Assembly: GCA_021793215.1 (NCBI GenBank) | Contig: JAJYTE010000026.1 | Coordinates: 1 to 37,280, forward strand | Reading direction: 5' to 3' | DNA length: 37,280 nt | Source: Bacillota bacterium | GTDB taxonomy: Bacteria > Bacillota > Sulfobacillia > JAJZYS01 > JAJYTV01 | The notes under the pieces: model-generated | Databases searched by the model: none | What the model was told of the DNA's origin: nothing | Seen by the model: the letters and a program-made list of their open reading frames with translations, nothing else | Program-made: the position numbers and the translations under genes | Shown: piece by piece, positions 1-37,280 of the stretch | Layout: the number at the start of each line of letters is the position of its first letter | How positions within the stretch are numbered: the stretch's first letter is position 1

Positions 1-444
1 CTGTGACCCCCCCCCCTGGTCACCAGCGCCACCCCCCCTGGTCACAGGTGACCAGGGGGGATCTGCCGCCATGGTTGGAGTGGCCAGAAGATCATAGTCG
101 GTGCCAATGCGACCGTAGCGTGGATCTACTCGCGGATACCTGGCTATGAAGCCCAGGGTCTCCAGTTCGTCAAGTGCCCGCCTGACTGTCTTGTTACTGA
201 CCCCCATCTCGCGCATCAACGTGGATTGCGCGGGATAGCAGGCTCCGGTCTGGTAGTCGGCATGCATGTCCAGGAGCGCGAAGCAGTGAACGGCGTTGCT
301 GCTGGGCGGCGGCTCATTCGTGAGCAGCGCGCGTGGCACTTGCGCGAAGCCATGGTCGTAGCGCCGCCGCACGCGATCGCCCCGGAGCGGTGCGTCCGCA
401 GTACGCTGAGGGTCGTCCTCGGCCACGTATATCACCTGCCCCAT
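1..444 (-). CDS. HTH replication-initiator-like protein, partial (runs off the left edge)
   Basis: The frame is open from an ATG at 444 to the window edge, 148 codons without a stop. Residues of about 30-115 look like the N-terminal winged-helix domain of phage and ICE replication initiators (HTH_36-like): FAQVPRALL, then CYPAQSTLMREMGVSNKTVR, then RALDELETLGFI. After about residue 125 the protein becomes a Gly/Pro-rich linker (PPWSPVTRGGGAGDQGGG), encoded by a repeated CCCCCCTGGTCAC block; such linkers are common in these initiators. The start is uncertain: ATG 444 has only a weak GAGG 12 bases upstream, whereas GTG 426 has AGGTGAT at a short distance. It is the last visible gene of the element's leftward module. 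Whether it starts replication is inferred from the domain type, and the C-terminal part is not in the window. Confidence 0.6.
   Translation of the reverse strand, partial: MGQVIYVAEDDPQRTADAPLRGDRVRRRYDHGFAQVPRALLTNEPPPSSNAVHCFALLDMHADYQTGACYPAQSTLMREMGVSNKTVRRALDELETLGFIARYPRVDPRYGRIGTDYDLLATPTMAADPPWSPVTRGGGAGDQGGGSQ
7..60. repeat. CCCCCCTGGTCAC direct and inverted repeats inside the initiator-like gene
   Basis: CCCCCCTGGTCAC occurs at 11-23 and again at 33-45. The second copy is followed after two bases by its exact inverse, GTGACCAGGGGGG (48-60), a 13-bp palindrome with a 2-base centre. A further GTGAC sits at 3-7. All of this lies inside the linker-coding part of the initiator-like gene. 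Repeats in this place could be origin iterons, as in the lambda O gene, or only a low-complexity linker. Confidence 0.7.
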
Positions 445-479
445 GTGTCGGTCCCGCCTCAGACAGGGATTAACGGCGA

Positions 480-511
480 GCGCCCTGTGCAGCCGTGGCT
501 GCACAGGGCGC
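480..511 (-). terminator. Hairpin downstream of the 116-aa gene
   Basis: GCGCCCTGTGCAGCC (480-494) is repeated inverted at 497-511 around GT, a perfect 15-bp stem. It lies just beyond the stop codon (523) of the leftward 116-residue gene. There is no long T run, so it could be a weak terminator or a processing hairpin between that gene and the next one. Confidence 0.6.
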
Positions 512-522
512 GTCGAGGAGAG

Positions 523-873
523 CTATGCGGAGACAGGGCGAGGTCGTTCGCGAATGGTGGCTAGCGCCAGGTTGTAGATCTGTGGTAGGGCTGCCGCGAT
601 GAACGGCTTCACGGCACCTGACCTGACACGTGCGTGGCCGGTGTAGAAGTCCACGTACGAGAAGAACTCGCGCACGTATGGCCCTTGGAACAGCAGGCCA
701 TGGGCGTAGACGCCTACGATGTGGCCCTCAACGGTGCCGCCGCCGCCGCTCTTGCCTCCACGGTGCACCTCGATGGCAACGGGGTCCTTCTGCCGAAGCG
801 GATCAACATGCGGAGCGAAGATGGCCCGCAGCTTCGCGTCGAGCGCTGCGGCGTCAAGCAGCTGTCCGTCCAT
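523..873 (-). CDS. Hypothetical protein, possibly Veg-like Sm fold (116 aa)
   Basis: I do not recognise this protein with certainty. It starts at ATG 873 behind AAAGGATGAT and is bounded on both sides by strong hairpins (910-937 upstream, 480-511 downstream), so it may be a single transcription unit in the element's leftward module. Residues of about 48-83 (VEGHIVGVYAHGLLF, then REFFSYVDFYTGHARV) resemble the pattern of the small Veg protein of Bacillota, G-x-I-x-x-x-Y-x-x-x-F followed by an aromatic-rich FSYxDxxT strand, which would make a small beta barrel. That similarity is by eye and may be chance. A GGKSGGGGT loop precedes it. Confidence 0.6.
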   Translation of the reverse strand: MDGQLLDAAALDAKLRAIFAPHVDPLRQKDPVAIEVHRGGKSGGGGTVEGHIVGVYAHGLLFQGPYVREFFSYVDFYTGHARVRSGAVKPFIAAALPQIYNLALATIRERPRPVSA

Positions 874-909
874 CGGCGATCATCCTTTCGTCGGAGCCTT
901 CAACAAAAG

Positions 910-937
910 GCCCCGCACAGCCGTGGCCGTGCGGGGC
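910..937 (-). terminator. Rho-independent terminator, leftward
   Basis: GCCCCGCAC (910-918) pairs with GTGCGGGGC (929-937). Read on the minus strand the stem is followed by CTTTTGTTG. It lies between the stop of the 59-residue gene (956) and the start of the 116-residue gene (873), so it would end the leftward transcript from xis. Confidence 0.75.
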
Positions 938-955
938 GTCAGTCGCGATCTTGCA

Positions 956-1135
956 TCAGCGGAGATGGGCGATCTCGGCGCGTACAGCCGTCAACCGCAG
1001 CTGCACTTCGGCAAGCCTCTTCACGAGAGCAGGCGGGCGGCGCCGGTCTGGTAGGCGGCTCAGGAGATCTCGCCTTGCGAACTCCAGGGCCTCCCTTTCG
1101 TCCTCAAGCCCCTGCAGGTACCCCTCGCGCGTCAT
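956..1135 (-). CDS. Small charged helical protein (59 aa), element gene
   Basis: ATG 1135 is chosen because it has GGAGG eight bases upstream; a longer frame reaches 1249 but would overlap the preceding gene. The product is almost entirely charged and Leu-rich helix (LEDEREALEFARRDLLSRL, then LVKRLAEVQLRLTAVRAEI), a likely two-helix coiled coil. It follows the 252-residue gene after a 19-base gap and ends before a terminator, so the two are probably cotranscribed. No family is recognised and no function is suggested beyond a small accessory protein of the mobile element. Confidence 0.6.
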   Translation of the reverse strand: MTREGYLQGLEDEREALEFARRDLLSRLPDRRRPPALVKRLAEVQLRLTAVRAEIAHLR

Positions 1136-1154
1136 AGCCTGTCCCTCCGCTACG

Positions 1155-1913
1155 CTACTGCCCATCCGCTGCAGCATGAGCCTGGGCCGCCTCCAGCGAT
1201 TGACGTCCGCCCCCGCGGCCGGCTCGATGGCTGCCATTATCCAGGACAAGCGAGGGGTCTGGATCCTCGTGCTGCCTGTGCCTCGGCCGGAGCGTCAGGT
1301 ACTGCACTTCTGCCGCCAGTTCACGGATCTGGGCCCGATCAGGCCCCAAGAGGCGGCCCATACGCTGTAACTCTACCAGGACTTCGGCAATCGACATGTC
1401 CTGCCGCAGTTCGCGCGCCAAGAGCTTGGTGATATGCGATAAGTCTTTGTGGTCCAGGTCTGTGGAACGCTCGGCTTCCGCGCGACGCAGCACGTTCTGC
1501 ACGACTGCACGAAGGCGCGCGTGCCGCGCCACCTCGTCCGTCGCAACCGCCGAAAGCGCCCTGATGACCCCCTCGCGGAATGCGGCGTCGGCCGGGCGGG
1601 AAAGGATGATGCAGCCGCCGTTATCCTGGGCCTGCCGGTCGCTTTGCTGGAGCCGACTCTGCATGGCTTTCCGGTCGCGCTGCGTCAGCTTCAAGACAGG
1701 CACTCCGTCAGCGGCCAAGATGAGTAAGACATCGGGTCGTGAAGAGTGATCGAGGCGCCGTGGGGTGATCATGCGGATCGTGCCGTATCGGAGGTCGGGA
1801 TCAACGCCATTGGCGGTTACCCACTCTGCATCTCCGCGTTCGACGCGCTTCTGTGCCCGGCCCGGTTCGATGGTGCGGACATACTGATACCCGTCGCCGA
1901 GCAGAGTGATCAT
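1155..1913 (-). CDS. Hypothetical protein of the integrative element (252 aa)
   Basis: The start is placed at ATG 1913, which has AAAGGAG about 12 bases upstream; the frame is open further but without a better ribosome site. The N-terminal third (DGYQYVRTIEPGRAQKRVE) has no motif that I can name. Residues of about 115-215 are helical and charged (HARLRAVVQNVLRRAEAER, then LLARELRQDMSIAEVLVEL), and the C-terminus is a His/Arg/Gly-rich tail. It lies between the excisionase-like gene and a 59-residue gene, all leftward, so it is probably part of the element's early operon. It could be a mobilisation accessory or recombination helper, but nothing in the sequence decides. Confidence 0.55.
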   Translation of the reverse strand: MITLLGDGYQYVRTIEPGRAQKRVERGDAEWVTANGVDPDLRYGTIRMITPRRLDHSSRPDVLLILAADGVPVLKLTQRDRKAMQSRLQQSDRQAQDNGGCIILSRPADAAFREGVIRALSAVATDEVARHARLRAVVQNVLRRAEAERSTDLDHKDLSHITKLLARELRQDMSIAEVLVELQRMGRLLGPDRAQIRELAAEVQYLTLRPRHRQHEDPDPSLVLDNGSHRAGRGGGRQSLEAAQAHAAADGQ

Positions 1914-2017
1914 AGGAAGATCACGCTCCTTTCTCGAAAAACCCCGCGCCCCTGTGGGGCTCGGCACCGCCGTTGGCGCGTGCGAAGGTCGAAAGAAACC
2001 GGCCGCTGGTGTTGGGC

Positions 2018-2206
2018 CTAGTCAGTGGCCCGCATGCTTGGCTCCCTCTCCCTCGCCCACGCCTCAAGCGTCGGGCGGTGGAACCGCCACTGGCGGCCAA
2101 CCTTGCGCCCAGGGATCTGTCCGTGCGTGCGCAGCCTCTTCAGCGTGTCGTAACTGATGCCGAGGAACTTGCAAGCCTGCTTCGAGTCCATCAGGGGTTC
2201 TGGCAT
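2018..2206 (-). CDS. Excisionase-like HTH protein (MerR/HTH_17 type, 62 aa)
   Basis: A small winged-helix protein of the excisionase class. The family pattern is clear: the start MDSKQACKFLGISYDTLKR gives the recognition helix, THGQIPGRKVGRQWRF gives the wing, and PTLEAWARERE is the last helix. ATG 2206 has AGGAGGGTGAC upstream, a strong ribosome site. Length and position, divergent from the immR-immA-int module, match recombination directionality factors of integrative elements, so it probably steers the integrase toward excision. Proteins of this fold can also act only as transcription regulators. It is the first gene of the leftward module, and its transcription is presumably controlled by the XRE repressor encoded across the 220-bp divergent region. 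Confidence 0.8.
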   Translation of the reverse strand: MPEPLMDSKQACKFLGISYDTLKRLRTHGQIPGRKVGRQWRFHRPTLEAWAREREPSMRATD

Positions 2207-2429
2207 CCGGTCACCCTCCTTTTTCGTCGGATGATGTGTTACGCGGAATGTCTGATGCGCTACATGGTGCGGTTGGAAGCCCGCCCCGCTCCCCGTTCGG
2301 GAGTCCGCGCAGCACCTTTGTTCGCTTTGACGATACTACATGTGTTCCGTGCGTGGCAAGCATGTTGTGTAACCACGGTGCAGTTTGGTTGCCTAGACTG
2401 TAAAACATGATGGGTTGGGAGGCCGAGCA

Positions 2430-2819
2430 GTGGCGCGGTTGGGTCAAGAGTTGCGGCGAATGCGAGAAGATCTGGGATGGTCACGCCGCGAAGCCTGTGA
2501 ACATGCAGGAGGGGTAATCAGTCACACGTACCTTGGACTGTTGGAACAGGGGAGCGATCCGCGCACTAACAAGCCCATCTCGCCTTCACCGGCAGTGCTC
2601 GAAGCGCTAGCCACAGCGTATGGGGTTAGCTATGAATACCTCATGGAATTGGCTGGCTACCTAAAGCCTGGCAAGAGCGATGAGATCGAGGAATCGTGGC
2701 CGGAGGGCGTGCAATTCCTTCGGCGAGCATCGAAGAAACTCGACCCCGAAATGAAGCGCAAGATGATTCGAGCGATGCAACAGTTTCTAGAAGAAGACAC
2801 GCCCAAAAAGGATGACTAA
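2430..2819 (+). CDS. XRE-family repressor, ImmR-like (129 aa)
   Basis: An XRE helix-turn-helix regulator. Residues 1-70 make the domain: LGQELRRMREDLGWSRREA, then a TYLGLLEQG recognition region, then ISPSPAVLEALATAYGVSYE, typical of Cro/C1-type proteins. The C-terminal half is acidic and helical and may dimerise or be cut. GTG 2430 is chosen because GGGAGG stands seven bases upstream. It is followed 50 bases later by an ImmA-type protease and then by the integrase, the ImmR/ImmA pairing in which the protease inactivates the repressor to induce an element. It most likely represses the divergent xis operon. Its codon use is less GC-rich than that of the chromosomal genes. Confidence 0.85.
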   Translation: MARLGQELRRMREDLGWSRREACEHAGGVISHTYLGLLEQGSDPRTNKPISPSPAVLEALATAYGVSYEYLMELAGYLKPGKSDEIEESWPEGVQFLRRASKKLDPEMKRKMIRAMQQFLEEDTPKKDD

Positions 2820-2869
2820 GCTAGACTACAGCACCCCTAGTACAGTCTGGGACAAAAGGTGAATGCGCA

Positions 2870-3457
2870 TTGGCGACTGGCTACAAGGCAGTCAGGTATA
2901 AGTTCTCTCGAAAGATCGCGGCAGAAATTAGGGCGTTCTTTGGTTTGCGTCACGCCGCGACGCCTACTATGCAGATACTTGAAACGTTTGCCGACATGAG
3001 AATGGATGATACTGATCAGGACGGGTGGACCGTTCGTAACCCTGAGACTGGACACTATAGGTGCTTCATAAATCTGGAGATGCCTCGGAACCGTATACGT
3101 TGGACAATGGCACATGAGGTTGGGCATATCCTTCTTGGGCATATCCAAGATGTCAGAGCTGTCAGTTTAGACGGAGTCCCGGATGATGTACTCAACGTGA
3201 TGGAGCGGGAGGCAAACGTGTTCGCTGAGGAGCTTCTGATGCCATGGGAGTTCTTTGAAGGACATGCGCTCCGCAATCTGCCGGAATGGGCAGAGCACAT
3301 GGAAGTCTCGCAAGAGGCATGCGCTTGGCGCCTGTTACAGATTCCGAGGGTGTACCCATCCAGCGGAAGACAGCGTCTCGGTTTGACGGATTCAGATTTC
3401 ACGTCGTTGATGGCCCAATGTGCCGCTGCGGTTATCGGAACGAAGGCCATAGTTTAG
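2870..3457 (+). CDS. ImmA/IrrE-type metallopeptidase (195 aa)
   Basis: A zinc protease of the ImmA/IrrE family (DUF955). The zinc motif HEVGH is at residues 82-86 within TMAHEVGHILLGH, and the third-ligand helix EREANVFAEELLMP begins near residue 112; this pair of motifs is diagnostic. TTG 2870 is used because AAAGGTGA stands at the right distance; no ATG lies nearby in frame. By family knowledge it would cleave the preceding XRE repressor after a damage or quorum signal and so release the element from repression. There is no signal peptide, so it acts in the cytoplasm. The gene has clearly lower GC than the region to its right, consistent with horizontal origin. Confidence 0.88.
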   Translation: MATGYKAVRYKFSRKIAAEIRAFFGLRHAATPTMQILETFADMRMDDTDQDGWTVRNPETGHYRCFINLEMPRNRIRWTMAHEVGHILLGHIQDVRAVSLDGVPDDVLNVMEREANVFAEELLMPWEFFEGHALRNLPEWAEHMEVSQEACAWRLLQIPRVYPSSGRQRLGLTDSDFTSLMAQCAAAVIGTKAIV

Positions 3458-3572
3458 CCTCCACTGGTCACACAACAGCCCTTTGTCGCACATCATCACG
3501 GCGGCGTCATGACGGGAGGGTGCTGACCACCAGGCGGTAGGACATCCTTCATCGTCGAAAGGTGATGTGCCC

Positions 3573-4733
3573 ATGAAAATCCAGTCTCGAGGAAAGGACA
3601 CACATCGACTGTTCTGGGAGCTTCCGCGGGGTGCAGACGGCAAGCGTAGGCAGAAGACCGAGACTTTCCGCGGGTCCAAGAAAGACGCAAAGATCCGCTG
3701 GCGTGAGGAACAGGCGCTGATTGATGCCGGCACGGCGGTCGAACCCAGCCGTATGGCATTCGCGGATCTTGCCACACGCTGGGAGCGGGATGTCTTGCCT
3801 ATGCGGCGCCCACGACCGTCCACGTTGGCAAGCTACGAAAGCACGCTCCGGCTGCACATCCTACCAGTGCTCGGGCCGATGCTTGTGCAGAAGATCACCG
3901 CACCTGACGTACAGGCGTGCATCTCTGGCATGCAAAGACACGACGGCCGGTCAGGGGAACCCTCCCCCAGGCAGCGTCAGCTCGTGAGCTTCCTTATCGG
4001 GCAGCTGTTAGAGCAGGCGGTGCGCTGGCGCGTCGTCCCTCGGAACGTGGCTGATGACACCATAACGCCTAGACAGGAGCATCCCGAGATCGACTTTTGG
4101 GATGCGCACGACGTGCAAGCCTTTCTCGCTGTGGCACGAAGCCACAGGCTATATGCACTCTTCGCACTTGCCCTGGCGACCGGCATGCGACGCGGAGAAG
4201 TCCTCGGCCTAAGGCGCGAGGAGGTGGACTTCGCAAAGGGCACCGTGACGGTCAAGCGATCGCTCGCCGCTGTGAAAGGCCGCATGGTCGAGACGCCACC
4301 GAAAACGCGACGTGGCTACCGTACAATCACCGTCGGTTCGCGCACGATGGAACTTCTGCACGAGCACCTCGCCGCAATGGATGCGGAGCGAAGCACCGCC
4401 GGCGTGTACAGCGATGACAGCGGAAAGTATCTCTGCTTTCCGTCAGAGGCGGGCACCCCGCTCAGCTCTCGCAACGTTGCACGCGCCTTTGACATGCTTC
4501 AGGAACGTGCCCAGGTGAAGCGAATTACACTACATGGGTTGCGCCATACGCACGCAACGCAGCTCCTCGCCGCGGGGGTGCCGCCGCACGTCGTCTCGGA
4601 GCGCCTAGGCCATTCCTCGGTCGCCTTCACGCTTCAAATCTACGGTCATGTACTGCCCAGACAGGAAGACGCTGCAGCGCGTCTGTCCGACCTTGGGGGA
4701 CACTTCGGGGACCATTTGCCGATCAAGGGCTGA
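3573..4733 (+). CDS. int: Tyrosine recombinase / integrase (386 aa)
   Basis: A phage-type tyrosine recombinase that catalyses integration and excision. An N-terminal arm-binding part (residues 1-55) and a core-binding SAM-like domain (about 62-150) precede the catalytic domain. The active-site residues can be read: Arg206 in TGMRRGEVLGL, Lys244 in PPKTRRGYR, His321 and Arg324 in LHGLRHTHA, His347 in LGHSS and the nucleophile Tyr357 in LQIYGHV. ATG 3573 has AAAGGTGAT upstream; a GTG two codons earlier is possible. It is the last gene of the immR-immA-int set and ends 54 bases from the CCA end of tRNA-Arg(ACG), so that tRNA is almost certainly its attachment site. Full length, with no sign of decay. 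Confidence 0.93.
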   Translation: MKIQSRGKDTHRLFWELPRGADGKRRQKTETFRGSKKDAKIRWREEQALIDAGTAVEPSRMAFADLATRWERDVLPMRRPRPSTLASYESTLRLHILPVLGPMLVQKITAPDVQACISGMQRHDGRSGEPSPRQRQLVSFLIGQLLEQAVRWRVVPRNVADDTITPRQEHPEIDFWDAHDVQAFLAVARSHRLYALFALALATGMRRGEVLGLRREEVDFAKGTVTVKRSLAAVKGRMVETPPKTRRGYRTITVGSRTMELLHEHLAAMDAERSTAGVYSDDSGKYLCFPSEAGTPLSSRNVARAFDMLQERAQVKRITLHGLRHTHATQLLAAGVPPHVVSERLGHSSVAFTLQIYGHVLPRQEDAAARLSDLGGHFGDHLPIKG

Positions 4734-4750
4734 CGTAAGGACACAAGAAA

Positions 4751-4780
4751 AGGACCCGCAACCCTTGCGGGAAGCGGGTT
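4751..4780. terminator. Hairpin between int and tRNA-Arg, probably bidirectional
   Basis: ACCCGC and GCGGGT arms with an inner CCCGC/GCGGG alternative lie between the two convergent genes. On the minus strand, after the tRNA, the stem is followed by CCTTTTCTTG, a typical T-rich end. Confidence 0.65.
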
Positions 4781-4786
4781 CAAAAG

Positions 4787-4863
<77 letters not shown>

Positions 4864-4880
4864 GTAGCGAAGCGAAGGTT

Positions 4881-4910
4881 AATGTACCACAGCCGCCATC
4901 CGCGTAGCAA
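4881..4910 (-). promoter_or_regulatory. Sigma-A-type promoter for tRNA-Arg(ACG)
   Basis: On the minus strand TTGCTA (4910-4905) and TACATT (4886-4881) are 18 bases apart, about 18 bases before the tRNA 5' end. Confidence 0.6.
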
Positions 4911-5033
4911 CCGCAGCTTGCCGGATCCAAGCCGACGCGAGGTTGGGGTGCTTCACCCTCCTTTCGGCCGCCAGTCGGAAGAGCCGAATGCCTGCCGAGG
5001 CGCCCGTCCGGGGCTTCCCTACGCAGTCCAATT

Positions 5034-5043
5034 GTGATATCAC
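5034..5043. promoter_or_regulatory. Palindrome GTGATATCAC upstream of the SPFH gene
   Basis: A perfect 10-bp palindrome that starts 30 bases before the ATG of the SPFH gene, in an AT-rich pocket of otherwise GC-rich DNA. The place suits an operator overlapping the promoter. No convincing -35/-10 pair is visible. Confidence 0.35.
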
Positions 5044-5063
5044 TTTGATAGGGGGTCTGACGC

Positions 5064-5915
5064 ATGGAACAAGTCCGCGAAGGCAAGGCATGGCGGCTAT
5101 CTGGCTTCCCCATGCTGGTCATCGAGATCGCGCTGGTGATCTGGCTTTTCACGCAGAGGCAATCGCTTCCCGGCCACTTCCTGGCCATCGGCGTCATCGT
5201 AGCCGTCCTGCTGGCGGCCGGCTTCTTCGTCGTCCAGCCGAACGAAGCCCGCGCCGTAGTCTTCTTCGGAAACTACGTGGGCAGCACGCGCCGAAGCGGC
5301 TTCCATTGGACCAATCCGCTCACCGTTCGAAGGCGCGTATCGCTTCGGGTACGCAACTTCAGCAGCGACAAACTCAAGGTGAACGAAGCGTCCGGCAACC
5401 CGGTGGAGATCGCCGCCGTGATCGTCTGGCGGGTGATCGACAGCGCCAAGGCACTCTTCGACGTCGAGGACTACGCGGCGTTCGTCGGCGTGCAATCGGA
5501 AACCGCCATCCGCACGCTCGCGAGTCGCTACCCCTACGACAGCACGGATGGCGAGGTCACTCTCCTGGGCAATCAGGACGAACTCGCATCCGAACTGCGC
5601 CAAGAGCTCGAGACGCGCCTGGCGGTCGCCGGTGTAGAGGTCCTCGAGGCTCGCCTCACGCACCTCGCCTACGCGCCGGAGATCGCACAGGCGATGCTGC
5701 GGCGCCAGCAAGCGCAGGCCGTCGTGGCAGCCCGGCAGAAGATCGTCGAGGGTGCGGTGGGCATGGTGCGGATGGCGCTCGAACAGATCGCGGAGGCCGG
5801 AATCGTGGAGTTCGACGAAGAGCGCAAGGCCACGATGGTTAACAACCTGATGGTCGTGTTGACCTCGGATCAGGCAACCCAGCCGATCGTCAACACGGGC
5901 ACCCTCTACGGCTAA
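5064..5915 (+). CDS. SPFH/Band 7 domain membrane protein (283 aa)
   Basis: A flotillin/stomatin-like protein. Two hydrophobic segments near residues 15-32 and 38-57 anchor the N-terminus. The Band 7 domain follows (about 58-235), with [14 protein letters not shown] at its start, [20 protein letters not shown] in the middle and a region ending in [18 protein letters not shown], the coiled-coil hallmark. ATG 5064 has AGGGGGT at a suitable distance. Proteins of this family form oligomeric scaffolds on the cytoplasmic membrane and affect membrane order and protease activity; the substrate here is unknown. It is followed 9 bases later by a small RHH-like gene, a pairing often seen for this SPFH subgroup. 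Confidence 0.88.
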
Positions 5916-5924
5916 GGGCACCCG

Positions 5925-6128
5925 TTGAAAAAGCGATTCCTCCTCCGCATAGACCCCGGGATCTACGACGCACTCGAGAGTTGGGCGGCAGACGACCTGC
6001 GCAGCGTGAATGGGCAGATCGAGTTCCTCCTTCTTGAGGCGCTGCGCAAGGCCGGCCGCAGACCCGCCCGGAAGGTTGTCCGAAACGCAGGGAGCGCGCA
6101 GGGGTCCGACGCATCCGACGATTCGTGA
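5925..6128 (+). CDS. Small Arc/ribbon-helix-helix-like protein (67 aa)
   Basis: The first 45 residues have the Arc/HicB-antitoxin shape: a short strand [20 protein letters not shown], then [20 protein letters not shown], matching the ribbon-helix-helix pattern for DNA binding. The rest is a basic then acidic tail. It starts at TTG 5925, behind AAGGG, 9 bases after the SPFH stop, so the two are cotranscribed. Proteins of this kind next to SPFH genes are usually annotated as Arc-family DNA-binding proteins; it may autoregulate the pair through the palindrome upstream. No toxin gene is adjacent, so I do not call it an antitoxin. Confidence 0.75.
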
Positions 6129-6330
6129 CGTGGTGCGCACGCCCCCACGCAGCGAGATGCCCGGGCGTGAGCCGCAGACATCGTGCCGACTGGACGCAGG
6201 TGCGCGAGGAGCACCTGCACCGCGGTCCTTCGCCTCAAGACGCTTGCGGGTGAGCGCCGCCCGATCGCCGACTCTGAGTACGGCGTCTGACGTTCTCAGC
6301 GTCACCGGCGAAGTGGAAAAGGAACTGGTG

Positions 6331-7293
6331 ATGATGACCACGCAATCGACCCCTGGTAGTTCCAGCCCACTCTCGGTGGAAGTGAAGAACGTCAGCAAGC
6401 GATACGGCGCCACCGTTGCGGTCGACGACGTCTCCCTGGAAGTCAACGAGGGAGAGATATTCGGCATCGTCGGTCCGAACGGCGCAGGCAAGACCACGTT
6501 GGTCGAGTGCGTCGTGGGCCTTCGGACACCCGATCAGGGATCGGTCCGGGTGTTGGGACTCGACCCGCGACGCGACCGCGCGGCTCTGCACGCGATGGTC
6601 GGCGTCCAACTGCAGTCTGCCTCCCTTCCTGACGCGCTCAAGGTGTCGGAGATCTTCGACATGTACCGGTCGTTCTACGAGCAGCCGGCCGAGGACGACT
6701 TGATCGAGGCGCTGGGGCTCGGTGTCAAGCGCAAGAGCTACTACCGCTCGCTGTCTGGCGGTCAGAAGCAGCGCCTCTCGGTGGCCCTGGCGCTGGTCGG
6801 GCGACCCAGGCTGGCCGTACTGGACGAGATGACGACGGGCCTCGACCCGCAGGCGCGGCGCGACACCTGGGACGTGATCAAAGGGATCCGGGCGCGCGGC
6901 GCGACCCTTTTGCTCGTGACGCACTTCATGGAGGAAGCCGAGCGCCTTTGCGACCGGGTTGCGATCGTCGACGAAGGTCGCGTGGTGGCCGTCGACACCC
7001 CGGAAGGGCTGGCCGGACGGGCATCCGGAAGCAGGCGCCTGCGCTTCGTGCCGTCCGCTCCTTTCGACGAGCGCCTCCTGACCGATCTGCCGGAGACGGA
7101 GCGCGTGGAACACGAGGGCTCGCACGTCGTCGTCACCGGATCCGGGGACCTCGTGAGCGTCGTGGCGCTGGCCCTGGCGAAGGCAGGCGTGAACGCGAAG
7201 GACATGCAGCTCGAATCGGCGACGCTCGAGGACGCCTTTCTGCGACTCACTGGCCACCACCTCGACAGCGAAGGGACGGCGAGCCGTTCATGA
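6331..7293 (+). CDS. ABC transporter ATP-binding protein, drug/lipid export type (320 aa)
   Basis: The nucleotide-binding subunit of an ABC-2 exporter. Walker A GPNGAGKTT is at residues 48-56, the signature LSGGQ at 141-145, Walker B LAVLDEM at 161-167 and the switch His in LLVTHFMEEAE near 195. A C-terminal extension of about 80 residues (DUF4162-like, ending LEDAFLRLTGH) is usual for CcmA/DrrA-type subunits. ATG 6331 (or 6334) is preceded by AAAGGAA. Its stop overlaps the start of the permease gene by four bases (ATGA), so the two are translationally coupled. The cargo cannot be told from the sequence; DrrA-like proteins export hydrophobic drugs, lipids or polyketides. Confidence 0.92.
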   Translation: MMTTQSTPGSSSPLSVEVKNVSKRYGATVAVDDVSLEVNEGEIFGIVGPNGAGKTTLVECVVGLRTPDQGSVRVLGLDPRRDRAALHAMVGVQLQSASLPDALKVSEIFDMYRSFYEQPAEDDLIEALGLGVKRKSYYRSLSGGQKQRLSVALALVGRPRLAVLDEMTTGLDPQARRDTWDVIKGIRARGATLLLVTHFMEEAERLCDRVAIVDEGRVVAVDTPEGLAGRASGSRRLRFVPSAPFDERLLTDLPETERVEHEGSHVVVTGSGDLVSVVALALAKAGVNAKDMQLESATLEDAFLRLTGHHLDSEGTASRS

Positions 7294-8078
7294 GCGCACC
7301 GACGCCTCCGGTTCGGGCGAAGATCCCTCGTGCGGCCTTCGGGCAACTTCTGCGCAACGAGATGCGCTCGGCGATCAGGGAGCCGAGAGGGCTCATCCTG
7401 GGCCTCGTACTCCCCCTCGTGCTCCTGGTTGTGTTCGGAAGCTTCGCGAAGTTTCAGGCGCCTCTGCCTGCGCTGGGCGGTCTCACGCGCTTCGACCTGT
7501 ACGTGCCCATCCTGATCTCCTTCGCCCTTGCGGCGATCGGCCTATGGAGCCTTCCAAGCCACCTGGCCACCTACCGGGAGTACGGCATCCTGCGCCGTCT
7601 CTCGACCACCCCGATCCCGCCCGCCTGGCTCCTCGCGGCCCAGCTCGTCGTCAACCTGTGCATCGCCGTCGTGGCGCTGGCCCTGCTCGTAACGCTCAGC
7701 ACCGCAGTCTTCGGGTACCGGGCCGTCGGAGGGATCGACAGCATCACCGGCTTCCTTCTGGCAACGCTGCTGTCCGTCGGCGCCCTCTTTGCGATGGGCT
7801 TCGTGATCGCCGCGATCGCCCCGAGCGGCACCAGTGCGTACGTGATTGGCGCTCTCACCTTCTTCCCGCTGATGTTCTTCGCGGGACTTTGGATACCACG
7901 GGCGACGATGTCCCCAGTTCTCCAAGACATCAGCAACTACACACCCCTCGGAGCGTCCGTGCAGGCGGTTCAAACCTCGCTGGGGGGAACGTTCCCGCCG
8001 GGATGGGAGCTTCTCGTGCTGGCGGGTTACGCGGTTGTCTTCGGATCGCTGGCCGTGAGGGTCTTCCGGTGGGAGTGA
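7290..8078 (+). CDS. ABC-2 type permease (262 aa)
   Basis: The membrane subunit of the exporter whose ATPase it overlaps by ATGA. Six hydrophobic segments can be traced, beginning GLILGLVLPLVLLVVFGSF near residue 35 and ending with LLVLAGYAVVFGSLAV. The cytoplasmic loop YREYGILRRLSTTPIPP is the coupling motif of ABC-2 permeases, and FFPLMFFAGLWIP is the conserved NPxxF-like region before the last periplasmic loop. Length is normal for a DrrB/YadH-type permease. A 9-bp hairpin at 8110-8139 closes the operon, and the broken aminotransferase converges on it from the right. Confidence 0.9.
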   Translation: MSAPTPPVRAKIPRAAFGQLLRNEMRSAIREPRGLILGLVLPLVLLVVFGSFAKFQAPLPALGGLTRFDLYVPILISFALAAIGLWSLPSHLATYREYGILRRLSTTPIPPAWLLAAQLVVNLCIAVVALALLVTLSTAVFGYRAVGGIDSITGFLLATLLSVGALFAMGFVIAAIAPSGTSAYVIGALTFFPLMFFAGLWIPRATMSPVLQDISNYTPLGASVQAVQTSLGGTFPPGWELLVLAGYAVVFGSLAVRVFRWE

Positions 8079-8109
8079 GCCCTGGGACGATCGTCGGACC
8101 AGTTCCCGC

Positions 8110-8139
8110 GCGGAGCGCTTGAGCGTAGCGGCGCTCCGC
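8110..8139. terminator. Bidirectional hairpin between convergent genes
   Basis: GCGGAGCGC (8110-8118) and GCGCTCCGC (8131-8139) form a perfect stem with a 12-base loop, between the ABC permease stop (8078) and the stop of the leftward aminotransferase (8157). No T run is seen. Confidence 0.6.
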
Positions 8140-8156
8140 TTGCACTGCGGTGCGCC

Positions 8157-9308
8157 CTACAGCTTGAGCGCGTCGGCAGTCACGTTCAGCGCGGTATCGA
8201 TGTCCTCTGCCGTGTTGTAGAAGTGCGCGGAGTACCTCGTGCTGCCGACGCGCGGGCTGACGATCACGCCGCGCCGCGTCAGCTCCACGGCGAGGGCCTC
8301 GTTGTCCTTGCCAGGGAAGCGCGCCGTGACGGTTCCGGCCCTGCGGCTGTCCTCTACAGGGGTGAGCAGCTGCGCACCGAGGTCCGAGAGGCCGCGCATG
8401 AGCCGGCCCGTGAGGTCGAGGGTGTGACGAAGGATCTCGTTCGGCCCGAGCTTCAGCACGTACTCGATCGCGGCGCCGAGCGCGACGGCCGCCGAGTGCG
8501 ACATGGTCGAAAGCTCCATGCGCCGCGCACCCTGCGCGAGCCCCTGCCACTGGGACTTCAGCGCGTACGGCGAGGGCGCTGTGCGCCAGCCGACGAAGGG
8601 CGGGTTGAACCGCTCCCACAGTTCCGGCCGAAGGTAGCAGAGCGCGGCGCCGAACGTGCTGCAAAGCCACTTGTAGGACCCTGCGAGCAGGACGTCGACG
8701 TCGTCTGCGGCGACGTCTTCGGGCGCCTGGCCCGCAGACTGGGTGGCGTCCACGATCAGCAGTGCGCCGTGCGCGTGCGCGAGGTCCGCGAGGGCGCGCA
8801 GATCGAGGCGGTGTCCCGTGAGGAACTGCACGTGGCTCACGCTGATCGCTGCCGTCCTCTCGTCGACGTAGCGCGCGATCCGGTCCACGTCGAAGGGCTG
8901 AGGATCCTCGAGCACACGCACACGGCGGACCTCGAGTCCCGTCTCCGCGGAGATGCGGTACCAGGGTTAGGTGTTGCTCGGAAAGTCGACATCGACAGAG
9001 ACGACGTTCGCAGGAGCGGCGGGCCACAGCCACCAGGCGAACTGGCAGAGTGCTTCCGTCATGCTGCTCGCGAGCGCGATGGAGCTCTGCGCTGCGTTGA
9101 TGAGGCGCCCTGCCCCTTGCCGCGCTGCCTCGTAGACGGCCAGTTCCGCCGCCTCGTCGAAGCGGGTGGTCCCGCGGTCCGAGAGATCGGTCTCGAAGCG
9201 GTGCGCCGCGTCGATGACCGGTCTCGGCACGAGCCCTGCGGAGGACGTGTTCAGGTACGTGAACTTCGATAGATGGGGGAAATCCCGCCGAACATCCCAA
9301 AGTGTCAA
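8157..9308 (-). pseudogene. Class-V PLP aminotransferase (IPNS epimerase/cysteine desulfurase-like) with an in-frame stop
   Basis: Two open stretches in the same frame together make one aminotransferase of about 383 residues. The N-terminal part (from TTG 9308, with GGAGG seven bases upstream) reads FTYLNTSSAGLVP and ends at VDFPSNT. A TAA at 8967-8969 then stands where homologues have Tyr or a similar residue before PWYRI, and the frame goes on to the C-terminus. The C-terminal part has IVDATQSAGQAP (PLP-binding Asp), SYKW with the Schiff-base Lys, and SPRVGSTRYSAHFYN, so every catalytic motif is kept. A single TAC to TAA change explains the break; it could be a true recent nonsense mutation or a sequence error. 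Without it this would be a functional racemase, lyase or aminotransferase of unknown substrate. Confidence 0.85.
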
Positions 9309-9513
9309 GTAGCTTCCTCCTCTGTCCTCTGCGCCGGTTGGCTCTCCCATTCCACATCGCCTGTGGCGCAACAACCGAAAGGTGAGGCGAGCGCGCCGCA
9401 TGCACAGGACGGGTGCGCCCGGGGAAGGACACCGGGGTCCCGCAGAGAATGGGACCGCAAGGCGCTGCGCGAAGGAACTTTCGGCTGGCGTTTGGCAGTT
9501 TGGAGGCGGGGAG

Positions 9514-10332
9514 ATGCACCTGCATGAATGGCACTGGCCGGTGGAGTCGCCGCGCGGCGCCATCGCGCTTGTGCACGGCGCGGGGGAGCACTGCGGTAGG
9601 TACGAGCACGTCGCGAAGTGGCTGAACGGGGCTTCATACGCCGTGCTCGGCCAGGACCTGCCGGGCCTTGGCCGGTCCCCGGGGCTCCGGGGGCACATCG
9701 ACCGGTTCGACGACTACCTTCCTGTCGTCGATGCCATCCGCGATCGCCTTTCGGAGCTCTACCGCGGTGTGCCGCAGTTTCTCTACGGCCACAGCATGGG
9801 CGGCCTGATCGCGGTGCGCTGGCTGCAGAGCCACCCCGAGGCGCAGGGGCTGCAAGGCGTCGTCCTGACGTCGCCATCTCTCGATCTCTCGCTGCCGGTC
9901 TCCCCGGCCCTGCGCCGCATCGCAGGCGCCTTGGAGCGGATCGCGCCGACCCTGCGGATCTCCCCCGAGATCCCGCCGCAGGCGGTGAGCCGCCATCCAG
10001 AGGTCGTCGCCTCGTACGGCAGCGATCCGCTCGTCGTGCGCAAGTCGACCGTTCGCTGGGCGATGGAGTTCCAGCGCGGTATGGAGGCAGCGCGCAGTTC
10101 CCCCGCGGAGTTCCCGGCCCCGACGCTGATCCTCCAGGCCGGGGATGACAAGCTCGTGTCCCCGGCGGCGACGAGGACCTTCGCGGAGCGTCTGCACGCC
10201 CCGCGCAAGGAGTACCGCGCGTTCGACGGCTACTACCATGAGCTCCACAACGAGCCGGAGCGGGACGAAATCCTGGGGATCATCACGGCGTTCCTGGACT
10301 CGACGCTGGCGGCGCCGGCGAACCCCGCCTAG
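9514..10332 (+). CDS. Monoacylglycerol lipase-like alpha/beta hydrolase (272 aa)
   Basis: A serine hydrolase of the Hydrolase_4 (S33-like) group. The oxyanion-hole motif VHGAGEHCGRY is at residues 20-30, DLPGLGRSPG follows, the nucleophile Ser94 stands in GHSMGG, the acid Asp lies in QAGDDKLVSP near 211, and the base His242 lies in YYHELHNEP. ATG 9514 has GGAGG seven bases upstream; the frame is open further upstream but without a better site. There is no signal peptide, so it acts in the cytoplasm. It is divergent from the broken aminotransferase and has no partner. The substrate is probably a monoacylglycerol or another long-chain ester, by family resemblance only. Confidence 0.88.
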   Translation: MHLHEWHWPVESPRGAIALVHGAGEHCGRYEHVAKWLNGASYAVLGQDLPGLGRSPGLRGHIDRFDDYLPVVDAIRDRLSELYRGVPQFLYGHSMGGLIAVRWLQSHPEAQGLQGVVLTSPSLDLSLPVSPALRRIAGALERIAPTLRISPEIPPQAVSRHPEVVASYGSDPLVVRKSTVRWAMEFQRGMEAARSSPAEFPAPTLILQAGDDKLVSPAATRTFAERLHAPRKEYRAFDGYYHELHNEPERDEILGIITAFLDSTLAAPANPA

Positions 10333-10598
10333 CTACCTACGCCGGGAAGTCCTCGGCCGCACCGACTTGGCGCAGCGGCTGGGGCGGTAGCCAGAGCGCG
10401 GCGAGGCTCGCACCCAAGGTCGCCATCCAGGCCCCACAGCAAACGCGCAAAACGGCCTAGCTCGATGAGCCGGGCCGTGTCCTTCTCTGCGTACGCCCGC
10501 CACGTTTACATCCACCGCCAACAACAATCGGCCCCCGCGCTAGGGTTCGGACGGGACGTGGCGCGCAGGCAATTGGCCAACGGTGGGCGAGGCGAGGC
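10333..10598. other. Convergent intergenic stretch
   Basis: Lies between the hydrolase (ending 10332) and the last gene of the exosortase operon (ending 10599, leftward). Apart from the hairpin at 10452-10478 I see no gene or repeat here; short open frames in it show no motif or ribosome site. Confidence 0.6.
10452..10478 (-). terminator. Terminator of the exosortase operon
   Basis: ACGGCC/GGCCGT with an inner GCTC/GAGC pairing. Read on the minus strand the stem is followed by TTTTGCG. It is 120 bases beyond the stop of the last leftward gene (10599). Confidence 0.65.
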
Positions 10599-12770
10599 TC
10601 AACCGGCCCTGCGCGTAGACGTCGCGCTCCCGATCTCGCCTGGGGGCGCTGCGGCTCCGGTGAGACCGTGCGCCGTCTTCTCCCAGTGGGACGGCCGGGT
10701 CACGAGCTGCAAGAGGGCCTTCGCGGCGGCGAGCGACATCAGCCCCCAGTAGACTGGACCGAACACGGCGTACTTGACGAGGTCGTCGTCGCCCCGGCGG
10801 TAGGCGGCGACCATGTTGAGGTAGGCGAACGTAAACGTGCCGAGCAGCAGGTTTCCGGTGCCCATGTAGTAGAGCCAGCTCGGGAAGACCTGCTGGACGA
10901 AGCCCCAGTAGGTCAGAAACCACGCCGTTGTCATCGCCCAGTAGATCGGGTTCATCAGGAACGTGAACGGCGTGCCGGCGACCATCGCGTGGAAGCCGAA
11001 GAACCCGCGCGGGCCCATCTCGCGCCAGAGCTGCAGCGGGTGGCGCATGTGCACAAGCCAGGTCTGGATGTAGCCCTTCACCCACCGCGAGCGCTGCCGC
11101 ACCCAGTTGACGAACTCCGAGTTCGCCTCCTCGAGCGTCTCGGAGTCGACCATGACCGTTCGGTAGCCGGCCTTGTGCAGCCGTACGCCGAGGTCCGCGT
11201 CCTCGGTGACGTTGTAGGGGTCCCAGCCCCCGATCTCCCGCAGGACGTCGACGCGCAGGTGGTTCGACGTGCCGCCGAGTGGAATGGGCATGCGCGCGCG
11301 CTGCAGCCCCGGAAGAAGCAGCCCGAACCACATGGCGTACTCCGTCGTGAACCAGCGCGTGAGGAGGTTCTGGTTCTTGTTGTAGTAGGAGAGCTTCGCC
11401 TGGACGCACCCGACATCTGGTCCCGCCCTGCGGAAGGCGACGAGCGCCTTGCGGAGCTGCAGGGGATCCGGCACGTCCTCGGCGTCGTAGACGACGGCGT
11501 ACTCGCCACGGGCGTGCAGGAGGCCGAAGTTGCAGGCCTTCGGCTTCGTCCGCGGCTCGGCGGCGGGCAGGACGAGGACGTCGACGAAGTCGGGAAGGCG
11601 GCTGCCGAACACGGCGGACACCGTCTCCGGGTCGTCCGCCTCGAGGAGGAGTTTCACATCGAGCCGGTCCTTCGGGTAGTCGAGCGCCTCGAGTGCGCGC
11701 ATCAGCGCCTCGAGCACGTTCGCCTCTCCCCGCAGCGGCACGAATACGGTGTAGCGCGGCAGGTCCGCCTCGGCCAGCAGCCCGAGCTCCTCGTCGCTGA
11801 CACCCGTCTCCGAAATCCCGTCGGCCGGCTCCCGGAAGATCCAAAGCTTGAAGAGGGTGAGGAGGAGGTACCCCACCTGGCAGAGCGCGTTGAGCGCCAC
11901 GGCCGTTTGCCCTGGCAGGCGCCAAAGCGCCGCGGCGAGCACGCCGCCGAGGACGAGGATCCCCGCCTTCTGCCCGCGCGAGAGGAGCTCTCTCGCGGAG
12001 TCCAGGGGCCGCCGGCCCGCGCGCTCGCTGCGCGCGCTCGCGAGGTACTCGTCGGCGTAGCGGCGGTGCAGCGCCGCCTGCACGTCGCGCCGCCCGGTGG
12101 CGACGACTCGGACCTCGCCGGCAAACGCCGTCTCGAGGTCTTCGGCCAACTGGGAGTCGGTCGGATCCTCGGCCGCAACCACGAGCCGCGAACCCAAACG
12201 ATCGATCGGCACCGCCGATCGCTCACGCCAGAAGACCTCCGGCATGAGGTCCCAGGCGGCGCGGGCGCGATCGCTGCCGTCACCCGAGAGGAGGTCGACG
12301 AACGGCAGGCGCGCCTGCCGGGCGGCCACCTGGGCCACGTCGAGACGCCGCAAAGCGCCGCGGCTGATCAGGACGTCTCCGATGCGGCCGCCGCCGTTCG
12401 ACTGTTGGCGCAGCGCTGCGCGCAGCTCCCTTGGGTCCAGGCGTCCCATCGCCACCGCAACCTGGCCGAAGCGTCCGAAGCTGCGGTCCACGCGCTCCTG
12501 CGCGGCGAGAAGGTCCGCCCGATCCACGCGGCAGAGGGCGACCCTCCGGTCGAGCGTGCCCAGGAGCGCTCGCAGGCTCGGTGCCTCGGGCCAGACCGCC
12601 GCGACGAAGACCGCCTCGTCGCTCGCGTCGAAGGGGAGTACCTGTGAGGCGCGCGCAAGGTGGCGATCCATGAGCGCGGAGACCTCGGGCACCACCGGGT
12701 CGATGAGATCGCCCGCTTCCCCGCGGTAGGGTTTGAGCGAGACGAACGGCACCCCCGACGCGCGCCTCAT
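10599..12770 (-). CDS. Processive GT2 glycosyltransferase with N-terminal MshEN/T2SSE_N module (723 aa)
   Basis: A membrane glycan synthase. Residues 42-95 and 160-240 resemble the T2SSE_N fold (VPIDRLGSRLVVAAEDPTDS). Residues 100-160 resemble MshEN, with RIGDVLISRGALRRLDV fitting the RLGxxLxxxG pattern that binds c-di-GMP in MshE. After a hydrophobic pair (270-312) comes a GT2 domain with the processive signature: EADD at 377-380, DAED at 429-432, TED at 522-524 and QRSRW at 559-563. Three or four membrane helices follow. NfrB of E. coli joins the same two domains in reverse order. The start ATG overlaps the preceding stop (ATGA), and the gene ends the exosortase operon. The likely role is to make or export a surface polysaccharide under c-di-GMP control; the sugar is unknown. 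Confidence 0.88.
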   Translation of the reverse strand: MRRASGVPFVSLKPYRGEAGDLIDPVVPEVSALMDRHLARASQVLPFDASDEAVFVAAVWPEAPSLRALLGTLDRRVALCRVDRADLLAAQERVDRSFGRFGQVAVAMGRLDPRELRAALRQQSNGGGRIGDVLISRGALRRLDVAQVAARQARLPFVDLLSGDGSDRARAAWDLMPEVFWRERSAVPIDRLGSRLVVAAEDPTDSQLAEDLETAFAGEVRVVATGRRDVQAALHRRYADEYLASARSERAGRRPLDSARELLSRGQKAGILVLGGVLAAALWRLPGQTAVALNALCQVGYLLLTLFKLWIFREPADGISETGVSDEELGLLAEADLPRYTVFVPLRGEANVLEALMRALEALDYPKDRLDVKLLLEADDPETVSAVFGSRLPDFVDVLVLPAAEPRTKPKACNFGLLHARGEYAVVYDAEDVPDPLQLRKALVAFRRAGPDVGCVQAKLSYYNKNQNLLTRWFTTEYAMWFGLLLPGLQRARMPIPLGGTSNHLRVDVLREIGGWDPYNVTEDADLGVRLHKAGYRTVMVDSETLEEANSEFVNWVRQRSRWVKGYIQTWLVHMRHPLQLWREMGPRGFFGFHAMVAGTPFTFLMNPIYWAMTTAWFLTYWGFVQQVFPSWLYYMGTGNLLLGTFTFAYLNMVAAYRRGDDDLVKYAVFGPVYWGLMSLAAAKALLQLVTRPSHWEKTAHGLTGAAAPPGEIGSATSTRRAG

Positions 12771-12961
12771 CGTGGTCGTCCCCCGGTGGATGGGGGCAGC
12801 CGCGGGCGCTCGCGCGGCTGGCGCTGGGAGAGCGCCGCGTAGGCGACGATGAGTGCCGCGAAGGCGAAGATCGGCAGGACGTCGAGGATCCAGTACATGC
12901 CCGTCATCAGCAGCGGGACGAGCACCGCCGCGCTGGCCACCGCCCAGAGGCCCCGCTTCAT
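12767..12961 (-). CDS. Small membrane protein (64 aa) coupled between neighbours
   Basis: Starts at ATG 12961, overlapping the stop of the 221-residue gene by ATGA, and its own stop overlaps the ATG of the GT2 gene by ATGA. This double coupling is the main evidence that it is real. The product has two hydrophobic segments, about residues 5-22 and 24-45, and a Pro/Arg-rich cytoplasmic tail (RQPRERPRLPPSTGGRPR). No family is recognised. The tight stoichiometric coupling to a processive glycosyltransferase suggests a small subunit or assembly partner for that enzyme, which is an inference from position only. Confidence 0.75.
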   Translation of the reverse strand: MKRGLWAVASAAVLVPLLMTGMYWILDVLPIFAFAALIVAYAALSQRQPRERPRLPPSTGGRPR

Positions 12962-13623
12962 GGCTGCTCCAGGACGGGCCGCACGTGCAGGGCCGACGCG
13001 TCGTCCACCACCGACTGTACGTCGCGTCGCGCTCCCAGCCACTCGCCCAGCTGGACGCGGTCTGCCGCGTGCCCGTCGACCCGGTAGAAACCGTCGCGGA
13101 ACAGGCGGAAGCTCACCCGCAGGTGCGGCGACGACTCGAGGTCGACGATCAGGTCGCCGATCGACGCGATGCCGGTGCACGGTCCGACGAGCACGACCAC
13201 GGGATTCCACACCGCGGCATCGCCCTCTTCCGGAGCGTCGCCGTAGATGCGCAGGCCGGCTTCGAGCGGCGCGGAGCGCAGGAAGGCGAGGAAGCGGTAC
13301 GCGAGGAGAGCGTCCTCCGGCGCCAGGGCCTGGACGAGATCCGCAATGGCATGCGGTCCCGGCGGGCGATCCGCCGTGTGCGCGGTGAGCGCGTCCCCGG
13401 CCGGCGCCGGCGTCTCCGAGGCGGCGATCTCTCGCTCCGCCTGGGAGGCCACCGCCGCGGCGAACGCCGCCCCAACCTCCTGCGGGCGGGAATGGCTGCG
13501 CGGCTTCTCGCCGCGGTATCGGTGGGCGCCGCTGCGTCTGCCGAAGATGCTGCGCCGCTTGCGCTTGCGCTCCTTGCGGCTGACGAAGTGACCGTACTCT
13601 TGGGCGTGCCATGGCTGCTGCAA
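12958..13623 (-). CDS. Unknown protein of the exosortase operon (221 aa)
   Basis: I do not recognise this family. TTG 13623 is chosen because AGGAGG lies eight bases upstream. The first 45 residues are very basic (SRKERKRKRRSIFGRR), then comes an Ala/Pro-rich linker, and the folded part begins near residue 90 with ADLVQALAPEDALLAYRFLA. It contains VWNPVVVLVGPCTGIASIG and DLIVDLESSPHLRVSFRLF, alternating strands and helices like a small alpha/beta domain. There is no signal peptide or membrane segment. It lies 101 bases after the GT2-GtrA gene and is translationally coupled to the small membrane protein, so it probably works at the cytoplasmic face of the glycan machinery. Its basic head could contact phospholipid or nucleic acid. 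Confidence 0.7.
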   Translation of the reverse strand: MQQPWHAQEYGHFVSRKERKRKRRSIFGRRSGAHRYRGEKPRSHSRPQEVGAAFAAAVASQAEREIAASETPAPAGDALTAHTADRPPGPHAIADLVQALAPEDALLAYRFLAFLRSAPLEAGLRIYGDAPEEGDAAVWNPVVVLVGPCTGIASIGDLIVDLESSPHLRVSFRLFRDGFYRVDGHAADRVQLGEWLGARRDVQSVVDDASALHVRPVLEQP

Positions 13624-13724
13624 CGAGTTGGCCTCCTCAGGGCGGCGCGTGTTGGGACAAGATTAGCGCCGCTTCGCGCTCCTCCGCAGTGTCGCGAAGG
13701 GTATCGGAGCGCGTGTCAGGAGGT

Positions 13725-14930
13725 CTACCTCGCGTCCTCCGCCGCGGCTGCCGAGAGCGCGCGCGGCAGCCGCGGCGCGCCCGCCATTTGGCCGTTCTGG
13801 CGCCGCGCCATCGCGTGGTAGCCAAGGTAGGAGAGAAGGCCCGAGAGGCCCATACCCACCGCCTTGCCGAGGACCGGGCTGCCGGCGCCCGTGCCGACGA
13901 CGGTCGAGAGCACCTGCAGACCCACGGCGCCCAGGGTCACGGCGTAGAAGCCCGCCAGCGGAAGGCGCCTGCGGAACGTGAAGCCGGAGTGCAGGAGGTA
14001 GCCGCAAAGGCTCGCGCATCCCCAGGCGATCACGGCGTAGAGCGCCGCGCGCAGAGGATCCTTCCCCGGCGGAGAGAGGGCGAGCAGGCCGAGGAACGCG
14101 AGCATGTCCACGACGGTATTGAGGAGCCCGACGGCCAGGAACCGACCTGCCCTCTGGACGACCTGCGGCGGAGCGAGCGCCTCGAGGACGGGCCGCCACC
14201 TGCGGACGGCGTGGCGAAGGAGGGCAGGAAGGCACTTCAGCATCGTGAAGATCCCGGCCCGCCTGGGGCGCACGAACCGCATCTCGACGGCAGACTCGAC
14301 GAGGCGCAGGTGGTGCTCGCGCGCCAGCAGCAGCATCTCGATGTCGAACGTCCATCCCCGGTCGCGCACCTCCGAGGGGAGGATGCTGCGCGCGAACCAT
14401 CCCGGGAAGAGCTTGAGACCCGCCTGGGTGTCGGAGACGCCGAGGCGCAGCGCAGCACCGACCAGGCGGCGGGCGAGCGTGGAAGAGAACCGGTCGATCG
14501 TCCGGCGCTGGTCGTGCGCGCGCGCCGCGACGACGCAGGTCAGGGCGGGACCGAGTTCCTGCGCCCGCCGGACCATCGGCAGCAACTCCTCCGCGGGCAG
14601 CTCGAGGTCGGCGTCGATGAAGGCCACGAGGTGGCCGGACGCCTGCCGGAAGCCGGCGAGCACCGCAGCCGCCTTGCCGCGCGGCGTCGGCAGGTGGACA
14701 AGGCGAACGTGCCACCCCCTTGGGCAGCTCCTGACGACATCGGAGGTGCCGTCGCTCGAGCCGTCGTCCACGACGATGATCTCCGGCGCGATGTCCGCAC
14801 TGAGAAGCGCGCGGCGAACGCGGGCGACGGCAACGCCGATCAGCGCCGCTTCGTTGCGCGCGGGGATGACTACGCTGACTTCGGGGCGCTCTCCTCGCCC
14901 AAGGCGCCGTTCGGTCCGGATCGCGCTCAT
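13725..14930 (-). CDS. GT2 family (polyprenyl-phosphate type) glycosyltransferase fused to GtrA (401 aa)
   Basis: Residues 15-240 form a DPM1-like GT2 domain: SVVIPARNEA at 19, VVDDGSSDGT at 53, and the metal-binding DAD of FIDADLELP at 106-108. Residues of about 255-375 form a GtrA-like domain of four membrane helices (FLAVGLLNTVVDMLAFLG, then YLLHSGFTFRR). Such fusions move a sugar onto undecaprenyl phosphate and help flip the product. ATG 14930 has GGGAGG nine bases upstream. In the operon it stands between a GT-C protein and the unknown 221-residue gene, so it probably supplies the lipid-linked sugar that the GT-C protein uses outside the cell. Confidence 0.9.
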   Translation of the reverse strand: MSAIRTERRLGRGERPEVSVVIPARNEAALIGVAVARVRRALLSADIAPEIIVVDDGSSDGTSDVVRSCPRGWHVRLVHLPTPRGKAAAVLAGFRQASGHLVAFIDADLELPAEELLPMVRRAQELGPALTCVVAARAHDQRRTIDRFSSTLARRLVGAALRLGVSDTQAGLKLFPGWFARSILPSEVRDRGWTFDIEMLLLAREHHLRLVESAVEMRFVRPRRAGIFTMLKCLPALLRHAVRRWRPVLEALAPPQVVQRAGRFLAVGLLNTVVDMLAFLGLLALSPPGKDPLRAALYAVIAWGCASLCGYLLHSGFTFRRRLPLAGFYAVTLGAVGLQVLSTVVGTGAGSPVLGKAVGMGLSGLLSYLGYHAMARRQNGQMAGAPRLPRALSAAAAEDAR

Positions 14931-15045
14931 GGGCACCAGCCTCCCTGTGTACACCTCCGTGGTACGGCAGGGCGCCCCGCGGCGCAGTGCTACGGCGCAT
15001 GTCACATGGCGTATCGGACGCTGTGCAAGGGCGGGGGGCCCCGTC

Positions 15046-16662
15046 CTAGGGCGCGTTCGGGCCGACCCGGTACAGTTCGTAGATGCCGCCGCCCGCGAAG
15101 GTGGCGAACGCGTGCAGCCACGAGATCTTTCCGGACGAGATCCCCGGCCACGCGTTCGCAACGGCGTTGGGCTGGTCGGCAGGGCCCGCTGGCACGAGGA
15201 ACGCGTCGACGCGGCCGCGCGGATTGCGCAGGATGCTGTTGAAGGCGCTGTCCGAGCTGATGATCAACTGGCGCGGGTTTCGGACCCGAAGGATGATCGG
15301 GAAGGCGAACGCCGAGTCGGCCAGCACCGTGAGGTCGGGGTGGGCGTTCAGGTAGGCGACCACCTTGTCCCTCGCAACGTACTCGCTCCGCACGCGCCCC
15401 TGGTAGAGCGAGACGACGTCCGGTCCATCGCCGTGACCGAGGATGGGGCTCTTCGCGAGGGCGTATCCGGTACCGGCGTCCCCGAGCGCCAGCACGAGCG
15501 CGAGGGCGGCCAAAGGCGCCCAACGCCAGCGCGCCCGCGGCAGCTTCGCAGCGAAGAGCCCGATCAGTAGGAACCCCATGGGGATGTAGTACATGAAGTA
15601 ACGGTCCACCCCGCTGCTCAGGCCGCGGTAGAGCAGCGCGAACTGCAGGAGCGGCACCGCGGCGGTCGCCGCGAGGAGCACCGGCATTCGCGCGTCCCGG
15701 CGCCTCCCGAACGACTGGATGACTGCAAAGAGCGCGGCCGGGATGACCGGCCAGAAGAGAAGCGCGAAGCCCGCGACGTAGCCCGCCGCGTGCAGCGGAT
15801 GGCCCTTCAGCTGGCTGAGCAGGGGGTAGCCGTACGCTCCGAAGCCGGAGATCGCCGCGTTGCTGTAGGTGCCGTCCATGAAGAAGAGCGGGTTCTTCAT
15901 CACGAGCCAGTTGAGGTAGAGCCAAAGGCCGCTGACGTAGACGAGGGGAGCCGCGAAGATCAGGAGCGCCGCCTCGATGCGGCTCCATCCCGTGCCCTTC
16001 CAGCGCAGCACCACGAGGAGGGCGAGGCCCAAGAGCGCACCGAACGGCGCAGCCTCATAGCGGATGACGAACCCGACCGCAAGCCAGAGCGCCGCGGCGG
16101 TGAGGCTGCGAAGGCTGCCGCGCTCAAGGTAGCGCAGCACGCCCCGCAGCGTCCCGAGCATCGTGGCGATCAGCATGATTCCAGTCATCCCGTTCGCGCC
16201 GTAGAGAAGGATCAGCGGGTTCGCCGCGAATAGCAGGCCGGCCGCGGCGCGGAAGGCGAGGGGCAGGCCGAGGTCCCACAGGATGCAGAGCAGAAGGTAG
16301 ACCGCGAGGCCACCGAAGGCCGCGCTGACGACGGCGCTCGCAAGGCCGCTTGTGACCAGCGGCGGCCAGAGGACCTTCAGCGGGATGAGCAGGAGCTCAA
16401 GGAGCGACGGCAGGGGGTTCCACACGAAGCCGATGGCGGCGAGATGCGGCGTCCTGCTGTAGAGCACGTAGAACGCGTTCGCGACGCGGGAGAACGCGTC
16501 GGATTCGATGTAGTGCAGCCCGAGGTTGATGTGGATGCCGACCGCGAGATCGATCGCCCCGGCCAGGAGCGCGAGGGCCGGCGCCTCATTCGGGCGCCTG
16601 CGGGCCGACGGCGCTGGCCCGAGGGCGGGCTGCGGGGGGGACGGGGCAGTCGCTGCCAGCAT
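15046..16662 (-). CDS. GT-C fold multipass membrane glycosyltransferase (538 aa)
   Basis: A polytopic protein of about 11-12 helices with a C-terminal soluble part (from about residue 420), the layout of ArnT/PMT-like (GT39/GT83) enzymes. The first external loop has HYIESDAFSRVAN near residue 50, where GT-C enzymes carry the catalytic acidic residues, and WNPLPS follows in the next loop. It would use a polyprenyl-phosphate sugar as donor and act on the outer face of the membrane. ATG 16662 is used; GGAGG lies 12 bases upstream, rather far, so the start is not sure. Its place right after the exosortase and before a polyprenyl-phosphate GT2 suggests glycosylation of the sorted surface proteins or of a glycan to which they are attached. 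Confidence 0.82.
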   Translation of the reverse strand: MLAATAPSPPQPALGPAPSARRRPNEAPALALLAGAIDLAVGIHINLGLHYIESDAFSRVANAFYVLYSRTPHLAAIGFVWNPLPSLLELLLIPLKVLWPPLVTSGLASAVVSAAFGGLAVYLLLCILWDLGLPLAFRAAAGLLFAANPLILLYGANGMTGIMLIATMLGTLRGVLRYLERGSLRSLTAAALWLAVGFVIRYEAAPFGALLGLALLVVLRWKGTGWSRIEAALLIFAAPLVYVSGLWLYLNWLVMKNPLFFMDGTYSNAAISGFGAYGYPLLSQLKGHPLHAAGYVAGFALLFWPVIPAALFAVIQSFGRRRDARMPVLLAATAAVPLLQFALLYRGLSSGVDRYFMYYIPMGFLLIGLFAAKLPRARWRWAPLAALALVLALGDAGTGYALAKSPILGHGDGPDVVSLYQGRVRSEYVARDKVVAYLNAHPDLTVLADSAFAFPIILRVRNPRQLIISSDSAFNSILRNPRGRVDAFLVPAGPADQPNAVANAWPGISSGKISWLHAFATFAGGGIYELYRVGPNAP

Positions 16663-16737
16663 TACGCGGGTCGCCCTCCGTTCGTTGCTGTCTGCTGCCA
16701 GGAGTTGGACGCCCTCGCGCGCGCCGGCGTCCGACGC

Positions 16738-18393
16738 TCAGTTGACCGCGGCGGCCGACACCGCGGATCTGCCGTCCTGCTGCGCCAAGGACGTCGCCAG
16801 GTTGGCCGCGAAGCGCTCGAGACCCGTTCGGGTCGTCTGCAGATCGCCCGGCCACGTTCCGTAGGGAGGAGGCATCGAGATCGCGGAGATGCCGCTGGCC
16901 GGCTGCGGCGCCCGGGCGGCCTCCAGTGACGCCGGCCAGGTGCCGGCGCCCTGCGGCAGCGCGGCGACGGCGTAGCGCAGGTACTCCACGGCTCCTCCTG
17001 GGAGCTGCACGGCGCTCTCCCACTCGATGTCCTCGTAGCGCGTCCACGTGCCGCCGACGGCGTTCGGCGGGAGCTCCAGCGCGTAGTCGGCCGCGGGCGC
17101 CCGCGGCGCGACGTCGAACACGCGCAGCGCGTTCAGTCGCTCGCCGTGGAACATCAGGCAGTTGCGGAAGCCGTAGCTCTGCAGGTCGCCGAGGTTGCGC
17201 GTCGCCCAGACCTCGGCCAGCACCGCGGCTCCACCCGGCGCCACATAGGTGCCCGCGACGCTCACCGCACCGGGCCCGAGGATGCTCGCGTCGTTGTAGC
17301 GTTGGGTCGAGGCCAGCCGGAAGCCGGCCATCCTCGGCAGGAGCGCCGCGACACTCGACGTCTTCACCGCGAGCGGCTTCCCGGGCGCGCCGTAGGGTGT
17401 CGAGAAGATGGGCCAGAGCGACAGGAATAAGGCGCCGCCGATCAGCCACGAGGTCGCGATCCGCCCTCGTCCCGCAACCGGCGGCCGTCCGGCGATGGGA
17501 GCGCGCGGAGCGAGCCCGACCCAGCCCGCTGTCGACACGAGGCAGACCGCAAGCAGCGCGAAGAGCGCGAAGCCAAGCACGGGATGCAGCACGCCGAGGG
17601 CGAAGTTCGCGCCGAAGTAGTGGAGGGCGTAGATGATCGCTCCGAGCCGCAGGAGGTTGAAGAGGACGGCGCCGCCAAGCGCGGCCAGCACCACGAGCCC
17701 CTTGCGCCACGCCGCCCCGGTGAACTGGGTCAGGAGGAAGGGCAGCAGGATGGCGGCCCCCAGGGCGCCGTCCGCGCCGCTGCACGCCTCGGAGATCAGG
17801 ACGGGGACGATGCTCGTGCCGTGCGCAACCAGGAACGTGCTGGATGCGCCTTGCGCAATGAGCCACGGCAGGAGGTGGCTCGCCCGGACCGTGGCGGCGA
17901 CGGCGATGGCCACGAGCTTGCCTTGGGTCACCGTGGCGACGGCGCTCAGCACGGGAGGCCAGCAGGCCAAGAGGTAGATGAGCGGCCAGATCAGCGCGCG
18001 GGTCACGCCGATCCCGAACAGAAGCCAAGCCATGCCCAGAACCCACAGCGGCCAGAGCAGAAGGCCGGCGTCCTGCATCAGGAAGAGGTAGGGCCAGCGC
18101 GCTGCACCGATCACGAGGGCGGCACCCACGAGGCCGAGGAGGCTGACGCCAAGGATGGCGTTCAGCTCCGCGTCGTCCGCCGGCTGCGTTGTGCGGTTGA
18201 TGCTGTAGGCGCCCCACACGATGGAGAGAACCGGGATCCAGACGAGGTAGGCGGTCGGGGTGTCGGCGAGTACGCTCCGCCAAAGCGGCATGGCGAAGGC
18301 GGCAAGCGGTGCGAGGGAAAGCAGGGCCCAGAGTGAGATGTGCAAGCTGCGAGGTTGCGGCGTCCCGATGTTCGGTCGCGTCGCCGCGATCAT
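16738..18393 (-). CDS. Exosortase-family transpeptidase with long C-terminal domain (551 aa)
   Basis: Residues 20-300 form the eight-helix exosortase/archaeosortase core. All three catalytic residues fit the family pattern: Cys204 in SEACSGADG, Arg249 in FNLLRLGAI and His270 in GVLHPVLGF. After a further helix near 340, residues of about 360-551 make a soluble extracytoplasmic domain (FRNCLMFHGERL, then TWTRYEDIEWES), comparable in position with the EpsI-like domain fused to or encoded beside some exosortases. The start ATG 18393 overlaps the stop of the first surface-protein gene (ATGA). By family knowledge it would cut the C-terminal signal of secreted proteins and pass them to a carrier. 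Two candidate substrates with matching tails are encoded on either side of the divergent promoter. I cannot place it in a named Xrt subfamily. Confidence 0.88.
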   Translation of the reverse strand: MIAATRPNIGTPQPRSLHISLWALLSLAPLAAFAMPLWRSVLADTPTAYLVWIPVLSIVWGAYSINRTTQPADDAELNAILGVSLLGLVGAALVIGAARWPYLFLMQDAGLLLWPLWVLGMAWLLFGIGVTRALIWPLIYLLACWPPVLSAVATVTQGKLVAIAVAATVRASHLLPWLIAQGASSTFLVAHGTSIVPVLISEACSGADGALGAAILLPFLLTQFTGAAWRKGLVVLAALGGAVLFNLLRLGAIIYALHYFGANFALGVLHPVLGFALFALLAVCLVSTAGWVGLAPRAPIAGRPPVAGRGRIATSWLIGGALFLSLWPIFSTPYGAPGKPLAVKTSSVAALLPRMAGFRLASTQRYNDASILGPGAVSVAGTYVAPGGAAVLAEVWATRNLGDLQSYGFRNCLMFHGERLNALRVFDVAPRAPAADYALELPPNAVGGTWTRYEDIEWESAVQLPGGAVEYLRYAVAALPQGAGTWPASLEAARAPQPASGISAISMPPPYGTWPGDLQTTRTGLERFAANLATSLAQQDGRSAVSAAAVN

Positions 18394-19157
18394 GCGGCGG
18401 CCCCGCGGCGGCGCATCAGGAGGTAGAGCACGGGCAGGGCGAGGAGCGGCAGCGCCGCGGCGAGGGGAGCCTCCGGCAGGTCGTTGGCGGGAAGGGCTGG
18501 CCCGCTCGCCGCGCGGCCCTGGAACGACACGGTGTGCGCCGCGTACCCGGGCGGCGCCGTGAAGTTGCAGATGACGAGGCCACTGGTGCTCGGGTTGGGA
18601 GAGCAGGCCGCGGGCGGGACGTAGTCGGCGATCGCCGCCCCTGAGGCGCCTTCCGCATAGCTCCCGAGCAGGTAGACGGTATCCCCCGAAGGCACACCCT
18701 CCAGGGTCGCGGCGAGGGGAGTGCCCGCGGGCTGCGCCCCGGTCGGAGACACGACGAGGTGCGGGAGGGCACTGCCCTCGGCAGGATCCAGGGCGATCCA
18801 GTAGGAGACGCGTCCCGCGACGGCGGGGACGCGCGCGGACACCGCGCCCGCGCGGACCTGGGCCGCGTCGGGCGAGAGGCTCTCCTGTGTTAGCGCACTT
18901 CCGCCGCTGCCGATCGCGAGAAGGTAGATCGCGCTGCCGCGCGGGAGGGCGCCGGGGTCGAACGCGATGCGGGCGTAGGAACCCGCCGCGAGCTGTTTCC
19001 GGTAGGGGCTCCCGAGTGTCAGGTACGCCGGCGGGTGCAGGGGCGCGGCGAAGGCATGGGTTCGCATCTCCGATGCGCCGATCCCTACGAGGCCGGCGGT
19101 GATGGCTGCAGCGGCAAAGGCCCAGCGCAGAGCCCGGGGCCATGGGCGCGTGCGCAA
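18390..19157 (-). CDS. Secreted protein with C-terminal LPEAP exosortase-type sorting signal (255 aa)
   Basis: First gene of the exosortase operon. TTG 19157 is chosen because GGGGGAGGT lies seven bases upstream; an ATG at 19238 has no such site. A signal peptide follows at once (RTRPWPRALRW, then a hydrophobic stretch to about residue 27). The mature part is rich in Ala, Pro, Gly and Ser and beta-like, with a Cys pair in ACSPNPSTSGLVIC near 190-205. The last 31 residues begin NDLPEAP, continue with a hydrophobic stretch of about 17 and end in RRRGAAA, the three-part layout of a sorting signal. The same tail, of the same length, is on the protein encoded at 21440. Its own function is unknown; it is the likely substrate of the overlapping exosortase gene. 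Confidence 0.82.
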   Translation of the reverse strand: MRTRPWPRALRWAFAAAAITAGLVGIGASEMRTHAFAAPLHPPAYLTLGSPYRKQLAAGSYARIAFDPGALPRGSAIYLLAIGSGGSALTQESLSPDAAQVRAGAVSARVPAVAGRVSYWIALDPAEGSALPHLVVSPTGAQPAGTPLAATLEGVPSGDTVYLLGSYAEGASGAAIADYVPPAACSPNPSTSGLVICNFTAPPGYAAHTVSFQGRAASGPALPANDLPEAPLAAALPLLALPVLYLLMRRRGAAA

Positions 19158-19402
19158 CAGGGCACCTCCCCCTCGGAGAGCGTTGTCCACGACGCTACCA
19201 AAGGGCGGACCTCGGCGCAGTATCCCGGGCGGTCTCACCTGCGGTCACGGGGGCGATCTGGGCGCAACCAGCAGAAACGTGGCGCCGCGGCGCGAAGCGA
19301 GGGGAAGGAAGATGTCTCTCCTTCGACGGCGTTCAGCGTGCGTCGCCGAAGGAATCTCCTACGTTTGTAGCGATACGGCACGTAGCTGGAGCGAGGTACG
19401 CG
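19158..19402. promoter_or_regulatory. Divergent intergenic control region of the exosortase locus
   Basis: These 245 bases separate the leftward surface-protein/exosortase operon from the rightward ATPase gene and should hold both promoters. Imperfectly inverted arms CCTTCGACGGCG and GCGTCGCCGAAGG (about 19324-19352) are the only symmetry I see. No strong -35/-10 pair can be named. Confidence 0.4.
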
Positions 19403-21352
19403 ATGTCGATCGAACAGGCGCTGCTGGAGATTGAGTCACGGCGTTTCGTTGGCCGCGGTGCGCAGCTCGCAGAACTACTGGAGCTTACGGAGCGGACGGC
19501 CCAAGGCGCCGCTGTGGGGTATATCTACGGGCCGCAGGGCATCGGCAAGACGGCGCTTCTTCGCGCCTTCACCAGGTCGCAAGCACGCAGCGGCCAGCGC
19601 GTGGTGGCGTACGTTGAGGCGCGCAAGGCCGCGGGAGTCGAGCAGGGCGTGGTGCAGCAGGTCGCATCGGCGCTCGGCCTCGGCGAGGACGGCGTCCAGA
19701 TTGAGGAGCTGTGCCAGGCGATCGAGCGCTTCGCAGAGCGCCAGGGCCTCCTCCTTGCGATCGACGACTACGACGCGCTCGGGCCGGAGGAGGCCGCTGT
19801 GCGCGAGCGCCTGCTCTACCGCCTGCCCCGCGGCGCCGCGGCAGTGTTGACGGGCCGCACAGGCCCGACTTCCTTGTGGCCGCTTGAGCGGGCCTGGCGC
19901 CGTTTCGTCACGCACATTCCGCTCGCGGGATTGACGCAGGAGGAGACGGAGCGACTGCTGACCGCGCAGGGGATCGCGGACGGCTCGGTGCGGCAGGACG
20001 CCTTCCGCCTCACCGCCGGCCGGCCCGCCCTTTTGGCGCACGTCGCCGACCTGCTGGGCGCAGAAGAGGTGGCGGCGACGGTGTCGGAGGATGTGCCGAC
20101 GGGCGCTTCCCTCGCGCAGGAAGAGGTCCCCGCGTTCCTGCTCGAGCAGATCCTGCACCCTGGCTCCAGGCGTCGGACCTGGCGCCCGCACGAGGGCGCC
20201 CATGCGCTGGACAACGTCCTGGCCGCGGCATCGCTCGTGCCCGCCTTCAGCCGCGACCTGCTGTGCGCGATGGTCGGGCCGACCGCGGTCGCGGACGCGT
20301 GGGATGCCATCGCGGAGCTGCCCTGCAGGGCGGAGCCCGGGGGATGGTACCGCCTGGAGGAGAGTCTTCGCGCGGTCGTCGGCGAAGTGGTCCTGCGAGA
20401 GCATCCGTGGCTTAGCGAACGCCGCCTGCAGCGGGCGCTCAGGCACCTCCTGGGCCCGTCGCACCTCGCTCGCGGCGCGAGGAGGCGAGGAGGCCCCACG
20501 CTCCAGCTGATCCTCGAGGTCTTGGCGCGCTCCTCCGGTGACAGGACGGCCCAGAGCGCGGGCGGCGTCTCCGTCGGACTCGGAGCAGGGGAACTCTCGC
20601 GTCTCGCGTCGTGCGGAGCCTGCCCGGACGCCCTCCTACACCTTGTGCGGTTGCGGCCGGATCAGGTGCGCTGCGTGCGGGACCCTGAGGGAAACGCGCT
20701 GGCCGCCGCGGCACTCGTCCCAGCCGCGGACTTCCCTTCGCATCTCCTGCCGGGGGAACCCGGCCCCGCGCCCGGGATCGTGGCGGCCCTCAGCGCCACC
20801 GAGGCGACGCACGCCATGTGCCTGATCGGCAGCCTCGCGGGCTCTTTTGAGCATTCGAGGTCCGCCCTCTGGGCAGTGCCGCCAGGGCTCGGAGGACTCT
20901 TCGCCCGGCTCGGCTTCGCCCCGCTCGCAGAGGGATGGTGGCAGATTCGCTTCTCGCAGCGGCCCTTCGCCCAGTGGCTTTCGGAACTCGCGGTACCGCT
21001 CGTCGCCGCGGCGCCGGTCGAGCGCCCCGAACTGCTGGCGAAGGAGGTGCTGCAGGCTCTCTACGCAGGGCAGGACCCGATGGACACGCAGGCCGCCTCG
21101 GTCCTCTCCGCCAGGCGCGCGGGCACGACGGCGGAAGACCTGCGCCGATGGGTCCTCGACGCGCTCAGCACCGCCGAACTCGGCGATGTGCCATGCTCCC
21201 TGCGCTCCTTGCTGCGCATGTACTACGTGGACAAGGCCGGTCCGCATGAGGAGATCGCGGAGCGGCTCGACCTGCCGCGGGCCACCTACTTCCGCGCCTA
21301 CCGGCAGGCGCTTCGGCAACTTGGCTTCGCGCTCTGCGGGATCGGCCCCTGA
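19403..21352 (+). CDS. P-loop ATPase with C-terminal HTH-like region, putative regulator (649 aa)
   Basis: A STAND-like or AAA-type ATPase. FVGRGAQLAELLELTE (residues 15-30) is the usual entry to such domains, Walker A GPQGIGKTA is at 43-51 and Walker B LLLAIDDYDAL at 117-126. GRTGPTSLW near 152 is a sensor-like motif. The middle (about 250-560) is helical with no motif that I know. The last 60 residues (LRSLLRMYYVDKAG, then HEEIAERLDLPRATYFRAYR) look like a sigma-70 region 4 or HTH unit that ends the chain, so DNA binding is likely. ATG 19403 has GAGG upstream. It is transcribed away from the exosortase operon and toward a second sorted protein, and so is the natural candidate for control of both. 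Confidence 0.75.
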   Translation: MSIEQALLEIESRRFVGRGAQLAELLELTERTAQGAAVGYIYGPQGIGKTALLRAFTRSQARSGQRVVAYVEARKAAGVEQGVVQQVASALGLGEDGVQIEELCQAIERFAERQGLLLAIDDYDALGPEEAAVRERLLYRLPRGAAAVLTGRTGPTSLWPLERAWRRFVTHIPLAGLTQEETERLLTAQGIADGSVRQDAFRLTAGRPALLAHVADLLGAEEVAATVSEDVPTGASLAQEEVPAFLLEQILHPGSRRRTWRPHEGAHALDNVLAAASLVPAFSRDLLCAMVGPTAVADAWDAIAELPCRAEPGGWYRLEESLRAVVGEVVLREHPWLSERRLQRALRHLLGPSHLARGARRRGGPTLQLILEVLARSSGDRTAQSAGGVSVGLGAGELSRLASCGACPDALLHLVRLRPDQVRCVRDPEGNALAAAALVPAADFPSHLLPGEPGPAPGIVAALSATEATHAMCLIGSLAGSFEHSRSALWAVPPGLGGLFARLGFAPLAEGWWQIRFSQRPFAQWLSELAVPLVAAAPVERPELLAKEVLQALYAGQDPMDTQAASVLSARRAGTTAEDLRRWVLDALSTAELGDVPCSLRSLLRMYYVDKAGPHEEIAERLDLPRATYFRAYRQALRQLGFALCGIGP

Positions 21353-21439
21353 CGATACCGCGCACGACACCGGTTTTCGCTCCGGCGGTGCTACTGCGCT
21401 CCGGCAGAGCGCGGCGATATCGTCCATCCTAAGGAGTTG

Positions 21440-22000
21440 ATGCCATTGTCGCCGCGCGCATCGCTTTGGGGAGCCGCACTCGCGGTCGTCGCCCTCCTCG
21501 CGACGGCTGCACCAGTGCTCGCTGGGGGAAAGGACAACGCCAACGGAACCCCCATCTCCCTGACGGTCACACAGGACAGTGGTGGCCAGTATACGTTCGC
21601 GGTTTCGAAGTTCAACGGGTCCGCAGCCCTCGTGCGATTCTGGGAAGTCACCGACGCTACCAAGGACGTCGACAATGGCGGCGGCATCCAGATTGGAAGC
21701 TGCGCGAAAACGCAACCGGGAGTCACGGTAGCGAACAGCACCCTGACCTGCACCATCACGCCGTCGCCCTCGATCTCCACCGGCACCGTGCAGGTCGTGG
21801 CCGCGGAGTACAGCTCCCCGAACACGGGCGCCGGCAACACGATCGAGAACAACGAGGTCAAGGAAGAGTCCAAGCCCGTGACGATTACGGGCGGAATCCC
21901 GCAGAACAACCTGCCGGAGGTGCCGTACGCCGCCCTTCTGCCAGCGCTCGCGCTCGGCGCTGTTTTCCTCTTCCGTCGCCGGCGCACCCAACCGGTCTGA
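21440..22000 (+). CDS. Secreted protein with C-terminal LPEVP exosortase-type sorting signal (186 aa)
   Basis: A signal peptide (SLWGAALAVVALLATAAPVLA) precedes a mature domain of about 130 residues, Thr/Ser/Val-rich and beta-like, with a Cys pair in GSCAKTQ and LTCTIT that may form a disulfide. The last 31 residues begin NNLPEVPYAALLP, run through a hydrophobic stretch and end in RRRRTQPV. This matches residue for residue in layout the tail of the 255-aa protein encoded at 18390. AAGGAG stands 3 bases before ATG 21440, rather close, and 9 bases before an in-frame TTG at 21446, which may be the real start. It lies 87 bases after the ATPase gene and before a strong hairpin. The function is unknown; it is probably an exposed or shed surface protein. 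Confidence 0.82.
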   Translation: MPLSPRASLWGAALAVVALLATAAPVLAGGKDNANGTPISLTVTQDSGGQYTFAVSKFNGSAALVRFWEVTDATKDVDNGGGIQIGSCAKTQPGVTVANSTLTCTITPSPSISTGTVQVVAAEYSSPNTGAGNTIENNEVKEESKPVTITGGIPQNNLPEVPYAALLPALALGAVFLFRRRRTQPV

Positions 22001-22020
22001 TACGTTTCCGCACTCATGGC

Positions 22021-22051
22021 AAGCGGCCGGGCCTTCTGGCGCCGGCCGCTT
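22021..22051. terminator. Terminator-like hairpin between convergent genes
   Basis: AAGCGGCCGG (22021-22030) and CCGGCCGCTT (22042-22051) form a perfect 10-bp stem with an 11-base loop. It lies between the sorted-protein gene and the leftward nickel-transporter gene and may serve both strands. Confidence 0.7.
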
Positions 22052-22068
22052 CTCTGCGCATGCCAGGG

Positions 22069-22803
22069 TCAAAGCCGTGCGAAGACCAAGACTCCGACGA
22101 TGAGCAGTACCAAGGCGGAGACGACATGCCCGTTCCTCTCGAGCCATGGCCACTCGACCTGATAGCCGCCGATCGTGGTGACTACGGTCAGCACGACGAA
22201 CGTGGCGATCGTCGCGAGCGTGAAGGCGATGAGCACTCCCACTGCGGCGCCAACCCCGACCGCGGACGCCGCGAGGAACACAGGCAGGATCGTCAGGTCA
22301 GGGGACGCCGCGACGCCGAAGGGCACCGCGACCTCGGTCATCCAGGAGCCGCGCCGCCGTTGCGGCCCGTGCGCAGGGTCCTTGGCATCGTGCGCGTGTT
22401 CGCTGCCGTCGCGGCGGCTGTGGACGTGATCATGCTCATGGGAGTGACCGTGATCGTGGCTGTGCGCGTGCGAGTGCCCGCGTCCGCGCGTCAGCAAAGC
22501 CCAGACTAGAAAGCCGATGCCTGTCAGGATCAGTACGCCGCCGACGATCTGACCCTCTTCGGACACGATCTTGTCCCGTAGCGCCAATCCCGCTGCGGCG
22601 AACAGCACCCCGAGCACCAAGGAGACCGCCACATGGCCCAGCGACGCGAGGAGGCTGGTCTTCGCGGTACGCGCGATGCTCCAACGGTTCGCTCGTGCGA
22701 TGACCGCGAGCGGAACCCAGTGATCTGGCAGCACGGAATGTGCGATGCCGACGCCGGCAGCGGCCGCGAGCAGCAGGGGGATTGATGTCAGGGAGATCCT
22801 CAT
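22069..22803 (-). CDS. NicO/NiCoT-like nickel-cobalt transporter with His-rich loop (244 aa)
   Basis: A membrane protein of about six helices. The first helix carries HSVLPDH (His22, Asp27, His28), the HX4DH metal motif of nickel/cobalt permeases. A cytoplasmic His-rich loop at about 110-145 (GHSHAHSHDHGHSHEHDHVH) is typical of RcnA-like and UreH-like members and binds metal. The second half repeats the helix pattern (VAVPFGVAASPDLTILPVF). ATG 22803 follows AGGAGG by only two bases, an unusually short spacing, but no other start is in reach. Import or efflux cannot be told; the long His loop leans to metal detoxification. No urease or hydrogenase gene is near. Confidence 0.85.
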   Translation of the reverse strand: MRISLTSIPLLLAAAAGVGIAHSVLPDHWVPLAVIARANRWSIARTAKTSLLASLGHVAVSLVLGVLFAAAGLALRDKIVSEEGQIVGGVLILTGIGFLVWALLTRGRGHSHAHSHDHGHSHEHDHVHSRRDGSEHAHDAKDPAHGPQRRRGSWMTEVAVPFGVAASPDLTILPVFLAASAVGVGAAVGVLIAFTLATIATFVVLTVVTTIGGYQVEWPWLERNGHVVSALVLLIVGVLVFARL

Positions 22804-22914
22804 CGCCTCCTGGGGCTGAACCTGAGACCTCGCCGTCGAGCGTGATCAAGGCAGTACTCAGTTCCAGCCTCTCCCGGCGCTGTCCTTCGTCCCACGACGG
22901 CAAGGGATTGGACG

Positions 22915-22951
22915 CCGATCGGCCGGTGCAGGGTGTGCACCGGCCGATCGG
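22915..22951 (-). terminator. Strong hairpin after the 22-aa peptide gene
   Basis: CCGATCGGCCGGTGCA (22915-22930) and its exact inverse (22936-22951) enclose GGGTG: a perfect 16-bp stem, 8 bases beyond the stop of the small leftward gene. It lacks a T run on the minus strand. Confidence 0.7.
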
Positions 22952-22959
22952 GGTGGGGC

Positions 22960-23028
22960 CTACTTGTTGGCCTGGTTGACGAAAACACTTCCAAGTGCAA
23001 ACACCACGATCGTTGCCGCGAGGATCAT
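22960..23028 (-). CDS. Tiny single-helix membrane peptide (22 aa)
   Basis: ATG 23028 has AGGGGGT seven bases upstream and the frame ends at TAG 22960. The product is one hydrophobic helix (ILAATIVVFALGSVFV) followed by the polar end NQANK. A 16-bp perfect hairpin follows directly, so the unit looks like a complete small gene with its own terminator. Short peptides of this form often act as regulators or subunits of membrane transporters. It lies between a nickel transporter (same strand) and the ammonium transporter (opposite strand), and could serve either or neither. It does not match KdpF as I know it. A hydrophobic reading by chance in this length is possible. Confidence 0.45.
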   Translation of the reverse strand: MILAATIVVFALGSVFVNQANK

Positions 23029-23243
23029 CTTCTGCACCCCCTGTCTGCATCATAACCACCCGCTGGTCCGGATAGCCAATAGATCTTCGTACGATTGGGC
23101 CTTGTGAGATTCTAAAGACTCATAACGCAACGATGTCTGGCCATGCCAGACGGCGCAGTCGATGGCCGAGACGAACGCCCGCCCCCCCGGAGCGGACGGT
23201 ACGGCCAAACCTGACAAGCAGATTTCGAATACCTTACACAAAA

Positions 23244-23272
23244 TTGACATTTGGCGTCCATGTCGTTAGGAT
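23244..23272 (+). promoter_or_regulatory. Sigma-A promoter of amt
   Basis: TTGACA (23244-23249) and TAGGAT (23267-23272) are 17 bases apart, in an AT-richer stretch, with a start of transcription expected near 23279, about 50 bases before the amt start codon. Confidence 0.8.
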
Positions 23273-23329
23273 TCCCCCATACCGCGCACCAAATAGCTGC
23301 GGTAGCGGGTGGAAGGGGAGGTAGCTGTC

Positions 23330-24745
23330 GTGGGAGGTAGACATCCAGCGGCTTCAGGCATCCAGCTCCAGAGGGAAGGGGTGCAGGCAGCTTCCTCCGT
23401 GAGGCTGCCCCGGTTCGGGTTCGGCGTACCCATCATCGGCAGTTCCCTTCTCCTGCTCTTCGGTGCCCCCAACGCCGCCTTCGCCGCTTCGGGTCCGGTA
23501 CCCCATAGCTCCGGCGACACCGCCTGGCTGCTCACCTCCGCCGCCCTCGTGCTCCTGATGACGCCTGGCCTCGCGTTCTACTACGGCGGCCTCGTTCGTC
23601 GCAAGAACGTGGTGACGACGCTCTTTCAGGTCTTCGTCGTCGTGGCGCTCATCTCCATCCAGTGGGTGATGTTCGGCTACAGCCTCGCCTTCGGTCCAGA
23701 TGTGGGCCACCTCGTAGGCAACCTCTCGTGGGCATTCCTGAACAACATCGCGTCGAGCGGTGGCGCATCATACGCCGCCACCGTGCCCACCCTCGCCTTC
23801 TCGATCTTCCAGATGATGTTCGCGATCATCACACCGGCGCTGATCGTCGGCGGGCTCGCGGAACGCGTCAAGTTCTCGTCGTTCATCGCGTTCATCCTGC
23901 TCTGGGCGACGATCGTCTACGACCCCCTGGCCCATTGGGTGTGGGGCCACGGCGGGTGGCTGGCGGGGCTCGGGATGCTTGACTTCGCCGGCGGATCCGT
24001 CGTCCACATCAGTTCCGGGGTGGCCGGCCTCGTCGCAGCGATCTACCTCGGCCGTCGCCACGCGATCGGCGGGAAGGTCGTCATCCGAGCGCACAACGTC
24101 CCGATGGTACTGCTCGGGACCGCGCTCCTCTGGTTCGGCTGGTTCGGGTTCAATGCGGGAAGCGCGCTCAGCGCGAACAGCGTCGCCGTCGTGGCGTTCA
24201 TGACGACGAACACCGCGACTGCGGCTGCGGCCCTCGGCTGGATGGTGCTCGAGCGCCTCAAGACCGGGCGGGTGACGCTCGTGGGTGCCTGCGCCGGCGC
24301 TGTCGCAGGCTTGGTTGCGGTCACGCCCGCAGCGGGCTTTGTGACACCCGCAGCTTCCATCCTGATCGGCCTCGGCAGCGGGGTCGTCTGCTACCTCGGG
24401 TCGTCCGTCCTCAAGCACCGCTTCGGCTACGACGACGCGCTGGACGCCTTCGGCGGCCACGGCGTCGGCGGCACGTTCGGCGCCCTCGCGACCGGCATCT
24501 TCGCGACGGTGGCCGTGAACTCCGCTGGCGCGAACGGCCTTCTCTACGGCAACCCGCGCCAGTTGCTCATCCAGCTGATCGGCGTCATGGCGGCGTGGAC
24601 CCTCTCGGGCGTCGGCACCTACCTGATCCTTCGCCTGGTGGATGCGGTGATGGGGCTGCGCGTCAAGACGGAGGACGAGACGATGGGACTCGACATGGTC
24701 CTGCACCGGGAGATCGCCTACGGAGAGGGAGAGGAGACGGCCTAG
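23330..24745 (+). CDS. amt: Ammonium transporter, Amt family (471 aa)
   Basis: An ammonium channel with about 11 helices plus an N-terminal signal-like segment (VPIIGSSLLLLFGAPNAAFA). Family motifs are clear: the FYYGGLVRRKNV loop after the first core helix, DFAGGSVVHISSGVAGL with the pore His, and the twin-His region FGGHGVGGTFGALATGIFA. GTG 23330 is chosen because GGGGAGG lies eight bases upstream; an earlier in-frame GTG at 23309 lacks such a site. The protein passes NH3/NH4+ into the cytoplasm. No glnB/glnK partner is adjacent, unlike in many bacteria, so any PII control would come from elsewhere. A sigma-A promoter precedes it and a long hairpin follows, so it is monocistronic. Confidence 0.95.
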   Translation: MGGRHPAASGIQLQREGVQAASSVRLPRFGFGVPIIGSSLLLLFGAPNAAFAASGPVPHSSGDTAWLLTSAALVLLMTPGLAFYYGGLVRRKNVVTTLFQVFVVVALISIQWVMFGYSLAFGPDVGHLVGNLSWAFLNNIASSGGASYAATVPTLAFSIFQMMFAIITPALIVGGLAERVKFSSFIAFILLWATIVYDPLAHWVWGHGGWLAGLGMLDFAGGSVVHISSGVAGLVAAIYLGRRHAIGGKVVIRAHNVPMVLLGTALLWFGWFGFNAGSALSANSVAVVAFMTTNTATAAAALGWMVLERLKTGRVTLVGACAGAVAGLVAVTPAAGFVTPAASILIGLGSGVVCYLGSSVLKHRFGYDDALDAFGGHGVGGTFGALATGIFATVAVNSAGANGLLYGNPRQLLIQLIGVMAAWTLSGVGTYLILRLVDAVMGLRVKTEDETMGLDMVLHREIAYGEGEETA

Positions 24746-24767
24746 CGAGGCGATGCGCACGCTGGGG

Positions 24768-24807
24768 GAGGCAGTGGCTGGCGTCCAGGGACGCCAGCCA
24801 CTGCCTC
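24768..24807 (+). terminator. Terminator of amt
   Basis: GAGGCAGTGGCTGGCGTCC (24768-24786) and its exact inverse (24789-24807) form a 19-bp stem around AG, 20 bases after the amt stop. It is followed by GCTTTGG. Confidence 0.8.
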
Positions 24808-24976
24808 GCTTTGGCCCAGCGGGGGTGTATCCACGGACGGCGGTGGCCACGTCGAACGCCACGGGCCGCGATGAAGATCCTGGTGGTCAGTTTTTCGCCC
24901 TCGCGTCATAGGAGAAGGGTGTCTGCCGTGGGGGAAGCCCCCTGGACACACGACTCGAGGATGCGAGGAACGTCTT

Positions 24977-26158
24977 ATGCGGCGAGGAGTCAGCTTCGTT
25001 TCCGTCAGCGTGGGCCGCCGCGCGATCCCTGTGGTCGCGGGTATCGCGGCGGCGCTGCTTTCGCTCTTCTTCTTCGGCCGAGCGGAACTGCGCGCGGCCA
25101 GTCCCGCACTGTCCTGGTCGTGGCGGCCGTCGACCGAGAGCATCCTGCTCACGGCGAAGCCCGGCAAGGGGCTGCTCCGCGACTGGGTCTGGGGCAGCAC
25201 GCGTTGGGCCGGCGGCCACGGCCTCGTGTCGCGCGATCCGCGCCGGACGGAGCAGGTGAGGCCCGGGGAGGATTTCCGGGCGCTCGTCTCCCTCAGGGGC
25301 CCGGACTCCGTCGCCCGCATGATAGATCTGAACGTGGCACCGCTGCCGACCTTCTCCGTGGACGGCAGCGGCCAGACGCTGGAGATCACGTCATCGCAGC
25401 CGCTCGATGCCGTCTGGGGCATGCCCGGCCATGCGGGGCCATGGGCGCCGCCGGACCCGACGCGAATCGCCCTGAACGAGGCGGTGAAGGCGCAGTCGCT
25501 CGCCCTGCGCGTGCAAGCGGCATCGGGCGAGCGTACAACATGGCATGTCGCCGTGCCGGCCCTGCCGACGGTTCCTGTCATCTGGTTCGGCTCGCCGGTA
25601 GGCGGTAGCGTCTACATCACCCTCGACGACGGCTGGTTCCCGAACCAGCGTCTGCTCCGGCTGATGCGGACCCGCCACGTCCCGATCACCGCCTTCCTCA
25701 TCGAGAACGCGGTCGCGGAGCACCTGAAGTACTGGAGGGCCTTCGTCCAGGCGGGCGGCGTTGCGGAGGACCACACCGTCAGCCACCCGGAGCTCACGAC
25801 ACTCTCCTTCGACGCGGCGGAGCAGCAGTGGGCGGGTCCCCTGGCCGTGTACCCGAAGTGGCTCGGCGCGGCGCAGCCGACGCTCGGGCGGCCGCCCTAC
25901 GGCGCGGTGAACCCGGAGGTGGAGGCTGCGGCGCACGCCGCGGGTCTTAGGGCCATCGTGATGTGGGATGTGGTCTGGTCGCCCGGCGCGGGGTTCAAGA
26001 CCTGGAATGGCGGGCCGATCCAGGCGGGGGACATCATCCTGATGCACTGGGTTCCGGGCGTGGGGAAGGCGATCCAGCACCTCCTGCCCCAACTCGCGAA
26101 GGAAAACCTTCACCCGGCGCCGTTGACTTCTGGCTTGCCCAGCGGGCTCGTCAACTGA
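24977..26158 (+). CDS. Membrane-anchored polysaccharide deacetylase, NodB-like (393 aa)
   Basis: A carbohydrate esterase 4 enzyme. A basic head and the hydrophobic segment AIPVVAGIAAALLSLFFFG (about 16-34) anchor or secrete it. A non-catalytic domain of about 160 residues, rich in beta strands, precedes the NodB domain, whose motifs are all present: TLDDGW with Asp217 and Asp218, DHTVSHPEL with His266 and His270, GRPPYG, and the closing DIILMHW. It would remove N-acetyl groups from a surface or wall polymer such as peptidoglycan GlcNAc or a poly-GlcNAc. ATG 24977 has GAGGA eight bases upstream. It is a lone gene whose stop overlaps the end of a broken leftward winged-helix gene. Confidence 0.9.
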   Translation: MRRGVSFVSVSVGRRAIPVVAGIAAALLSLFFFGRAELRAASPALSWSWRPSTESILLTAKPGKGLLRDWVWGSTRWAGGHGLVSRDPRRTEQVRPGEDFRALVSLRGPDSVARMIDLNVAPLPTFSVDGSGQTLEITSSQPLDAVWGMPGHAGPWAPPDPTRIALNEAVKAQSLALRVQAASGERTTWHVAVPALPTVPVIWFGSPVGGSVYITLDDGWFPNQRLLRLMRTRHVPITAFLIENAVAEHLKYWRAFVQAGGVAEDHTVSHPELTTLSFDAAEQQWAGPLAVYPKWLGAAQPTLGRPPYGAVNPEVEAAAHAAGLRAIVMWDVVWSPGAGFKTWNGGPIQAGDIILMHWVPGVGKAIQHLLPQLAKENLHPAPLTSGLPSGLVN

Positions 26159-26430
26159 CCGGAGGGCGCCGAAGGCCGGCCGAGACGCGCCCAAGCGGCG
26201 TCAGGCGGTAGAGGCGCAGCTCCCTGCCGTCGTCGAAGTCGCTGAAGGACTCCACCCGGCCCGCCATGACGAGCTCCGCGAGGCAGCGCGAAACCTCAGG
26301 TGGCGTCGACGCCTAGGGCCGCGGCCACGTCCTCGGCAGAGTGCAGACCGTCCCACAGTACCTCAAGGGCTGCAATGACATGGAGGACACCCACCACACC
26401 TCCTTGCACCTTCGCTCTCGGTCGAGTCAC
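26151..26430 (-). pseudogene. Frameshifted winged-helix regulator (ArsR/MarR-like)
   Basis: From GTG 26430, which overlaps the GNAT stop (GTGA), the frame reads LHVIAALEVLWDGLHSAEDV and ends at TGA 26296-26298. Shifting by one base there restores EVSRCLAELVMAGRVESF and YRLTPLGRVSAGL up to a stop at 26151. Together the two parts make a winged-helix domain of about 92 residues: a helix, SAEDVAAALGVDA as the turn, EVSRCLAELVMAGRV as the recognition helix, then the wing and a TPLGR ending typical of ArsR/PadR-like proteins. One extra base explains the break, either a real frameshift or a sequence error. It would be the third gene of the leftward ABM-GNAT operon. Confidence 0.7.
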
Positions 26431-26855
26431 GCGGCAAGAGTACACAGGTACCTGCGAACCGACGGGTAGATCTCACCCAGATCCTCGACGGCGAAGCCCA
26501 GGGCCACGTAGAACCCGACCGCGTCGTCGTCCGTCTCAGCGATCCAGAACCGCACCGCCGGATGCAGCCTGCGCAGCTCGGCGAAGAGTGCGCGGCCGCG
26601 CCCTAGGCGCCGGTACTTCGGCGCGATACTGATGTGGGTGATCTCGCAGACGGTCGCGCCCTCGCGCCGCACGCCGACGACGCCGAGCGCCTCGCCTTCC
26701 TCCTGTGCCCCGTAGAGGCAGAGGTCTTTGGAGCAAAGGTACATCTCACGCCATGTGCGGCGCTTCGCGTCGTCAGGAGGGCCGAAGGCCAGGGCGAGCA
26801 GCGGCCAGCAGAGGTCGAACTCCACGTCCGTCGCGACACGGCGCAGGATGGGCAT
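26427..26855 (-). CDS. GNAT family N-acetyltransferase (142 aa)
   Basis: An acetyl-CoA-dependent acetyltransferase. ATG 26855 is chosen because GGAGG lies eight bases upstream. The acetyl-CoA loop stands in ISIAPKYRRLGRGRALFAEL (about residues 75-94), preceded by the strand VCEITHISI and followed by VRFWIAETDDDAVGFYVALGF, the typical motif B region. It starts 16 bases after the ABM gene stops, so the two share a transcript, and its stop overlaps the start of the broken winged-helix gene. The substrate is unknown; a small amine or a protein N-terminus is possible. Confidence 0.88.
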   Translation of the reverse strand: MPILRRVATDVEFDLCWPLLALAFGPPDDAKRRTWREMYLCSKDLCLYGAQEEGEALGVVGVRREGATVCEITHISIAPKYRRLGRGRALFAELRRLHPAVRFWIAETDDDAVGFYVALGFAVEDLGEIYPSVRRYLCTLAA

Positions 26856-26871
26856 CGCAAGTGCCTCCGCG

Positions 26872-27153
26872 CTAGGAGCGCAGCACCTCGTAGACCGCAA
26901 GCTCTGACGAGCCGCCTTCGGCGCTCTGCGTGTTGCGGTGCGCGTGGCGGAACGCATCGCTCTGGGTCCACGCCTCGAAGGCGGCGCGATCCTGCCAGTG
27001 GGTGACCACGAGGTACTCGCCCTCGACCTCGTTGCGCCAGAACTCGAAGCGGACGCAGCCTGGAATCCGCTCCATGCTCGGAGCGGATAGGAAGCCTTTC
27101 TCGAGACCCGGTCTCGCGGCCTCGAACTTCAGCCGGTTGACGACGACCAGCAT
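26872..27153 (-). CDS. ABM-domain monooxygenase, heme-degrading type (93 aa)
   Basis: An antibiotic-biosynthesis-monooxygenase-fold protein of HmoA/HmoB or IsdG length. LVVVNRLKFEAARPG opens the domain, PGCVRFEFWRNEVEGEYLVV follows, and the signature VTHWQDRAAFEAWTQSDAF ends in a His-containing helix (RHAHRNT) where heme ligands lie in such proteins. ATG 27153 has AGGAGGG eight bases upstream. It is the first gene of the leftward ABM-GNAT-(winged helix) unit, and its upstream region holds a five-copy 9-bp repeat. It may cut heme to free iron or only be a small oxidoreductase; the sequence alone cannot decide. Confidence 0.82.
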   Translation of the reverse strand: MLVVVNRLKFEAARPGLEKGFLSAPSMERIPGCVRFEFWRNEVEGEYLVVTHWQDRAAFEAWTQSDAFRHAHRNTQSAEGGSSELAVYEVLRS

Positions 27154-27170
27154 GCGAATCCCTCCTATTA

Positions 27171-27215
27171 CACGGTTTGCACGGTTTACACGGTTTGCAC
27201 GGTTTGCACGGTTTA
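27171..27215. repeat. Five tandem 9-bp repeats CACGGTTT(G/A)
   Basis: Exact tandem units start at 27171, 27180, 27189, 27198 and 27207, ending in G, A, G, G, A, with a degenerate sixth (CACGTTCTC). They lie 18 bases before the ABM start codon and about 160 bases before oligopeptidase B, in the shared divergent control region, and give one unit per 0.85 helical turn. Confidence 0.9.
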
Positions 27216-27371
27216 CACGTTCTCACTACCGTCTTCGCATCGCGCGGGGGGATCCCTTCCAATATTGTCGCCGCACTTGCTGCGGCCAAGGCGGATCTGT
27301 CCAGCAGGGAGGCCGCTTTCGTGCAGAGAAGCAGGTCAGCGAGGCAAGCGCAGTACGGACCAGGAGGACTT

Positions 27372-29423
27372 ATGCAGCCACCCATCGCTCCAAGACGGCC
27401 GCATCTCCATCTCGTGCACGACGACACGAGGCCCGACGATTACTTCTGGATGAATGACCGCGGCGATCCCGAGGTGATCGCCTACGCAGAGGCCGAGAAC
27501 GCGTACCGCAATGAGGTCATGCAGCCCCTCGCACCGCTTGCCGAGCGCCTGTACCAGGAGATGCTCTCTCGCGTCCAGGAGGACAAGGTCGAGGTAGAGG
27601 TGCAGGATGGGCAGTACTTCTACTACTCTCGCATGGAGAAGGGACGCGATTACCGGATCCACGCCCGAAAGCGTGCACGCTCGCGCGCCGACCTCAGGGC
27701 CGCGCCGGAAGAGATTGTCCTGGACATGAACGCTCTGGCCGCAACCGCAGATTTCTACACTGTCTCGCAGTTGCGCGTGAGCCCGGACCACACGCGCCTC
27801 GCCTTCCTCGAGAACCGCGACGGCACGGACCGCTACACGCTGCGGGTGCGCGACCTGCGCAGCGGGGCGTTCCTGCCCGATGAGATCCCAGACGTGTTCA
27901 TCTATGGAAGCGTAGAGTGGGACGGCACGGGCGAGCACCTGTTCTACCTTTCGGTGGACGAGTCGCAGCGGCCCAACCGCCTGTGGCGCCACCGCCTCGG
28001 CGCAACGGGAGGCGACGTGCTGATCGCGGAGGAGCCCGACGCGACCTACTCGTTCACGCTCGCGAAGTCGCGTAGCCGCCGGCATCTCTTCCTGCTAAGC
28101 GAGTCGAAGAACACGAGCGAGGTCTCCTACCTCGACGCGCTCGACCCTGAGGGCACCTGGCGCGTCTTCCAGCCGCGCCGGCCGGGGATCGAATACCTGC
28201 TCGAGGACTGGGGCGACGACTTCCTCGTCCTGACGAACGAGAACGCGGTGAACTTCCGACTGATGGCCTGCCCGATCGCGCAGGCACGCCCCGCCCTGCT
28301 GCGCAGCTTGATCGAGTACGATCCGTCCGTCTACCTGGAGCGCGTCTACCCGTTCGAGGGCGCCCTCGTGCTCTCGGGCCGTCAGGACGCCCTCTCCCAG
28401 GTCTGGGTTCTGAAGAGAGGCGACGCACTGCGGCGGCTTCACTGGGAAGAGCCTGTCTACAGCGTCCACGTGTGGACGAACCGCGAGTACAGCGCGGACT
28501 GCGCTCTGATCGCCTACGAATCGCACGTGACGCCGAAGACGATCTACGAAGTCGATCTGACCTCCCTGGAGCGCACGCTGCTGCAACAAGACGTCGTGCC
28601 CGCGTACGACCCCTCACGGTATCGCCAGGAACTGCTCTGGGCGCGCGCCGAAGACGGCACCCCGATTCCGATGACGGCCGTCTACCGCGAGGGTGCGCTC
28701 GACAGCGGGCCGGCGCCGCTGCTCCTGCACGGCTACGGTTCCTACGGGTACAGCACGGAGGTCTCCTTCGACCCGTTGCTCCTCCCGCTGCTCGACCGCG
28801 GCGGGGTCGCCGTCGCTGCGCACGTGCGCGGCGGCAGCGAGATGGGACGCCAGTGGTACGACGACGGCAAGCTGCTGCGAAAGCGAAACACCTTCACCGA
28901 TTTCGGCGACTGCGCCAAGGATCTCGTGCGGCGCAACTGGACCGCGCCCGATCGGCTGGCCGCGAGCGGTCGCAGCGCCGGCGGCCTGCTGATGGGTGCC
29001 ATCGTGAACCTCGCGCCGGAACTCTTTCGCGTAGTATCGGCCGGTGTGCCGTTCGTTGACGTCGTGACGACGATGCTTGACGCGAGCATTCCCCTGACGA
29101 CGCTCGAGTGGGACGAGTGGGGCGACCCGCGCCAAGCTGACGATTACTGGTACATGAAATCGTACAGCCCGTACGATAACGTTACGGCACGCGACTATCC
29201 GAACTTGTACGTGTTCACGGGTCTCAACGACCCGCGCGTCGGCTTCTGGGAGCCGCTGAAGTGGGTCGCGAAGCTGCGCGCGACGAAGACCGACGACAAT
29301 GTTGTCGTGCTCAAGACGCTCATGGGCGCGGGCCACAGCGGACAGTCCGGACGCTACGCGCGGCTGCGCGACTTCTCGGAGGAATCTGCGTTCCTTCTGC
29401 ACTGCCTCGGGATCGACGCGTAG
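27372..29423 (+). CDS. Oligopeptidase B, S9A family (683 aa)
   Basis: A cytoplasmic serine peptidase that cuts short peptides after Arg or Lys. Residues of about 1-75 and 420-683 make the alpha/beta hydrolase domain, and the stretch between is the seven-blade propeller. The N-terminal pattern DDYFWMNDRGDPEVIAY is diagnostic. The triad can be placed at Ser535 in GRSAGGLLMG, Asp620 in LNDPRVGFWEP and His655 in GAGHSGQSGR; HGYGSYGYS near 455 and HVRGGSEMGRQWY near 485 also fit the family. Length matches known PtrB proteins. ATG 27372 has AGGAGG close upstream; an open frame runs back through the 9-bp repeats but is not coding. It is a single gene. Confidence 0.93.
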   Translation: MQPPIAPRRPHLHLVHDDTRPDDYFWMNDRGDPEVIAYAEAENAYRNEVMQPLAPLAERLYQEMLSRVQEDKVEVEVQDGQYFYYSRMEKGRDYRIHARKRARSRADLRAAPEEIVLDMNALAATADFYTVSQLRVSPDHTRLAFLENRDGTDRYTLRVRDLRSGAFLPDEIPDVFIYGSVEWDGTGEHLFYLSVDESQRPNRLWRHRLGATGGDVLIAEEPDATYSFTLAKSRSRRHLFLLSESKNTSEVSYLDALDPEGTWRVFQPRRPGIEYLLEDWGDDFLVLTNENAVNFRLMACPIAQARPALLRSLIEYDPSVYLERVYPFEGALVLSGRQDALSQVWVLKRGDALRRLHWEEPVYSVHVWTNREYSADCALIAYESHVTPKTIYEVDLTSLERTLLQQDVVPAYDPSRYRQELLWARAEDGTPIPMTAVYREGALDSGPAPLLLHGYGSYGYSTEVSFDPLLLPLLDRGGVAVAAHVRGGSEMGRQWYDDGKLLRKRNTFTDFGDCAKDLVRRNWTAPDRLAASGRSAGGLLMGAIVNLAPELFRVVSAGVPFVDVVTTMLDASIPLTTLEWDEWGDPRQADDYWYMKSYSPYDNVTARDYPNLYVFTGLNDPRVGFWEPLKWVAKLRATKTDDNVVVLKTLMGAGHSGQSGRYARLRDFSEESAFLLHCLGIDA

Positions 29424-29476
29424 CAGGAGAGGCTCGCGCCGACGCCGCGGCGCCCTGGCTGGGCCCTGCGAGAGCC

Positions 29477-29505
29477 TTGCGTGCCGCCTGCGTCTCCTCT
29501 ACACT
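29477..29505 (+). promoter_or_regulatory. Sigma-A promoter of tRNA-Arg(CCT)
   Basis: TTGCGT (29477-29482) and TACACT (29500-29505), 17 bases apart, 41 bases before the tRNA. The same TTGCGT -35 is used before tRNA-Gln at 36949. Confidence 0.65.
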
Positions 29506-29546
29506 ATGTGTGCCCTGTTGCGCGCTGCAACCGCGGCGCGACCTTC

Positions 29547-29625
29547 GCCCCTGTAGCTCAGGTGGATAGAGCGGGGGTTTCCTAAACCCTGTCAGCCGGG
29601 GGTTCGAGTCCTCCCAGGGGCGCCA
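29547..29625 (+). tRNA. tRNA-Arg (anticodon CCT), CCA encoded
   Basis: Acceptor stem GCCCCTG/CAGGGGC, D arm GCTC-GAGC, anticodon stem GGGGT/ACCCT with loop TTCCTAA giving CCT, and T loop TTCGAGT. The encoded end is GCCA. The variable loop is about two bases longer than usual. It lies directly before tadA. Confidence 0.93.
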
Positions 29626-29665
29626 ATCGTGCTGCTGTCGAGGGGGGTTCGCGCTGCACCGCACG

Positions 29666-30100
29666 TTGATGCGTTCGGCGCTGACGCAGGCCCAGGCGGC
29701 GCTACGAGAGGGCGAAGTGCCGGTCGGCGCGGTGATCGTCGCGCCCGACGGCGAGGTGCTTGCGGCCGCGCACAACTTGCGCGAGTCGCACCACGATCCC
29801 ACTGCGCACGCCGAGATCCTGGCGCTGCGCGCCGCCGGTGCCAAACTCGGCAATTGGCGGCTCGAGGGTACGACGCTCTACGTCACGTTGGAGCCGTGCC
29901 CGATGTGCGCCGGGGCGATCGCGCAAGCGCGCGTCGCGCGCGTCGTGTTCGGAGCGCAGGATCCTAGGCTCGGGGCGGCGGGCTCGAGGATGCACGTGTT
30001 CGAGGAGCTTCGCCGAGAGGCGGACGTTGACGTGATCGGCGGTGTCATGGAGGAGGAATCCTCCGCACTGCTGCGCAGCTTCTTCTCGACGCGTCGCTAG
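29666..30100 (+). CDS. tadA: tRNA adenosine(34) deaminase TadA
   Basis: It deaminates A34 of tRNA-Arg(ACG) to inosine; the matching tRNA gene is at 4787-4863. Zinc-site motifs are present: HAE at residues 48-50 in PTAHAEILALR, and PCPMC with Cys78 and Cys81 in TLEPCPMCAGA. The end SALLRSFF is usual for the family. The start is unsure. TTG 29666 and ATG 29669 have no ribosome site close by, while a CTG at 29654 has GAGGGGGG six bases upstream and would add HRT before LMRSALTQA, closer to the normal TadA N-terminus. It precedes tRNA-Ser, SRP RNA and dnaX, as in Bacillus. Confidence 0.93.
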   Translation: MMRSALTQAQAALREGEVPVGAVIVAPDGEVLAAAHNLRESHHDPTAHAEILALRAAGAKLGNWRLEGTTLYVTLEPCPMCAGAIAQARVARVVFGAQDPRLGAAGSRMHVFEELRREADVDVIGGVMEEESSALLRSFFSTRR

Positions 30101-30104
30101 TTTC

Positions 30105-30198
30105 GGAGGGGTGTCCGAGCGGTTGAAGGAGCCGCACTCGAAATGCGGTGGGCGGGCAAAAACTCGTCTCGTGGGTTCGAATCCCACCCCCTCCGCCA
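30105..30198 (+). tRNA. tRNA-Ser (anticodon CGA), CCA encoded
   Basis: Acceptor GGAGGGG/CCCCTCC, anticodon stem CCGCA/TGCGG with loop CTCGAAA, a long type-II variable arm (GGGCGGGCAAAAACTCGTCTC) and T loop TTCGAAT. It begins only 4 bases after the tadA stop. Confidence 0.95.
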
Positions 30199-30204
30199 GT
30201 TTCC

Positions 30205-30301
<97 letters not shown>

Positions 30302-30314
30302 GTTTCCTGCGAAG

Positions 30315-30419
30315 CTTGCGTCCGGGCACCGCGCGACGGCCAACCCCAAACTCCGCTAGGCCCGAAAGGGAGCAACGGTACGGGGCGGAGCCGGGTGATG
30401 CGGCCAGCTCGGGCGCAAG
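30315..30419 (+). ncRNA. ffs: Small SRP RNA (4.5S-like)
   Basis: The conserved domain IV can be read at about 30351-30390: CTCCGC, then TAGG-CCC-GAAA-GGG-AGCAA with a GNRA-type tetraloop and the A-rich internal loop bound by Ffh, then GCGGAG. The ends CTTGCG (30315-30320) and CGCAAG (30414-30419) pair, and the next seven positions, TCCGGGC/GCTCGGG, pair with G-U wobbles. About 105 nt is the short form without an Alu domain. Position between tadA and dnaX is that of the SRP RNA gene in Bacillus. It serves co-translational targeting with Ffh and FtsY. Confidence 0.85.
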
Positions 30420-30432
30420 ACATTTGGATTCT

Positions 30433-30462
30433 CGGCGGGCGGGGCGATGGCTCCGCCCGCCG
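30433..30462 (+). terminator. Terminator-like hairpin after SRP RNA
   Basis: CGGCGGGCGG (30433-30442) and CCGCCCGCCG (30453-30462) make a 10-bp GC stem between the SRP RNA and dnaX, with no T run. Confidence 0.6.
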
Positions 30463-30517
30463 CCGTTACAAGGTGGGTGGCCGTTTCGAGGAGAATATCT
30501 CGGCCGAGGTGAAAGGC

Positions 30518-31906
30518 GTGTACCGTGCCCTCTACCGCAGCTTCCGGCCGGCCCGCTTCGCCGATGTCGTCGGACAGGAGCTCGCGGTGCGGGTGCTGCG
30601 AAACGCCGTGCGCAGAGGCCGCATCGCGCACGCGTACCTGCTCGCGGGCCCCCGCGGCACCGGCAAGACGTCACTTGCGAAGATCATGGCTCGCGCAGTG
30701 AACTGCGAGACGCCCACAGACGGCGAGCCGTGCGGTAGTTGCAGCGTCTGCACCGGTGCGGGCACCCACACCGTCGAGATCGATGCAGCGAGCAACCGCG
30801 GCATCGACGAGATCCGCGACCTGCGGGAGCGTGCACGCTACGCTCCGCCGGAGGGGCAGTTCCGCGTGTACATCGTCGACGAGGTGCACATGTTGACGGC
30901 GGAGGCGTTCAACGCGCTACTGAAGCTTCTGGAGGAGCCGCCGCCGCAGCTTCTGTTCCTGCTGGCGACGACGGAGCCCCAGAAGCTGCCCGCCACGGTC
31001 CTCTCGCGGTGCCAGCGTCTGAACCTCCACCCGCACCGCGCGGAGGAGGTCCGAGAGCAGGTCGTGCGCGTCGCGCAGCAGGCCGAGATCGAAATCGACG
31101 ACGCGGCGGCCCGCCTGATCGCGCGCAAGGCAGATGGCAGCATGCGCGACGCGCTCGGTCTCCTTGAGCTCTGCGCCGGCCACGCCGACGGGCCCGTGCG
31201 CGAGGAGACGGTGCTCGCGGCGACGGGCGCGCTCGGGGAGGCGGAGATCCGGGAGCTCCTGGCGAAGCGGGCGGCGGGCGACGTGGCCGGGGCGCTGAGC
31301 TGGGTCAGTGCGCAGGAGGCCCGCGGCGCAGACCTCCGGCTGCTCGTGACCGACGCGATGGACATCGTACGGCGCGACATGATCGAGTCCTACGCGCGCG
31401 CAGCGGCATCGGAGGCGGATGCCGCCTGCCGCACGCTGGCTGCGCTCGCGAACCTGGACGGCGAGATGCGCCGCGGCATGGATGCGCGCCTGGGGATCGA
31501 ACTGTGGATCGCGCAGCCGTCGGACGAGCAGGTTGCGGCGGATCCGCCTGTGCCTCGGACCGAGCCCCGTCCGGCCGAAGCGCCCCAAAAGGCGCCTCCC
31601 GCCGCGCGTCCCCTGGAACCCTCGGCCCCACCGCGTGGAGCGCAGCCCGCCCCGCGGTCGCCCGCTGGCCTCAAGCCGGCGGACAAGGAACTGCAGGCCT
31701 CGTTCGTGGCCCATGTGCGCGACGTGCGGGCGCGCGCGGCCCTTGAGCATGCCGAATTGTTCGATGCCGGCGACGCCTGGGAACTGCGGTTTCGCACGCC
31801 GCCGCTCTTGGCGATCGCGCAGTTCGAGGAGACCGCCCAGCAGATCCGTGAAGCGCTTTGGCGCGTCGGCGGGAAGCGGCCCGTCCGCTTCGGGCTCTGG
31901 GAGTAA
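30518..31906 (+). CDS. dnaX: DNA polymerase III subunit gamma/tau
   Basis: The clamp-loader ATPase of the replisome. GTG 30518 (GAGG eight bases upstream) gives the usual start YRALYRSFRPARFADVVGQ; an open frame reaches back through the tRNA and SRP genes but is not coding. Walker A GPRGTGKTS is at 44-52, the zinc-binding Cys are 63, 72, 75 and 78, Walker B IVDEVHML is near 120 and sensor 1 lies in TVLSRCQRL. After about residue 355 comes a Pro/Ala-rich linker and a short tau C-terminus. At 462 residues it is on the short side. I see no obvious slippery run for a separate gamma form. It is the first gene of dnaX-ybaB-recR. Confidence 0.95.
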   Translation: MYRALYRSFRPARFADVVGQELAVRVLRNAVRRGRIAHAYLLAGPRGTGKTSLAKIMARAVNCETPTDGEPCGSCSVCTGAGTHTVEIDAASNRGIDEIRDLRERARYAPPEGQFRVYIVDEVHMLTAEAFNALLKLLEEPPPQLLFLLATTEPQKLPATVLSRCQRLNLHPHRAEEVREQVVRVAQQAEIEIDDAAARLIARKADGSMRDALGLLELCAGHADGPVREETVLAATGALGEAEIRELLAKRAAGDVAGALSWVSAQEARGADLRLLVTDAMDIVRRDMIESYARAAASEADAACRTLAALANLDGEMRRGMDARLGIELWIAQPSDEQVAADPPVPRTEPRPAEAPQKAPPAARPLEPSAPPRGAQPAPRSPAGLKPADKELQASFVAHVRDVRARAALEHAELFDAGDAWELRFRTPPLLAIAQFEETAQQIREALWRVGGKRPVRFGLWE

Positions 31907-31920
31907 GAGGGGGACTGGTC

Positions 31921-32235
31921 GTGGGCTTCGGCAACATGCAGCAGATGATGAAGCAGGCGCAGAAGATGCAGCGCGAGATGCAGCGCGTCCAAGAGGAGCT
32001 CAAGGAGCGTGAGGTGGAGGGCACGGCCGGCGGCGGCGCAGCCAAGGTCTCGATGACATGCGGCTTCCGCGTACGGCAGGTGGAGATCCGGCCGGACGCC
32101 ATTGACCCCAGCGACCCGGAGTTCCTTGGGGAGCTGGTGCGCCAGGCGATGCAGGACGCGATCGACCACGTCCAGGAAGTCACCCAGGCCGAGATGGCCA
32201 AGGTGACCGGCGGCATGCGGCTGCCTGGAATGTGA
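31921..32235 (+). CDS. YbaB/EbfC family nucleoid-associated protein (104 aa)
   Basis: A small DNA-binding dimer that is nearly always encoded between dnaX and recR. GFGNMQQMMKQAQKMQREMQ opens the protein, the central strand region KVSMTCGFRVRQVEI follows, and QEVTQAEMAKVTGGMRLPGM ends it, all typical. GTG 31921 has AGAGGGGG upstream. It begins 14 bases after the dnaX stop, and its stop overlaps the recR start codon. Confidence 0.93.
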   Translation: MGFGNMQQMMKQAQKMQREMQRVQEELKEREVEGTAGGGAAKVSMTCGFRVRQVEIRPDAIDPSDPEFLGELVRQAMQDAIDHVQEVTQAEMAKVTGGMRLPGM

Positions 32236-32834
32236 GCGGCCGCTTCCCCGAGCCGGTCGCCCAGTTGATCGAGCAACTCGCGAAGCTCCCAGGGATCGGC
32301 CCGAAATCCGCGCAGCGCCTCGCCTACCACCTGCTCTCGCAGGATCCGGAATCGATCCGCCGCTTGGCGGACGCATTGCTCGCCGCGCACTCGCGCGTCG
32401 TGCGTTGCCACATCTGCCAGAACGTCGCAGACTCCGATCCCTGCGACATCTGCCTCGACCCAAGGCGCGACCGCACGACGATGATCATCGTCGAGGACCC
32501 GCGGGACGTCGTCGCGATCGAGCGGACGGGCGAGTTCCGAGGGGTGTACCACGTGCTGGGGGGAACGATCTCCCCCATGGAGGGCATCGGCCCCGAGGAC
32601 CTGCATCTGCGCGAACTGGTGCAGCGACTCGCCGACGAGGTGGTGCGCGAGGTGATCCTCGCGACCGATCCAGATGTCGAGGGCGACGCGACAGCGCTCT
32701 ACATCGCCCGCTTGATCCGGCGCGACGACCTGAAACTGACCCGCATCGCGCGCGGCCTGCCGGTTGGCGGCGACATCGACTACGCGGACGAGGTGACCCT
32801 GGTGCGCGCGCTCGAGGGCAGGCAGGCATTCTGA
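32232..32834 (+). CDS. recR: Recombination protein RecR
   Basis: A DNA-binding protein of the RecFOR recombination and gap-repair pathway. The helix-hairpin-helix LPGIGPKSA is at residues 19-27, the zinc finger has Cys59, Cys62, Cys71 and Cys74, and the Toprim domain starts at TTMIIVEDPRDVV and includes VYHVLGGTISPMEGIGPEDL. Length 200 is normal. GTG 32232 overlaps the ybaB stop (GTGA), so the two are translationally coupled. Confidence 0.95.
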   Translation: MSGRFPEPVAQLIEQLAKLPGIGPKSAQRLAYHLLSQDPESIRRLADALLAAHSRVVRCHICQNVADSDPCDICLDPRRDRTTMIIVEDPRDVVAIERTGEFRGVYHVLGGTISPMEGIGPEDLHLRELVQRLADEVVREVILATDPDVEGDATALYIARLIRRDDLKLTRIARGLPVGGDIDYADEVTLVRALEGRQAF

Positions 32835-32906
32835 TTCTGGACGCTTTTCTACGGCAGGGACATTTGGTATCCTCAGATGAGTGTGCATTCACGCATTTGG
32901 CCGCGC

Positions 32907-32982
32907 CAGCGAGCCTCGCTGCGTCGATGCAGCATCGGAAGTTTCGAAAGGGGGATAGCATCCGACACACGCTGTCGGAATG
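32907..32982 (+). promoter_or_regulatory. Structured leader of hppA with start codon right after a hairpin
   Basis: Three adjacent inverted repeats precede the gene: CAGCGAG/CTCGCTG (32907-32921), CGATGC/GCATCG (32925-32937) and TCCGACA/TGTCGGA (32961-32979, 5-base loop). The only good ribosome site, AAAGGGGG (32947-32954), is 25 bases from the ATG at 32980. If the last hairpin folds, it removes 19 bases and leaves a spacing of 6. Confidence 0.5.
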
Positions 32983-34995
32983 CGACAGATGAGCTTCTCT
33001 GACGTCTGGTTTCCTCTTCTCGCTGCGGTCATCGCGATCGCATTCGGTATCTACCTGATTACGACCGTGCTACGCAGCAGCCCGGGCAACGAGCGGATGC
33101 AGGAGATCTCGAAGGCGATCCAGGAAGGCGCAATGGCGTACATGAACCGCCAGTACCGGACGATCGCCATCGTCGCCGTCGTGCTCTTCCTTGTCATCGG
33201 CTTCGCATTGAACTTCCAGACCGCGCTCTTCTTCCTGATCGGTGCAGCGCTGAGCGGTGCGGCCGGCTACACGGGAATGAACATCGCCGTTCGGTCCAAC
33301 GTGCGCACGGCAGAGGCCGGGCGTCGGGGCCTCGGGCCCGCGATGCGCATCGCGACCCGCGGCGGCGCAGTCACAGGTCTGTTCGTCGTGGGCCTCGGAC
33401 TCCTGGGCACCGCCATCCTCAGTCTCTTCACCGGGGACCTCGCCGCGCTAATCGGCTACGGCTTTGGTGCCTCGCTGATCTCCGCCTTCGCCAGGCTCGG
33501 CGGCGGCATCTACACGAAGGCCGCCGACGTCGGAGCGGACCTCGTCGGCAAGATCGAGGCCGGCATCCCCGAGGACGACCCGCGCAACCCGGCCGTGATC
33601 GCGGACAACGTCGGCGACAACGTCGGCGACAACGCGGGCATGGCGGCCGACCTCTTCGAGACCTACCTCGTGACGATCGTCGCGACCATCCTGCTCGGTA
33701 GCCTCATCTTCCATGACACCACCAAGGCGATCGTCTACCCGCTCGTCCTGGGCGGCATCTCGATGATCGCATCGGTCATCGGCATCTTCTTCGTCGGTGC
33801 GCCGTCGCAGCCGAGCAAGATCATGGGCGCCCTCTACCGCGGCATCTGGGTCAACGCGATCCTCGCGCTGATCGGCTTCTACTTCGCGACGCAGTACTAC
33901 CTCGGCGACGTGAAGTACTTCTTTGCCGCGATCGTCGGCGTCGCGATCACGCTGCTGCTCATGTACATTACCGACTACTACACTTCCGCACGCTTCAAGC
34001 CCACGCGCGGAACCTCCGAGGCATCGGTCACAGGGCACGCGACGAACATCATCGCCGGGTTCGCGGTCGCGCTGAAGTCGACCGCTTTGCCGGTGGTGGT
34101 GATCTCCGCGGGCATCATCGTGGCCTACGTCGTCGCAGGGCTCTACGGAGTGGCTGTCGCGGCGATGGCGCTGATCTCGATGGCCGGCATGATCGTGACG
34201 CTCGACTCGTTCGGGCCGATCACCGACAACGCCGGCGGAATCGCGGAGATGTCCGAGATGCCCGAGAGCGTCCGCGAGGTAACCGACGCGCTCGACGCGG
34301 TCGGCAACACCACGAAGGCCGTCACCAAGGGCTACGCAATCGGCTCCGCGGCGCTCGCCGCGCTGGTGCTGTTCGATTCCTACACCCAGGTGCTCTCACA
34401 GAACGCGCACAAGGTCTTCCTGTTCGACCTCTCGAACCCGCTCGTGCTGATCGGCCTCTTCCTCGGCGGCATCCTGCCGTTCATCTTCACCTCGCGGACC
34501 ATCGAGGCGGTTGGACGCGCAGCCTTCCACATCGTCGAGGAAGTACGTCGCCAGTTCCGCGAGATCCCGGGAATCATGGAGGGCACGGCGAAGCCGGACT
34601 ACGCGAAGAGCGTGGACATCGTGACGCAGGCCGCGCTCAAGGAGATGTTCGTCCCCGCGCTGATCCCGGTGCTCGCGCCGGTGGTGATCGGATTCGTACT
34701 CGGCCCGGTGGCCCTCGGCGCCGCGCTGATCGGATCGATCGTCACGGGACTGATGCTCGCCATCATGATGACGGCGGGCGGCGGCTCGTGGGACAACGCG
34801 AAGAAGTACATCGAGGACGGCAACTTCGGCGGCAAGGGAACCCTGGCCCACCAGGCGTCGATCACCGGGGACACGGTCGGCGACCCGTTCAAGGACACGG
34901 CCGGTCCGGCCATCAACCCGATGATCAAGATCATCAACGTGGTGGCTCTGCTGATCGCGCCGATGATCGCCCTCCACTTCTGGCTGCACATCTAA
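32980..34995 (+). CDS. hppA: Membrane-bound proton-pumping pyrophosphatase, K+-independent type (671 aa)
   Basis: A 15-16 helix ion pump driven by pyrophosphate hydrolysis. The substrate site is at about 178-213: [17 protein letters not shown], then [19 protein letters not shown]. The second acidic site lies near 640 ([18 protein letters not shown]). In [16 protein letters not shown] the residues Lys446 and Thr449 occupy the places that are Ala and Gly/Ala in K+-dependent enzymes, so by established subfamily rules this is a K+-independent H+ pump. ATG 32980 is used; ATG 32989 is also possible. It is inserted between recR and DUF2508-bofA, which normally adjoin, and has its own leader and terminator. 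Confidence 0.95.
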
Positions 34996-35009
34996 GTCGG
35001 CCATCCACG

Positions 35010-35040
35010 CCGCCCCGGTATTCCACCGGGGCGGTTTCTC
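35010..35040 (+). terminator. Rho-independent terminator of hppA
   Basis: CCGCCCCGGT/ACCGGGGCGG with loop ATTCC, followed by TTTCTC, 15 bases after the hppA stop. Confidence 0.9.
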
Positions 35041-35088
35041 ATGTCTTGCGCGAACCTGCGCTGGCGATGCTGGCGACAGGTGATGAAC

Positions 35089-35364
35089 ATGATCGCGGAT
35101 TGGCAGGCTCTGCGCCAGCGACTGCGGCCGGTTCGGCCCGCATCGGATGAAGGACCCTCCTACTACGATCTCGCGCAGGCGGCGCATCGGGAGTTCGAAG
35201 CCGCGCAAGCGCAGTTCCGCGAGGTGCGCGATCCAGACCTCGTGGACCATGCGATCTTCCGCCTCCGGGCGGCGGAACGGCACTACGTCTTTCTGCTGCG
35301 TCAGGTGCGGGAACAGAACGCGTCTTCCGGGGGAGGATCGGGCATAGGCTCCACCAGGGGGTGA
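35089..35364 (+). CDS. DUF2508 (YaaL-like) family protein (91 aa)
   Basis: A small helical protein of unknown role, encoded next to bofA in spore-forming Bacillota. The family pattern is clear: AAHREFEAAQAQFREVRDPD, then LVDHAIFRLRAAERHYVFLL. ATG 35089 has AGGTGAT at a short distance; ATG 35083, two codons earlier, overlaps that site and is less likely. It lies 7 bases before bofA, so the pair is one operon, separated from recR here by hppA. Confidence 0.85.
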   Translation: MIADWQALRQRLRPVRPASDEGPSYYDLAQAAHREFEAAQAQFREVRDPDLVDHAIFRLRAAERHYVFLLRQVREQNASSGGGSGIGSTRG

Positions 35365-35371
35365 GCGGGAC

Positions 35372-35635
35372 ATGCTGGCCCATCTCTGGCAGTGGGGCGC
35401 AGCGGCAGCGGCGGCGCTGGTGCTGCTCTATTGGATCTCTCCGGACATCGGTCGCATCGCGGCATCCATCGCGCTTCGCGTCGTGATCGCGGGCGGGATT
35501 CTCTACGGCTTCGACCTCGTCGCGCGCCCGTACGGTTACTCGATCGGCGTGAACCCTGTGACGGCCGCGCTGCTCGGCATCCTCGGCGTACCGGGCGCGG
35601 CCGTGCTCGTCGTCTGGCACGGGCTGTACGGCTAG
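35372..35635 (+). CDS. bofA: Pro-sigma-K processing inhibitor BofA-like (87 aa)
   Basis: A small integral membrane protein. In Bacillus subtilis BofA holds the SpoIVFB protease inactive until the forespore signal arrives. Two or three hydrophobic segments are seen (HLWQWGAAAAAALVLLYWI, then IALRVVIAGGILYGFDLVA), and the conserved end of the family is present as GVNPVTAALLGILGVPG, with a short hydrophobic close. ATG 35372 follows GGGGGTGAG. Its presence suggests that the organism sporulates or descends from spore formers, although bofA is also kept in some non-sporulating relatives. Confidence 0.9.
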   Translation: MLAHLWQWGAAAAAALVLLYWISPDIGRIAASIALRVVIAGGILYGFDLVARPYGYSIGVNPVTAALLGILGVPGAAVLVVWHGLYG

Positions 35636-35775
35636 TCGGACGATTGCCGCCCGAAGGCGTTCCCCGTGGGCCTGGAAGGTGTCCTGTGCGCTCCAACCGA
35701 ATCGCTGAGACGAGGGCGCCGTGACCGGCCTTGGGCTAGGGCGCGGCGGCGCGTGGCGACGGAAGGGGCGAGCGC

Positions 35776-36558
35776 ATGCTGGCGCAAGGAACGCTCGAGG
35801 GCCAGGTGGCGATCATCACCGGGGGCGGAACGGGGATCGGCTACGGCATCGCGCAGGAACTCGGGCGGCTGGGGGCACGTGTCGTGCTCGCGAGCCGGGG
35901 CCTGGAGCGGTTGCACGCGGCCGTCGCGGAACTTGCGGAGCACGGCGTGCAGGCGCTCGCCGTGCAAACCGACATCCGCGATCCAGCGCAGGTGGACGAG
36001 CTCGTGCGTCAGACGCTCGAGCGCTTCGGGCAAGTGGACATCCTTGTAAACAACGCGGCGGGGAACTTCGTCGTCGAAGCGGAGAAGCTCTCGGTGAACG
36101 GCTTCAACGCGGTCGTCGGGATCGTACTCCACGGCACGTTCCACTGCTCGCGCGCGGTCGGGCTCGAGATGATCCGCAGGGGGCGCGGCGGACGGATCCT
36201 GAACCTCGTCGCGGCCTACGCCTGGACCGGCGGGCCGATGACGCTGCATTCGGCCGTGGCGAAGGGCGGCGTCGTGGCGATGACGCGCACGCTGGCGGTC
36301 GAGTGGGCAAAGCACGGCATTCGCGTGAACGCGCTCTGCCCGGGTCCCGTGGACACCGAGCAGTCGCGCGCGCAGCTGTGGGCAGCGCCCGAGATTCGAG
36401 AGCGACTGCTTCGCACCGTCCCGACCGGAAGGTTCGGCACGATCGAGGAGGTCGCACAGGCTGCGTCCTACCTCGTCTCGCCGTACGCGGACTTCATCAA
36501 TGGCGAGGTGCTGGTGATCGACGGTGGGGAGTGGCTTGGCAAGGGCCTCGCGGAGTAG
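35776..36558 (+). CDS. fadH: 2,4-dienoyl-CoA reductase, FadH-type SDR (260 aa)
   Basis: A short-chain dehydrogenase/reductase for NADPH-dependent reduction of 2,4-dienoyl-CoA in breakdown of unsaturated fatty acids. TGGGTGIG (15-22) binds the cofactor, VNNAAGNF (91-98) is the form typical of dienoyl-CoA reductases, and VAAYAWTGGP precedes the active site. Where most SDRs have YxxxK, this has SAVAK with Ser159 and Lys163. That is normal for the dienoyl-CoA reductase group and matches FadH (YkuF) of B. subtilis, which has HSAAAK there. ATG 35776 has GGAAGGGG upstream. No other beta-oxidation gene is in the window. Confidence 0.88.
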   Translation: MLAQGTLEGQVAIITGGGTGIGYGIAQELGRLGARVVLASRGLERLHAAVAELAEHGVQALAVQTDIRDPAQVDELVRQTLERFGQVDILVNNAAGNFVVEAEKLSVNGFNAVVGIVLHGTFHCSRAVGLEMIRRGRGGRILNLVAAYAWTGGPMTLHSAVAKGGVVAMTRTLAVEWAKHGIRVNALCPGPVDTEQSRAQLWAAPEIRERLLRTVPTGRFGTIEEVAQAASYLVSPYADFINGEVLVIDGGEWLGKGLAE

Positions 36559-36568
36559 AAGCCGAGGA

Positions 36569-36805
36569 GTGGTTCGCACGGAACTGGTGGTGGACTCGAA
36601 GTGGGTGCAGGGCTTTCCGCCGTTGATGCCGCGCCAGGTGGAAGTCAAGGTGGAACCGGACGAGGTCGCTGAGGTGCGCTCCGCAGCTGCGGCTGGGGAC
36701 CTCTTCGTGCGCATGGACACGCCGGACGGCGAACGCGTCCAGGTTGCGAACCTCTGGTTCAACCCGCACGACCACACGCGCATCACGTGCATTCTGGCCG
36801 CCTGA
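36569..36805 (+). CDS. Hypothetical protein (78 aa)
   Basis: A short gene 10 bases after fadH on the same strand, so probably in its operon. The product is soluble, beta-like and acidic (PRQVEVKVEPDEVAEVRS, then GDLFVRMDTPDGERVQVANL) and ends with FNPHDHTRITCILAA. I do not recognise it. The start is doubtful: GTG 36569 has CCGAGGA directly before it, too close, and GTG 36587 has GAGG 18 bases away. The composition and even pattern of strands suggest a real protein rather than a chance frame. Confidence 0.55.
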   Translation: MVRTELVVDSKWVQGFPPLMPRQVEVKVEPDEVAEVRSAAAAGDLFVRMDTPDGERVQVANLWFNPHDHTRITCILAA

Positions 36806-36948
36806 TCGCAAGGTCGCTGACGGCATCGCGCATGTTGCGAAAAGCGCGTTTCAAGCGTCTAAAGCTGAAGTGAACACGCCCGGACGCCGGCGCATTCGCG
36901 CGAGGAGCCGCACTGGCACGGGGCGCGCGAGTCGACGCCGAAATCCTG

Positions 36949-36977
36949 TTGCGTGGCGCACTACCCGGTGCTATACT
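36949..36977 (+). promoter_or_regulatory. Sigma-A promoter of tRNA-Gln/tRNA-Glu
   Basis: TTGCGT (36949-36954) and TATACT (36972-36977), 17 bases apart, 18 bases before tRNA-Gln. The last base of -10 and the -35 hexamer resemble the tRNA-Arg promoter at 29477. Confidence 0.8.
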
Positions 36978-36995
36978 TTCTCGTGCTGACGTTGT

Positions 36996-37069
36996 TGGGG
37001 AGTGGTGTAACGGTAGCACTACAGACTCTGGATCTGTCAGTGAGGGTTCGAATCCTTCCTCCCCAACCA
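36996..37069 (+). tRNA. tRNA-Gln (anticodon CTG), CCA encoded
   Basis: Acceptor TGGGGAG/CTCCCCA, discriminator A, anticodon loop CTCTGGA giving CTG, and T loop TTCGAAT. It is followed after 6 bases by tRNA-Glu. Confidence 0.95.
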
Positions 37070-37075
37070 GTGATC

Positions 37076-37151
37076 GGCCCAATCGTCTAGAGGCCCAGGA
37101 CGCCGCGCTCTCAATGCGGTAACACGGGTTCGAATCCCGTTTGGGCCACCA
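37076..37151 (+). tRNA. tRNA-Glu (anticodon CTC), CCA encoded
   Basis: Acceptor GGCCCAA/TTGGGCC, anticodon loop CTCTCAA giving CTC, T loop TTCGAAT and encoded ACCA end. It lies between tRNA-Gln and an rrn-type promoter. Confidence 0.95.
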
Positions 37152-37172
37152 ATGCATGGGACTCGTTGCCAG

Positions 37173-37201
37173 TTGACGAACGAGATCGATGCAGGTAGAA
37201 T
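37173..37201 (+). promoter_or_regulatory. Sigma-A promoter, probably of an rRNA operon
   Basis: TTGACG (37173-37178) and TAGAAT (37196-37201) are 17 bases apart, close to consensus. Confidence 0.78.
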
Positions 37202-37280
37202 AAATTCTTGCCGCCGCAAACGAGCGGAGGCGGCCGGAGCAGTCCGGCTCGGTCTTTGAAAACCGAACAGCAGAGAACTT
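37202..37280 (+). other. Leader of an rRNA operon (16S gene beyond the window)
   Basis: CGGTCTTTGAAAACCGAACAGC near the right end is the type of sequence found just before 16S rRNA in Bacillota. A GC stem, GCCGCC to GGCGGC (about 37210-37236), precedes it. The 16S gene itself is not in the window. Confidence 0.65.

Follow-up and report, generated by a model that had tools for sequence, protein, structure and literature searches.

The locus studied here raises the question of what an exosortase does with its substrates when it is encoded among glycosyltransferases in a Gram-positive genome. To our knowledge, the acceptor of bacterial exosortases is still open. We analysed a window of 37,280 nucleotides, taken from a genome of 2.74 Mb (87 contigs, 97.7% complete), together with related loci and genomes. 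The reading that we favour, with a probability of about 0.75, is that the locus encodes an exosortase-based sorting module of an unclassified subtype, which would deliver proteins bearing an LPEVP tail to the extracellular matrix, where the acceptor is most likely sugar-based. Acid-loving Gram-positives of the class Sulfobacillia would then possess an unclassified sorting machinery with its own LPEVP tag and a synthase that is probably activated by c-di-GMP. Our literature search, of incomplete coverage, found no description of an exosortase system in Sulfobacillus, and in a comparison of bioleaching acidophiles exosortase genes were reported for Leptospirillum ferriphilum alone (PMC5418355). 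Haft 2006 described exosortases that lay mostly beside EPS genes (PMC1569441).

Gene organization of the locus

The initial annotation had called nine genes between positions 10599 and 22000 of the window, and all nine are open frames at the positions below.

10599..12770, minus strand: MshEN-GT2, a cellulose-synthase-like GT2 preceded by an MshEN (c-di-GMP-type) domain (PF13632, 97 bits; PF05157, 68.1 bits)
12767..12961, minus strand: 64-aa protein with two hydrophobic helices by hydropathy; ATGA overlap at either side
12958..13623, minus strand: 221-aa protein, function unassigned by sequence; C-terminal ~90 aa conserved
13725..14930, minus strand: GT2-GtrA, a fusion of a GT2 with a GtrA membrane domain, of the polyprenyl-phosphate glycosyltransferase type (PF00535, 97.3 bits; PF04138, 42.9 bits)
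15046..16662, minus strand: GT-C-type membrane glycosyltransferase, 538 aa (weak PMT_2 match, hydrophobic segments, homologues)
16738..18393, minus strand: exosortase, 551 aa (PF09721, TIGR04178, invariant residues)
18390..19190, minus strand: surface protein 1, tail NDLPEAPLAAALPLLALPVLYLLMRRRGAAA (tail profile E 1.7e-9 at 18393-18485)
19403..21352, plus strand: STAND-type ATPase with a C-terminal helix-turn-helix-like end (PF13401, 48.1 bits; PF13191, 48.0 bits)
21437..22000, plus strand: surface protein 2, signal-like N-terminus, tail NNLPEVPYAALLPALALGAVFLFRRRRTQPV (tail profile E 5.3e-13 at 21905-21994)

Four of the leftward genes had been reported as joined by ATGA overlaps. Such overlaps exist, but they number three and join five genes in two groups, namely surface protein 1 with the exosortase, where the overlap was read directly in the sequence, and the 221-aa, 64-aa and MshEN-GT2 genes. 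The remaining gaps between leftward genes measure about 75, 115 and 101 nt. Codon usage favours starts at 14930 for GT2-GtrA, at 19403 for the ATPase and at 19190 for surface protein 1, for which an upstream GTG at 19238 is also possible. In a promoter and terminator scan, the number of sites was close to that obtained with shuffled sequence.

Several of these genes keep their company elsewhere. The 221-aa protein, which matched no model in Pfam or NCBIfam, adjoins MshEN-GT2 again in several loci, the 64-aa protein is found beside MshEN-GT2 in most, and homologues of the STAND-type ATPase are present at several related loci.

An exosortase of unclassified subtype

The 551-aa protein scores 53.7 bits with PF09721 (cut-off 25.7) and 36.6 bits with TIGR04178 (cut-off 23), and an alignment of nine homologues shows no variation at Cys204, Arg249 and His270. 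Both scores bear out the exosortase call of the initial annotation and place the protein in the exosortase/archaeosortase superfamily, with a predicted peptidase or transpeptidase activity. None of the named Xrt subfamilies compared (XrtA, B, D, G, T, V, W and X) reaches its curated cut-off with this protein: XrtV comes closest at 36.8 of 313 bits, with XrtA at 31.9 of 208 and XrtD at 20.9 of 400, and eight homologues, near and distant, likewise stay far below these cut-offs. A profile of the family returned 476-827 bits for 21 members including the window exosortase, nine of the scored members having themselves been used to build it, and 140-167 bits for three distant members (two Dormibacterota candidates and locus L045). 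Exosortases elsewhere in our phylum sample obtained less than 20 bits or no score, which already sets the family apart; they are rare in that sample, occurring in 8 of 398 genomes, three of these eight in the class Sulfobacillia. An own, unclassified subtype is supported by these comparisons. Beside another exosortase of the phylum (L094, genome G166), a neighbouring protein ends in IPEFPTPVAAILVLGMCAAGYAWFRKR, a tail resembling archaeal PEF-type signals.

The window exosortase is laid out as a multi-helix membrane core (residues ~1-330) and a C-terminal extracytoplasmic domain (~345-540), which comes after the last predicted membrane helix and contains invariant Cys412 and His416. PEP-CTERM exosortases often bear EpsI at the corresponding place (PMC1569441); the C-terminal domains of nine members matched nothing in Pfam at E up to 10, EpsI models included, a result compatible with divergent kinship. 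A sequence search for solved structures returned no homologue of the exosortase, and Foldseek gave no significant match for the whole AlphaFold model (pLDDT 77). VIA-align aligned the C-terminal domain with TM1622 (Z 9.0, rmsd 3.3, 124 aligned) and further with the PknH extracellular domain (8.0), Mog1 (7.9), DcrB (7.6) and PsbP (7.0). Because a best Z between 7 and 8 is commonplace for unmatched models, a Mog1/PsbP-like fold is put forward as a suggestion, drawn from the consistency of the match list.

LPEVP tails and the proteins that carry them

The 22 tails that were aligned have in common the pattern [GN]xLPEVP[YWL]AAxLP; a hydrophobic stretch comes next, and the end is basic. In three loci the tail of the surface protein 1 orthologue reads LPEVAW or LPEAVY, which narrows the firm core to LPE, and a homologue of surface protein 2 in genome G002 adjoins GT-C. 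A tail profile, built with both window tails included, has three matches in the window genome (E 5e-13, 5e-11 and 2e-9), one of which, not itself in the profile, lies on another contig (C14:32467-32550, locus L062) within a 372-aa open frame, away from the exosortase locus. The initial annotation had assumed two sorted proteins; both window tails stand, but the third raises the number of candidate substrates to at least three. With tail E-values from 5e-13 to 2e-9 and a module that returns in about 20 related loci, tails and locus amount to more than chance.

Most carrier genomes contain one to six tail matches, and the tailed proteins, of which genome G045 has six, differ widely N-terminal to the tail. 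Many substrates per sorting enzyme is a pattern known for LPXTG and PEP-CTERM proteins (PMC3237569), which the LPEVP proteins resemble in this respect. The structure model of the surface protein, at a pLDDT of 57, was too low for a structure search.

The proposal that the locus has its own tail type is supported, and NCBIfam sorting-signal models respond only weakly to the tails. Up to an E of 10, the PEP-CTERM model TIGR02595 matched none of the 22, in a search whose filters may lose short models; five of the 22 match the LPXTG model weakly (best E 0.043), and the helix and basic end of one tail lift it slightly above the cut-off of a generic MYXO-CTERM model. A tail match in genome G016 (E 0.0024) was set aside as chance, given that it covers the helix part only and that no LPE tail is seen in the long frames of this genome.

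Recurrence and co-occurrence

In a neighbourhood survey of 20 family loci, a tailed gene is present at 18, and most also contain MshEN-GT2, the 64-aa protein and GT-C, the exceptions being mainly short contigs. Two outcomes had been named initially as refuting the module, namely failure of the 551-aa protein with every exosortase model and homologues that regularly lack glycosyltransferases and tailed proteins; both were checked, and neither was found. The module first described from a single locus does exist, but it is not unique: it recurs across Sulfobacillia, and Dormibacterota candidates contain distant forms.

Among 48 good-quality relatives, the exosortase and MshEN-GT2 occur in the identical eight genomes (Fisher p 2.7e-9), GT-C occurs in the same eight, and the tail profile detects seven of these carriers plus one probable false match (p 8.5e-7); these p-values overstate the evidence because the genomes are related and not independent, half of the carriers belonging to one family. 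The carrier missed by the profile, G030, has two variant TPETP tails near its exosortase, seen in the locus copy L044. Genome G004, of the same family and 99% complete, has neither exosortase, MshEN-GT2, GT-C nor tails. Gene order and co-occurrence agree in tying the exosortase to the glycosyltransferases, as had been proposed, and the predicted sorting of LPEVP proteins by the exosortase is well supported by co-occurrence. Exosortase, tail and a synthase probably under c-di-GMP control make up a compact unit, present or absent together, which makes the acceptor question testable.

Two loci deserve separate mention. At L044 (9628-12231, on the same contig as L022), two proteins with TPETPYTAIFA tails are interleaved with broken MshEN-GT2 pieces, which hints at a rearrangement of the locus. 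At L030, the DNA examined contains a family exosortase but neither a recognisable tail gene nor a full MshEN-GT2 nor a GT-C; this is possibly an orphan or reduced system, the exception being real or apparent.

Glycosyltransferases and c-di-GMP

The PF05157 score of MshEN-GT2 compares with a cut-off of 23.1 bits. The MshEN domain takes up about residues 95-245. From residue 100, the protein contains two motifs of 24 residues each, separated by 5 residues, and in this it resembles the c-di-GMP site of MshE, which has a 24+5+24 layout (PMC5013675). Motif I differs from the pattern at one hydrophobic position and is degenerate in some relatives, and the strict c-di-GMP motif model NF053729 gives 36.1 bits against a cut-off of 38. 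The PF05157 score and the layout identify a probable c-di-GMP domain, in line with the c-di-GMP-type synthase initially described. As in processive GT2 synthases, DAED, TED and QRSRW motifs are present; DAED and QRSRW are conserved, and TED is AED in 3 of 10 aligned proteins.

The function of E. coli NfrB, which also unites GT2 and MshEN, needs c-di-GMP binding and glycosyltransferase activity (PMC8669469). The window protein is like NfrB in joining processive-type GT2 motifs to an MshEN domain (PMC8669469), but differs in its reversed domain order, with MshEN first, in scoring 30 of 1170 bits with the NfrB model and in its exosortase neighbourhood. Taken together, the MshEN layout, six GGDEF domains in the window genome and the NfrB precedent make it likely that MshEN-GT2 is controlled by c-di-GMP. 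The XrtP-associated glycosyltransferase (NF053846) is likewise an exosortase-associated GT2, with a window score of 30 bits against a cut-off of 520. A second, more distant MshEN-GT2 relative (38% identity) lies away from the exosortase locus in G045 (C1:674696-676540).

GT-C scores 17.8 bits with PMT_2, below the cut-off of 26.1, and has 12 hydrophobic segments and clear homologues in related loci. The GT2 part of GT2-GtrA returns in several related loci, and GT2-GtrA itself is not seen in all of them.

Comparison with known exosortase systems

The closest system known from Bacillota, XrtG/Firmicu-CTERM, combines an exosortase with a tailed protein of its own and a pair of glycosyltransferases in Gram-positive hosts (PMC12854382), all of which have counterparts here. 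The window exosortase, however, has no match to the XrtG model TIGR03110 at E up to 1, its best relative reaching 27.2 of 102.75 bits; with the XrtG glycosyltransferase model the score is 27.4 of 363.95 bits; and the window system has a different tail, an extra MshEN domain, a GT-C and an extra C-terminal exosortase domain. With PEP-CTERM/EpsH systems (XrtA and relatives) the locus shares the exosortase core, the tripartite tail and an EPS-gene neighbourhood, and some of their members have an extra C-terminal domain too (PMC1569441). It differs from them in missing the subfamily cut-offs, in having an LPEVP and not a PEP tail and in the absence of EpsI matches. We also take Sulfobacillus, unlike the hosts of PEP-CTERM/EpsH, not to be an outer-membrane lineage. 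Judged by these comparisons, the locus is a variant of the exosortase/CTERM type, distinct from both XrtG/Firmicu-CTERM and PEP-CTERM.

Proposed mechanism and alternatives

Read from sequence, the enzyme family, its catalytic residues, the tails, the gene order and the co-occurrence suggest the following model. Proteins that begin with a signal and finish in an LPE[V/A]x tail, made up of the motif, a hydrophobic helix and a basic end, would be exported and retained in the membrane by the tail, as their signals indicate. The exosortase would cut near LPE through a Cys204 thioester, as expected of its family, and would then release the protein or hand it to an acceptor, bringing it to the extracellular matrix. 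A sugar-based acceptor appears most likely because of the tight co-occurrence with glycosyltransferases, and could be either the polymer of MshEN-GT2, probably synthesized in the c-di-GMP-bound state, or a sugar that GT-C transfers from a lipid-linked donor supplied by GT2-GtrA. The STAND ATPase is probably the regulator of the locus. The most specific form of this model, covalent coupling of LPEVP proteins to new exopolysaccharide under c-di-GMP gating in a Gram-positive acidophile, strikes us as somewhat improbable; if true, one second messenger would set both polymer synthesis and protein attachment.

A simpler account is quite conceivable, if short of even odds: the exosortase would merely trim or release LPEVP proteins, or transfer them to lipid, and the glycosyltransferases would make a separate, co-expressed biofilm polymer. 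Archaeosortase A has been modelled as lipidating its substrates (PMC7157517), and disruption of EpsH in Methylobacillus left production of the polymer methanolan intact (PMC1569441), so that sorting and polymer synthesis can be separate. The presence or absence of MshEN-GT2 and GT-C with the exosortase is, however, tighter than co-expression needs.

We consider it unlikely that GT2-GtrA and GT-C glycosylate LPEVP proteins all along the chain, regardless of how the C-terminus is processed, with the exosortase releasing the glycoproteins. The pair would fit multi-component transmembrane glycosylation, in which a lipid-linked sugar donor serves an external transferase, and GT-C does co-occur with the exosortase, but some related loci have no visible GT2-GtrA. 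That the tails are LPXTG-like signals for a classical sortase, leaving the exosortase another role, is very improbable and was rejected, despite the weak LPXTG matches and the sortases of many relatives, since PF04203 has no match in the whole window genome, extending to genome scale the initial remark that no classical sortase was in view, or in genome G003, both LPEVP-tailed, while many sortase genomes lack such tails, sortases associate only weakly with the system and the tails track the exosortase.

Taxonomic distribution and flanking genes

Scanned with the single exosortase sequence, named genomes gave no match; an alignment-based scan found homologues in, among others, Sulfobacillus thermotolerans Kr1, S. 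benefaciens AMDSBA1, S. acidophilus AMDSBA3 and acid-mine Bacillota MAGs. The earlier assignment to a probable Bacillota genome was right, and from homologue names and kinship labels we infer the class Sulfobacillia. The module occurs in the complete genome of a named isolate, S. thermotolerans Kr1, and predicts a matrix-protein system in bioleaching bacteria.

Distant homologues occur in Candidatus Amunia and Candidatus Aeolococcus, which we take to belong to Dormibacterota. In the Dormibacterota candidates L046 (7904-11584) and L048, a distant exosortase lies near MshEN-GT2 and GT-C, and a secreted protein encoded in its neighbourhood at L046 terminates in a variant tail that contains EAPWVPG.

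Outside the nine genes, a phage-type integrase (PF00589; 3567-4733, plus strand) lies in the part of the window with the lowest GC content (57% against ~67-70%), a region that is likely a mobile element. At 22069-22803 (minus strand), a membrane protein with no Pfam match carries a His-rich loop (HSHAHSHDHGHSHEHDHVH) and looks like a metal transporter.
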